Part shown: piece after piece, positions 1 to 64,000 of the stretch | How the letters are laid out: each line of letters begins with the position of its first letter | Position numbering within the stretch: position 1 is the stretch's first letter | DNA from: Auricularia sp. M13 | Taxonomy: Eukaryota; Basidiomycota; Agaricomycetes; Auriculariales; Auriculariaceae | Direction: 5' to 3' | Assembly: GCA_037042915.1 (NCBI GenBank) | Contig: CM073200.1 | Location: forward strand, 2,538,832-2,602,831 | DNA length: 64,000 nt | Notes under the pieces: generated by a model | Databases searched by the model: none | What the model was told of the DNA's origin: nothing | Seen by the model: the letters and a program-made list of their open reading frames with translations, nothing else | Translations under genes and position numbers: made by a program

Positions 1-1944
1 ACCGTGTTGACCGAGCACCAGCGCGCAATTCCGCTCAGCCTACCTCCCCGCCACATCTTCCGTCTCCTTCCTCATCTCGTCGTCCCGGGGACACTCTACA
101 GCTCGCGCGCCTCGGCCGTGATGGCCATCCTCGCGCTGCAGGTCGGCGTGCCCTTCCTCGCAGAGGCAGCAACGACCGTCGCGGGGTACACCAAGGGCAC
201 CTGGCTCGATCTCGAGCATCCCGAGACCGTCAGCTGGGAGTGCGCGGCGTTCCTCCTCAACGTGCCCGACCCGGACCTCTGCCTCACGCCTGAGGAGCGC
301 AAGACATACGAAGGCATGCGACGCTACCGCCTGCTCGAGCTGAACCTCGACGCGACTCTCGACGCACGCGTGCCGTGGACTCCCGACAAGGCGCGCGGGG
401 TTGGCGATATCCGCGTTCGGTGTGCGCTGTGTGGGATGATGCGCAGCACGACGATCATGAGCAACGACATGCGCGGCGTGTGCGGCTATTGCGTCTCCTA
501 CCAGCTCGTCGGCGGAGACCCCAAGCCGCAGGATGTCCCCGGATGCGACGCGATGGAGAGCTGTTGGGTCGAATGCAGCGTCAAGACATGTCGCGCGCAG
601 TACGTTGTCGAGAACCCGGCAGCACTGAACGTGAGTGGATGCGGCTTCCTGTGTTTTCCACTGAGCTGACATATTCGTCCTTCAGGTGCGTCCCAAGTGC
701 TGGTACTGTCGCAACAACGCGCCCTGTCCGTTCCTCGAATGCAGCACATGCACGAACCGCGTCGTCGTTCCGAAGAAGTTCGCCCCGGGCAACGTCAAGA
801 GCTACAAGTGCCCGGCCTGCGTTCAGGGCGCGCGCGCAACGCAGACGGACGCCGAGACGACTCCGCGAACGCTTTGCGACGAGAACGGCGTCGACTGGCT
901 CGGCGTCGCAAACATCCCCGGCGCAACATTCACCGGCCAGTCGGCGTTCAAGCTCTATAAGGCGCATGGTGATGCTCCGTTCGCTGGCGTCGCCACTCCC
1001 TCCAACGCGCCGGCGCTCACTCTGCACGGCAAGCGCGTGATGAACCCAGCGGCGCTGACGGCTCAGCTCTCCGCACGGGTGGGCCGCGGCGAGGTGGCGC
1101 GGCGGACGTGCGCGCTGTGCTTCGACGACTTCCCTCCCGACCGTGTGGGCCCTGCCTGCGGACGTACAGGGTGTGCCCAACGAGTGTGCGCCGCGTGCCT
1201 ACGCGAGTGGTACGGCCGCAACGCGCCGGGGACGCTACTCAACGCGATGGAGCTCACGTGCCCGTTCTGCCGCCGTATCCCCATCGCCAAGATTGTATTG
1301 CGCACGAATCCCGAGGTTGGCGGACTCAAGGGTGTGTTTGCCATATATTCTTTTGAAAATCGGTTTGCATGCTGACGATGTTGCAGGCATCAAGGATGCG
1401 TTGGCCGACCGCGCGTGGTTCTATGCATGGTGCGGACAGTGCAGCACGGCAAAGCAAGCAGTCGAACGTCAGTGCACGGTCGACGGACAGCTTCCTCGAA
1501 TCCGCGACTTCGTGTGTGACGACTGTCAGACGGGGAATAGGCTCGAGATGGAGCGCCTGGAGGCGGAGCGCCAGCAATTGGAGGCTCTCGCGCGTCACTT
1601 GGACGCCGAGGACGAGGCTGCTGCTCGACAGTTGCGCGCCGTTGAGCAGGCCCTCGCCCTAGCAAAGAAGAACAAGACATCCAAGACACTGCCTTGTCCG
1701 CGGTGTACGGTTCTCGTCGAGAAGGTATGCATATTCTGCTCGTTTGAGTTGTCGAAGCCGTGTCTAACCTTTATGATGCCAGACCTTTGGATGCGACCAC
1801 ATTACCTGTCAATGCGGCGCTCATTGGTGCTGGGTATGCGGCGAGGAGAGCACGGCGCAGCGCATCTATAAGCACTTGAGCCAGATGCACGGGAATTACT
1901 ATAATGACCCCGCCGACGCTGACGACTGGTATGATTCAGACTAA
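1..1944 (+). CDS. RBR-type RING E3 ubiquitin ligase-like protein (5' end outside window)
   Basis: The reading frame is open at base 1, so the N-terminus is missing. Exons are about 1-630, 686-1331, 1387-1724 and 1783-1944, joined by three GT-AG introns of 55-58 bp with phases that close, giving some 590 residues. The visible order is a cysteine-pair region (CALCGMMRS, later CWYCRNN and CPACVQG), a RING1-like finger ([11 protein letters not shown] ... CPFCRR near residue 400), a coiled-coil-prone Glu/Gln-rich linker, and a C-terminal RING2-like finger ([10 protein letters not shown], then [10 protein letters not shown] and HWCWVCGEE). In RBR ligases of the Parkin/ariadne type the Cys of the GC-x-H segment accepts ubiquitin, and it is present here. 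The last intron splits RING2, and splicing restores the finger. An RBR-like E3 is the best reading. The substrate is unknown, and a vWA domain might precede it in the missing part. Confidence 0.8.
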
Positions 1945-2202
1945 GAACGGAGTGCATCCCTTGTATATCCGTAATAATAATATATACGCTCTCTGTGTTT
2001 GTTAATGCATGCGTTTTCTGTCTCAGCGATGTGAGTAAGGGACACACTTATTTCCTACTACGACCGCGCGGTTGTAATCCCTGGGTTATTCTGTACATGG
2101 TTTTCACTCCATCAGGGTTGGCCAACGCTCGACATTGTAACCCAAGTGAGAAATCAAGCAAACATGCCATGCGACCTGCCTCGAGGTCTTAGCCTCGATA
2201 AT
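1945..2202. other. 3' flank, no gene seen
   Basis: Short AT-richer region after the RING gene stop codon. I see no supported gene or structural RNA. Confidence 0.5.
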
Positions 2203-2885
2203 CCAGGCCCGTTCGGACCGTGTTTGGCCAATGTTTGGCCCAAAGGCTGACGCCGGTCCGAAGGGCCTGGAAGCTTTTGACGGCGGAGGGACCCGTTCCC
2301 CGACACGCCCTCCCGACCCGACGATATCTTCGTCAAATCGAGCTCTTTTCCCTCAAGACTTCGCAGTCTTAGACCTTGCTGCGTGTGAAATATGAATACC
2401 AAGATATATTCCCTAAATATCTCGAAATAATTTGCCCATGTTCACCACCGCACCACGCCTGCTTTTGATGCATAGCGACCCAACGCACACACCGGGCGGC
2501 TGCTCTATGCGAGCACGCGCTCCTGTCGTGCATACATGCTCATAAAATTGTGCGCTTGCGGCCACATGCTCTGTACGTTCTTTGCTACGCGCGTTCTTGC
2601 ACGACGCGCAGTGCTGGGCAGCCTGGGCTGCAGTTCCGCGGCACCGTTACAACTGCAGGAATACATTTAATTTCTTGATATTTACGTGTCTTCAAGGTAA
2701 TACGCGTACCCTACCGAGTTTGAGGGGAAGGGGAGGTCAAGAACGGTTGGAAGTGGAGGCGTGTCGGCGACGGGTCCCTTCGCCGTCGGAAGCTTCCAGG
2801 CCTTCTGGGAACGCGCGCAGCCGTTCGACCAAACACTGACAAACATCACCGTCGAACGGCGCGCGCGCGTTCCCAGAAGGCCTGG
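2203..2885. mobile_element. Foldback/MITE-like element with complex inverted ends
   Basis: A 683-bp unit whose two ends are imperfect inverted copies over roughly 180-200 bp. Left 2258-2320 and the reverse complement of about 2745-2805 share runs such as GGCCTGGAAGCTT and AGGGACCCGT. Each end also carries its own stem-loop. On the left CCAGGCCCGTTCGGACCG (2203-2220) pairs with its partner at 2253-2270. On the right about 30 bp at 2796-2829 pair with 2850-2885. The element begins CCAGGCC and ends GGCCTGG. It encodes nothing recognisable, so it would need a transposase supplied elsewhere. I could not identify a clear target-site duplication, so the exact boundaries are provisional. Confidence 0.65.
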
Positions 2886-2920
2886 GTGATATAGGCTACG
2901 AGGTCTGTCGATTTGAGGTT

Positions 2921-4184
2921 TACTTCTGTAAAAATGGCGGACGCTCCTGAGCGCTCCTGAGCCGGCGAGAGCCGGAAAGTCCCCTTAACGACCCCGGGTT
3001 TCCTGAGCCGGCCGGAGCGGGCCGTTCAGTGCTCACGCTCCGCTCCTGAGCAGCGCCTGAGCAGCCTGAGCAAATCAACCCCACGTTCTGCTTCTTACTA
3101 TTTCTCTTCATGGGATTATTCAATTGACTCGAATCACGAGATAATGGCAAAGTACGAAAAACGATGTTTATTGACAAATTTATGCTGCACTAAAGAATGT
3201 AGCTACGTGCTGTACTGACCGGCCGGGCGCTGTCAGCCGCAGACGGGTGGTACATGGCGGAACACCACTCCCCCTTGATATCACGCACAAAGCCCTACGG
3301 TTTAAGTGCGTTAGTAGTGTTGCAAGCCGCATGCTGGGGGACGCACGCACCTGTAGCTCGGACGCCGCGCTGCCAAGCCGCGATATAATGACCTGCAATG
3401 TAGCTAAGTAACGTGAAGACAGGTTTTGCAAACATCCCGTACCTCGTAGTACCGTACCGGTGCCCTGCGAAAATAAGTGTCAGAAGAGCACAACAGCGAA
3501 CAGCCAGCCCAGCCCAGAGTGAAGAAGCAGCAGCCTGAATTAGCAAGACCAAGAGTACCAGGCAGACCAGTAGACTGAAACCAAGTCCCAGACCAGCCAA
3601 CAGAGCCACACCGAGCCTTTGAGCCAGAAAAGAGAGCAGGACAGAATGGACGGCAAGGCATGCAGGGAGCAGACAAGGAAGGGCGTGGGATGCAGAACTT
3701 GAAGCCCGCGCAGCCCTTGCAGAAGCTGTTGCGGCGTCTTGAGCCAACGGGGGGTGGAGTTTGGAGCTGGCGCGGCGGGGCGTCTTGAGCTGGCGCGACG
3801 AGAGGTGGGGCGAGGCCAAGTTGCTTTCGAACTCCGCAGAAACCCAACCACCTCCTGATCCGGTGGCTCAACTCGGCCGCGCCGTGCATCCAGGTGCATC
3901 CTTGCACCATCGGGCTGAAGTCAGAAAAAATATGTACGACCTATCTGAGAGTACTCCTGCAGTCTAAATTAACTAGAGGGTTTACATAGCACTGTACCGT
4001 TGTGAGCACAGAGCATGACCTGTTCTAAGACTCGAAGCTGAAAGTACAAGTTGCGAAATGCTCGGGCACTCTGGCGCTTTTGCGCTCCTGAGCACCGCCT
4101 GAGCACGGCGAGAGCCGGAGAGCGCCGAAGCGGAGCCGGAGCGCGGATCACATGCTCAGGAGCAAATCACATTTTACAGAAGTA
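2921..4184. mobile_element. Non-autonomous DNA transposon-like element with 13-bp TIRs
   Basis: The unit is bounded by TACTTCTGTAAAA at 2921 and its exact inverse at 4172-4184. If the outermost TA is counted as target duplication, the ends look like a Tc1/mariner-type MITE. Just inside each end lies a cluster of the heptamer CCTGAGC or its inverse, about eight copies at 2945-3075 and several at 4083-4162, within GC-rich sequence with GAGAGCCGG motifs. The interior has open frames on the minus strand (about 3295-3910) in more than one phase and of biased composition, and none resembles a transposase. It lies 35 bp from the preceding element, so this intergenic region is an insertion hot spot. 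Confidence 0.6.
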
Positions 4185-4221
4185 TATGGCACTTCTTTCA
4201 TGCCGCCCTAGGTCTTGACCC

Positions 4222-5100
4222 ATGACTACTTCCCCAAACCTCGAAGAAAAAGAGCCGAACCAGTCCACGCGATGTCGCTGGCGCAAATGCCGTTCTCCTG
4301 GCCCGTATACTGATAAGGAGCTCTACGAGCACCTGATCATCCAGCACGACTGCGACGATCACTGCCAATGGCACGGCTGCCTCGTGCAATGAAATCGCCC
4401 ATTGATCGTACCCGGCACTTCATTAGTATGTACAGTGCACCACGGCCTTTGGTGATAACGACGAGACTCGGTAGCTCACACAGCGTACCGGCCCTTTGTT
4501 TGCAAGTGCGGCGCCAACTTCAACCGCGATCATCATCTCGAACAGCACAACAGGGGACGGAAGTGCGGCGCCAGGCGAGAGAACGGCGAGTCTGACGATG
4601 AGTCGGACGGCAGTTCCACAGACGAGGAGGGGCCGGCACCGATTAAGCGCAGGGTGAGCAGGCATGAATGTTACAGTAACGACTAGCATGTTGATAGCAT
4701 TCGCCTGTCAGAGATGCCGTCGGACGTTCGATGCAAACTCGGCGTTGCAGATCCACGAGGAAGTCGCGCACCATGAGCTCGAGAGGAGGAGGAAGGTTGG
4801 GCGCGCAGCGAGAGATAGCGCGCTAACCATCACGAAGAGCTGGTCAAAGCCAACGACGAGCAGCAGGACAGCCATCCTCACTGTTGAAGACTGGCCCGAC
4901 GACGCCTCGCCCACGGTAAGACTGGATAGCGGGAGTACAAACAGCAACACGAGAGCAAGTAGCCCGTATTTACAGGCACGCGTATGTCGACAGAGCCTCA
5001 CGCAGTTAGCTGTGCTGGACTCCCACAGGTGCTCGCGGTCGAGAAAAGGATTGCCAGACTGGAAGCCCGCCAGGCTCAACTAGCAGCCGCCGGGCGGTGA
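4222..5100 (+). pseudogene. Tandem C2H2 zinc-finger gene 1, frameshifted
   Basis: First of three head-to-tail paralogs. It starts MTTSPNLEEKEP and has the shared first finger (CRWRKCRSPGPYTDKELYEH). The reading frame then meets TGA at 4390. The rest of the exon continues in another frame (RTRHFI, ending 4425), so about one base has been lost or gained inside the second finger, where a zinc-binding His is also missing. Downstream exons match the paralogs: 4475-4653 (third finger, KCGANFNRDHHL), 4712-4915 (CRRTFDANSALQIHEEVAHH and TVEDWPDD) and 5029-5100 (EKRIARLEARQ, stop). Introns sit at the same positions and phases as in genes 2 and 3. The last finger lacks its first Cys when spliced as modelled. 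It is probably a recent pseudogene. An alternative splice that rescues the frame is possible, but I found none with GT-AG ends. Confidence 0.6.
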
Positions 5101-5353
5101 ATGAGCGAGCTTGCATAGAAGGGATAGAATGGATTGCAAGATGCGCCTTCCATTCTACAGTGGCATCGGGAGCCGGAGATGGTGGTTTGGGGCTGAGAGG
5201 GCGGAAGTTTAGAACCCCGATTGGATGCCCCGTCAAACGGACTCTATTGACTGATATATACTAGAGAAGTTCTGCTGAAAGACATTTGAATGGCAGACAC
5301 AGACTGGCTTCTCACAAGACTTCAAACCGAGGCAATACGAGGGTGAAGAACGT

Positions 5354-5360
5354 TATAAAA
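5354..5360 (+). promoter_or_regulatory. TATA box of zinc-finger gene 2
   Basis: TATAAAA lies 41 bp upstream of the ATG at 5401 and supports that ATG rather than an upstream in-frame non-ATG extension. Confidence 0.5.
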
Positions 5361-5400
5361 CCGCGCTGGCTGTTTGCACACTGTCTCCCCCTCCTTGGCC

Positions 5401-6350
5401 ATGACCAACGGCAACAAAGCGTATCGGTTGACTTGCCTCTGGAAAGACTGCCATCGTGCGGGCCCATACTCTGACCACAAGGAACTCTTCGAGCATATCA
5501 ACAGCGCGCACAATAAGGCCATTGCGTCCGGGAAGGCTGGCTTCACCTGCGAGTGGGCCGGCTGCGGGTTCGAATCCGGCGCGGTCCACTGGCAAGGGAA
5601 TCGCGAGAAGCATCTCATCAGTTCGTCTTGGCCTTTCCGTCTTCTCAATCTGGGACCCGGATCCTGACGACGAGATTCTCAGCGCACACTCAATACAAGC
5701 CGTACGTCTGTGCCCATCGCGGCTGCGGTTCCGCCTTCAATCGCAAGGACGGTCTCAACAAGCACGTGGAGAGATGGCACGCAGGGCGGGAGGCCGGGAA
5801 CGACGGTGAATCCGATGCTGAGTCGACAGACACCGAGCCCACGCCATTCGAGTGCAAGGTCTGCCTGCGCCGTTCGAGTCTCGGTGGGCAAGGAAGCCCG
5901 GTGCTCACTGCCATCTTTTGTAGAAATGCGAAAGGACATTCGACGGGGCCGCCACCCTGAAGCTGCACAATGACGTCGTTCATCGCGAGGCTCACGTTCG
6001 AGCTGGAAAGAAGCGGGCACGCGCGGACAGCGACCAGGGATCCGGAAATACCGCGGCGAAGAAGAAACGCAAGACGTCGAGCGCGGCTCCGGTGCGGACG
6101 AGCAGCGCGTGTTCGACCATCCTCGATGTGGAAGACTGGTCGGACGATGACGCGCCGCCGTCCACTCTTGTACACGGTGACGATGGAGATAACGACGAGG
6201 ACACGACGGCCGTCAAAAATTTGATGCACGCTCGCGTACGTCTGTCAATCTTCCCGTTAGTTGTGCTAATTCGAAGGAGATTAGCTGTTCGCGGTTGAAG
6301 AGAGGATCGCGCGACTGGAGGCCAGATTTTGTGCGGACGCGGCAGACTAG
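5401..6350 (+). CDS. Tandem C2H2 zinc-finger protein 2 (intact)
   Basis: Exons 5401-5620, 5683-5858, 5924-6235 and 6285-6350 give about 257 residues. Four finger-like units are visible: CLWKDC...HINSAH, CEWAGC...HLI, CAHRGCGSAFNRKDGLNKH (C2H2), and a finger split by an intron in which CK from exon 2 joins KCERTFDGAATLKLH...H. An acidic Ser/Asp region follows the third finger. A basic run (KKKRKT, possible nuclear signal) precedes the family motif LDVEDWSDDD, and the protein ends in a short helix, VEERIARLEAR. It is the only copy of the three that keeps both cysteines of the last finger. DNA or RNA binding in the nucleus is inferred from the fingers. The target is unknown, and I do not recognise a named family. 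Confidence 0.75.
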
Positions 6351-6704
6351 GGAGGGAGGCTGTATGAGTGCGTCGGCTGCGACGGAGGGAGCGGAGGTCG
6401 TGTTGGCCGACTGAGAGTCTCAGACCACAACACCAGCTCCCCCGCAGCTGTTCCAATACGACCACGACGCGCAGACGATCTCCGTCTTCGACGGCTCTCT
6501 GTGCCTCGACGGGGCCAACGGCATCGATATCATGTTGTAGTGGTTAGTATGTGGTATGGGAATCGTACCTTTGAGGGAGGCGGACGCGTGTCTCGTGCTT
6601 GCTTCTAGCGTCGAGCGAACCTTGAGACGAAGGCAGTGGCCCCGGGTTCATGTCCCGACCGAGAATTGAATGTGTATGCTTCGCGATCCACCCCGTGAGG
6701 ATGC

Positions 6705-6711
6705 TATAAAG
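6705..6711 (+). promoter_or_regulatory. TATA box of zinc-finger gene 3
   Basis: TATAAAG stands 71 bp before the ATG at 6783. Confidence 0.45.
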
Positions 6712-6782
6712 TATAACCCAAATCCAAGTGTCAGTCAGCAAGACAGGGCAACTCGCCTCGAGGCACGTCAAGGAGAAGCGCA

Positions 6783-7825
6783 ATGCGTACTATCATAAAA
6801 TCATGTTCGCCCCTTGCTCGCACCGCTTCGCCCTCTCCCCGTATCGACTTTGATATGCTCTCCTTCTGCTGCTGGCGTAACTGTCGCTCTCCGGGACCGT
6901 ACGCCGACGACGAGGCACTGTACGAGCACCTGAACAGCGCTCATAACTGCCCTCCCGGCCCTGGGAGCGACGGCAGCTTTTGCTGCGAATGGGAAGGCTG
7001 CAGAGGGAGGCGGGCAACGTTTAAGGGACATTTGCACCGGGCCCAGCATCTCATCAGTACGCCGTGTCCTTTACGCCTGAGCCTATGCCACGGTACTGAA
7101 GACGGGATAGCTCACACCGCGTACAAGCCCTTTGTCTGCGACTGCGGTGCCAAGTTCAACCGCAAGCATCACCTCGTCAAGCATGTCGAGACGGTGCATG
7201 CTCAGGCTTTTGGGAGAGCAGAAGAGTCTGAGGATACCGACGACGAGTCCACCGACGAGGAGGCCGCAGGTCAATCCGTTGACGGGCTGACAGACGAGGA
7301 GAAACTAGTCGAACCGGATGAGGGGTCGAGATATGAGGAGAGCCTGGAGCCGTTCGAGCGCAAGGTATGCTAGCATGGGTTGCTCTATCCGAGAAGACGT
7401 GTTTATTTCCCTTGCAGACATGCCATCGCACATCAGTCTCAGACGGACACAGGTCGTTGCGGAGCCAGAAGAAGGTCGCGCATCCTAAGCCGGACGCTAG
7501 CAAGAAGAGAGCACGCGCGGTGAGTGATCACGCAGAGGTCACGAAGAACAAGAAGAAGAGCAAGGCATCCAATATGGCGACAACGAGCAGTGGGTCCGCG
7601 ACACTCCTCACGGTCGAAGACTGGTCCGACGATGACCCGGCCGCGCTGCCGCCGCCAGCACACGACCGGGGCAACGACAGCAATGCGTCCACCAGTCTTC
7701 TTTTGATCGCGCGTGTATGTTGCCAGAGCTTTTTTCTCCTGGATTTATACTGAATCGGATAGTTGCTCGCCGCCGAGAGGAGGCTCGCAGGACTGGAGGC
7801 TCGACTGGCCCAGCGTGGCCAGTAG
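6783..7825 (+). CDS. Tandem C2H2 zinc-finger protein 3
   Basis: Exons 6783-7056, 7111-7364, 7418-7714 and 7763-7825 give about 295 residues, with introns at the same sites as its two upstream paralogs. Fingers in order: CCWRNCRSPGPYADDEALYEH...H, CEWEGCRGRRATFKGH...H, and a canonical CDCGAKFNRKHHLVKH...H. A long acidic stretch (EESEDTDDESTDEE) follows. The position of the fourth finger is degenerate: the first Cys has become Arg, leaving FERK joined to TCHRT. A basic segment (KKRARAV, KNKKKSK) resembles a nuclear signal. The family motif TVEDWSDDD and the terminal helix AERRLAGLEARL are kept. Translation could instead start at the Met at 6855, just before the first finger. It is probably a nuclear nucleic-acid-binding protein of lineage-specific type. 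Confidence 0.75.
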
Positions 7826-8546
7826 ATAGATGGCACGCGTTGAGTTGGAATAAACGAGAAGTCGCCATGATGATGGTATGGATTCGAAGTCAGTTGTCCA
7901 AACCGCGGTTTCCAACCAGACTGATCAGGACAGCGTCATACTTACAGCGTCATAGCAAGTCCCGTTGATACCGGAACAAGGAACCTGGTGATTTCGACAT
8001 CCTGTTTGTTGTTCGTATCCTTCCGTGGTATATAAAGAAAGATGAGGTTCCTCAGCTCGTCTGGCAGCGCTTTGTGCCAGTAGGTCGAAAGGAGGAGAAT
8101 TCCGGAGAATCATGCTGTGTGCAAGTGTCGGATATGATTGATGATGGAAAACTGATACTGCGCAAAGAAGATTCGTGAATCCTGCTCCTTTGAGGACAGT
8201 CACTTTCCTTAATGGACACATGAATGCTTTTTGAATCCTTGTTCAAAAATTGGTTGCTACGGGCGCCACGGTGTGCGAGTGTCTTTGCAAGCTCTGAGAG
8301 CAGCTGATAGCGTGCCTGGAAGATGGCTAGCGAGCGGAGACTGGAAGCTTAGCGCTGGCCAAGAGTTGGGGCTGGCAGGGCTCGCTGGGCAAGTCTTGGT
8401 GCTCTGGGCGTCGTCGAGCCAAGTTTCTTGGGAGCTGGATTCCTGCATCCGCGTCGTGCAAATCCTGATTGGGATAGGGGATACTGACCGCGCCGTCCAG
8501 AGCGCGTCGCCGCCGGCGTCGACGAGGAGCGGGCGGCGGGCGGAGG
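7826..8546. other. Intergenic, no gene seen
   Basis: About 720 bp between the zinc-finger cluster and the GH79 promoter. Open frames on both strands overlap and show no recognisable protein. Confidence 0.5.
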
Positions 8547-8553
8547 TATAAGG
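8547..8553 (+). promoter_or_regulatory. TATA-like box of GH79 gene A
   Basis: TATAAGG lies 55 bp before the ATG at 8609 in a GC-rich promoter. Confidence 0.45.
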
Positions 8554-8608
8554 CTCGGCCGGCTGAGTTGGATCGCTCGTTTCCTTCACTCCCGCTCTTT
8601 ACCTTACC

Positions 8609-11453
8609 ATGCTCCCGTTGCTCGCAGCCGCCGCTGCGCTCGCGGTCGTCCCAGCAGCGCAGGCCGATGTCTCGGTCTACCCGTACCCCCAGCCAGTGCC
8701 CACGGGCGGGCCCTATACCGGCTGGCAGGTGCGCCCTGCCTGCGTCGCCAGCCCAGCAGCAGCTACTAATCCAGCGCAGGCATACGACCCGACACCGCTG
8801 CAAGACCCGCCGCTGCCCAACCCGGCGCCGAATCTGAACTTCCAGGTCGCGCTCGACACGGGCGGCAACCCCCAGGCCGGCATTGAGCTCGAGGGCTCGT
8901 TTATGGGCATCTCCATCGAAATGTCGCTGGCCGAGGCTATCAGTCAGTCTCCCTTTTATTATATTTTCTTCCCGCCGCTGACCGAACGCCTCAGTCGGTC
9001 CCAATGCGTTCGTGGCCACCGCCGTGTCGCCGCAGAGCAATGACTGACTGATCTCATAGCACGTGGCTGCGACCTCAGTTCCTCAACCTCATGTCGCTGC
9101 TCAAGGAACGAGGCGGCCCTCCCGTCCTCCGTCTCGGTGGCAACACTCAGGAAAAGGCTGAGCTCGTAGACTCACTGCCCGGCGGTGCCTCGTTAGGCAA
9201 GCTTGCCATTGGACCGACTGGTTACGTGCGTCATGCGAACAACCAAGAATTTTCGGAGCATCCTCATGACATTCTCACCAGACAAATACCCCGACGCTCA
9301 TGTACACTCTGGATATTCTCAAGGCACTCCGTGCAGCGTCTGACTTGCTGGGAATCCGGTGGTTCCTGGGTAAGGATCCCTCGTGTCCGCATCAATTTCT
9401 CATATTTAACCCGTCACTAGGCATCCCGATGAACCAGACGTGAGTTTCCCGTCGTTGCTTACTGTTTGGGCTTGGTTGTTCTTGTACTCCCTGCCCTGGC
9501 TCTATTCCCGTCGGCGTGCCTATTCTTACAGACGGGGCTTGTTGCCTCGGAGCGCGCCCACCGCCTTTTTCTGGCCTGGGAATCAGCGTTGTGAACCTCC
9601 TCGCGAGCGCTAACAGTTTTCTCTATTTTTACATTCGCATCATATCTCCATCTATCCTTTCATGACGTTGCTCACGGATTCTGCAGCACACCACCGCGTC
9701 TGGAGATTGTTGAGCAGGGCGAGCCGATCATCGGGGACTACCTGTGGGGATGGTAAGTCGAGATCGACTCTGCCGTCGCCCTGGCTCATAAAGTCTCGTT
9801 TTCAGGCAACTGGGCAACGAACCAGGTATGCAAAAAGCTGCACGCCATTAAATTCTGAGTCGCTCATGCATCCCAAGACCTTTACGCTCTGCATAATTAC
9901 CGGTTCGTCCAGCCATGTATTATATCTATTTGGAGGAGCGGCTGCTGACGCACTGTGCTCCTCCAGGAACGATGGGTACAGTCAGCTGGACTACGTCAAT
10001 GAGTTCCAGAGCATCTTGGACGACCTCGCAGCGCATCCCACGATCCAGACGAAGAACAAGATCGGCGGACCCGGTGTTTGCTGTTTGTGGAAGCTGGACG
10101 ATGTCCTTACCCAGTACGACTACCTCAACAGATGTGCGTGCCATTGCGCATAGCTTGTCTCATTGACTGAACTGAGTCCCGATTAGTCGGAAGCCAGTTG
10201 AACTCCATGATCATTGGTACGTAATTCGTCGAAACGAGTTACACAGTGGCTGAATCATTCCGTAGAGCACTACCCGATCGACAACTGTGTCAAGGGACAG
10301 AACGATCCGCAAACTATGATGAACGAATACATGATGGTGCGTACCTCTAACCGTGGTCTGTGTTTACAGGTCTGACATAAAGGGCTTGCAGCACTCGCAT
10401 CCGCAGAAGTTCGCGAACGACTACAAGAATGCCGTCGGCCTGGCGTTGGCTGCTGGCAAGCCTGTCATTTTGCTCGAGACCAACACAGCGTCGTGTAACG
10501 GTGAGCATGCCCTGACGTGGAGGCGAGAGAGGATCTAAATTGCACGATAGGTTTCCTGGGTCTTTCTGATGCGTTCGCCGCGGCACTCTGGATCGCCGAT
10601 CTTGGGCTGCAGCTCGCGTCGTCGAGCTTCTCGCACATTATGGTCCATCTTGGTGGTCAAGCCGCCTACTACAACGTGAGCATGCCCAGGAAAAGGTGGC
10701 AATGAGTGACTCACATGTGATCAGCCTTTCGTCTCGCCGCCGCATAACGCGACGAAGCCGTTCATGTGGACGGTTGGCCCGCCGTGGTACGCAATCCTGA
10801 TGGTCACCGAGGCTATCGGGCCGTCCGGCCACGCGCGCGTCGCGGACCTCGGCGCGAACGACGGCAGCCCGTACACGCCCGGCTACGTGATCTACGAGAA
10901 CAACCAGCCTGTGCGCGTGGCGCTGATCAATTACATGAGCGACCCGTCGGGCGCGCACGACTACACGGCCAACATCCAGACGTCCGCAGCGCAGGTGCGC
11001 GTGCGCTACATGCTCGCTCCCACGGTGAACGCGAAGATCCCCAACATCACGTGGGCGGGACAGAATTTCGGCAGCTACTTCGAGAGCGACGGCCTGCCGC
11101 GCGGGGAGCACACCACGGAGACCGTGCCGTGCTCGGGCGGCGTGTGCGCGATCAAGGTGCCCGCGCCGGGCGCCGCGCTGGTGTTCTTGACCGACGCGGC
11201 GTACCAGCCGGACGACGACATGCAGACGTTCGCGTCGAGCCATACGACGCGCATGCACAACACCGCGGCGATCGAGCCCGGCGCGCTGCAGACGAGCAAC
11301 GGGCTCGACGCCAAGGTCCGCGAGGCCATGAAGAAGGCGAGCACGTCGTCGCCGCAGAACGCCAAGAAGAACGGTGCGGCGCCTGCACGGTCGGTGGGCG
11401 GTGCGCTCGCGGGGGTGTGCGCGCTCGCCGGCGCGCTGCTCCTTACTGCGTAG
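8609..11453 (+). CDS. GH79 family beta-glucuronidase-like secreted enzyme A
   Basis: About 13 exons, including a 13-nt microexon at 8995-9007, encode roughly 600 residues. An N-terminal signal peptide (MLPLLAAAAALAVVPAAQA) leads into a (beta/alpha)8 domain: SFMGISIEMSL, ERGGPPVLRLGGNTQE, then QLGNEPD near residue 217 (general acid/base Glu of clan GH-A) and ILLETNTASCNG near residue 344 (probable nucleophile Glu). The C-terminal beta domain follows (WTVGPPWYAILMVTEA, NYMSDPSGAHDYTA). The last 20 residues are hydrophobic (GALAGVCALAGALLLTA) and look like a GPI-anchor signal, so the enzyme may sit on the plasma membrane or wall. GH79 enzymes remove beta-glucuronic acid, or its 4-O-methyl form, from proteoglycans, flavonoid glucuronides or arabinogalactan. 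The substrate here is unknown. A paralog lies at 18592-21331 with the same intron sites. Confidence 0.9.
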
Positions 11454-12345
11454 ATGGAGAGAGAGCGTGAGGAGGATGCGGGACAGTAGGACATCGATAC
11501 CAACAGACCTGAGCTGATTGGCCTATGACTAGACACTTTAGGTGTTTGCGCCTTTCGTTCTTTTTTTCACTACCCACTTCTCTTCTCTGTACAGTTTTCC
11601 TTGACCTCGAGCACACGTTTACGTTCTGAATCCAAGCATCTTAATTCTTGTCAGTCGTGCACCGAGCCGGACTGGTGCTTGAAGCTTGAAGCCTGAAGAG
11701 CTGGACGCTGTGATCGGTTATCTCGGAGTTCCATTTCGGCCTTGACAGCTTCACTACTCTTCGCGCGACTGCACCACCCGAGGCTTGTTTGTGCAGTTAG
11801 CTGGCCTCCGTGCTTCTCGCTCCGTTCATTCTGCCAATGCCATACTAGTGTTCTGACCGCCGGCGCCAAGACGTGTGCGCGCGCAGACGTACTGCAGACG
11901 TCCATGGCTGCTTCATCGACACCCCGAACTAGCTGGCAGAGGGAGAGGCTGCAACTTCTGGAACTGTCCGCGTCTGGCTCAGATAATCACTGGAGATTGC
12001 GATATTCTTGCGCCGACGTCGCCCGGAGGCTCTTCTGGCCTAGGAGTCCGTCAACGAGACGCGGACGTGTTGCAACTTGCCTGGATCGTGTAAGCAGACC
12101 TTGCCGGCACCTGGCGATCACCGCTCGAGTCGTGCTAGCGATACGGCCTCCTTCATCTTGACGTTTGGTTCTGCGCTGTTGCCCCTGTGCTCTCCGCGGC
12201 GGGATCTGCCAGGAAACTGGAGTCGTGAAACGTAATGATCATAATAGAAATAGACACGATGATTGTACCAGGATAAGTACAGCTTCTACAACGAGATAGG
12301 GGTCGACTTGAGATCCGTGTTCTCGATGGAATCTGCGGTCCTATG
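11454..12345. other. Intergenic between convergent GH79 A and HAD A
   Basis: About 890 bp shared by the 3' ends of two convergent genes. I see no supported gene. Confidence 0.5.
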
Positions 12346-13313
12346 CTAATGCTTGTCGCGCGAACCCCGCGCGCCGAAGCCATACACCTCGTTGAGGAAG
12401 ACGCCCACTCCGCCATCGTTATTAGTCGGCGCAGTATACTTGGCTGCGGATTTCGCCTCGGCCATCGCGTTGCGCATGGCTACGCCGTGTCCGACGCTGG
12501 CCAACATTGACGCGTCGTTCTCGCCGTCTCCGAAGGCGAGCACTTTGCTCATGCTGATGCCGCGGGCGGAGCAGAGAGCACGCAGCGCTGTTGCCTTGTC
12601 GACCCCAGGCGCGACGGGCTGGATGACCCACGACGCTCCCTGCTTGATGCTGAACACCTCGCTGCCGGAAGCGTCGAACTGCAGCCTCCTCATCTCTCGC
12701 AGGGCACCTGGGCGTCGCACAATCAGCACTCGAGTCCAGAGCTCTGGCGACCCTGGTACCCACCTTCCCTCTCCGCGGTGGAGACGCACACTGAGACCTT
12801 GATGACGACGGTCTCCCCGTTAAGCACACGTCGAAGAAGCGCTGCCCGCGCATCGGGGCCACTCCCGTCGACAGAGCTGTCCCCGTAGTACTTGCGCGCC
12901 ACAGTCATCCAGTCTCGGCTCGTTTCGCGGTTCACGTAGATCGTCTCCGAGGCAGTGTGGATGAACGTCGCGCGCTCTCGCATTTTCTCGAGGATAGTGC
13001 AGACTACGTCCGGGGAGAGCGGGAAGACTTCTAGCAGCGACCCATCGCCGGCGTGTAGCAGCGCTCCGTTGCCGTGGATCGCTGGGAACCCGTTGGTGCC
13101 TGCAGGGAGGCCCAGGGCCTGTCGCACAGGTATGCACGAGCCATACTCTTTGCCGGACGCGATGATGATGGGCAGCGTAGGCCTCTCTTCGCGTAAGCGG
13201 GCAACGGCGGAGACGGTGGTCGGGTGAACGGTCTGGCCGTCGGTGAGGAGGGTGCCATCGACGTCGCACACGATGAGCTCGATGTCGTCTGGACGGGGAA
13301 GAGTGATAGGCAT
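12346..13313 (-). CDS. Cof-type HAD-superfamily phosphatase A
   Basis: Two exons, 13313-12764 and 12707-12346, joined by a 56-bp intron, give 303 residues, a usual length for the Cof/IIB group. HAD motif I is VCDVDGTLLTD (nucleophile Asp and acid Asp), motif II is IIIASGK, and motif IV is AFGDGENDASML with the metal-binding Asp residues. The protein ends NNDGGVGVFLNEVYGF. The cap between motifs I and IV (FPAIHGNGALL) is of type C2. Enzymes of this family usually dephosphorylate sugar phosphates, flavin or pyridoxal phosphate; the substrate here cannot be read off. The start MPITLPRPDD is chosen because paralog B starts equivalently. An in-frame upstream Met at 13559 would add an unsupported leader. 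It is cytosolic by lack of a signal, and it faces GH79 A tail to tail. Confidence 0.88.
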
Positions 13314-13909
13314 GGTGGTGAGATTCGCAATACCTGGAATATTGTCGCTCGCACCTTTCTCTCCCAGGCATTTAAATGGCTGCCAGGAGAAAGATGGCCG
13401 GCTGTATATGCCGCCTACAGCGAAGCACCGTGTCCTTCTAACAGTCACCAGTCCCTTGAAGGATCGCGGAACTAGCGCCTGGCCCGCTGGCCCTGTGACT
13501 TCTTCGTTTTCAGAGAAAAATACAGCGGCCTTCTCGAGGCTTCCTTTCTTCCTAGCCATAAGCTTTCCAGCTCCCGATTAGCTGTCGACACTGACAGGGT
13601 GACAGTTTACTCGCCGATCGTTGATCTTACGAGTCACCGTTAAAACCGCCTTGTGTGCTCGGTCTTGTTGAGATACTCGTTGTCGTCCCGCGCATAAAAT
13701 CGAAGTATCATTCGCTATTCCCTGATATTGTAGGAATTCTTGAGTTGAGGTGCTCATGTATACAGCCACCAATCCAAAGCTTGCGACCAAAGGCGATGAA
13801 AAATCTTATCTATGAGTTCTGATCCGTGCCGCCGTCGTCAAGCATGCTCCTGATCACCTCCAACCCACAACGGGAAAGACAGAGATGTTCAGGACGTGTT
13901 AACTTCCTT
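13314..13909. other. Upstream region of HAD A, no gene seen
   Basis: Holds the presumed promoter of the minus-strand HAD gene. No other supported feature. Confidence 0.45.
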
Positions 13910-14043
13910 CCGCATTTGTCTCTCGCGCAGCTACACACGTGCGCCGGATGTCCGCATTCACTGCCGGCCACCGAATCCGCATCTGTCTCTCGCGCAGATA
14001 CACAGCTGCGCCGGATGTCCGCATTCACCGCCGGCCACCGAAT
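13910..14043. repeat. Two-copy 67-bp tandem repeat
   Basis: The units at 13910-13976 and 13977-14043 differ at only about six positions. Both contain CGCCGGATGTCCGCATTCA. They lie between two minus-strand genes. This is a recent local duplication of unknown effect. Confidence 0.9.
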
Positions 14044-14322
14044 GCCCAATTGAGCCATTGCGTGCGAAATACTTACTCGATTGGGTCTCCTTTCTCAGCT
14101 GTACTCTATACTAGTGTCATTTTACGTCGGCATCTCCCCATAGCCATTCGTGTGTACTCTTGCCAGGCAGAGGTCATTGCTCTACTTCTCCTCGTCGACT
14201 CTCGCCGTTGCGTCCGCCAGATGCGACGCACTTTTCGACACGAGGCAGTGCTTGGGCAGCTTGGAACATTGCTCTTGCCTGAGATGTTCCACGCGAAGCT
14301 AAATCTTCGTGAGAATCTCAAT

Positions 14323-17312
14323 TCAAATTTGCCCGCATAGTTCCCTTCGCACCTGAGGTCCTTTGTACGTTTTGCGAGTCACAAGGGCAAACCAGATCGA
14401 TGCAAGGAGCATGGGGCCTCCCCAGACCACGACAGCCCTGCCAGTAATCCTAATATGGTCTTGATACGAGGTTAGGCATCGTCAAAACGCACCAGTTCAT
14501 CGTCTCGACGGTAAGGTTTGCGCCGCGCACCGTGGGGAAGCATAGGATCGGTAGCATCACGGAGACATATCCGCATGCATAGATCCCAATAGGTTTGCCC
14601 CATTTTCCAAGGTTCCACGGTCCCGGATGCCAACGGTCGCCAGGAAAGAAGCAGCGCTGCTCCTGTCAGAGATCGAAAGGTTTGCCGGTTGAAAATACAC
14701 ACCAGAAAGACAGGCATGGTGAAGGCGAAGCTATAGGATTATCCTCAGCCACACTGACAGATTCTGATGAGCACGTGCACCCTTACTAGGCCGCGACGGC
14801 GCCAGCAGAAAACACAGCTCCGACGGTCACGGGACCCGCAAAGATAAGGCAAACAAAAGCAGTATTGACCATGAGGTTGAATACGCAGGCGTTGACTGGC
14901 GTGAGGGTCTGGTGGTATGGTGAGCTTGGGTAACACGCTCGCAGGCGACTGACATGGGGGTTGATGCGGGAAACGAAGCGGCTCGCAGGGAGGAGTCCGT
15001 CTCTGGCATAAGCAAACGCGAGTCGGGAGCAGGTTATGGAAATTGCCTGAGCTGCAAAGCTCCCGCTTATGACTGGACAGAGATCGTCAGAGGATTCCCC
15101 GCAGTGAATGACTCAATTGGTTCACTAGTAATGACACCGAAGGCCGTTGTGGTTGCCGGTGACATTGCCTTTGCAGTACGATTCAAATTACTCTCACAAA
15201 TACCAATGACTAGGAATGATTCACCTGACGAAGTGCAGCAATATACGGCTGATCTAATGGAGATTGCAGTACGGCTGGGACATCCGTGATCTCCACGTGG
15301 TCAGCACCTATGACCGATGAGGCATGGACGTTACGTACTATGTAGGCCTGGAGGACCATGAGCGCATTCGGAAATGTGAGATCTTGCACCGTCGCTAGCT
15401 CGGGTATGCGCCCACCAAGATAATCCCAGGGATCCTGTGAGCTCTCAGAAAGGTGATACAACACTCCTTGACTCTACTTGCCACCCGAAAAGTCCGCCTA
15501 CAGTCGCGGTAGACACGATAGCTCTGGGCGTTGAGATTTGCGAATTCGTGCACTCTTCCGAAAGATGAAAAGGGGTATCATAACCGGCCATCGTCCTGAA
15601 GGTGAAGCTATAAATGGATGCCCAATAAAGAACAGCTACTGTACCAAATGGCTGTCAGGAATGACAAGAGTACCGCTGGACAAACTCCCAGATTAGGTCA
15701 CGTGACCGATTATCACTTTCTTAGTCACGTGCCTATCCCGTCCGGCCAGTCCTTGAATGAGTGGGATCAGGAGAGGATCTTTTACGAGAGCATCATCACC
15801 CGGGCCCACCGTTGAGTTGGCTATACTGTCCGCCGTGTTGCAATGGACCTCAGCATAAGTAGACGAGCAATTCCCTCAAACGCACGTTCCCCAAACGTCG
15901 GCGCTGGTCCGGAAACCTTGTTCCGGGCATCTAATCAGCTGTCGACCCAAGGAGGGTCAGAAAATGACTTACGCGGTCTGTTGAGTACCGCACTCGGGAC
16001 TCCAATAACGACCACCAAATATGCGACCTACATCGGCAGTTAGATGGTGCAGACGTGGCTGGTTTGACGTCCCGTGTTGAACCAGGTCATGGTGGTGTTG
16101 ATGCGTGCAACCCAGCGTGTTGGTAGAACGGCACAAAAGAATGCCATCAGATTGAGAGAATAAGTGATTGCGCTGCATTCGGGAACTTGAGTAATATTAA
16201 AAATTGAACGAACGGAACCACGCACAAGAGCTTTGCATTTGTGGCTTCAAACTCCGGGCTATGGACTTTGACTAAGGCCAGGATCATTGATGCCATACCT
16301 GTGATCGTGTAAGGCTCATATCAGTAGAGATTTGTTCTGGCTGCCATACCGTAGCTGGTTGCAGGGGTCGCTAGTGCGAGGGTCAACTTGCTCTTACTAC
16401 TCTACTATGTGGTACGAAACAACATCTCACCTGTCGTTTGTCCAAACCAGTTAGACCTGAACAGGGTCAATAGATACAGTAATACTGATTGGCGGTGTAA
16501 CAAGGTCACCCACCACCCTGTGAGATAAGCCAAGAATGGACCCCATCCCGGGGGCGCCTAGCGGGCGGCGTGGGCGCACCTGTCAGACCGCATTCGGCTC
16601 TGAAGACCCGGATACGAACCAGAACTCCCACTGCGTAATAGACTTGACAAGAGGCTCAGCGACCATGGGGAGGCGATGCGATATGAAGAAGCTCACGACC
16701 GCCGCTCGTAGGCATCGAGCTCGCCAGCTCTGCCATGGCCAATGCGCCGCATTGTACTCCCGTCCAGGCCTTTGAAATCGTGAGAAATAGCACGCCCGCA
16801 TGGGAGATAGCGTGACATTGACTGACCAATAGCCATCCCCTGCAGTTCCGCTCGTCACGTCGCACTGGAGAGTCGTAGACGACTGCGTTCCCTACCAAGT
16901 GAGGCCAACCGTCCCCGCCGCTGGCATGATCAGTCTCGACCAAGAGAACAACAGGTACAATGGCACTCATACATCCCAAGCTAACTGTGATAACCATGAG
17001 CACGGGACAGCTATAAGGAAGAACTCCTTACACGCCAAAGTCGAGGGGATGCCAGGCAAGATTCCGAGGGCAGAGAATGATACGCTGAAGCTCGAGAAGA
17101 GTGAAAGCTCTCTGCAGTTCGAGGTTAGATTCCAATTTGCGAGTGTTGAATAAATATGGCAACCTTTTGAATTCTTGCTTGTAACCGCACGCACGCAATG
17201 CCGCGTCGTCCACCAGCGTGATGGAGTCCTTTGAAGTCGTTGACTCTACATCCTTGTTCTCGGAATCCGGCTGGACGCTGGGGATGGTGTCCTTGGTATC
17301 TAGTCGTACCAT
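14323..17312 (-). CDS. Amino-acid/GABA-type permease (APC superfamily), many introns
   Basis: Translated in one frame this region looks broken, but splicing at short GT-AG introns restores a typical fungal permease. It starts MVRLDTKDTIPS, then ALRACGYKQEFKR joins ELSLFSSFSVSFSALGI. Further segments are AGTVGLTW joined to GWLL, GALAMAELASSMPTSGG, YYA joined to APPGWGPFLAYLTGW, then SNWFGQTT and GMASMILALVKVH. Later come LPTRWVARINTTMTWFN, AGYDTPFHLSEECTNSQIST, AISITCSRLAFAYARDG, FTMPVFL, HPGPWNLGKWGKPIGI and MNWITGRAVVVWGG, ending TRKTYKGPQVRREL. This matches the 12-helix amino-acid permease plan, including the MAEL-SSMPTSGG and EE signatures. I could not resolve every exon between about 15300 and 15960, where one or two may be decayed. 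It is a plasma-membrane transporter, probably of amino acids, GABA or choline. Confidence 0.78.
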
Positions 17313-17629
17313 GGGTTCGAGTGTTTGAGTAGTTTCTCAAGTACCGCAAAGCATCCGTTGTATAAGCGGGCCTCATGGGCTGTCAGCGTCTTCCAAAGAA
17401 CACACAAACACGATTCGTCCAACTTCGACAACTTTATGACTTTGAGTGCTGCCGTGTTTCGGACGCTCAGCGCGCTATAAAGGATTCGGCGGCGACATGT
17501 CCGTGCGCAAGAATAGAAAACTCGAAGGCAGTGCATCGATTGCCGCGAAGTTGCCGTCAGGAACGCGAAATGCTGTGCACTTCACGTCGGACTTGCAGCG
17601 GCGAGCTCGGTGATTTCCACGTCTTGCCC
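17313..17629. promoter_or_regulatory. Bidirectional promoter region
   Basis: 317 bp between the start of the permease (minus) and the start of the small membrane protein (plus). A TATAAAG at 17476-17482 points toward the plus-strand gene, 147 bp before its ATG. Confidence 0.5.
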
Positions 17630-18401
17630 ATGAACAGGTCGTACGGCTTTCTTTTCGCCCTCGCATGCGCCACAACGGCGCATGCGTACTGCTACTACGA
17701 TAGCTTTGGTACGCAGTTGATTTAAGGCGTTCTTTTGTACTTATGCCTACCGCAGGAGTTTATCATTGCACGAACGCGCTTTCGAACGCTGCACGCGTCG
17801 GCATTGGAATCGCTTTTCGTGAGCCAGCCTCTGGAGAAAAGCATTATAGTGCTAACAAATTGTTTTGAAGTCTTTGGAGCCATCCTATTAGTCTCAGCAG
17901 CGGTTGCGCATCGCCGGCGTACTTTACAGCGCCGAAACATGGCGTTTATCGTACATCAGCCCGCTGCAGCTCCTCAAGGCACATACCAGCCGCCCCCGCA
18001 ACCTCCTTATGGTCAAGCAGGATATCCCTATCCACCTGCGCCTCCGTACGCATCTTCACCATACAACTCGGCATCCGATCCCACCAACGTGTCGGGTGGC
18101 CCGAAGGACGCACCGCAATATCCTCAGCCGACGTATGCCGGAAATGCACCGCCGTACGCTGGGACGGCATATCAGTCGACGCCGCCGCCGCCGCCGCCTC
18201 AAACACAGCCTCGAGGCTACGACGTTGATGTGTACACGATTGCCGTTGTAACCCCGAGCGCAGCGCCTGAGACTAACGGTCCTCTGGTGAGTTTTCTTCG
18301 ATCGATATGGCTGTTTTTCGATGTAATGACCTTCTTTATAGCCTCAAGCGGCGCAAGGTACCTACGCGCCACCTGCTGGCCCACCGCCTGCGAAAGCGTA
18401 A
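17630..18401 (+). CDS. Small type I membrane protein with Pro/Tyr-rich cytoplasmic tail
   Basis: Exons 17630-17708, 17756-17818, 17871-18286 and 18342-18401 give about 205 residues. The order is a signal peptide (MNRSYGFLFALACATTAHA), a very short ectodomain with two cysteines (YCYYDSFGVYHCTN), one transmembrane helix (GIGIAFLFGAILLVSAAVA) and a basic stop-transfer run (HRRRTLQRR). A long tail rich in Pro, Tyr and Gln follows (PPPQPPYGQAGYPYPPAP) and ends PPAGPPPAKA. This layout recalls Shisa-like and fungal Rcr-like trafficking adaptors, whose tails bind WW-domain proteins. That similarity is of architecture only. The promoter is shared with the permease, so a role in transporter sorting is possible but unproven. 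Confidence 0.7.
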
Positions 18402-18591
18402 TGATGATCGAACGACCTAATGGACCTCTCTATGTCTCGGTTCATCAAACACGGGATTGTAAGTAGGTACGATTGGTGTAATGATGTAAATTGCATTGGG
18501 TCCTTAGTCTTAAAGGGGCGGCTGAGGATCGAACATATAATCAGGCTGTTGTTCATGACTGGCAGGGTATCGTCTATCAAAATCCAACAGG

Positions 18592-21331
18592 CTACACAAA
18601 AATTATGCCACTGGATATCGCGGCAAGCCCGAACGCGAGCCACAGATCGCCAATTGTCCGGCCAGCAGCATTTTTCTTGTTGGTACTGGTGCTGGCGAGC
18701 TTCATTGTCTTGCGTACCCCGCCGTCCATGCCGTTGCTGGTCTCAAGAGCGCCAGCGGGTACAGCAGCAGTATTGTGCATCTAGTCATGCCTGTTAGCGT
18801 CCTTATCTGCAACCTGCACGAAAGGAGACTGACCCGCGTCGTATGCGACGTTGCAAATGTCTTCATGTCATCGTCGGGTGAATAAGCACTGTCCGTCAAG
18901 AAGACTAGAGCAATTCCCGGAGCGGGTACGCGGATCGGACAGGAGCCTCCTGAACACTGCACGGTCTCCGTCGTATGTGTGCCACGCAGGAGCCCGTCAG
19001 ACTCGAAGTAACCGCCAAACGTCTGTCCACCGGCAAAGACGGTGATCAACAACTAAATCGATAAAAAGCAGGATTTCTGCCCTACGCACCTGGCCAGCAA
19101 AAGTGATGTTCGTCTTACTGGTTACCTGGGGCGCAACGAGATACCTGGAATGCCAAACGAGTCGGCCCACTGCGTTACGACCCATGAAAGAGTCACTCAC
19201 CGAACTTTGAGCTCGGCCGCGTCAGTGGCAACATGGGCGGTGTAATCGCTCCCTCCACTTGTATCGCCCATGTAGTTTATCAACACGAGTCTCGCAGGCT
19301 GGTTGTCCTCGTAAATGACATAGCCCGGGGTATACGGGTTGTTCGAGTTAGCTCCAAGGTCCGCAACGCGAGCCTGGCCGGACTGGCCGAGCGCCTCCGC
19401 AACGAGAAGGATCGAGTACATCGGAGGGCCGACTGTCCACATGAACGGCGCTGTTGCATTATGGGGAGGTGGTACGAACGGCTATCGAACGCTTAGCATC
19501 TGAAATACTTTTGGCAATGGCTGCGACGCACATTATAGTAGGCAGCCTGCCCTCCGAGATGGAGCATCATGTGTGTGAAATTCACCGACGCGAGATTCAG
19601 CGCCAGGTCAGTTGCCCAGAGGGCCGCGGCAAACGAATCACTGAGACCGCGGAAGCCTGTAGAACTGAATGAGTAGAATTCCGGGCAGGTTGTTCTGCGG
19701 CGTACCGTTACATGATGCCGTGTTCGTCTCAAGCAAGATGACGGGCTTGCCTGCAGCATTAGCCGTGGCAGCGATCGCGCTGTATTGTCCGCTGAAAGAC
19801 TGTGCAAAGGAGTGCTGAAAAATCACGCTTCAATACCGGGTATGAAGACTGCCGAGAGTAGCATACTATCATATACGAGTTGAGGACCTGCTGTGGATCA
19901 TGAGCGGATGGGTCGCAGTTATCCAGTGGATAATGTTCTGCATCTCAGCAAAGTTCAGATGGCAGCTGCGGACTCTCACCTATGATTAAGCTATTGAGCT
20001 GACTGCCAACTGTAGCATCGCCGTAAGAACAATTCCCTAGCGGGATTTAAAACATACATTGCCCGAGGTAGTTCTGGTTGTTGATCAAGTCTCCCAGATC
20101 CCAGAGGCAGCAGACGCCAGGTCCTCCAAAGTTGTTCTTGACCTGCCGAAACGTTATTCGTCGAAAGACACAAGCTCGAGACCTGCCTGAATCTTGGGAT
20201 CCGCAGTGACATCGTTCAGGATGCTTTGGTACTCGGCCATATAATCCTGTTCGCTATAATTCTGAGCCCGGTAATTGTGCAGGGCATAGAGGTCTGACGG
20301 TCCGACATAAACACACCCATCTCAACCTGTAAGATTTGCGAACGACATACCTGGTTCGTTTCCAAGTTGCCTTTTTTGGAGTCAATATCCGGTTACTTGG
20401 ACGGAGCAGACGCACCAGCCCCAAAGATACTCGCCCATAACCGACTCTCCCTGCTCCACTATCTCCAGCCGAGGCGGGTCTCTGAACGGCATGAGAAAAA
20501 GCTTGAATTTTGAGGTCAACTCTCACGTCTGGTTCATGGGAACTCCGAGGAACCACTTGATTCCCAGAATGTCCGAAGAAGCGCGCAGCGCCTTGAGGAT
20601 GTCCAACGTGTACTGCAAGGTAGGAGTGTTGGTCTATGCGACGCGAGTAAGCTCCGGTACGCTGGAGTAAGTTGTCGTCGAACGTACATAGCCCGTCGGC
20701 CCGATGGCGAATTTCGCAAGAACTGCGCCTCCAGGCAGCGAATCGACAAGCTCCGCCTTCTCTTGCGTATTTCCTCCAAGTCGCAACACAGGAGGGCCTC
20801 CGCGCTCCTTCATCAAGGACATCAAGTTGAGGAACTGCGGTCGTAGCCATGAACTATGCGTGGGTGGTTTGATCAGCAGGTTTCAACCGGTCGAGACAGC
20901 TCCGGAATACCTGTTGGGTCCAACTGCGATAATTGAACGGCGATGAGACGCCGGGATTACAGACGTGAATGAAGTGAGAGACTTACTGACGGCTTCGGCA
21001 AGAGACATCTCAATGCTAACGCCGAGGAAGCTTCCCAGCGTCGCTTGACTTGCCGTTGGGTTGCCCGAAGTGTCGAGGTCGATTTGGAAGTCAAGCGGTG
21101 GAATTGGTTGTGGCAGAGGTGGCTCCGCCAGCGTTGTGGGATCATACGCCTGAGGTTGCAGTAAAGGTTTATTCCATAGTTTGTGTCTACCATCGAAGGC
21201 CTGCGACGCACCTGCCATCCCACATAGGCAGCACCGGGGGTAGGAATAGGGACCGGGTACGGGTATATAGAGATGTCAGCTACGACGCCCAGCGCTGCAG
21301 CGAACAACGGCAGCAAGCATCGCGTGAGCAT
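18592..21331 (-). CDS. GH79 family beta-glucuronidase-like secreted enzyme B
   Basis: Paralog of the gene at 8609-11453 in opposite orientation, with matching exon boundaries including a 13-nt microexon. It has a signal peptide (MLTRCLLPLFAAALGVVA), SFLGVSIEMSLAEAV, ERGGPPVLRLGGNTQE, QLGNEPD (acid/base Glu), ILLETNTASCNG (nucleophile Glu), WTVGPPMYSILLVAEALG and the C-terminal beta domain, GYFESDGLLRGTHTTE. The hydrophobic end (LWLAFGLAAISSGIIFV) again suggests a GPI anchor. All catalytic residues are kept and the splice phases close, so it looks functional. Compared with copy A the sequence has diverged throughout, so the duplication is not recent. It is divergently oriented to HAD B. Confidence 0.88.
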
Positions 21332-22193
21332 GGTACGCGGTGTGGGTAAAGACAGAAAGAGAGAAAGGAGACACGACGCAAGCTGTTTCTGTTACCGGCC
21401 CTGCCTACGCACCTCACTGGGAGGCTAAATTTGCAATGAGGCCGATGCGGTGTTCGTGCGGGCTCCTCGTCCCCATCTTTATCCCCTTCTATAAACAGAA
21501 ACAGATGCCGGACGGCGCGCTATGAATACCGTTGCGGCCAGGAGCCTGGGAGTGATGACCCTTCGAGCCACCAGACCAGATTCGCTGCAGCTGCTCGCCG
21601 ACAACGTGGTAGCGCTTTTCTTGTATGAAGCACTGTAGCGGGGGAACCGAACGCACAATCAGAGCTTGCCGCCGACGACGATGAGCGTCCATCGAGGTGA
21701 TCCAGGTAGACATCTTGGAGAAGTAGTTTTCCCTTGATCACGAGCATCCGCAAATAGACGAAGGCAAATCACAGATCCGTTGACAGCATATCATTCGACG
21801 CGTCGCCTTTTGCACGAATGCGTGCCTGAAAACCTGCCGCGACATGTCGGCAGAGCCCAACCTGCGACGATGAGGCCGAACGTCCAGGAGCGAAACCGGC
21901 TGGCGCTGTGCTGCGTCACCCTGGGCCACTGATCTGCTCACGTTGCTAAATGCAGCCACACATCAGCCATCCTGTTCAAACTTCTGGCACATATTTAGGC
22001 TTACACAAGCGCCAGACCGCAGATGGAACGTACCATGTTGAGCCATGACTTTGGGCGATGATCCTACATCGGACACTCGTGAAATGGCGTATACTGGCTG
22101 CGTCCCGGTAGACAAGTTGCACGTGGCCGGCGTGGCGGACCGGGAATAATCCTCGATCGCCACGATGGCCATCCTTACTCAGCTCCGCCCACG
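21332..22193. promoter_or_regulatory. Shared upstream region of GH79 B and HAD B
   Basis: About 860 bp separate two divergent start codons, so this stretch must contain both promoters. I see no reliable TATA element or further gene. Confidence 0.4.
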
Positions 22194-23163
22194 ATGTCGA
22201 CAACGCTGGATCCCAAAGTGCCTCTGCCGCGCCCAGAAGACATCAAGCTAGTCGTATGCGACGTGGACGGCACCCTGCTCACGACGGACCACGTCGTGCA
22301 CCCGACCACCCGGCGCGCGTTCGCCGCGTTGCGCGCCGCGCGACCTGACATCCCTGTCGTCATCGCGTCGGGCAAGCAGTACCCGTCGTGCGAGTCCGTG
22401 CGCGCCGATCTGGGCCTGCCGGCGTCGTTCCCCGCCATCCACGGCCACGGCGCGCTGCTGCACGGTGACAAGGGCGAGCTCCTGAAGGCGCATCCCCTGT
22501 CCCCCGATACCATCGTGCACGTGGCGGAGCAGATGCGAGAGCGCGCGATGTTCCTGTTCACCGCGCGCGAGGTCGTGCTCGTCAACTCCGAGGAGAGCAG
22601 GGACTGGATTGCGGCGGCGAGCAAGTACGACAAGCATGTGGTCGACGCGAGTGGACCGGGCGCGCGCGACGAGTTCATGGGCCGCGTCAAGACAGGCGAG
22701 CAGCCAATCGTCAAGATATGCATCCCCGCAGAGCTTGACGACATCGAGAGTTCGTAGACCACGACACCTCGTTTCGCAATAACGCACTGATCAGAGCGTT
22801 GCAGAGGTGTTCGAGCAGTTAGAGGTCCACCAGCGCCAGCTGGTTACGCCGTCCGATACCGCAGAGACCGACCCTCCCTTCCATATCACTCGCGCCATCC
22901 CCTGGATTATAGAGCTTGTGCCGCCGAATATCAACAAGGCGCGCGCCGTCAGCGAGCTGTGCGAAGAACTCGGCATAGAGATGCGTCATGTCCTGGCGTT
23001 TGGCGATGGTGACAACGACGCGTCTATGCTCGCCTCTGTTGGTCACGGCGTTGCGATGGGTAATGGCATGCCTGAGCCCAAGCGCCGGGCGAAGTACGTG
23101 ACGGCTACAAACGATGAAGGCGGCGTTGGCGTCTTCCTGAATGCTGTATTTGGGTTCGAGTAG
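22194..23163 (+). CDS. Cof-type HAD-superfamily phosphatase B
   Basis: Exons 22194-22749 and 22805-23163 give 304 residues, with one 55-bp intron at the same place as in HAD A. Motif I is VCDVDGTLLTTD, motif II is VVIASGK, the cap signature is FPAIHGHGALLHGDKGE, motif IV is AFGDGDNDASMLASVGHG and the end is NDEGGVGVFLNAVFGFE. All Asp residues needed for the phospho-aspartyl intermediate and Mg binding are present. The substrate is not deducible. It sits head to head with GH79 B, whereas HAD A is tail to tail with GH79 A. Confidence 0.88.
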
Positions 23164-24215
23164 CACCGGGCCCGCTCCACAGAGAACGATGAATCAATCG
23201 GATTCCAAGTATCCAAGAGGGCCGTGGCGAGGCGACAAATCTGCGGTGGCAAGTCGATGACAGGAATATTCTGCGAGAGTTGTGCGCTGTCGAAGTGCTT
23301 CTACTTATAGCTCGCCTTTCGTTTGTCAGGTGGCCAGAGGTTCCGTGAACGCCGCTCCATGCGATTTTTACATTGCGTGATACGGCCTGCTGTAGCAGGC
23401 TGATAGACTATCAAAAGTGTTAGATAACCGATGCAGAGCGCGTAATATGTCAATTACTTGATCTTTTGATAAAACTTGGATATAGCAAGAGTGAGAAGCG
23501 CAGTCTGCGCAGGTCTGAGAGGGAGAGCAGCGGAGAAAGAACGATTGTAAACTCCGCTATTTCCTCTCCCCCACCTTCATTCGCGTTGCCGATAGACATG
23601 AATAGTGGCATTGTGGCCTATACGCCGACCAGAGCAGGCTGCAGATTTGTTTGCCTCTGCTACGTACAGCTGCGGACGCCTCCTGCGGCGCGAGCTCGAA
23701 ATGCGCTGCCCGTGCGCAGGATCATTATCGTCACCGTGACAGGAGTCCCTCGAATCGGGGAAGCTCAAACTCGCGCGCTAGAGCCCTTGATACTATCATC
23801 GCAAGCCAAACGGTCAGGCGCAGCTGGTCAACCTGAAGCTGCGAGCTGTGCGTCTGCGAGCTGCGATTCCGTGCACTCGAATGCAAATCCCACGCGAATT
23901 GAAGGTGAAACACCACTTTTACGCAACGCATCTCATGAGAGCATAGACTTGGACGGACTTCGGTCAGTGACAGCGCCGGCGCCTGCTTGACTTGAGCTCA
24001 GTTATCAAGACTCTCAGTCATTTGGGATTTATCTCTTGTGTTCTTTAGAGCACAAGTGATAAATCGCAAGGTGTTCCCTCGCGCATATACAGCCTTGCAC
24101 AAGCATTTGCATTCAAAAGCGGCGCGGCCGGCAGCGGCGTCGTTACACTTTGTACTGATAGTCAACGATAAGCACTTACGCAAGAAACCCACCCCTAGGC
24201 GCCAAGTTGGAAACA
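23164..24215. other. Intergenic, no gene seen
   Basis: About 1 kb. A 174-codon open frame at 23466-23990 has no recognisable domain, a composition like its non-coding surroundings and no paralog here, so I do not call it. Confidence 0.45.
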
Positions 24216-26712
24216 TCACTCCGTCTTCAGCTTTTTCGCTTCGCCTGCAACAGAGCCTGATGGTGAGCAAGGAAGGTGTGGGAGATACAGCAAGAGCGCA
24301 CCATCCGCAGCAGGCTCGGGTTCGTCAGGCTCCTTCCGCTTGAGCCCATTGGATTCGCCGTTTGCGGGTGCCGCTGCTGGAGGTTCAGCTGCGGCAGGAG
24401 CAGCAGCATCGCCATGGCCGTTAGCAGGCGCGGGTACGGGTGCGGGCGCGTCGTCATGTGCGGAAGCGCCGTTTGCGGCAGGCTTGACAGGATCGGCGGG
24501 CGCAGAAGCAGGTGCGGGCGCAGGCGCTGATACAGCAGCTGGCGCAGACGCTGGCTCAGGCTTGGTCTTGGGCACGGGCTTCGACTCGGGCACGGGTTCT
24601 GCGTCGGCGAAGGTGACGCTCTCGCCGCACTTGTCGCAGAACCACTCGTCGTCCGGCACCTTGCTCAGCGGCGGGTTCAGGCAGCCCAGATGATACGGCG
24701 TCTCGCACTGTTACGCAAACAAATCCAATCAGTGCAGCCCAGTGCACTGTGGATTCTTCTCGCGCACCTTCTCGCATTCAAGGGGACTATCGTCTTCGCC
24801 GTTGTCCTTCCCACAGACGACGCACTCCGTCGGCGCGTCGACGTGCGGATGGCGCGGCAGGCTACTCAGCTCGTTGCCGGGCTTGGCGAGGAAGACGGTG
24901 GAGTGCTGGCCCGCGGCGATCGCTATGACCTGGACGCCCTGCAACGGCTCGATCTTTGTGGGCTTCGTTGCGCTGAGCGGCGCGTCGTTGCCCAGGCCGA
25001 GCTCGCCGTGCGTCGCGTTCTGACCCCAAGCGACGATCATCGTCGCGTCCGCCGGCGCGTCGTCCGCGTCGTCCGGGCAGACAGCAAAGTGCGTCACGCC
25101 GCCCGACGCGGCGGTGATGATCTTGCAGGCGCTCAGGTCGTTGATGTGCTTGAAGGTCGTGTACGCCTGTCCCGCCGAGCCGTCGCCCGTCAGTTTCCAT
25201 TTTCCGCAGATCCAGAGCATCTATTTGGGAATCAATATCTGCACGCGGAACCACGAGGCGCGGGTACTGACACGCTGTCGGTCAACCACAGTAGAATTCG
25301 TCGGGCCGGCAAAAACTTTCCAAGCACGAGTTTCTTCGTGTTCACCAGTAAAGGGCTGCGCATGCCATAAGCGCAAAGAAACCAGGATAGAGGTCACTTA
25401 CCGCGGAGACGAGTTTCGCAGTCAACGCTGGTTCCTGGTTGCCGAGGCCTGTGCGACAGTAACCACCCGAGCCCCAAGTGTAAACGAGACTGAAAGTGAG
25501 CATGTCAGCGCCCGATGGCTCCTCATGATATTCAATGTCTGACCCATCCTTGGTGAGCGCAATAGAGTGCTGGTTACCGGATGCTATCTGCTCGACGTGT
25601 TTACCCTCCAGGCCTTCTACGGGCGCTATGATGGGATTAGACGATGTGGGCTCAACAATCCGCGATAGCTGTAACTTACTGGGCTCCTCAACAATGTCAA
25701 AGACGATTTTGCGATTCAAGCCAAGCTGCTCGCCCGTGCGTCCGTTTCCTAATTGGCCGTGCTCGCCGCTACCAAATGTATAAACTGGGCGGGCGTCAAC
25801 CCGTTGGTATTAGAAGGCTCAACAGCGGCAGCCACGCACCGCGCCCGGATTCCGTCAGGAGCGCGCTGAAGGTGATGCCGGCTGAGGCCTGCACAATACG
25901 ATCCGGCTGGCCAGCGTGTGTGGGCAGGTTCTCGATCGGCGTGAAGGCCTTAATTTCGGGTTTGTTGGAGGGATGTCCGCACTGTCGACGACGCCGCAGA
26001 CGCCACACCGCATCGTTACTGGGACGTTCTGTTGACTGCGTTGCGACGAAGCGGGCCCACCTGAGAGTGCGCGTTCAGTCCGGCGCTCCAGACCTGGCCG
26101 CCGCTGCCGACGAGCAGCGTATGGTGGCGACCGAGCGCGGCGTGGACGAAGCGCGTGCCGCGGGGAGCGCCGAGCTCGGAAGCCGTAATCCTGCGGGGCG
26201 CGTCGCAGTACAAGGCAGGCGTCTTCTCGGCGTCGAGGCCAAGGCACGACGAGCCGTTGCGGCCCCAGAGCCAGGCGGCGCCGTCTTCGGCAATGGCGAC
26301 AAAGTGCGAGGCGCATGGCGAGCCGTGCACGGCGACAATGCGCACGTTGCAGAGCGGGCGCAGCACGTGCGGCTCGTACAGGTCAGGGCTGGGCGCCGGA
26401 ATGAGCAATGGCGACGGCGGCAAGGGGTGCGGGGCTCACTGGGCATCCTGGTCAACGGCGCTCTGGCCATTCTTGTCCTTTTTGCCAACGTTGGGCCTGC
26501 GCGGCGCCAGCACTCAGTGCATGGGTTAGCAGGAGCGGACGGAAAATGATCGCACCAGTCCGTGCCGCCGGCGATAACGACTGCTCATCGCCGTCAGCCG
26601 TCTTCGTCTGAACTGGTGCACTTCTGAACCCACCTCGGCCCCAGACAACCTCGCTCGTGGTCCCGTTCGTCGCAGGCGCGGCGGTCTCCGTTTTAACTTC
26701 GACGTCGGACAT
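24216..26712 (-). CDS. RCC2-like beta-propeller fused to a PHD finger
   Basis: Multi-exon minus-strand gene. It starts MSDVEVKTETAAPATNG, and splicing yields VVIAGGTDWPNVGKK, the hallmark start of RCC2. RCC1-type blades follow: IAEDGAAWLWGRNGSSCLG, FVHAALGRHHTLLVGSGG, VYTFGSGEHGQLGNGRTGEQ, QIASGNQHSIALTKDG, VYTWGSGGYCRTGLGNQ and IVAWGQNATHGELGLGND, ending near AIAAGQHSTVFLAKPG. A complete PHD finger comes directly after (CVVCGKDNGEDDSPLECEK joined to CETPYHLGCL and WFCDKC), and an intron splits it. The tail is Ala/Pro-rich with basic patches (LKRKEP, AKKLKTE). RCC2 binds chromatin and small GTPases, and PHD fingers read histone H3 tails. A nuclear chromatin role is therefore inferred. The last exon may contain a further 45-bp in-frame intron. 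Confidence 0.85.
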
Positions 26713-28522
26713 GGCGGTCGAGGTTAAGAAAGTTTGGCGCCCAAACCGGGAATTCGCACCGCCTTCTGTGCCGCGGGATGCCGCCAGCGACTCGGAAATC
26801 CGGCCGCAGGATCATCCACTCAACCAAGGCAGCAGCATGAAAATCTTGCGACAGAAACCGGTCACAATCCCGTCTCCTCGATTTGACTGTAGAGGTTTGC
26901 TCCCAGATCCTCGGAAAAGGTCCGATCAGACCGGCAGGCGTCGATAACGGGTCTGGAGTCACAGAGAGACAGCAAAAGCGATAGCAACCCGGGGTCTTGT
27001 ATTCTTGTCGTAAACCGAAGTTTTTCTGACGAGAAAATCCGACGGCGCAGGAGATACCGCATAGGGGAGCCGCGGAGAGCCCTGCCAGGGCCCGACTTCG
27101 AACATGTGCGTAAATCATCTCGAAAAGAGATAGTTGCAGTGTGAATCAGTACATCTGAGCAGCGTAATACCCAAGGCGTCTAAAGAATAGTGTGAAGGTC
27201 CAGTGCCGGATAGACGTTGTCGAGCACTCTAATTAGAGAAAGCGGGATGCATCCTAGTAGAAGGCCCATTCAAGGACAAAGGAATCAACATTCGAGGCGC
27301 AAGTGGGTATGCCGAGGCATGCTCAGGCTAGCATCGATAGCATCCACCAAGCGAGGATGACGCAACAAGGGAATCGACGAAGCCCAAAGACAAGCCCTGA
27401 GAGCAGCGGACGGCGCTCAAGGCGCGCACAACCTCATCATTAGTCGCTCTAGCACTCAAGCAGTAGGACGGCTTATAAACAGGGAAGACAGTGGGCGATG
27501 TGGCGGATGCGAAGGAAGGATTGTTCGCGGGAACATCCGAGGCGCTCCACGACTCGGAGAGGAACAATGGTAGCAGGAAACAGAACAATCCTTAATTATG
27601 AGAAGGCCGATTTTTCGTTAGTTCTGACACTACTATATATTGTTTCTTTGATTTGAGAAATTCTCATCAGCCTTCCCGACGAGCGAAGGTCGCCCGAGCG
27701 ACTTCAGACGCTTTCACTATCTCAGCCCCCATCCACAGCCTCTGCTGAATATGTTTAGCTTTACCATTCTCTTTCATGTGTAAATATCCGAGATACATGG
27801 TTACCGAGAGCTTTCTAAGAGTCTACAAGGCGCAGCCTCTTCTAAGACATAGACGGATCAACCACTCACAGAGACTCTGAAAATATCACATCGTGTGAAA
27901 GATGAATTTGACATGACTTCTTGGTCAGCTGTCTTCTTTCATGAATGTGTGAACTCTTGCAGACATTGCAACTGTCTGGCTGGAAAACCCACGGATCGCA
28001 GAAAGAAGTGACTCAATGCCGGCGTAGAAGCGGCTCACACGTCACTCTCATACCCTTTTCGACACATCAAGGCAGGTATCGTAAGCTGTCCAGAGGCTTC
28101 CACGCTGTTTGAGAACTTCTTCAATATCGGGGACCAAAGATTTGTCATCCTCAAAGCGACACGGCTGCGGGGATGAAAACTCCAATGCTCGATAAATGTG
28201 ACATGCGTGTGTCTCACTGAATCGCACTACACTGGCTTGTTGTATAAGCAGCAGTTTCTGAACTGTCTGTCAGTTCGGCAACATGCGGCAACCCCTGTCG
28301 CGATTTAGAATTAGATGGCAACAAATTTCAACCTCCGCAGAATTGCGTGTCGAGAGTTGACTCATCATCTGATTAGATTGGTAAGTATCTTTGCCCCCCA
28401 GCCGACCTGGGAGCGCATTGGCAAGCAATTGCGCTACGATGCTGCCATACCGTATCAGACACGAAGAACACCGACGAATTCGGTCCTGGACGATGGAACC
28501 AGATCACGCGCTCGTCCCAGGG
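26713..28522. other. Intergenic, no gene seen
   Basis: About 1.8 kb with only short, unsupported open frames. It includes the promoter of the minus-strand RCC2/PHD gene at its left end. Confidence 0.5.
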
Positions 28523-28529
28523 TATATAA
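28523..28529 (+). promoter_or_regulatory. TATA box of NmrA-like gene
   Basis: TATATAA lies 72 bp before the ATG at 28602. Confidence 0.55.
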
Positions 28530-28601
28530 TGAGGCTGGACTTGACATCAACGTAGCATCTGCACATTCTCCTGCGTCTCGACTGCACCTGAACACCTAGC
28601 C

Positions 28602-29571
28602 ATGTCTCTGACCTACTCTTCTTTCGCCGTCGCGGGTGCCGGCTCCCTCGGATCGCTCATCGTCTCCGAGCTGCTGAAGCAGGGCGCCCAAGTGACCGTC
28701 CTCACGCGCGGCGGCAACTCCAAGATTCCAGAAAGCGCCACCGTCAAGGTCGTCGACTACACGAAGCCCGAAGAGCTCCAGGCCGCGCTCAAGGGCGTCG
28801 ACGTCGTCATCTCCGCCCTGAGCGGCGCCGGCGTCGCGCACCAGCCCGCGCTGGCGGATGCCGCGAAGGCAGCCGGCGTGAAGCTCTTCGTCCCCGCGTG
28901 CGTAATAGCATCTTTCTTGAGATAATATGCCTGACAGCTGCCACAGCGAGTACGGCGTCGTGTCGCACGCTCTTCCGGACCCGGACGGTCTCCTCTCGTT
29001 CAAGCCCAAGTTCCAGGACTACCTCAAGCGGATTGGGCTCCCGTACACCGCGTACTACACTGGCCTCTTCGCCGATCTGCCTGTCTTCTTGTAAGCCGGT
29101 CCATTCGATATCCAGCCGGTAGATCTCAGCATTCTGACTCTCGTTACTTCATTCAGCTTCCCGGGCTTTGACAGGGAAAAGAAGACGCTCGCCAACGTCG
29201 GGTCTGACGACGTCAAGCTCTCGCTGACCACGCGCGCCGACATTGCGCACTTCGTCGCCTACACCCTCACGCATCTTCCCGCCTCCAAGCTGGCGAACGC
29301 GCGTCTGGGCGTCGAGGGCGACAAGCTGAACTGGAAGGAGATTGCCGCCGTCTTTGACAAGAAGTACGGTGGCACGTGGAAGCCGCTCAACCGCGATCCT
29401 GCCCAGGTCGAGAAGGACGTGCAGGAGAAAGGCATCGCTGCGGTCGGCGACTATATCCTCTACCTGTTCAGCAAGGGGTACGGTGACGTTGGGAAGAACG
29501 ATAACGCACTTGTGCCTGGCTGGACGCCATTGACCTACGCGCAAGCCCTCGAGAAATACTACCCGGCGTAG
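28602..29571 (+). CDS. NmrA-like / isoflavone reductase-like NAD(P)-binding protein
   Basis: Exons 28602-28897, 28947-29090 and 29157-29571 give about 284 residues. The Rossmann fold starts at once: FAVAGAGSLGSLIVSELL holds the GxxGxxG dinucleotide motif, followed by VTVLTRGGN and then VDVVISALSG. LFVPAEYGV across the first intron is a family hallmark, where the usual S/T-EFG is replaced by AEYG. The later part has LPYTAYYTGLFADLP and a C-terminal substrate-domain region ending YAQALEKYYPA. Members are NAD(P)H-dependent reductases or redox-sensing regulators like NmrA. The sequence alone does not decide which, and the catalytic Tyr/Lys pair of the short-chain reductases is not evident. It is presumed cytosolic. 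Confidence 0.85.
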
Positions 29572-30557
29572 TCTGTCAGTGTGAAGTGCTCATTTTTCGG
29601 ACCTCTTGTAATTTTATGCATTGAATCGAACAAAGTCGAATGCCCAGGTATTTAATGTCCTGCTCTTGATTTTTACTGATACCAAAGAGTCGGTCTTCGA
29701 CGATCCAAGTGAGCGGAGCATTATGGTCGACGCACTGGGCATGCCTGGCGGTAAAGTCGTTATATTTCTTCGACTACAATGGGGCCAGCTGCCCTCCGCG
29801 AATCCGCAGCGCAGATGTCTCATAGTTAATCATTTGGAATGCTCGCGCTACGGGTTGAGGGACACCGGTAGGGGAGGCGGTTATGATGTACTACCGGCTT
29901 GAAATTCAAAGCCCTTCCCGCGAATACAAGTAAACGGTTGTCTACCCGGACCCCGTTGTTGAGGGCGTGGATTAGGACGTGAAGAGGGGTACATGTGGCT
30001 ACAGAGGTCAGTGCGGGAGTCAGAACGATGAGCAACTTGCACGAAATGGGAATTGGTCAGGGATTTTGAAAGTGTGATAATTTGACCCAGGTTCAAACTG
30101 CGGGTCCGGCGCGCGGATTATTTCAATGTACTTCCTGCAAATGCTTTCCATCTTCAATGATCGATGACATAACAAGGAGTATCATAGGTGAAGTTCCGAG
30201 CATGCCTGGGCTGCAAACTCCTTCGGAAACGATGAGACCACTCGCAAGTGCGCTTGTAAGCATGGTCGGGGGCTGGCGCAGAACACGAGTTCATGGAAGA
30301 AATAGCGACTGTACGGAGAGCGCTTTTGGATCCAATATGGATCCGTACAGGCTCCGCTATCACTGGTCCTTACCTATTTCTCTTGTGCGAGCGTGGGACT
30401 ACTACTCTCTGATCGTACCCCTGTGAATCATCCGTACCGTAGCTAGATCGCGAGTCATCCGAGTCCGAGTTCTCTCAAAATAGGAGATACGATGTCAGGG
30501 AACGCCAGCATTGAAAAAAAAGGGCAACGCCCATGCCCAGAGCACAGGAATAAAACT
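29572..30557. other. Intergenic, no gene seen
   Basis: Nearly 1 kb between NmrA and the tRNA with no supported feature. Confidence 0.45.
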
Positions 30558-30681
30558 GATCCGACCCAGGTTCGAACTGGGGGCCTTCTGTGTGCCAGAG
30601 CTGAAATCCGACACCCAGAACTAGATGCGAATCTCAGCAGAGTTGTTAGACAGATGCGATAACCAACTACGCCACCGGACC
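30558..30681 (-). tRNA. tRNA-Val(AAC): tRNA-Val (anticodon AAC) with 51-nt intron
   Basis: On the minus strand the acceptor stem GGTCCGG pairs with TCGGATC (two G-U pairs) and the discriminator base is A. The D arm is GCG-TAGTTGGTTAT-CGC, and the anticodon stem is TCTGT/ACAGA with loop CTAACAC. The T arm is CCCAG-TTCGAAC-CTGGG. The loop reads AAC as anticodon. A 51-nt insertion (30593-30643) follows anticodon position 37, the standard place for nuclear tRNA introns, and removing it gives a normal 73-nt body. Both internal RNA polymerase III promoter boxes (TAGTTGG in the D arm, GTTCGAACC in the T arm) are present. Confidence 0.92.
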
Positions 30682-33467
30682 AATGATGGACGATCCTTGT
30701 TGTCGCATATATCGAACATGACTATATCGGAGCTCCTCCGCACCGCATGAAGCTAGCAAACCTATTATGGCAGGAGGGAGGTGAAGCTACTGTTATACCT
30801 AGGGCTCGATCTTGTCGGTCATTACCACCACCGAGTGAATCCCGTCGCATTCACCCAACTCCGCACCTTCCTTGGATGCCGTCGGACCGTATACCCTGCT
30901 ACGTCGCTCCTTGCCTATATGCTGCGCTACTACTGGACCATCGCGCGTGCTTTGTATGGCCTTCGAGTCGAGCGCTGTCGAGCGGAGACTCGTCAAATCG
31001 CAGCTCCTTGTTCGAAACTAAAGCTTTCCGACTTCACTCATCTTCTCCAGGAGACCCAGGGCCATCCAGGCACGGGCCACGGGTGAATCATGATCTTTCT
31101 ACACGAACCGCTGCGCAGAAATCTGATAATTTCTGCTCGTCCGACATTGTGCTTCAGCACGACTGCTCTTTGCAGGGTCCCTCCGTGCCCCCGGCGCGAG
31201 CTTCCAGAAGCTAGGGACACTAGCTATTCGTCATATTGCATTGCTTCTGACAGGAAAAGACGCCTTTCATGGTCATCGCCAAAGAGTTATGCGCTGGCAG
31301 CCCATGAGGTCCCACTTTGGATTGGATACTGTGGTACCGTGCGATCCTATGGGCGTGCGCTTGTCCCGCACCACCCACGCCAACTCCTGAATACGCTAAT
31401 TTTATTGTTCTTCGGCGCTGCCGCGGCGAATGAAGCATCGGCCACTTGACCTTCGCGCATGCTCCGCGGTGCGCCACCTTCTGCACCAGTTGTCTTGCTT
31501 CGCTATGGCTATGGCCCGACAAAGTCTTCCGCGTCGCGTCAGCGTAACCACTTGATTGCATAGATTCCCCGCATTGCAGCCGTGGCCGACTAGATTCAAT
31601 TTGCGTGTCCGCTGGTCGCTCACAGGATTCAATCCACTGCAGCGCTGAAGGTCTGTCCATCTGCGTTGTATTGCTCATATATGGTACAGTTCGCTTCCGT
31701 TGCAGCGCACTCTTGCCTCTGCATGGTTTCGTGCCCCCACCGACATTCAGAGTCCAGACCGACAGATCTTCGGCCCTGAAGCTGACCGGGGACCCTATAC
31801 CAACCGCGTTCGCGATGGACAAATCATTTCATCGCCATGACTTTCCTCCAAGCCCACAGCGGCGAAACTGCATAGCTAGGATCAAATCGGGGTCCCGCGC
31901 ATTCGCACTTCCCACATGCTCTACGCCCACTCCAACCGCAGTGAAATTCGGGATCTCGTGGCCAACTCCAGCGAGGCTGATCCATGCGTGCGTGGGACAG
32001 CGATCTGCTCGAAGGCCGGCCTCGTCTCGTGCTCGGGCTCTTGCGGAGCGACAGATCTTCAGCCCTGACGCAGCCCTGCTCCGATTCCAGATCGTGGGTC
32101 GACAATTTGACTTTGCAACCCGTTGGATCTGGCTTCTCGACGCATCTCGAAATGTTTTTCTCGGCTGCGCAAGGCGGGCCCTGCGCTGCACATCTCCGCC
32201 GCAGGCGGAACAGCCGCTTGGAGAGCGGCAAGCCCGTGGAGCCCCTGCATGCCCTTGCTCTAACCCTGTGCACCTTCGCGGACCTCACACTATGGCTCAT
32301 CGGCGTACGGCACGTGAGACGCTGGGCAGATGCACCGGTGCCTCCTGTTTTGCCTGCTCTCGTCTGGATCTGAACGGGGAAACGGTGCATGCTTTTTCGT
32401 ACACCGCGCTTCGGGAAGGTCGACGCTAGCTCTATCTGAGTGCTTCACGCGACCAGATTGGATGAGGCGGCTCTGCAGCCCGGACTAGAAGATATGCTGT
32501 CAAAGAACCACTCAATGCGACGAAGCTGCGCTCCTCGTCCCTTACAACATCTTCCGCTGCGAACCGCCAGGCTGAACACGTACAACACCTCCGTTGTGTA
32601 TGCTATGGTTCTTCTGGTGGCGGGGCGGAGGAGCAGCGGAGGACTCCCGCCCATGACCGTCCCGCTGCAACAGGCAGGTTAGTCTCCTTCCCGATCCTAC
32701 TTGTTTCCATCGCGCATTCCGGTGAGACTCTTTGGCGCCCCTGCTCGTCACCGCCCAGCATGGATGACATTGACAGTGACATGCGTCTGTGGGGGAGGCA
32801 AGCTGACTGTGATTGTTTTGCACGAGACGCACGTTGTCGGTCGCTTGTTCACATTTCGGCGAGGCACGGCAATCACGACGTCCCTGCAAAATCGCAATTC
32901 AATCACTACGCAGTAAGTGACGTAAACTGCTTGCATTGAGCTCAAATTATAAAATGGTGCATTGTTGCCAGCAGCGTGGGAGCCCGACTGGGAGCACTCG
33001 AATCGAAGCGCGGCGAGTGGCAAGGAAGGAGTCGGAAGATGCGACGATGCGCAGCCCATGTGCGCAGGCTCGTCGCGCCGCGAGTTCCGAGGAGACGCTC
33101 AGCGCGGAGCCATTCTTTCGTCATGCTGAGCTTAGCGTCGGCAAGCGGTTGGGCGTCTGACGTCAAGGGCCGGGACCAAGAAAATACTTGCCTCTGACAT
33201 TTCAGCTCGTATTCAGGTCACTCTCAGGCCCTGGACACCTGGGACGAGCGTGGGGATATACTTGGGATACGAGTCCGAAAAAGGCAACTCGGGGGATGAC
33301 GTCGGGTTCTTGCGTGCGAAAAGAGCGGCAAGCGGTTGATCGGCGACTGTTGAGTTTTTTACTTACTTGGATTGCCTCATGGCGCGCATGCATTTCCCTT
33401 CTGCTAAAGGCTAACCACAGCTTGCCCACGCTCCTTCCCGCCACGCTCTCTTGCGCCAGTACCGCCC
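30682..33467. other. Long intergenic stretch, no supported gene
   Basis: About 2.8 kb. Open frames of up to 274 codons exist on both strands over 31220-32430, but they overlap in antisense, show no domain and lack convincing splice structure. The motif GACAGATCTTC.GCCCTGA occurs twice (about 31760 and 32047). Confidence 0.4.
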
Positions 33468-35359
33468 ATGCTCGCCGTCAACGTGCCCTCGGGCAGTCTC
33501 TCCTCGCTTTCCGTCAACTCTGCCACCCATGCGCAGCCGCAGAGCCAGAGTCCGGTCAGGCGAATGTCCTCGCGGCCGCCTCCCAGCGCGTGGAACAACG
33601 TCTCTGCGCCCGTCGTCGTTCGGCCGAAGCCTCAGCGCCCGGCGAGGGCGGCCGACGACAGTTCGGACGACGACATCGAGCTCCAGCAGCTCGCCAACCG
33701 GTTGTCGTCGTTCCTCGCGGTTCCCACCCAGGCATCGCCAGCGCCAGCGCCAACACCAGCGCCCAAGCCTGTTGACGAGGGTCCCAAGGATCCCCACCTG
33801 CGGGAGATCAAGAGGCTGGCCGATCGGGTGCCTCGATGCCCCCAGGTCGTCCAGGACATGATGCTGGCGCCGAGCCCGGCGTCGGTGACCACTCTGACCC
33901 GCACGAAACGCATCCACGCGCTCATGGAGGTCAGTCAGCCACTCGTCGCCAACAACGTGCCATCTGACCCCACGTCTCCGCCTTCCCGGCTACGACGAAT
34001 TCATAGGTCATTGCAGCCGACCGAGACCTCGCCACGGCGACAAAGTACCGCGCATTGAATCTACCCAGGGGTGGCGGTAACACCAGGGAGGCAGCCAAGA
34101 CTGTCTTTGCCGCCGGCCTGTTCGAAATAGCCTACGCTCGTTACCGTGACCTTCTCGCCGACGCGCCCACTCAGCAGACCCTGCCAGCGTCTACTGCTAG
34201 TCCAGACGCCCAGCCACCCTCAGTGCGACGTCAAAGCTCCGACACGACCTTTGGAGGGTCTCTATCCGACCATTCAAACCAAACGCACAGCACAGCGCCC
34301 ACATCGGTGCATTCGACGCCATCCAAGTCCCAGGGGATCGAATCGAGTGTCTCCTTCCCGTCCCAGGCCCAGTCAGATAGCCCCGATGCTGCGCCTGCGC
34401 TTGCTGCAGACAGCGACACGCTCGATTTGCTCGCCAAGATGACCGCGGCGGCCCTGCGCGCGGGTCTCCCCTCTTCCGCCGCACGCCACGCACAACACGC
34501 GCTTTCGTTGCATCCGCACGGCATCCGCGCCCGGCTCTTTGCTGCGAGCGCCGCGCTCGATCTCGGGCTGCTCAATGACGCGCGCAAACACCTGAGCTGC
34601 CTCCCGCCCGACCTGACCGACGTCAGCACGACCGTGCGGCTGGGCAAGACGCCCGAGGGCCGCACGTTCAGCCAGAACGTGCCCGACTGGATGCGCGTGC
34701 GCATGGGCGCCGAGCGGCGGCGGCTCGAGCGCATGCTCGCCGAGCGCGACGACCCCGAGCCCAAGCCGCGCAAATGGGCCTTCGCCGTGGACCCCGTTGC
34801 TGGCGTGATCCGGATGAACGAGACGCACTCCATGGCCCTGCCCGGCATGCGCCTGACGCCTGCGGGATACACAACGACGTGCGCCGTCAAGCGCGGCGCT
34901 GTGTTGGCGATCGCGCCGCCGCTCGCGTGCGCGAGCACGTTCTCCGCCCCCGCAACTGAAGAGCTGCCTCTGGCTCGTTTGGCGGACATACTGCGCAACG
35001 CTGTACGCGGCAATCCTGAACTAGGCCGCGCGCTGGACTGGGCGGCGTCCCGCTTGCCGCCCAAGAGCGAGGTCGTGCAGGCCGCGCTCGTGCTCGGCGT
35101 GTCCGACTCCCGCGCGTCGCTGCTCAGCCTGGTCCAGACTCGCGTGCTGCGTCTCCCGCGCGCCGCGTGCGGGGTCGCTGCCATTGGCATATACTTTCCC
35201 GCTGTCCACATGGCTGCGGGCGACAAGAACGCGAACGCGCTGGCTGGGTTTGCGGGCCCGGCGTTGGTCGTGCGTGCTGCTCGAGATCTCGAGGAGGGCG
35301 AAATCATCAGCGTGGACTTCACACGCGTTGGTCTTGTTGAACGCCCTGTTAGCAACTAA
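33468..35359 (+). CDS. TPR and degenerate SET-like (SMYD-type) protein
   Basis: Exons 33468-33929 and 34007-35359 give about 604 residues. The N-terminal 150 are Ser/Pro/Gln-rich with SSDDDIELQQLANRL. The middle holds a charged helical region plus a Ser/Thr-rich low-complexity segment, then helical repeats with TPR character (AALRAGLPSSAARHAQHAL, AASAALDLGLLNDARKHL). The C-terminal 230 residues resemble a SMYD SET domain: MNETHSMALPGMRLTPAG, GIYFPAVHMAAGDKNANAL where SMYD proteins have the NHSC core, and ALVVRAARDLEEGEIISVDF matching the end of SET. The NHSC AdoMet-site motif is not preserved, so methyltransferase activity is doubtful. Reading it as SET is inference, and TPR scaffold is the safer part. 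Confidence 0.6.
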
Positions 35360-35555
35360 AATTGACGGACTGGTGGAAGGAGGACGGTCACTTATTGAAC
35401 AGTTGGACGAAATATGTATCCGTGGCAAAGTACCTTAGACTACAACAGTTTGTACTCGATAACTTTTACCTGTTTTCTTGAAACACGCAATCGAACCGAG
35501 TTGGTGTAGATTTAATTTGCAGGCTTTACGGTGGAAGATAATCGTTCCAAATCCG

Positions 35556-36530
35556 ATGGACGAAGTTCGTTGGTTGCAGTTGGCGCGATCGCAGTTCGAA
35601 ATGTTTGGAAACCTGCCTCTGGCCACGCCAGAATGGCTCTCAGCTTCATGCCTGTGCGCGTCGTCCAAAAGGCTCGCCCTGTTCCATGTTTTCCTGAGAC
35701 TTCCACAAGGCGAGCTGTCCGTGCGGTCTGCGGCTCTCAAAACGCGAGACTACAACGACGCCGGACTCGTTCCTGATGTCGCCCAGGCGCTCGCTGCGCT
35801 GCTACCATATTACTCCGAATTGGAATACCTAATGGTTAAGCTATGGAACTTTGGAACTAGATCTGTGCGGGGACATCTGCTCTCGCTGTTTCCTCGAACC
35901 TCCTGCTTGTCGCTCACGTCGTTGTTCATCGCCTCGGCATTCGGCAGGCCGACCACTGCGCTCACTGTGCCCGAATTTTTTGAGCTTTTGGCTATTATGC
36001 CCTCCCTCAAGAAGTTGCAGTCCAACAAAACCTATCCACTGGGTGAGAGCGAGTCGGAGGAACGACTCCCTGCACCTGCATGCCACCTTGATGTTGTGGC
36101 ATCCACATTCCTGCATTACACGCTCCTGCTCTCCCGATCCCACGACTCCCTCAGGTGCATGCAAGTCTGCTACTCGTCTGTTCCAGCCGTGGGTGACGAC
36201 CTGCGGCGCGCGCTCGCGCCATGCACGGGACTGCGCCACCTCACGCTCATGGGGAACAGCTTCGACCACGCTGCCGTCATTGCCACATGCCCCCGGGTGA
36301 GCTCGCTCTCGGTGACCGCGGCGCCTGCTTGCGAACAAATGGCCGCGCTGCGAGGTCCGCTGCGCGTCCTCCAGTTGTCCCACTCCTTCGCGCGGGCCAC
36401 GGCGGAGAGCTATGTCGATACAGCATGGTCGCGACTACAAGATACCATTATGAGCGTCTCGAGGCTTACTGAACTACGCTTTTTTTTTCTTTCGACGGAC
36501 CTTGCAGCACGAGACGGAGGGGTATCGTGA
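35556..36530 (+). CDS. LRR/F-box-type protein A with homopolymer frameshift at 3' end
   Basis: First ATG in a long frame open from about 35478. It lacks a visible F-box and consists of leucine-rich strands (LALFHVFLRLP, YYSELEYLMVKL, MPSLKKL, LLLSRSHDSLRCMQ, CTGLRHLTLMGNSFDHAAVI, CPRVSSLSV, RGPLRVLQLSHSF). It aligns along the last 200 residues with the minus-strand gene at 44249-45304. In that paralog the C-terminus is LSRQLQHETEEYRELRALC. Here the equivalent LQHETEGYREVCRVC is encoded just downstream, in a different frame, ending at TGA 36595-36597. The switch sits after nine T residues at 36480-36488; eight would restore the match. It is a truncated gene, a young pseudogene or a sequencing error. 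Confidence 0.6.
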   Translation: MDEVRWLQLARSQFEMFGNLPLATPEWLSASCLCASSKRLALFHVFLRLPQGELSVRSAALKTRDYNDAGLVPDVAQALAALLPYYSELEYLMVKLWNFGTRSVRGHLLSLFPRTSCLSLTSLFIASAFGRPTTALTVPEFFELLAIMPSLKKLQSNKTYPLGESESEERLPAPACHLDVVASTFLHYTLLLSRSHDSLRCMQVCYSSVPAVGDDLRRALAPCTGLRHLTLMGNSFDHAAVIATCPRVSSLSVTAAPACEQMAALRGPLRVLQLSHSFARATAESYVDTAWSRLQDTIMSVSRLTELRFFFLSTDLAARDGGVS

Positions 36531-36661
36531 AGTGTGCCGTGTGTGCACAGAGAGGGGCATCCAACTTCATCTTTCTGTGCATCCGGATTATGATTGAGTT
36601 GGTTATCCACCAAATAATACCACACCTTGTCGCGTTTTCTCTCAGCAGAACTGCTATGAAC

Positions 36662-36805
36662 ATTCCCGCTACCTTGTAGTGGGTCTTTGGCGTGTGATGA
36701 CCAAATCTGCAATACAACGCGTTTTGGCTCAAGATTCCCGCTACCTTGTAGTGGGTCTTTGGCGTGTGATGACCAAATCTGCAATACAACGCGTTTTGGC
36801 TCAAG
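36662..36805. repeat. Two-copy 72-bp tandem repeat
   Basis: Units at 36662-36733 and 36734-36805 are essentially identical, each containing GCTACCTTGTAGTGGGTCTT. They immediately precede the larger duplication. Confidence 0.93.
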
Positions 36806-36806
36806 A

Positions 36807-38297
36807 TCTCTCGATTGATGCCCAGGTCGATAAATGGGGTAATCTTCCGCGGACGGTTCCCAATGAGGAGCACGTCCGCGGGCTCCTTGTTCCGAGGTTG
36901 ATGCAGCTCTAGCCACAGCTCCTCACGCCGCCAACTCTTGAGCTCAGGTTCCTGTGTAGGTAACGGTATAGTAACTTATGAACCTAGTAAGAGTGTTCGT
37001 GGCGCGAATGGCGAGGCACGAAGCGCCTCGCATGAGCGCCTCAGTCATATTTAGGCGCACGAACGGCGCGGCGCGCAGCGCAGCGCGTGAGTGCGCCCAT
37101 TCAATTTCCTCCACCCGGTACCACAATATCTATGTGGGTGGCAGACGTGTTGTGTTCGATGTGCAGCGAATCGCATGCATTAAGCATTGGACTAAGCAAA
37201 TGGTTCGGGCGCACAGATGTTCAGTTCTTAGTGGCCGCATGCTGCAGCTGCTTGCAGAGTTTATAGCTGTCATCAAGTCTCATGCCAAGGTAATGAGAAA
37301 AATTGCTCGCTAATATCACAGAGACTAGGTACAGCTGCTGGCATTGTCTGGTGTGCGGGCAAGGTGCCAAACTGGCTGTCACGAGTCTGAGCAGCAGCAC
37401 AAGCTATTACTTGTCCATCAAGAGAGTGGTTACTGATGAGGGAAATTCTACTCTACTTCCATAGTTCCGCTTGCAACTGAGTCCATACCTTCTCATAGAC
37501 AGAAAACATTGGGTCTATAAAGGTAGCGGGTGGTGCCGGAACGGCCTATGGGACTTATCTCTCGATTGATGCCCAGGTCGATAAATAGGGTAATCTTCCG
37601 CGGACGGTTCCCAATGAGGTGCCCATCCGCAGGCCCGTTGTTCCGAGGTTGATGCAGCTCTAGCCACAGCTCCTCACGCCGCCAACTCTTGAGCTCACGT
37701 TCCTGTGTAGGTAATGGTATAGTAACTTGTGAACCTAGTAAGAGTGTTCGTGGCGCGAATGGCGAGGCGCGAAGCGCCTCGCATGAGCGCCTCAGTCATA
37801 TTTAGGCGCACGAACGGCGCGGCGCGCAGCGCCGCGCGTGAGTGCGCCCATTCAATTTCCTCCACCCGGTACCAGAATGTTTACATGTGGGTGGCAGACG
37901 TGTTGTGTTCAATGTGCAGTGAATCGCATGCATTAAGCATTGGACTAAGCAAACGATTTGGGCGCACATATGTTCAAGTTCTTAACCTTAGTGGCCACAT
38001 GCTGCAGCTGCTTGCAGAGTTCATAGCTGTCATTAAGTCTCATGCCAAGGTAATGAGAACAATGTGCTCACTAATATCACAGAGACTAGGTACAGCTGCT
38101 GGCATTGTCTGGTGTGCGGGTGAGGTGCCAAACTGGCTGTCATGAGTCCAGCATGAGCTATTACTTGTCCATCAAGAGAGTGGTTATTGAGGAGTGAAAT
38201 TCTACTCACCTTGCAACTGTGTCCATACCTTCTCATAGACAGAAAACATTGGGTCTATGAAGGTAGCGGGTGGTGCCGGAACGGCCTATGGGACTTA
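36807..38297. repeat. Tandem duplication of a ~750-bp unit
   Basis: Copy 1 (36807-37557) and copy 2 (37558-38297) both begin TCTCGATTGATGCCCAGGTC and end near GGAACGGCCTATGGGACTTA. They differ by scattered substitutions and small indels. Each contains a GC-rich segment with inverted GCGCC motifs (about 37010-37090 and 37760-37840). Open frames inside them (about 110-138 codons) are copies of each other but show no domain. The pair fills the space between the LRR gene and the F-box gene. Confidence 0.9.
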
Positions 38298-38574
38298 TAC
38301 TGTATGTATGGCACACTCAGTCTGATACTGACGCACGCTGGGTATCGCCAAGAAACTGGGACAACCGAATTAGTTAGAATGATTCATTCATGGAAATATC
38401 AGAGGAAACATCCATGTGGCCCGTTATTTGAGGCTTGAAACGTGTTTGCCACGATTTTGTGTGGCTCATGTTGAACTTGAAGCTCCGCTCGAGACCTCTT
38501 TCCCGATTCCGCTGCTGGGTGCTGCCAAGTTCCGTACTCTCGTAACGCTCGCTCATAATAACTCGGCTACAACC

Positions 38575-40284
38575 ATGCAATCCCTTTGCGAGCTGGAAGA
38601 CGATGCCGTCACGAGCTTGCGCAAGCTTGCCTCTGCTCTGTACGACCAAAAGTATGCAACGCGCCTCGAGAATGGCGGTTGACCCGACATAGCTGATGCA
38701 TGTGGCAGCCCGAACCCCGAGTGGTGGAAGGCACTGGACCAGAAGGTGTCTGCGCTCGTTGGCCTCGCTTTACGGCCCATTGCTCGCTCGGCCAATGCGC
38801 TCTCGAAAATTAACACCCTACCGCCGGAGCTCTTACAACATATTGTGTCTTACCTTCCGCTGCGCGACGCCCGTCGATCAGTGTCGGTTTGCAGCAAATG
38901 GCGCTATATTTTGCTGGACACGCCGCGCCTGTGGAGCCGACTCAGCATGGTGTTCATTCCGGCCGCATGCCAGCACTGGTTTCCCGCGCTGCAGGCATTT
39001 CTGAACCGCAGCGGAAGCGTTCCGCTCGAGCTGGAGCTGGGCTTCCAACATCTCACTACTCTTGACCTGGCTGAAAAGGCTGACCTCAGATCTGCATTCG
39101 AGAGTGTAGGCGGATTGGTTGCGGCACACGTTCATCGCGCGAAGTCTATCTCCTTCAGCATTCCTTGCCTGTCGACTTGGGACGACGTCCTCTCCGAGCC
39201 TGCGCCGTCCTTGGAACTCTTTCGCCTCCACATCTACGACGGCGACGATTTTGTGACTCTCCGAGCTGATTTATTCGCCAATTCCGCACCAAAACTACGC
39301 TCCCTGAGCCTCTCCGGGGTCTTGTTACCCACTACGACCTGTCCCGCCCTGCAGTTGGTCACCGAGTTTACCGAGGAAACCCCCGAAACCCGCGAATACG
39401 CGGGCAATATCGACAATAGTTCGGCTCTCCCTGCTCTACGCTGCCTAACGCTTCCGAGAAGGTCTCGTGTTTTACGTTGGCCGGTTCTCTCTCGTCCAGT
39501 AGCCAGGGTCAGATTGCGGGCAGACACATCGTGGAAAACCCTGAGGTTGTTTTCCAGCAATACCTCTTTGTGCCTTGCCGTGGCGCCCGGCTCCTCCTAC
39601 ACGTCTTCGTACGAGTCCTCCCTCACCATCGCAAAAGTTGTGTCCCGCGTAGTCGGCGTAAATACAATGGACATCCGCTTCAGCAACTGCCCCCTGCAGG
39701 ACATCTCTTCCTACCGTTCTATCTACTCCATCGCCCTTGACGGGGAAATCATCGCATTGGGTTTTGCAGAGCAGCTGACAGATCAAGATCTATGGTCTTC
39801 AAGCACGGTGCGCTGTCTGCGCAATCTTGCAATACCATATGCTGTCTGGTGCCTCGTCGCGCGATACAGCCTTCCGCCTTTGGAGAGTCTTACACTTTAT
39901 CTGACACGAGTTATCGATGGTGTGACGCGAGGCCCTTCCGTCAGAGAGTTCCCGCTTGAGACAGTCGTCTCCCGCAAGCCACCGTGCGCCGTGTCGACAT
40001 TCCATCTCGTTCGTGTCGGCAGCTATCCCGAACTTCCGACAATGAATTACCGGGCATTACTCAATTTCATCTCGCGGTCGTTCCATTTGCCGGTTTCGAA
40101 ACTAGTTGTGCATGGTTGGAAGGTTTTCAATATGCAGACTGACGAACCCAGTAGCTCGGAAATCGTGGTAGACGTCGACATTATCGTAGAGTCACAACGT
40201 GGATGGCGGTACGAAGCCGAGCCATGGACCTGGGATATAGTCGATGACAAGAAGGCTCTTCATGTAGGCCACTTCCAGCAGTGA
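38575..40284 (+). CDS. F-box protein
   Basis: Exon 1 (38575-38651, MQSLCELEDDAVTSLRKLAS) joins exon 2 (38709-40284) over a 57-bp intron with a GT-AG pair and matching phase, giving about 550 residues. An F-box stands near residue 65: INTLPPELLQHIVSYLPLRD followed by RRSVSVCSKWRYILLDTPRLW, including the LP..L and W residues that bind Skp1. The remaining 450 residues are leucine-rich with irregular LRR-like strands (LRSLSLSGVLLP, LPALRCLTLP, LPPLESLTLYL), typical of the large basidiomycete F-box expansions. Its probable role is substrate receptor of an SCF ubiquitin ligase, with the target unknown. Exon 2 is a single long frame. Confidence 0.85.
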
Positions 40285-41014
40285 TGTATGTAGTGAATGT
40301 ATGTAGTGACAGCCCTCTCAGAGTCGACTTGGCGATAGTCATGTGCATAAAGGACTTTGCAGCGAGGTCAGGATCAGGATGCAACGAGACATGCCAAAGC
40401 GCATATTGATGAGCGCTTGCAATAACTGAACTAGAGTCGACTCATTGCACTGGCTCCTGCCCTTTAGCTGCAAATTAGCAGCATTGAATGTACCAGAATG
40501 ATCGGCGTTTGAAAGCACGTCACAGCGCGGTAAAACGCTCCACGCATTCACCTCATGCTTGTGAGCTCTGCAGATTCGTTGGGGATCATCTCCAGGAATG
40601 GTCTCATATTTCCCTGGAGCGGCTTCGTGCTTGTATGGAGATCGGCCCGCCATCCGAAAGTCTCCTATCCTTTATCTTCTTCCCAATGTACGTTTGAATG
40701 TATCCGTTGCATTCATATTACGACGTTCTGGTTTTACCTCGTGCGGGCTGACGAGAAAAAATCCAGCGAGGTGACGACTGGGCAACGACGACCGTGTCTC
40801 ACACGAGGTGGTAACGATCTTCAGCGCGTATCAATCAACTGTAAAAGGATACTATCTAAGCGCGCCCCCGCCCGTCACGTGCAGGGGATCCGGTTTCTTT
40901 TGGCCATGAAAGTACCCTGAAATTGCCTCGAGGCAACCGAATGGCTTAGGATGGGAGGCTTCTGGCACGCCCCCCAGCTTGCGCGTTCTTTGCCTGCTCC
41001 CCTCACCGCCCAGG
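40285..41014. other. Intergenic, no gene seen
   Basis: About 730 bp, containing the presumed promoter of the downstream fusion gene. No supported feature. Confidence 0.45.
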
Positions 41015-43548
41015 ATGGCCAGCGCCCACAAGGCCCTCATTGTCTCGCACCAGGACCATTTGCTGCGCGTCGGGGGGCTGCAGCAGGGCAGGATTGAGGT
41101 CCGCATCATGTTTTGCCCCAGCCGAGCACTGAGCATACTTCACTTGCAGCATGTTAACCTCGCCAGCAACCGGGCCGCCGTCTTCACACACATCTCTGGC
41201 AAGCAGAAGAAGAGCGTCGCGCTCGACCTTAGCGACCCTATTTCCGTCGTGCAGTCCTGGCAGAACACGGACGACGGCGCGTTCAACGCACAATCCATGC
41301 TTGTTGTTCTTGTCGGAGGTATATTAATTATATTAAATATCCCGGATCATCCGTACTCACCCGAGACGACAGCCAAGGGCGTCCTGTATGTCTGTGACGC
41401 AGAGAAGGGTACCAAGCTCGAGTCGTACCGCATGAACGACGACGTCGAGCTGGTGCGCTGGATCAGCGCCCACACCGTGGCCGTCGTCACGCGCAGCGCC
41501 GTCTGGCACTGGCGGGTCACCCGCAACCGCTGTGGCCGGCCCGAGGAATGGTTTGTCCGCGACCCTGCGCTGGGCAATGCGACCGTCGTCGACTACCGCG
41601 TGTGCCGCGACGGCGCCTGGTGCGCGCTGATGGCGCACGAGCCCAACATCGACGCGCGCGAGCATATCCCTGCTGAAGGGCTCGTCCAGCTCTTCTGCCG
41701 CGAGGCCGGCGTGAGCAAACTCGTGGAAGCCCACGCGCTTGACCTAGTCGAGTCGGATTTTACTGGCTTCCCGCGTGGCATGACCCTGTGCATATACGCA
41801 AAGCGCACCCTGATGTCTTCCGAGGTACTTTGGTGCATTTTCGCGACCAGAAGAAGCTGACGACAAGTCTTCCAGCTCCGCATCACCGAGATCAACCAGG
41901 AAGGCGAATCCGCGTTTGGCCACCGAGTTTTCCAGCTAAACTTCGCCCCCGATGCGTTTGACGACTACCCACTCTCATTACACGTTTCGCAGCCGCACGG
42001 CATCATATTTCTCACCACGGCAATGGGCTACGTGCACCTGTACGACATGGAAAGCGGGACGCAGCTTCTACGCCAACGCATAACGCATCGCAACGTCCTT
42101 ACGACAGCCCGAAACGAAGACGGTTCGGGCATCATTCTCATTGACGAGGACCACCGCGCCAGCAGCGTCGTCCTCAACGACGAACACTTCATTCAATATC
42201 TCCTAAACAATAACTTCCAGAACATGCAGGTCTTGTTCCGCATCGCCGACAGGAATCAAGATTGGAAACTCTTCGCGAAACATCATCTGCAGCTCAGCGC
42301 TGCGCGCCATGAAGAGGCGGATGCGTACATGAAGGCCAACTGGTGCTCGTTCGACACCTCCCAGCCCGTCGAGTGAGCATCTTGCAGTTGTTTTTGAAAA
42401 TCACCCGTCTCAACTCTCAGCAGTGAAACTGGTCGTCTCAGTTCGAGGCTGTGGGCGGGCGACGGCTCTCTCGGCGTCACAGACACCGCGGCGTATACTT
42501 TGCGCGGCATCGTCCTCTTTTTGTGCGGCCTTCTCGAGGACAGCATGCAGTACGCTCGAGAAGCGCTCAAGACGAATCCCGATGATCGTCATGCACGTAT
42601 TCTGCTATGGCGTGCGGAGGACGTGATCGCGGCCAAGGCTGAAGGGAACGCAGCCTACGGTAAGGCGCAATACTCCACCGCGATCGAGTGCTACAGCAAG
42701 GCCCTCAAAGTGCGTCTCGCCTTTTTCTTCATTGGAAGAGACAGATGACTAATCCCATTTTTCAGCAAATTGGCGAGCAGGAGGAGGAAGCCTACGGCGG
42801 TGTCATTCGCGCCGTCATCCTCAACAACCGCGCCATTGCCTATCATCGTGTAGGCGACCAATTTTGCTATGACCAAGCGATATTCTAACGTATTTTCCAG
42901 TCTGGGAAACATAAGGAGGCCATCACGGACGCCACGACGTCGCTCGACCTTGTACCGAATAACTGGAAAGCCCTAAGAACGCGCGGGAGCGGGCACATTG
43001 CGTTGCGCAACTTCGACCAGGCCGTGACCGACATTCTCCACGCGATGAAACACTGCCCGCATGTTGAAGAGAAAGCCAAACTGCAAGCAGAGCTCACTGA
43101 GGCCCAGCGCGGGCGCGGCTTCAGCAACGGCCCTGGTCTTGCACGACCCGTCTCAGCCATGGCGCGTGGGACGACGCCCACCATGCAGCCCTTGAAAGAT
43201 TATTACCGCATCCTAAGTGCGTCCGATCGCGCCGTATGACCTTGACTGATCCGCGTACTCAGATGTTCATCGTATGGCGTCCGACATCGAAATCCGGCAG
43301 GCATACCGGCAGCGGACCATTCAACTGCATCCGCGAAACGTGCGTGTGTTCTGCGGAACGAGTGGCACACTCGGCTGAAAGTTTATAGGGTGGCAACCCG
43401 GAGACGTACAAGCTGCTGGAAGAGGCGCATCGCACGCTGAGCAACTCGACCGCTCGCCGCCAGTGAGCTCCTCAGTGCTCTCCGGCGCCTCTGCAGTGCT
43501 AACGCGTCCGTGATCAGGTACGATGCGATGCTAAACATCCAGCTTTGA
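41015..43548 (+). CDS. Clathrin N-terminal propeller - TPR - J-like domain fusion protein
   Basis: Ten exons (41015-41098, 41150-41318, 41373-41824, 41876-42372, 42421-42709, 42766-42849, 42901-43216, 43263-43339, 43389-43462, 43518-43548), all GT-AG with closing phases, give 690 residues. Residues 1-330 follow the clathrin heavy chain N-terminal beta-propeller in order (SYRMNDDVELVRWISAHTVA, AVWHWRV, VQLFCREAGVSKLVEAHA, HGIIFLTTAMGYVHLYDMES). Residues 405-600 match the second TPR half of DNAJC7 (GIVLFLCGLLEDSMQYAREA, KAEGNAAYGKAQYSTAIECY, NNRAIAYHRSGKHKEAITDA). The end is a J-type domain (DYYRILNVHRMASDIEIRQA) where HPD is replaced by HPR at 653-655. Clathrin uncoating uses J-proteins (auxilin, yeast Swa2 with TPR plus J), so a role in coat dynamics is inferred. 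Without HPD it should not stimulate Hsp70. Confidence 0.85.
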
Positions 43549-44248
43549 GCGCGAAGACGCCCGCAGTGCGGGTTCCATCAATCCAGCCGCGTCCTGCCGC
43601 TCCAGTCGGAGGACTTGATAGTGAGCGCCGGTTCTCTATGTTTTTGTTCCATAGCCCGGAATGCAACGCGTCTCAGAATGCCTTGGTCTATGCATCATCT
43701 ATGCTGACCTCTCTTCTCTCATGTCTATGCCTCGCTTTCCTGCATCCTCACCAGCCCATTGTACACCACCCCACACTCATCCTGCTTTCTTCCGTTCAAT
43801 GTACACTGGCTCATCTCACAACGCGCATCTTATCTGTCCTGGCCTGTTAACTTGACAACCCCGGTCCCTCAAAGATTTGCCTTGGACTGCAGTCTCAGCG
43901 CTGTCGAACCGAGGCAGTGACACGATATAGTACCCTAACAACATGCTGCGTATTGGATCCCTGACTTCTAATGAGCGCCAAAGACTTGGCGGCCCTGGTG
44001 ATCCCTTCCACTTTCGTGTCCCCGCCGCCGGAAATGTCGAGTGTGTGAAAGACCAATCACCAGGCCACCGGCAAGCCTCGTAGTCGCGACAGTAGCGACC
44101 CGAAGAGTGACAAAAGCCTGCGTTGCTGCCACGGTGAAACCCACAGTGCTCCGAGCAGGGATGTTGCTGACCCGCCGCGGCGACCAGCTAGCTGTTTCGC
44201 CAGGGTGGAGCAGTAAGTTCGGGATTATGCTACCAGCTATGTTGATTA
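43549..44248. other. Intergenic between convergent genes
   Basis: About 700 bp of pyrimidine-rich sequence (43640-43830), with no supported gene. Confidence 0.45.
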
Positions 44249-45304
44249 TCAGAAATATACTACACGCGGTGGAGGAACGGTAGACAGGTGGATGCGGCGC
44301 TCCTTGCAAAGAGCACGCAGCTCGCGATACTCCTCGGTCTCGTGCTGCAACTGCCTAGAGAGGAAGTTGAAGCAGATGGTCCCAAGCGAGGGCGTTTCAG
44401 CGATAACATCGCGCAGCCGCCTTGAGACAAGGGCGACGTACTGCTCGGGTGTGTCGCTGAAGCAATTGGCGAGCTCCAGAGAACAGAGCGGCGCATGGAG
44501 TGCAGCCATCTCCGCCTCAGTGGGCGCGGATGTGAGCATCAAGGATTGCAGACGCGGGCAGGCGGAGATGATGGGCTCGTTGTCGAAGCAGTTGCCTTCG
44601 AGACTTAGATGGCGGACTTGTGTACACTGCAGGAGCGCCTCGCGAACGTCGTTGGCCACTTCTGGGTCGAAGATCCAGTGCAACCCGAGGTGCTCGAGTG
44701 TGTCATGTGAGCGCGAGAGCAGCAGAGGATAGTGTCGAAAGTTTATATCCGCGTCGTCATTTACGACGAGATGCGTAAGGCGGCAGGCCGGCTGGAGCAG
44801 CGACCGCACATACAAATCTCTGGCGAAGGAGTCGCCATACAGATCATCGGGCATCTCGAGCGTGCCAAAGGCCAGTTTCTTGAGAGCAGGCATCATAGAC
44901 AACATCTCGAAGAAGGCGCCGAGTGCCAGCGCGGCGGCGGATTCGCATCCAAGGCAGAGTGTCGTCAGGTTAGAAAGAGCCACTAGAGGTGGAAGGTTCT
45001 CCAGCACAGAATCATAGTGCCAGCGCCTCAGATTAAGTACTCGTAGGTTCGGAAAGCGCGTCACGAGCATGCGAAGCCTGTCGTCGGCGGCATCATGCGC
45101 ACGGTCTAATGGGCCGATTTCGACGTTGACCTCAGTCACAGCGCGCGCGAGGGAGGCGGTGACGGCGGCGAGTATGGCAGTATCGAGACTTTTGATATGA
45201 AAGGTAATTCGGGCCGGCCGTGTGCGCATGGTTCGTGCCAGAAACCAAATCAATCGGCCGCGACAACTCCGCTCCGGCTCGAACTGTACAGTGAATGGCG
45301 ACAT
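44249..45304 (-). CDS. LRR/F-box-type protein B
   Basis: Single long frame of about 351 residues from ATG 45304 (MSPFTVQFEPERSC). No N-terminal F-box is seen. Regular leucine-rich strands run through it: FPNLRVLNLRRWHYDSVL, LSNLTTLCLGCES, MPALKKLAFGTLEM, LLLSRSHDTLEHLGLHW, CTQVRHLSLEGNCFDNEPII, CPRLQSLMLTSAPTEAEMAA, LCSLELANCF. The C-terminus is LSRQLQHETEEYRELRALC followed by a short tail. It is the intact relative of the frameshifted gene at 35556 and shows what that gene lost. LRR proteins of this kind are usually protein-interaction receptors in basidiomycete F-box families, but the F-box itself is absent or on an unseen exon. Confidence 0.7.
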   Translation of the reverse strand: MSPFTVQFEPERSCRGRLIWFLARTMRTRPARITFHIKSLDTAILAAVTASLARAVTEVNVEIGPLDRAHDAADDRLRMLVTRFPNLRVLNLRRWHYDSVLENLPPLVALSNLTTLCLGCESAAALALGAFFEMLSMMPALKKLAFGTLEMPDDLYGDSFARDLYVRSLLQPACRLTHLVVNDDADINFRHYPLLLSRSHDTLEHLGLHWIFDPEVANDVREALLQCTQVRHLSLEGNCFDNEPIISACPRLQSLMLTSAPTEAEMAALHAPLCSLELANCFSDTPEQYVALVSRRLRDVIAETPSLGTICFNFLSRQLQHETEEYRELRALCKERRIHLSTVPPPRVVYF

Positions 45305-46498
45305 TCCCCACACGCCGGAGAGAGGTATCACCGCATTGACCTTACCACGATGCCGAATGAGTTTCCCGCTTTACCAAAATAAATCTGATGAAGAGTACAG
45401 TAGGGTTGGATCCCTTTTTGTCGCAACTTGCTGCTATAAAAAACCATTTATCATATTTTACGTGCCTGCCTGGCTTTCCTATCGTGCTGAGAATAGTGAC
45501 AGCGTGTGCGCTGAGTACAGCACAGGTCGGTCAAGCCAGGGCCACCAGTCCGTATGCAGAATTTTGCAGCACGTGGAATGCTTGACCTGAGTCATCACGC
45601 TGCATGTTAGGCTCTGTGTGCAGCTCAGGCGATCGGAAAGGGGCGGGATTGACGAGTGAGATTCGGTACACAATCATCGACAATGTTGTTCGGTGCCAGG
45701 CCGCCTCTGGCTTCTCATACCAAGTGCAAGCTCAGTACACGCTGGTCAGCCGACAGCTTCACATCTTCAGTGTCTCACCTCTTCAAATCGAGCCACAATG
45801 GAATTTCTAGACGCGGACGACGCAAACACCGCGCTTCGAGGGTGTGTGTCCAGTGAACACCAGCTGGGCCGCTCAAAGCGCTGACAAGCAGCCGACTTCT
45901 TGCGGTATCGGAATGCCGAAAGGTCGACGAGTGAGGCGCCTTTTGTACAATGTGAGATTTGCAGAGTTGTGCCGCGAGAACACCGTGGCATGGGGTTTGA
46001 AGACCGGAGAAGGGGGCGATTACAGTCAGCCATGTCTATAGGCTTCGGAGACTTGCCGCCAAGGTGCTGCTGCTCTCAGCGTGGATGTTGGCCCTTGGAG
46101 AGATGCGCGCGGAGGCGGTTTGTCGGGAGCGTTCTCAGCTTCGGCGTGAGAGAAGGGGGGTCCTACGGTGCCTGCATGGTGTGGGATGATACGGAAATGA
46201 ATTGGTGCTAAACAACACGTCGATCCTGCAGCCTGGCGATGCTGAGAATTCCAAAAATACAGGCCTAGGCCTATTTATATGCTCTCACGGGCAGCGACTG
46301 GGTAAAAATAGCGGCGGGTGGCAGAGGACGGTGGCAGGGACGGCGAAAATTGATTCCCAGAACTGACGTCGTCGTGGTGTGCCGCGGTTCCGCTGCCGAG
46401 CTGCCGACTATTGCCGCCGGGCGGACTCTGAAGGTCTTAAAATAGCGGCTGCTGCGTCTTTCGAGTCCTGGTGCACCCCAGCTCGCTACACCGTCAGG
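45305..46498. other. Intergenic, no supported gene
   Basis: About 1.2 kb between divergent genes, so it includes both promoters. Short open frames around 45600-46210 have no recognisable product. Confidence 0.4.
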
Positions 46499-48040
46499 AT
46501 GGGCCGCAGAAAGATCGAAATCAAGTGTATTACGGTGCGTGTATGCGTACCAGGACGAGCGCGGCTCAATCAGCGCACAGAACGAGCGAAACCGCAGCGT
46601 GACGTTCCTGAAGGTGCGCACGAGTTATTTTTGCACGCTGCTGGCGGCCCTTGCATGCGCGAAAAGTCTTGGCATGCTCAAAATTCCGCGGACAGAGGAA
46701 AAATGGACTCTTCAAGAAGGCGTACGAACTCGGCGTGCTCTGCTCGGTCGATGTAGCCGTCATTATCTTTGGCGGGCCCGTCGGTGCGCGCGTTGTCGCC
46801 GGGTTTTGATACCCAGGATATTGAATTGAACCGCCTCAGGCCAAAAGTACAAACTCTACGAATACTGCTCGGGGGACATTGACAAAATCGTCAAGAAACG
46901 TCTCAACGTGCGCAATTTCTCTCTGAAATTCCGACCCGATCAATGTCTCACACGACGCCCAGTTCGCCGGGGAACGCGACGCCAAAGGTCCCGAGGATTT
47001 CGGCGACAAAGACAAGGACCAGCACGACGACGACGACGAAGACGATTCAGACGCCGAGCCCAAGCCCAAGCGCAAAGGCGGCGGTGGCGGCGGCGGTGGG
47101 AGCGGCGCCAAGAAGGCATCCGGTAGCGGCCCCAAAGACGAACCGAGAGACGCCGCCGACGACGACCAACGTGCAGATGCCCCGGGTTCGCGCGACCTGG
47201 CCATGGAAATCGAGGTAGCCATGCGACAAACCATGCGAGCATGACTGACGACATGTGTAGCCGTCCTCGAGACCGGCCCCGTCAACAGCACCCTACCCCC
47301 GCATGCCGCCTGGCATCCCGCTGCCAGTGTCAGGCGAGCGCATGGACAATGCTCACAAACGCCAAAGGCGCGACAGCTCGTCGACAGCCTCTAGCCACGG
47401 CCATGCCCACCACCATCCCGGCCACCACCACCACCATCACCACCACCCGGGCAGCTATCCACCATACGGGCTGGACAGCGGCCTGTCACAGCACGGCGGC
47501 ATGATAGCGCCGCCCGCTCCTCCACTCGCGTCGCTTTACCGCCCACCTTCGGCGCCTCAGCACCCGATGGCCGCGCTAGGCTACAACCTCGGCCGCGTGG
47601 CGACCGCGCCGCCCGGGTCGGGCCCGATGAACGTCAACATCAACATTAGCCGCGAGCTGATGGACGCCTTTGGGCTTTCCGCGCCTGGGAACCAGCACCA
47701 GCAACAGCAACAGCAACAGTTCCGCGCGCTCCCGCCTCCCGCGCCCACGCCGGTGCCGCTCGGCGGCGGCTTCGACTGGCCGACATCGGGGCTTGGAGGC
47801 GGCGGCGGCGGCGGCGGGCAGCAGCAGCCCCAGCAGGCGCCTCCGCCCGAACACGACACGACATGGCTCGACATCTTCTCGGGCGGCGGTGGCGGGGTGA
47901 AGAAGAGCAGAAGCGAGGAGCCCGGGCAGTCGAGCGGCGTCGACCCCCAGCTGAGCCTCGCCGAGCTGTTTGGCAATGTCGCGGCCGCGGGAAACGACGG
48001 GTCAGGCGGCGACAGAAAGAGACGATGGGACGGGTCGTAG
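46499..48040 (+). CDS. MADS-box transcription factor (SRF/MEF2 class, Rlm1-like)
   Basis: Exons 46499-46534, 46581-46613, 46696-46783, 46840-46907, 46963-47214 and 47261-48040 give about 418 residues. The MADS domain is rebuilt only by splicing five exons: [63 protein letters not shown] and [11 protein letters not shown]. The basic N-terminus binds the minor groove of CArG-type sites. An acidic run ([11 protein letters not shown]), a basic nuclear-signal-like run (PKPKRKGG) and low-complexity activation-type regions with His8, Gln7 and Gly8 repeats follow. Fungal relatives act downstream of MAP kinases in wall stress and development. Which pathway applies here is not visible. The very short 33-nt exon 2 is easily missed by gene callers. 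Confidence 0.9.
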
Positions 48041-48463
48041 AGCCCCGTCCCCTCACGCGCATTGCGGCGAAGAAGCATGGACTCTGCGGCGCGTTGTGAT
48101 ATAGCATATTAGATGATCTGTTGCGCTCTCGTTGCCCGCTTTCATTATACATGGCATCACTGGCTTTTCCATTCGGGACGTTGGGAAGAACGGCCCGAGT
48201 CCAGCGCCGTGACCGAGTCGCAAGCATTCGTTGTTCACGACACTTCATACTGATTCTTTCTTACAAGTGGGGACAATTGCAACCTATGCAGTCACCTCTG
48301 CCACTTGTATAGCCGGCTTGTCTGCGATCTTATCCCACTTCGTGCGGACACCCGGAATGGGGAAGCCATCCGAATCAAGCGCTCCTACCGACAAGTCAGT
48401 TCCTCAACACTCTCCACTGGCAGCTGCTTGAGAGACAACATGAAACGTCCCGAGCGAAGCATT
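48041..48463. other. Intergenic between convergent genes
   Basis: About 420 bp, no supported feature. Confidence 0.45.
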
Positions 48464-49332
48464 TTATGTTATATGAACGACCCGACTGGCGAGGGCCATG
48501 TTGTGCAAGTCATGCCATGGATGAAGGCTGATCCTCTCGGCCACTAAGGAGGCCAAGTCGTCCCCACCAGCGCAATGGGCAGCGTAACTCGCAAACGCGC
48601 GCGGCATGATTGTGACATGACCGTAGTCAATCATCCATAGTCTGAGAGTCTCTGGGCAGATGAGGAAGTTCTCCCATCGCACATCGGAATGGCAGAACTG
48701 GAGGGGGGATCCCGCGAGGCTGGTAGTGCGGATACCCTGTGCGCTTCTGGGAAGAATCAACAAGGCCTATTGATTTGGGGTGGGGGGGATATGCAGTGAC
48801 TCGGTGAGCTTGAATGGCGACGTACTCTGTTGAGGTAGCGCTCCATGGCTTCGATACTGATGAATTTCATCGGGACTTCGTGATCCTCGAAAAAGCGGTG
48901 ATATCCCAGGCCACCTCCGACCGGACCGACTCCTGCGCCCGGTGAGAGAGGGCAGGCGTGCAGCCAATCGATGGCTGCGGCGGTCTTTGAGATAGCCAGC
49001 TCGGTGCGCCGCCCGCGCGCTTCTTGTGACTCTGCGTCCCGAACCCATGCATCAAGAGTGCTCGCAGGGGGAGGAGCATACTCCGTAGCAATGAATGCCA
49101 TGCCATCATGACAGAATGTGTCAAGGACTGCAGGCACAAAGGGTGCCGCGGGATCAGCCTGTGAGAGGGAGTGTAGGTAGGACTGCGTGCGAGCTTCGGC
49201 GAAAAGTGATTCGCTGTCAGGGCTGTACTTGACAAAACATGGACCGACGTCATATTGGCTGAGAACGTGAAAATAGTGTTCATCGTCAGGATTGCGCGCT
49301 GCACATCTCTCGGTGATCAGTCGGCGCAAGTG

Positions 49333-50557
49333 TATGAGTCATTAAGTGCACATTTATTCCGGCCCATATAAAGTCGGCTCCGGCCGACACATAGCACAGG
49401 CGGCCACATCCGCACACACATAACAAATGAATGCATTTCGGAAACTCGTCTCTCTCAGGCATCTATCTAAATGGGATGGTGTGTAGTAGAGCAGCTGTAA
49501 GATTTCAGGGCCTCACATGCACAATTGAGTGAGCCACAGGTAATTGATTCCTGTGTATTCTTGATTGCAAGTCCAGGCATGCCTCTAGGACTACCAGGCA
49601 CTCATTAAATGTTATTCTCAACATGGTAATGGTCAATGGAGGCCTGAGACTGAGAAGGAATGCTGATCTCAGTCCCAAGACCTGAATTCTCAAATTCAGG
49701 TTATATTCTCCATCACATGATTTGAGATTGACTGTTCACTCAAGTTTTCAATGTTAGAGTGTTGAGCTTCATGCAAATTACCCAGTATGAGGTATCTGGA
49801 GTGCGAGAGGAAGCTGCTCATCCGGAACGGCCGTTGAACGGACACCGGAGTCGGAGTCGGAACTCGTGTATCCGGCGTCGGATACGGCCGAGCTCAGCTG
49901 CAATGACACCCTGGCTCACACTCTATCACCCTCCTGTCAGCAATGCGGCTGCATGTAAGCACAAAGTGATAATCTCGCAGTGAGTGGGGAAAAGAGCTGG
50001 GCTCGGCCGCATCCGACGCCGGACGCGTTCCAACTCCGACTCCGGTGTCCGTTCAACGGCCGTTCCGGATGAGCAGCTTCCTCTCGCACTCCAGATACCT
50101 CATACTGGGTAATTTGCATGAAGCTCAACACTCTAACATTGAAAACTTGAGTGAACAGTCAATCTCAAATCATGTGATGGAGAATATAACCTGAATTTGA
50201 GAATTCAGGTCTTGGGACTGAGATCAGCATTCCTTCTCAGTCTCAGGCCTCCATTGACCATTACCATGTTGAGAATAACATTTAATGAGTGCCTGGTAGT
50301 CCTAGAGGCATGCCTGGACTTGCAATCAAGAATACACAGGAATCAATTACCTGTGGCTCACTCAATTGTGCATGTGAGGCCCTGAAATCTTACAGCTGCT
50401 CTACTACACACCATCCCATTTAGATAGATGCCTGAGAGAGACGAGTTTCCGAAATGCATTCATTTGTTATGTGTGTGCGGATGTGGCCGCCTGTGCTATG
50501 TGTCGGCCGGAGCCGACTTTATATGGGCCGGAATAAATGTGCACTTAATGACTCATA
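49333..50557. mobile_element. Kilobase palindromic (foldback) element 1
   Basis: A near-perfect inverted repeat. Arms of about 565 bp (49333 to about 49898, and about 49997 to 50557) surround a 100-bp unique centre. The ends read TATGAGTCATTAAGTGCAC and its inverse. The direct repeat CAAGTG flanks it (49327-49332 and 50558-50563). No coding capacity is seen: the open frames are mirror copies of each other. About 50 bp at each tip are shared with element 2. If transcribed, it would fold into a long double-stranded RNA. Confidence 0.92.
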
Positions 50558-51968
50558 CAAGTGGGCTTGTATCGATCACTAAGTGCACATTTATTCCGGC
50601 ACATATAAAGTCGGCTCCGGCCGACACATCACTCAGGCCGCCGAAACCCCAGACACATAACATTTGGATGAAATCCGGAAACTCGCCACTCTCAGCTTTT
50701 AATAGACTTGAGAACATATAGAATGGAGCAGCCGCAAGATTATAGGGTGTGAATAGTGAACCTGAGTGAGCTGTAAGAGTGTTGTTAATGAGTGGAGTTG
50801 CAGGTAAGTCCGGATAAGCATCTCAGGTGCTGTATCACACAGTGCAGATGTATTATAATGCTCCTGTGGTCATGTGAGACAGGGGGAGGAGTACTCAAGC
50901 TAGTCCCAGCCTTACAGCTTGAATTCTGATGACTGGACATTACCTTATTAATTGAGCTGAGATTCGAATTTTAGGAATAATTACAGGTGCATGCTGTGCA
51001 AATGTGTATGAACCCCCTGACAGGTCACACCCAGGGTGTCTGGAGGAATCAACTGGTGTGAACGGCCATCGGACGGCGTACGGAATCGGAGTCTGAATGA
51101 AGCCTCCGCCGCCGGAGACGGCCGAGCTCTCATTTTTCACTTCAACTGCCTACAGACAAGTCATGAGCCCAAAGATGGTATCACTTAGGATTGCATCTCG
51201 TGCACATTTGTGTCGGTGTCGCAGGATGAGCGCGAAAAATGAGAGCTCGGCCGTCTCCGGCGGCGGAGGCTTCATTCAGACTCCGATTCCGTGCGCCGTC
51301 CGATGGCCGTTCACACCAGTTGATTCCTCCAGACACCCTGGGTGTGACCTGTCAGGGGGTTCATACACATTTGCACAGCATGCACCTGTAATTATTCCTA
51401 AAATTCGAATCTCAGCTCAATTAATAAGGTAATGTCCAGTCATCAGAATTCAAGCTGTAAGGCTGGGACTAGCTTGAGTACTCCTCCCCCTGTCTCACAT
51501 GACCACAGGAGCATTATAATACATCTGCACTGTGTGATACAGCACCTGAGATGCTTATCCGGACTTACCTGCAACTCCACTCATTAACAACACTCTTACA
51601 GCTCACTCAGGTTCACTATTCACACCCTATAATCTTGCGGCTGCTCCATTCTATATGTTCTCAAGTCTATTAAAAGCTGAGAGTGGCGAGTTTCCGGATT
51701 TCATCCAAATGTTATGTGTCTGGGGTTTCGGCGGCCTGAGGTAGGTAGGTCGGTAGATTCGGAGCTGGTGGGCCCATCTGGACTGCCTCCGCTTCGGAAC
51801 GTAAATACATAAAATGCACTACATTCCGGAATACCAACCCTCCCACCCATGCAACTAGTCTCCTGTGCGGTAGTTTTTCCCGACAGACACTGCTGCTGTA
51901 TTCCCGGTCCCAGTCAGGATGACACACTCGCCGGCTTGGGTTCACCCAAGCAGGCAGTCAGGTAAAAC

Positions 51969-52002
51969 CTCAGGGGAAAAAACGAGAAAAAACCCCTGAG
52001 GA
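51969..52002. other. Hairpin with A-rich loop
   Basis: CCTCAGGGG and CCCCTGAGG enclose 16 A-rich bases. It lies inside the 1.1-kb insertion. Function unknown. Confidence 0.6.
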
Positions 52003-52499
52003 ATGAAGGATCGGTTCTCCTCACCAACATATAACTCCCTGACTACCACGAGTGCGGAATCACCGACAGGGCGCCGCCAATACATGTCCAGCAAGTGCAT
52101 GGCGGGGGTCAACGCCTCTCACCATCCACTAGCTGCACTCTCAGTTTGTGCCTAAAGCAAAGGCTCATCTGAATAGCCTCAATTGGGGCAAGAGAACACT
52201 AATTGCGCCGTCCGAGATGTTCCGGCTCATTGAGCCGGAGGATCCCGAACTGTATAGTTGCCCGATATGGGAATCAACAAACCCCAAGCTTGCAGGACCG
52301 GCGATGCACGAAAATGTGCAAGCTCGTGCACGAGGGCGAGCAAGTTTCTTGGCCGGTGGATGTCTCCACTAGCAGCGAAATGGTGCTAACAGCTCATTTA
52401 AATTGTAGTCCTCCGAGCCGGCTTGAGGCAAGCAAAGAGCGGCAGTGGCACACTCTGGGGTATATTACTCGGTGTGGTGCAAGCGGTGTGATACCACAC

Positions 52500-52765
52500 A
52501 AAGCAGACGCGAGGAACGGCAGTCCGTGCTCTACGTCGAAGGGGCGCGAGGAACGGAATCCGCGCTCTACACCCAGAAAGCGCGAGGAACAGTTCGAGGA
52601 CTGCGCTCTACGCTAGCACCGCGAGGACCACGGGCGGGACGCGAGGAACGAAGGGTCGTGCTCTACGCCAAACGTGCTACCAGGGCGCAAGACGGCGCTT
52701 GAGGGCAGGGTGTGTTCTGCGCGCGGACGCGAGGGACGGCTAAGCCGCGCTCTACGTCAGGTAGG
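52500..52765. repeat. Degenerate minisatellite
   Basis: About six units of 36-45 bp with the core CGCGAGGAACGG alternating with CCGCGCTCTACG. Units vary in length and sequence. The spacers are neither unique nor regular enough for a CRISPR array. Confidence 0.75.
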
Positions 52766-52947
52766 CCAGCAGAGAGCGGCAGGCGCGGAAAATGTGGGAC
52801 GGGCGCAGGCCGTCGGGCAGCACAGTGCGTCGCACGAGGGAAAGAAAAGCCAGAAGAGGTCCATCCCTGATGTGTCGGCCGGAGCCGACTTTATATGTGC
52901 CGGAATAAATGTGCACTTAGTGATCGATAGGCTTGAGCATCCATCAT

Positions 52948-53765
52948 TAGTTCTGCTGTATAAAGTATCTGAGAGATCAGCCTTCATAGGGGTTCATGAG
53001 TGCGTACGAGTCGTGGAATGCACAGAGCCTGAGGCAGTATGAGCGAAAGAGTAGGAGCTTCGGAGATCCGCCCAACTCCGAAAGCTTGACTCGGCCGTGT
53101 CATACCACCAGTGCCGAAGGCTGTGAGAAGGATTGCGATCTTGTACAGCTTATGGACTGTCGTAAACTGGTTCATTGCCATTTGGGGTGCTGATGAGATA
53201 CCCGGAAGTTTGGCTGCCGGTGAGAGTCACAATCCCGCGTGCGAGTCCGGGAAATGCAATAGCAAAGGTTATCCTACTTAGGTCACATCATACAGGTCTC
53301 ATACGGAGTCTTCGCCACGAAGTCTGCGCTCCTCGGCGATGCACTTTGCATCTTAGCCTGATAAAATAACGGTCACAATGACTTTGAGGTCCTGGGCCTG
53401 GGCCGCCCCTTCTATCACCAGTACACATGGATTCTTTCTCGACTTCCTGTCAGGTCAGAAGCAGAGAATGAAAAACAACCGAGGCGGCACGCCCTCGTGT
53501 CGCAATCGCCACTATTGTTCCTGTGGCTAAGTACCAGTGGAACCAACATAAATAGGAGCAGCTAATCACAAATTTCTGTAGACTTGACTCCAGTCTCAGG
53601 CTCATTTGGTCGTCTCCGCCCCGAAGGACTACCACGCACAACACTGAGCACCCCGTACATTGGCATTATTATCGCACCAGAGCTCACATTACGATCTATT
53701 AGATGTCCGGCCGCCCTGGCATTCCCACTGCCAGTTGCGGCTCTTCCGTCCTCACTCCGTGCTGA
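52948..53765. other. Intergenic, no supported gene
   Basis: About 820 bp on the far side of the palindromic insertions, including the former promoter side of the split kinase-like gene. Short hydrophobic open frames on the minus strand (about 52984-53270) hint at a decayed membrane-protein fragment that I cannot identify. Confidence 0.35.
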
Positions 53766-54044
53766 CACTGGACCCGGGATAGTGAAGTGGTTGTCATTTG
53801 TAAGAGATTATTAGCATGAGTTTCTGCAAGAATGCACGACAATAATTTGAGGGTGGTTGTCAACAAATCTCAGCACCACCATTCAGACTATTCACCTATT
53901 GAAGGAATATCGTTTGTAATGCGTGAGAGAGTGCCACCGAGATTTGTATTGTGCCACCTTCAATGGATACTCATGGATTCTTGCAGAAAATCATGCTGAT
54001 AATCTCTAACAACTCTCGACCACCACTCGATGCCGGGCCCAGTG
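53766..54044. repeat. Short inverted-repeat (MITE-like) unit
   Basis: The arms 53766-53856 and 53954-54044 are inverted copies at roughly 75-80 percent. Both contain AGAGATTAT.AGCATGA and TTTCTGCAAGAAT. The 97-bp centre is unrelated. No target duplication is obvious. Confidence 0.6.
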
Positions 54045-54172
54045 TGAATCTCTACTGTCCAGTTCAAGTTTTGACACGTGCGACGCGCTTTTGAACGCCG
54101 ATTGCGATCACGCGGTTCTGTCGGCATCGAGGCCGGACAAGAGCCGTTCCGTTCCGCTCCTTCAGCGTCACC

Positions 54173-55029
54173 ATGCACGCTCTACTCGCCGCTCGCCAGG
54201 CGCCAATGCTGCCGCCGCATCTGCTGCACCTCTGCTATCTGTTCTCGACGACAACCAGTGCAGCGCACGAATTATACCCATGGCCCAAGGGCCGCCGCCC
54301 CACCGCCCACCAAATCTTTCACTTCAGAGACGGCGCCCGGCCGTCCCAGGCAGAGATCAAAGCGCGCTGTATGCTCCTTGCCACTATGGCTCTTGTCACG
54401 ACCACTTATTGGGCGCAGACTATGAGCTCGTGCGCGTGCACCATCCGGACACTTCGACGCTCCCAGCCGACAAGGCCAGAGCGCGCTTCCAGGCACTGGC
54501 AGAAGCGTACGAAACGCTCAGACACCCCAATCGACGCCGCTGGGAAGAAATGATGCGCCAGCGCCCGCTGACGCCCGAAGAGCAGGCTGAGCTCGCCCGA
54601 CGGCGAGAATATCACAGCGCCAAGCGCGCGGCCGACGCAGGCACATCGAGTGCCCACGGCGAGAAGCCTCCGCTCAGTGCGCGGCCCGAGTTCGTCTGGG
54701 GCGAGAGCCTCGTTATCTCCGTCGGCACACTCGTGAGTGTCCGAAGATTTCTGCTGTAAATGTGCTGGTGCTCATTACATGGGACGCAGCTATTTCTTGC
54801 GTTCGCGTTCCCATATGGCATCCTACGCCACAACACTGCGCTTGCCGCCGACCTCCAGGGGACCAAGAACGAGATGGCACGTAAAGCTCTCGAGGATGCC
54901 GAGGAGAAACGCAAAGAAAAGGGCAAAGCCCGCAGGGACGAGGTCAGGAAGATGCTCGAGGACATGCGCGCCCGCGAAGCGGAAGAGACTCGCCTCGCTG
55001 CGCCCGAATCGACACCACCGCCGAGGTAA
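54173..55029 (+). CDS. Membrane-anchored J-domain protein (probably mitochondrial)
   Basis: Exons 54173-54368, 54419-54732 and 54790-55029 give about 250 residues. The N-terminus (MHALLAARQAP ... HLCYLFSTTT) is uncharged-to-basic and hydroxylated, like a mitochondrial presequence. A J-domain follows: TAHQIFHFRDGARPSQAEIK, then ARYYELVRVHHPDTS with an intact HPD, and FQALAEAYETLRHPNRRRWE. The first intron splits the J-domain and splicing restores it exactly. One transmembrane helix (LVISVGTLLFLAFAFPYGIL) spans the second intron, and the C-terminal tail is a charged coiled coil (EEKRKEKGKARRDEVRKML). It should recruit a matrix or organelle Hsp70. A decayed inverted copy lies at about 55890-56110. 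Confidence 0.82.
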
Positions 55030-55426
55030 ATGTATACTCTACTGCAGCAATTCTATTTGAAAATGCACGAAAATTCCTGCATTACAAGCAGTCAAGACGA
55101 CTGTGGCAACAAATAATCCATTGCACACTGGCGCGCCGTCATGCCTCCCGCGATTGCAGTTCAAATAGCCGTAGCGTGAACCCCAAACGTGCGTACCGCA
55201 TCCCACCCGCGTGTTCAAGAAACATGACCAGCCAGTAGAGGCCGTTCCACTCGTCAGTCATCGCCAGAAACTCTGGCTCTCACGGGCGGACAACCCCACT
55301 GACAGCTACAAACGAGATCCCTTTCTCTTCCTCCGAGTCGTACCCGCGTTACCAGTCTTCCAGCCGTTGCGTGACCTCCGCTCAGCGTTCCCTGTTGCAA
55401 TACTGTCGAGCCACGCCTTTTCCGTC
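55030..55426. other. Intergenic, possible remnant sequence
   Basis: No intact gene. It may extend the monooxygenase remnant next to it, but I cannot confirm this. Confidence 0.3.
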
Positions 55427-55657
55427 TCAATACTTTGTCAGTTGCGCTTGGTGTCTCGGTCGACATGTTTCTTCCCACCGTTCGACATGGCGTCCTGTCG
55501 AAATTATCGGTTTATGTCTCTTGGACGAATGCACTCCCCAACGTTTCATCTCCTTGAGGTTGTCAACGACGAATCGGTCTTGATAATCGTACTTAGACTG
55601 CGGCCCATGCACGAGTCCAAGTACGTAACCTATCCGGGCTATCCCTCCATCTCTCAA
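55427..55657 (-). pseudogene. Flavin monooxygenase C-terminal remnant
   Basis: A 76-codon frame with GYVLGLVHGPQSKYDYQDRF, which parallels PYVVGHRLVDGSQYDYQDGL near the C-terminus of the intact monooxygenase at 57277-58978 on the same strand. No FAD- or NADPH-binding part is found nearby, so this is a fragment left by duplication and decay. Confidence 0.55.
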
Positions 55658-55889
55658 TAACTGCTCACGCTCGCGAGCATCCTATCACGCTTCGTGTGGC
55701 AGACCGCGCTGCGAAATATCGATGTGATGAAATTTGACTGAGTATAGTCCACCAGGACTGCGAGGGTGGGCGCGCTGAGCAGGTTTGCAGGGTCGACCGA
55801 GAGGGCTGCTCGTGCGGCGGGCTGATGCACCTCAGCACGCTCTCGGCGGTCAGATCATCGAGTGCAATATCAGAACCCGCCGTAGGGAC

Positions 55890-56110
55890 CATGCATCTTG
55901 GCTGCGATACGCGTAGCACACAATGGCCATCACAAGAGGCGTAGTGGCAGGGTGCATAGGTACAGCGCGCTTCATACTTTGCCTCGAGCGGCCGGGGCGC
56001 CATCTTTGAAGTGGTAGATCCGGTAGGTGGTGGGGAGGCGGCGCTTGAGCCATGGACACGAGTCGTGTGTAAAACACGTCGTCGTCGAGAACAGATAAGT
56101 AGCGGACATG
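55890..56110 (-). pseudogene. Decayed inverted duplicate of the J-protein gene
   Basis: The translation MSATYLFSTTTCFTHDSCPW followed by RIYHFKDGAPAARGKV parallels the first exon of the J-protein at 54173 (CYLFSTTTSAAHELYPW, QIFHFRDGARPSQAEIK). A stop codon follows and the HPD-containing exon is absent. Nucleotide similarity continues into the counterpart of the first intron (GCGCGCTGTA). It lies in inverted orientation 1 kb from its source. Confidence 0.65.
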
Positions 56111-56162
56111 TGGCGGCCGTCAGAGTTACGGAGCTGCGCGGACCTCTGCCTCATACTACCAC

Positions 56163-56650
56163 CATGTCGTACCCGGGACCGCTGTTCATGCTCCGTCACG
56201 CGGCGGGGATCCAGCTGCAGTTCGAGTAGATACCCGACTATGTCTATTACGAACTATTGTGGCAAGCTCTCAACCCGGGGGAGTCGGACGACGAGGTCAC
56301 CAGGGAGAACCTCGCTGAATCGCGCCGAGACTGGAACCTCATCTCGGCTCAGTATACGCCCCAATGGCGAGCCGAAGTGGAGAGAGACCTGAGCATGTCA
56401 GTTGCCCGCCGGCCCGCTGTCGTCGACTGACAGGCGTTCAGGGCCAGTTGATACTCGACGATCCTACCCACAGGCTATTCTTTCGTGGCATGAGCAAGCG
56501 GCTGCAACTCGCCTGCGCAATGATAAACCTTGTCAACCTCGTCTATCACGTACGTTAACATCCTTCTGTCTCAAGCTCGCGCTCATCACCACCCAGGCTA
56601 CACAGCGCGTCCGCCCGCTCGCCGGTTCAAGGACGCGCTGTAAGTAGTGG
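56163..56650 (+). CDS. Possible small multi-exon gene of unknown function
   Basis: Open segments MSYPGPLFMLRHAAGIQLQF, then YVYYELLWQALNPGESDDEV with WNLISAQYTPQWRAEVERDL, and LILDDPTHRLFFRGMSKRLQ lie close together in different frames. They look protein-like rather than random. I could not find one set of splice sites that joins all of them, so this may be a real short gene or a decaying one. I do not recognise the family. Confidence 0.3.
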
Positions 56651-57276
56651 CTTGCTTTAAGGAGACTACACCCAGCCGGTGCCTCTGCCCGCGGTTTTGC
56701 ATAGCCTGGCCACCGCGCCCTCCGAGAAGTACCCCTCGAACGAGGACAGCCCAGGCCAGATCTTGCGACATCGGGGGGCCGCCAAGCAGCTTTGACACCT
56801 GTATTTCGTTCTTCAGTCTCCGATTTTGTAAAACAGCCACGCATGGGATGCCTGCTACAAAGTCGTGACTGGCACGAGAGTCTGCTGCAAAAGAAACCTG
56901 CCTGCCAGTGCCATGCCCAACTCTCCCCTCGACCTCAAAGAGCGCCTGGCGCACTGCCGCGCTGCGGCCCGCTCTCAGTGATTCTTCTGGCTTCAATCTC
57001 GCCACTTATTTGCCCATGTTGTGTTTCTGCATAGGAAACCCTCTCGATTCGACTGTCGACGGCGGCGGCGGATAGACCTATTACTGCAGATTGTTAATCA
57101 GCACGCTCTCGGTCGTCGGACGCGTTGACGACGCCGCTGTCGTCAGGCACGGCAACTCTGTATAACCCCGTTCTCGCGGGCCGTTACGGAATCATGACCC
57201 GATGTGCGCGTCTCGCTGTATTCGTGTCTAATGTGCACGCAGCTTTGTACGTCCAACGCGCGGCGGCTCAGCACGG
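56651..57276. other. Intergenic, no gene seen
   Basis: About 620 bp with no supported feature. Confidence 0.4.
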
Positions 57277-58978
57277 TTAAATAAGGTCTGCATCCCAGCG
57301 GAACGGGATATTATGGCTCTCCTCCCACGCGCGCTGCCACGCGTTGAGCCGGCGCATGAGGTCCGCCCACTCCGATTCACTCTCAATCCCCTCGAGCCAC
57401 CGATCCTGCTCGCCCAGCTCCTCGACGCGCAGCCAGCCGCGCCGCAGGTACTGCAGCTCACTGACCTCCCGCCGCCAGGCTTCTACGTACGCACTGTCGC
57501 CATTGGGAACCGCGCCCTGTCATTGAGAGCTGCTGTCAATCGACTGACCGATTGTGCGACCGCGACGCAGTACGTACCGCGCGTCTCAGGAAATCGACCA
57601 GCCCGTCTTGGTAATCGTACTGCGAGCCGTCGACGAGCCTGTGTCCTACGACATACGGGTCCCAGCCGCCCGCGCGCAGCTTCTCCTCCCGTTCGCGCGA
57701 CTGCGCAAGAAGGTCTTCACGGGACGGGAGGATGGACGCGTTCTTGAAGATGGAGGTGATGAAGATGGCTTGCGCGTTGTCCGAGGGGCTGTTGGCGATA
57801 TACTGCGGCAGTCCGACGAAGGTGAGCGCGCCGAGCGGGTACGCGGCGTCGAGCGACAGGATGTGTTCGTGCAGCGGGAAGATGTAGCGCAGATTCGTCG
57901 TCAGGCTCGTCTCTGCCGTCCACTCCCGTGCCGCGCTATCGATTTTGAGCGAACCGCCGTCTGAGAGGTACGGGATGTGTTGGTGGTACCCCGTTCCCAG
58001 CAGGACAGTATCAACTTCAATGGATCTCCCGTCCACGAAGTGCACAGCGTCGGCAGAGAAGTGCGAGATGCTCGGGTACTGCGGGACTTCTGAGGGGATG
58101 CCATCCGGGTCTCGAATGTTTTCGCTGCGGATGCATATGTAGACCTGACAGGGTTAACGAATTGGATGAGATAGAATACGGTCCCACCTTGGACGCAGTT
58201 GTCAAGAGTTGGATGGCAGCGTCGCGGCCACTGGCCCCCGATCCGATGATGAGGACGCGTTGTCCCCTGAACGCCTCCGGACCACGATAGTAGATAGAGT
58301 GGACGATCCGATGCCGTTCGTTGTTCAACCATGTATCCTGCCCTTTCCAAACAGGCGAGCGAGGGAAGTGATAGTTTCCGCTAGCACTAACGATATGATC
58401 GAATTGGCGCACACTCGTCGCATCTGCATTTCTGTCGTGCACCGTGGTATTCCAGAATCCAGAACTCGAGTCCCCAACCCAATTCGCACTGATGACCTGG
58501 TGGCTGCGATGAACGTACTGTTCTAGCCCGAACCGAAGCGAGACGTTCCGGAGGTACGCTTCGACATGAACATGATTTGGGTACAGCGGCGTGCCGGGAT
58601 TGTATGGCACGCCCTTGTAGGTCATCGACGGGACAGGCGTATTTGTCCTCAATGATGGGTAAAGTGGTGTTTCTGGGAGTTCTGGCGGATGAGGCGTGCG
58701 CGGGTCTGGAAGCCTGTAATGTAAAGCGCATTGTCTAGCAATTCAGGACGCTCTAATGGGTCAACGCACCAGACACCTCCAACATCGCGTCTTTGCTCGA
58801 ATAGCGCAAAGTCCCAACCGGCGCGTTCATGAGCAGGAATATCGAGGATAGTCTTCAGGACGGCGATACCAGCCGTGCCACCGCCCACGATAGCGATTGA
58901 TTTGGTGGTGCGCGGCGTGTCATCGGGTAGGGACTGCATCCCAAGCGCAGAGAGTACAAGCTGCTTCACGCCCACCAT
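57277..58978 (-). CDS. Flavin-containing monooxygenase (FMO-like)
   Basis: Four exons rebuilt by splicing give about 510 residues. The FAD motif is IAIVGGGTAGIAVLKTILD, leading via FEQRRDVGGVW (joined to LPDPRTPHPPELPETPLYPS) to TNTPVPSMTYKG. The FMO-type signature appears as HSIYYRGPEAFRGQRV. The NADPH motif is VLIIGSGASGRDAAIQLL, and a late motif is LLGTGYHQHIPYL. The C-terminus is SAYVEAWRREVSELQYLRRG, ending PFRWDADLI. Such enzymes oxygenate soft nucleophiles (N, S) or act as Baeyer-Villiger-type catalysts in secondary metabolism; the substrate is unknown. There is no signal peptide, so it is cytosolic or membrane-associated. A remnant of a second copy lies 1.6 kb downstream at 55427-55657. 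Confidence 0.88.
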
Positions 58979-59402
58979 AGCGAGAAGTAAGGTCCAGTAT
59001 AGAGAACATCGGTGCAGTCAGCAAGAAGGTGTAGATCGCACTGAAACCATTCGAGCGCAAGATGGCGTGCTTGAGGAGAGTAAAATCTGTTCTGAACGTA
59101 GAAAACCGAGGCCCAACTCCAAGTTGAACTCGTTCCTGGAAAGGTTGAAAGCTAAGTGCAGGTGGTGCAGACGGCACTGCTCCAGTACAAAGCGGTCGGG
59201 ATGGAGATCGTCAGCTCGTACATCTCGTGGCTGTGCTGCGCTTGTCTCCAGGAATTCGGCGCGGAAGTAATCACAGTCGTGTTGGCGAGCCTCGAATCTT
59301 GCTTTCCAGCGCAACGAACTGGAAAAAAATGCTGCCCAGTTTCGTGGACAAAAGCAAGTTGCGGCTGTCGGGCCGGAAAATCCCGGGACCTTCGGTTCAA
59401 CC
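58979..59402. promoter_or_regulatory. Shared upstream region of FMO and T-protein genes
   Basis: 424 bp between two divergent start codons, without a clear TATA box. No other gene is supported. Confidence 0.4.
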
Positions 59403-60984
59403 ATGATGTTGGCCTCCATTCGCTCGCGCACACTGCTGGCTCGCAGTATCAATGCACGCGCATTCAGCTCTAGTATCCTACGGAGGCAAGAGGTGCGCAA
59501 ACTCTGAGCAAAATCGCGCTGCCTCGGGCGTCTGAACGTGCCGAGCAGCTTCGCAAAACCGGCTTGTACGACTTTCACGTATCCAAAGGCGCAAAAATGG
59601 TCGAATTTGCTGGCTGGTCCATGCCCTTGCTCTATGCGGATGTTGGCCAAGGTGTCTATATGTCTGTCAACTGCTAATCTGAGGCTGAGAACGTGTAGTG
59701 AGCAGCCACAACCACGTGCGAACGCACGCCGGGCTCTTCGACGTAGGACATATGGTCCAGTCGATGTATGTGGCGTTGCAAGTCTGCATAATGTTCTTCT
59801 AACAGTCTAAAGATTCACTGGTGGCTCTGCGAAAGCATTTCTTGAACGATTAACGCCTTCGTCCATTTCGGCTCTTCCAGAACATGGCTCGACCTTGTCT
59901 GTGCTGCTGAACCCTTCTGGCGGCATTATCGACGACACCATAGTTACAAAGCACGCTGAAGACCGTTTCTATGTCGTCACCAATGCTGGCCGGCGCGACC
60001 GGGACCTTGGTTGGTTCAAGGAGCAGCTTGAGGCCTGGAACAGCCAGGAGGGCAAAGATGCGCCTGTATCGTTGGAGGTCCTGGAAGACTGGGGTCTTAT
60101 TGCTCTGCAGGGTATGATGTTCGCGTGCTTGCAGTAAATGCTTCGAGTCGACATGACTATTTACCTTCAAACTGCAGGACCGGAGGCGGCCGCACACTTG
60201 CAACAATTCGTGGACGCCGATCTCAGCAAGCTCTTCTTTGGAAGATCCGCCTACATGCAATTGAAGGGCATGCGCGTGCACGTCGCGCGCGGCGGATATA
60301 CTGGCGAAGACGGCTTTGAGGTAATCTTCATCAGACTCGGAAGAACGAAATGCTAACAGTGCGTTAGATTTCTATTGAGCCCAAAGACACGGAGAAGGTC
60401 GCCGACATCTTGACATGTGGGCCGGCGGAGTGGGCTGGGTTGGGTGCCCGCGATAGCTTGCGGCTCGAAGCCGGCATGTGTCTGTATGGCCACGACCTCG
60501 ACGAGAACACCGGGCCCATCGAAGCTGGCCTTGCATGGGTTGTGGGCAAGGACAGGCGCGAGAAGGCCGACTTCATTGGCGCGCAAGGTGTGCTACAGCA
60601 GCTCAGGGACGGCCCGCCCCGCCGCCGCATCGGGCTGGTCGTCGACGGTGCTCCTGCTCGCGGTACGTCTGATCGACGTAATATTATTTCTGCTTCCTGA
60701 ACTCCGTGATGCAGAGGGCTGCCTTATCTATGGTGCAGACGGCAAAGAGTCCCTGGGTAAATCCGTCGCTGCAAACACATTGCGCCATTGCTAAGCCGCG
60801 GTCGCAGGCACTGTTACGAGCGGCATTCCCTCTCCCACGCTTGGCAAGAATATTGCCATGGGCTACGTCAAGTCTGGATCGCACAAGAAGGGCACACAGC
60901 TCGCTGTGGAGGTCCGCAAGAGGATGCGCCCGGCGACCGTCACGCCCATGCCGTTCGTGCCCGCAAAGTACTACAGGGGATAAA
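59403..60984 (+). CDS. gcvT: Glycine cleavage system T-protein (aminomethyltransferase), mitochondrial
   Basis: Multi-exon gene of roughly 400 residues. Exon 1 encodes a typical mitochondrial presequence ([20 protein letters not shown], basic, no acidic residues). Then come [108 protein letters not shown] with [36 protein letters not shown], and the end [14 protein letters not shown]. These cover the folate-binding and aminomethyl-transfer core of GcvT in the normal order and at normal length. It transfers the methylene group from lipoyl H-protein to tetrahydrofolate, releasing ammonia, in the matrix. The partner P, H and L genes are not in this window. Confidence 0.93.
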
Positions 60985-61233
60985 CTTCATCGCGTCGCTC
61001 TGGGACGCAGGGACTCAACGACCCTCACTCGCAATGTGTAGCATAGGTTTCCATTATCGCATCTTGGTTCAACACCCGCTGATTCATTGGCTGCCCGGCC
61101 AGGCCCCAACGGACTAAAGTTGTTCAATGGTAGACAGGTCCGGTGTGCGAAGCAGGTACCCGGATCTGCGTGAGATGATCTAATCAACTCGGGATGAGCG
61201 CGGACGATCCCCCTGTTCACGACAGCATCCCCC
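60985..61233. other. Intergenic
   Basis: About 250 bp between the T-protein stop and the next promoter. No feature seen. Confidence 0.45.
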
Positions 61234-61240
61234 TATAAAG
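61234..61240 (+). promoter_or_regulatory. TATA box of GMC oxidase gene
   Basis: TATAAAG lies 67 bp before the ATG at 61308. Confidence 0.55.
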
Positions 61241-61307
61241 CCCGACAGATGCTTCGCGGAAGTCCACAGACTTCGGCGAGACGCTCTGTTCTTCCTTAGC
61301 ATCCACC

Positions 61308-64000
61308 ATGGGCACCGCGTTCAGCAGCAGGAGAGCGACTCGTCCTCAGCCTCAGCCGGAGGAGCCAACGCAAGACACGGCGGACGTTATCATCGTCGGA
61401 GGTGTGCACAGACCGTCTCCAGCAGCCGCCCAACGCTGATAAAAGCGCCTAGCCGGAGCGGCGGGATGTGTCATTGCCGCCCGACTGGCGGCCGCGGACC
61501 CCGCGTTGCGCATTCTCGTGCTCGAAGCGGGCCCACACACGCTCGACGATGCGGACGTGCGGACGCCGGCGCCATACCTGAAGCACTGCGCGCCGGATTC
61601 GGACAAGGTGACCGTCTTCTGGAGCGAGAACAGCGACGAGATGCTCGGCGGCCGTACAGTTGCGCAAGCTGCGCGCTGCGTCGGCGGCGGCACGGCCATC
61701 AACTGTGCGTCGCGCATGCGCGTTATGTCCTCAGAACTGACCGTATGGTGCAGTCATGATGTATTCCCGCGGAGCGGCGAGCGACTTCGACGACTGGGAA
61801 CGGAACTACTCGAACCCTGGATGGGGCTTCAAAGACATGCTTCCCATGTTTCAGAAAGTATGCCAGTCATTTGCGTAGATTCGCGGAGGGGTATTCAATA
61901 CATATCGCAGCTGGAGACATACGAAATCGATAAAGATGCCCCGAATCACGGATTCAGTGGCCCCCTCCACATTTCCCGCGGAGGTGAGTGTGCAGTTTAC
62001 CTATATCCTGAAGAACTTAGTCTTATCATGGCCCGTTAGGTGATGTCTCCGAGATGTCACGCCAGTGGCTTGACACTGCGCTAGCCTACGACAAGACTCG
62101 CACCTCCGTGCCCGACTTAAACGACTTTCGAACGGCAAACAATTACGGAGTAAGTAAATTCATGGGCTCTCACTCATATAGTTCACTCTTCCTGACACCT
62201 GGAATGCTAGCCCTTGCAAAAGTGCGTCTTAAGACTCGTCGTCCTCCGTTCGTAGACTAACCCGCCCGCAACCTGCAGGTGGATCAGCAATAAAGGTGTA
62301 CGGCAGGACGCCGCTCACCTATTCCTCTACCCCGCTGTGCACAGTGGGGAGAAAGGAACGAACGTCCGGTTGCTAGCCAATTGCACCGTGTCACGAGTCC
62401 TCCTCGAGTGCGTAATCCGGTTGGTTCCAGGGAAATGGAACCCAATCCTATTTTACCAGGGGCGACCGGGCGGTGGGTGTTGAATACCTGCAGGACGGCA
62501 CGCGCAAGGTGGCGAAGGCGACCAAATTGGTGGTTATATCCTCTGGCGCGTTTGGTTCGTCGTCTCTTCTCGATCCACTTTCAGGCAAATTTCTAACACG
62601 AACGATCATGCAGGCAGCCCACAAATCCTAGAACGCAGCGGTATCGGGTCTCCGGAGGTTCTGAAGGCTGCCGGCGTCAGGGTCACGGTCCCTCTGGAAG
62701 GCGTGGGTGAGAATTACCAGGGTGCGTGACTATGCAGGAATTGCAAGTACTTCTCGACTGAGGTCGCTCTGTCAGACCACAACTTGATGGCGACCGTGTA
62801 TCTCTCCGAGACCGGTGGACTGCGAGACTCCTATCTTAGAGGAGATCCGATCGTAAGAGCTTGAACATGCCTTCCCCCTTTTCTTGCTGACCGATCGCGT
62901 CACAGGTTGTAGAATCTGCTAAATTGCAGTACCAGCGTGACGGCAGCGGCGTTCTCGGCACAAAGTTTGTCTTTATACGTCTATCGCTCCTCGTAGTAGT
63001 TAACTCTGTTCTCCAGTGGTATTGACGTCGGCGCAAAGTTGCGGCCCAACGCCGCGGAGCTGCGCACGTTGGGCGACGCGATGAAGAAGGAGTGGGATTA
63101 TTTCGAAGGCGCGACAGATAAGCCGCTGCTTTTCCACGGCGTCATTTCTGCGTATGTTGCTCTGAGTATTCAGGGAGACAATAGCTAATAGCGGACCTCA
63201 TAGGCCATTGGTGTCGCACGGTTTTCCACAGGGAGAGCATATCACTGCTTTTGCATACTCTGTGAGCGCCTTCGCTGATCCATCTTTCGCATTTCTCACC
63301 GGCCAATACCAAAACAGGGATATCCATTCTCGCACGGGAGTGTACACATAAAGTCCGAAGATCCCACAGAACTGCCACGCTTCGTATCCGGATTGTTCAC
63401 CCAGTAAGCTTCCCCAGCTATGTAATGCGTTCCCATCGACTCATGATTCCCAAGCCCAGCAGATATTCCCCCGTTGATGTGGGAATATAAGCTTTCTCGC
63501 GAGATCATCCGGCGGATGCCTTCGTATCGAGGGGAATTCATTGCGGCGCACCCCAAGTTCCCGGAGGGCAGTCAGGCTGCGGCTTGCGCCAACAGCAAGC
63601 CCGTCCCCATCGATGCGCCTGATATCGTGTATACTCCGGAGGACGACGAGGCGCTTGACAAGTGGATACGGACGACAGGTGAGACCATACTGCGCGGACA
63701 ATACCATTCGCGTTATTGACTGAGTAACCTAGTTCGGACTATGTGGCACTCGGTGAGCACCCGCCGAGCAAAAGACCTCAGATGCGAGATGATAAGCTAA
63801 TCGATTCGACAGATGGGTACCTGCGCGATGAAGCCGCGATCGCAAGGGGGCGTTCTCGACCCGCGCTTGAACGTCTATGGCGTTGAGGGTCTGAAAGTTG
63901 CGGGTATGTTAGATTCGCCCTCGCGGGTGCCGCTCTTCTCAACGCCCTTAAATCAGACATTTCCATTTGTCCTGCAAACATCAGCGCCGTAAGCTCTTAC
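61308..64000 (+). CDS. GMC oxidoreductase, alcohol-oxidase type (3' end outside window)
   Basis: The N-terminus MGTAFSSRRATRPQPQPEEP leads into the FAD-binding VIIVG joined to AGAAGCVIAARLAAADP (GxGxxG split by the first intron). Then come LVLEAGPHTLDD, GGRTVAQAARCVGGGTAINC, VMMYSRGAASDFDDWE, NKGVRQDAAHLFLYPAVHSG, KLVVISSGAFGSPQILERSG (second GMC signature) and VGENYQDHNLMATVYLSE. The catalytic region is WHSMGTCAMKPRSQGG with the active-site His, and DPRLNVYGVEGLKVADISIC. At least 12 short introns are used. Length and motifs fit fungal alcohol/methanol oxidases, which oxidise short alcohols and give hydrogen peroxide. Basidiomycetes use them in wood decay. No signal peptide is seen, so export or peroxisomal targeting cannot be judged without the missing C-terminus. 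Confidence 0.88.

What the first reader, a model, noticed from the sequence alone, without database searches (positions are those of the whole stretch)
41015..43548. Clathrin propeller fused to DNAJC7-like TPR and J-domain, with HPD lost
The sequence shows one gene: the exon ending at 42372 and the exon starting at 42421 close in phase across a normal 48-bp intron, joining a full clathrin heavy chain N-terminal propeller to a TPR/J module. Clathrin coats are removed by J-proteins that recruit Hsp70 (auxilin, Swa2), so a single protein with a clathrin cargo/adaptor-binding head and a cochaperone tail is a striking combination I do not know as a described architecture. The J-domain carries HPR instead of HPD, so it may act as a dominant adaptor or decoy rather than an Hsp70 activator.
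Basis: partly seen in the sequence, partly recalled or inferred. Interest (0 to 1): 0.9.

Follow-up and report, generated by a model that had tools for sequence, protein, structure and literature searches.

The report
Clathrin-propeller and co-chaperone fusion gene
A probably fungal gene appears to join the front of an old clathrin gene copy to the back of an old chaperone-helper gene copy; it reads as intact, but most of the sites its parents use for their main jobs are changed, so it probably does something other than removing clathrin coats.

Summary
Window 41015-43548 reads as one ten-exon gene for 690 residues: a diverged clathrin heavy chain N-terminal propeller (30% identical to the genome's own clathrin; PDB clathrin E 1.4e-45), then the back part of a TPR/J co-chaperone (40% identical to the own copy, 46 kb away). 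I call that parent DNAJC7-like from recall; its best PDB match by sequence is DNAJC3. Three propeller introns match own clathrin introns in place and phase. The joining intron shares phase 2 with the co-chaperone copies, so the parts were probably joined in DNA through an intron. TPR homology begins upstream of the only usable ATG, which argues against two genes.

The functional reading is weak. Of nine published adaptor-site residues in the aligned range, three remain (own clathrin: nine). HPD is HPR. Four of five TPR pocket residues are kept. I favour a pseudo-J protein: a propeller of changed specificity on a TPR that may hold chaperone tails, unable to fire Hsp70. A paralog in this genome also lost HPD, by in-frame deletion.

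No fungal collection was searched and no transcript is held: conservation and expression are untested.

The parts
41015..43548 (+). whole coding region of the fusion gene, 10 exons, 690 aa
   Evidence: gene model; one DNA match in the genome, itself
41015..42372 (+). exons 1-4 (41015-41098, 41150-41318, 41373-41824, 41876-42372): diverged clathrin heavy chain N-terminal propeller and linker, aa 1-400
   Evidence: phmmer to PDB clathrin E 1.4e-45 (with a version that read intron 1 as coding); own CHC 116/386 identical
41099..41149 (+). intron 1, phase 0, at the same place as own CHC intron 1 (donor GTCCGC is unusual)
41319..41372 (+). intron 2, phase 1, same place and phase as own CHC intron 2
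41825..41875 (+). intron 3, phase 0, same place and phase as own CHC intron 3 (own phase read in the local frame, because the own exon holds a frame break)
42373..42420 (+). intron 4, the junction intron, 48 bp, phase 2; acceptor about one codon from the phase-2 intron of the own TPR/J gene by an uncertain alignment
42421..42709 (+). exon 5: end of one TPR unit and start of the last TPR domain (TPR2b by comparison with human DNAJC7, recalled)
42766..43216 (+). exons 6-7 (42766-42849, 42901-43216): rest of the TPR domain, linker, start of J-domain; the intron between them is shared in place and phase with the paralog in L028
43263..43548 (+). exons 8-10 (43263-43339, 43389-43462, 43518-43548): J-domain with HPR in place of HPD, short tail, stop

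Best explanation
A single chimeric gene. Shown by sequence: a 5' piece of an old clathrin heavy chain duplicate, with its introns, sits in frame across a good intron with the 3' piece of an old TPR/J co-chaperone duplicate (DNAJC7-like); both halves carry the codon-position pattern of protein-coding change, and the spliced model has no stop or frame break. Inferred: the joining happened in DNA, with the break in or beside an intron of the co-chaperone gene. Inferred: the product is a cytosolic pseudo-J protein; its TPR pocket may still hold acidic chaperone tails (EEVD of Hsp70/Hsp90) or a client, its J-domain cannot trigger Hsp70, and the propeller is a protein-binding head whose clathrin-adaptor sites have largely changed. 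It would work as a chaperone-tethered scaffold or a modulator of the normal co-chaperone, not as a coat-removing factor.
For: Open 690-residue model with nine GT-AG introns. The three own clathrin introns before the linker recur at matching place and phase. Junction intron best of 13 candidates; 35 of 2000 shuffles as good. In the TPR frame, stops at 42374 and 42395 are followed by no ATG until 42545, yet homology to the own TPR/J gene starts at 42491 and LRGIVLF at 42500, 15 residues before that ATG. Codon-position identity to own copies 0.477/0.575/0.381 in the clathrin half and 0.490/0.615/0.346 in the TPR/J half. TPR pocket K473, N477, N518, K548 match HOP K8, N12, N43, K73 (HOP sequence and residue list recalled). 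HPD is essential for Hsp70 stimulation and even D to N abolishes it (PMC13254874, passages seen).
Against: No transcript. No relative with the same pair. The fifth pocket residue (HOP R77) is T in the fusion, as in both other own copies. TPR conservation is average: 59 of 114 columns shared by the two other copies are kept. PMC8429438 (passage) says DnaJC7 binds EEVD peptides weakly and differs from HOP at such residues. No Pfam clathrin model matches. The parent may be nearer DNAJC3 than DNAJC7: DNAJC3 is its best PDB match, and DNAJC3 is not a cytosolic EEVD binder (recalled). The coding pattern shows past selection on each half, not on the joined product.
Confidence: 0.5

Rival explanations
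1. Two neighbouring gene remnants: a truncated clathrin copy ending at the TGA at 42374 and a 5'-truncated TPR/J copy, one or both recently dead or separately transcribed.
For: In-frame TGA right after the donor, and an ATG at 42545 that could start a shorter TPR/J protein; both halves are strongly diverged duplicates; a frame-keeping GT-AG pair of some quality is easy to find by chance (1942 of 2000 shuffles).
Against: TPR homology lies upstream of 42545 with no ATG to start it; nine usable introns and no frame break in 690 codons.
Confidence: 0.25
2. Decoy or dominant-negative of the co-chaperone-Hsp70 step: the TPR competes for EEVD tails and the HPR J-domain gives no ATPase stimulus.
For: Four of five TPR pocket residues kept, HPD lost; binding of one DNAJC7 TPR domain to the EEVD motif is needed for its J-domain to engage Hsc70 (PMC13254874 passage).
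Against: Does not explain the propeller; the J-domain apart from HPD is kept at the same rate as the TPR part (17 of 34 against 59 of 114 columns).
Confidence: 0.15
3. Clathrin uncoating or adaptor-clearing cochaperone.
For: [quoted passage not shown]
Against: HPD lost; clathrin box Q89/F91 are Y/C, W box Q152/I154 are T/V, arrestin box Q192 is K (site list PMC5182127). W164, L183 and R297 are kept.
Confidence: 0.05
4. Assembly error joining two distant loci.
For: The assembly shows a frame break in the own clathrin gene, so it is not error-free.
Against: Both halves are 30-40% from the other copies found and the stretch has no second DNA match, so no like sequence was found to misjoin; they meet inside a usable intron.
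Confidence: 0.03

Closest known systems
[quoted passage not shown]
   Same: Homology over nearly the whole propeller (human 38-368); three introns at matching places in the own gene
   Different: 30% identity; most adaptor-site residues tested are changed; no legs follow, so it should not form a triskelion
DNAJC7 / TPR2 co-chaperone (name recalled; no call named it)
   Same: TPR domain followed by a C-terminal J-domain; K/N pocket residues; phase-2 intron before the retained part in the own copy
   Different: The first about 241 residues of the own copy are missing; HPD is HPR; G/F-like tail missing; clathrin propeller in front
DNAJC3 (p58IPK)
   Same: Best PDB match of the own TPR/J gene (E 2.5e-28, residues 67-498)
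   Different: The own protein starts MTKKKSKK with no signal peptide visible by eye, whereas DNAJC3 is a lumenal ER protein (recalled)
Type IV (HPD-less) J-domain proteins, e.g. Pam16
   Same: Recognisable J-domain with a changed HPD
   Different: No member with a clathrin propeller found in the paper searches run
Auxilin / Swa2
   Same: J-protein linked with clathrin
   Different: Auxilin binds clathrin cages and works with Hsc70; here a clathrin part is built in and HPD is gone

Membership tests
Clathrin heavy chain | N-terminal propeller homology | tested here: met
   E 1.4e-45; 116/386 identical to own CHC; but no Pfam clathrin match
Clathrin heavy chain | clathrin repeat legs (PF00637) following the propeller | tested here: not met
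   9 matches in the genome, 7 in the own CHC gene, 1 each on C4 and C5, none in the window; the fusion continues into TPR/J
Clathrin heavy chain | adaptor-binding residues | tested here: not met
   3 of 9 published positions kept; own CHC 9 of 9
DNAJC7 | three TPR domains followed by a J-domain | tested here: not met
   only the part from about residue 242 of 551 of the own copy is present
DNAJC7 | closer to DNAJC7 than to DNAJC3 | tested here: inconclusive
   DNAJC3 is the best PDB match of the own copy; no DNAJC7 chain among the 60 of 70 shown, and no fungal or human proteome could be searched
DNAJC7 | TPR pocket K/N residues | tested here: met
   four of five HOP positions; the fifth differs in all three own copies (HOP letters and residue list recalled)
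J-domain protein, classes A-C | HPD motif | tested here: not met
   HPR at 653-655
Type IV J-domain protein | recognisable J-domain with non-conservative HPD change | tested here: met
   Pfam DnaJ 1.6e-14, HPR; definition from a PMC13254874 passage
Auxilin-type uncoating factor | binds clathrin coats and stimulates Hsp70 | not testable with these tools
   needs protein assays; HPD loss argues against

The most novel reading that the evidence does not exclude
A conserved, expressed fungal protein class in which a clathrin-type propeller is the targeting head of an Hsp70/Hsp90-tethered pseudo-J protein, born by exon shuffling, linking membrane-coat motifs to the chaperone network without ATPase stimulation.
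Probability: 0.2. Interest if true: 0.75.

Novelty: new variant of a known kind. Interest (0 to 1): 0.5.

Why it matters
If expressed, it is a clean case of a new gene made by joining two housekeeping genes through introns, with key functional residues of both parents altered. It also bears on an open question stated in a 2026 review (PMC13254874, passage): whether HPD changes in J-proteins are accidents or selected. Here, of three TPR/J genes of this type found in one genome, two lost HPD in different ways while keeping open frames.

Tried and rejected
N-terminal remnants of the TPR/J parent beside the fusion: none found. Matches to the own N-half lie elsewhere (12 matches, none in the window); tblastn of the whole own protein hits the window only from residue 254 on. 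Mobile-element capture: one DNA match in the genome, itself (that search skips simple repeats), and no direct repeats and only 4 inverted pairs of 14-20 nt around it. A second clathrin-leg gene left over from the duplication: of 9 PF00637 matches 7 lie in the own CHC; the one on C4 just passes the cut-off, the one on C5 does not, and neither was followed up. Relatives: genome contigs with the 690 aa gave 13 pattern hits, viral contigs with the TPR/J half alone gave 5, none confirmed; these are prokaryote and virus collections, so this is no evidence of absence. A second genome-contig scan was allowed and not used; metagenome scans were capped at zero and not tried. Papers: eight searches; four that required all terms gave 0 papers; the others gave listings only, from which I read passages of PMC8429438, PMC13254874 and PMC4102429 (the last holds neither 'clathrin' nor 'DnaJ'); PMC5182127 was opened by DOI (outline and passages). 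An early 707-aa model read intron 1 as coding; it or its 417-aa clathrin half was used and was corrected.

Full report
What is there. The window is G000:C8:2538832-2602831 of an unnamed 52.1 Mb genome in 14 contigs; short introns and gene content suggest a fungus (inference). The finding's coordinates give a ten-exon gene of 690 residues with nine GT-AG introns of 46-56 bp, at C8:2579846-2582379.

The clathrin half. Residues 1-400 match PDB clathrin heavy chain N-terminal domains (18 distinct sequences, best E 1.4e-45, human residues 38-368, with the older 417-aa version). In the own genome that query gave 5 matches: 3 are itself and 2 lie at C8:3768693-3769642 (3 candidates scored). That locus carries clathrin legs downstream (7 of the 9 PF00637 matches) and is taken as the normal heavy chain. 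Identity is 116 of 386 to the own copy and 98 of 326 to human, whereas own and human share 204 of 329. Pfam clathrin models do not see the fusion (4 matches at E up to 10, none in the window). The three own introns before the linker recur in the fusion at the same place and phase (0, 1, 0), so this piece came from DNA, not from a retrocopy. The fourth own intron, after AANSPR, has no counterpart at the same place: the fusion's junction donor lies some codons further on.

The TPR/J half. It matches TPR and DnaJ families and, best in this genome, a gene at about C8:2531581-2533402 on the minus strand, some 46 kb upstream of the fusion. A paralog lies at about C8:2259335-2260926. Identities: fusion to own 103/257, fusion to paralog 95/245, own to paralog 162/285. 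I call the own gene DNAJC7-like because it is a multi-TPR protein with a C-terminal J-domain and no signal peptide by eye; this is recalled. Its best PDB match is DNAJC3 (E 2.5e-28, residues 67-498; 60 of 70 matches shown, none named DNAJC7), and the best PDB matches of the fusion's half are SPAG1 and DNAJC3. The fusion begins at about residue 242 of 551 of the own protein, next to an intron that is phase 2 in the own gene, in the paralog and in the fusion; the first residues align poorly. One downstream intron (AYHR|SGKH) is shared in place and phase with the paralog and absent from the own gene.

One gene or two. The junction intron scores inside the range of 17 training introns and is the best of 13 frame-keeping candidates; 35 of 2000 shuffles reach its score, while 1942 of 2000 have some frame-keeping GT-AG pair. 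The score is supportive, not decisive. The stronger point is the missing start: in the TPR frame there are stops at 42374 and 42395 and no ATG until 42545, but homology to the own copy starts at 42491, and the conserved LRGIVLF at 42500. That stretch is best explained as spliced from upstream, and the upstream coding sequence is the clathrin one. I put one gene at about 0.7. Codon-position identities show protein-coding change in both halves, but date from each half's own history and do not prove selection on the joined product.

Adaptor and chaperone sites. Sites were taken from PMC5182127 (Table 2 and passages seen). At nine of those positions inside the aligned human range (89, 91, 152, 154, 164, 183, 192, 296, 297) the fusion reads Y, C, T, V, W, L, K, Q, R: 3 of 9 kept; own clathrin 9 of 9. 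F9 and E11 lie outside it, in a poorly aligned stretch, and read H and D; Q16 and N17 were not mapped and Q14 falls on a gap. Eight more positions recalled by me (64, 80, 82, 87, 96, 98, 188, 191) read S, V, L, V, G, K, A, S: 3 of 8 kept, own clathrin 6 of 8. At columns where own and human clathrin agree, 78 of 202 are kept (older model), so adaptor sites are kept no better than average. In the TPR domain the positions of HOP K8, N12, N43, K73 are K, N, N, K, and R77 is T in all three own copies (HOP recalled). In human DNAJC7, K260 and N264 were among six residues mutated together to disrupt tau binding; the same paper says DnaJC7 binds EEVD peptides weakly and differs from HOP at such residues, which weakens the EEVD reading (PMC8429438 passages). 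The J-domain has HPR. A review states that HPD is essential, that even D to N abolishes stimulation, and that HPD-less proteins are called type IV, whose meaning is unresolved (PMC13254874 passages). The paralog in L028 lacks the HPD stretch altogether, in frame (SRAFKRASNKFKLV).

Mechanism. Shown: architecture, introns, motif states. Inferred: duplication of both parents, joining through an intron, and a product that holds chaperone tails or a client by its TPR, cannot fire Hsp70, and uses the propeller as a head with new partners. All the loci discussed lie on contig C8. The coat-removal idea needs HPD and adaptor or clathrin binding, and lacks sequence support.

Limits. No fungal sequence collection was available; scans of genome contigs (690 aa) and viral contigs (TPR/J half) gave nothing confirmed, as expected. 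No expression data. Novelty of the domain pair rests on full-text searches that found no paper and on my own knowledge; it is not a proteome search.

Noticed in passing
L028:4335-5926 (C8 about 2259335-2260926): A second TPR/J (DNAJC7-like) gene with its own N-terminal TPRs (start codon not modelled) whose C-terminal half is open but whose J-domain lost the HPD loop by an in-frame deletion: apparently an independent HPD loss in the same family and genome.
   Followed up: partly
L026 around 3085-3105: The genome's normal clathrin heavy chain shows a frame break in this assembly, near a run of C; perhaps a sequencing error. The rest of the gene was not checked in full.
   Followed up: no
window 54421-54540: Another J-domain (Pfam DnaJ E 3.7e-5), with HPD present as read by eye; no link to the fusion was looked for.
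   Followed up: no
window 38683-40284 (+), 44249-45370 (-), 35463-36530 (+): Long open frames that look by eye like F-box / leucine-rich-repeat proteins lie around the fusion gene; no family search was run on them.
   Followed up: no
window 42343 and 42325: Two alternative donors to the same junction acceptor also keep the frame (scores 13.03 and 12.63); alternative splicing at the junction is possible.
   Followed up: partly
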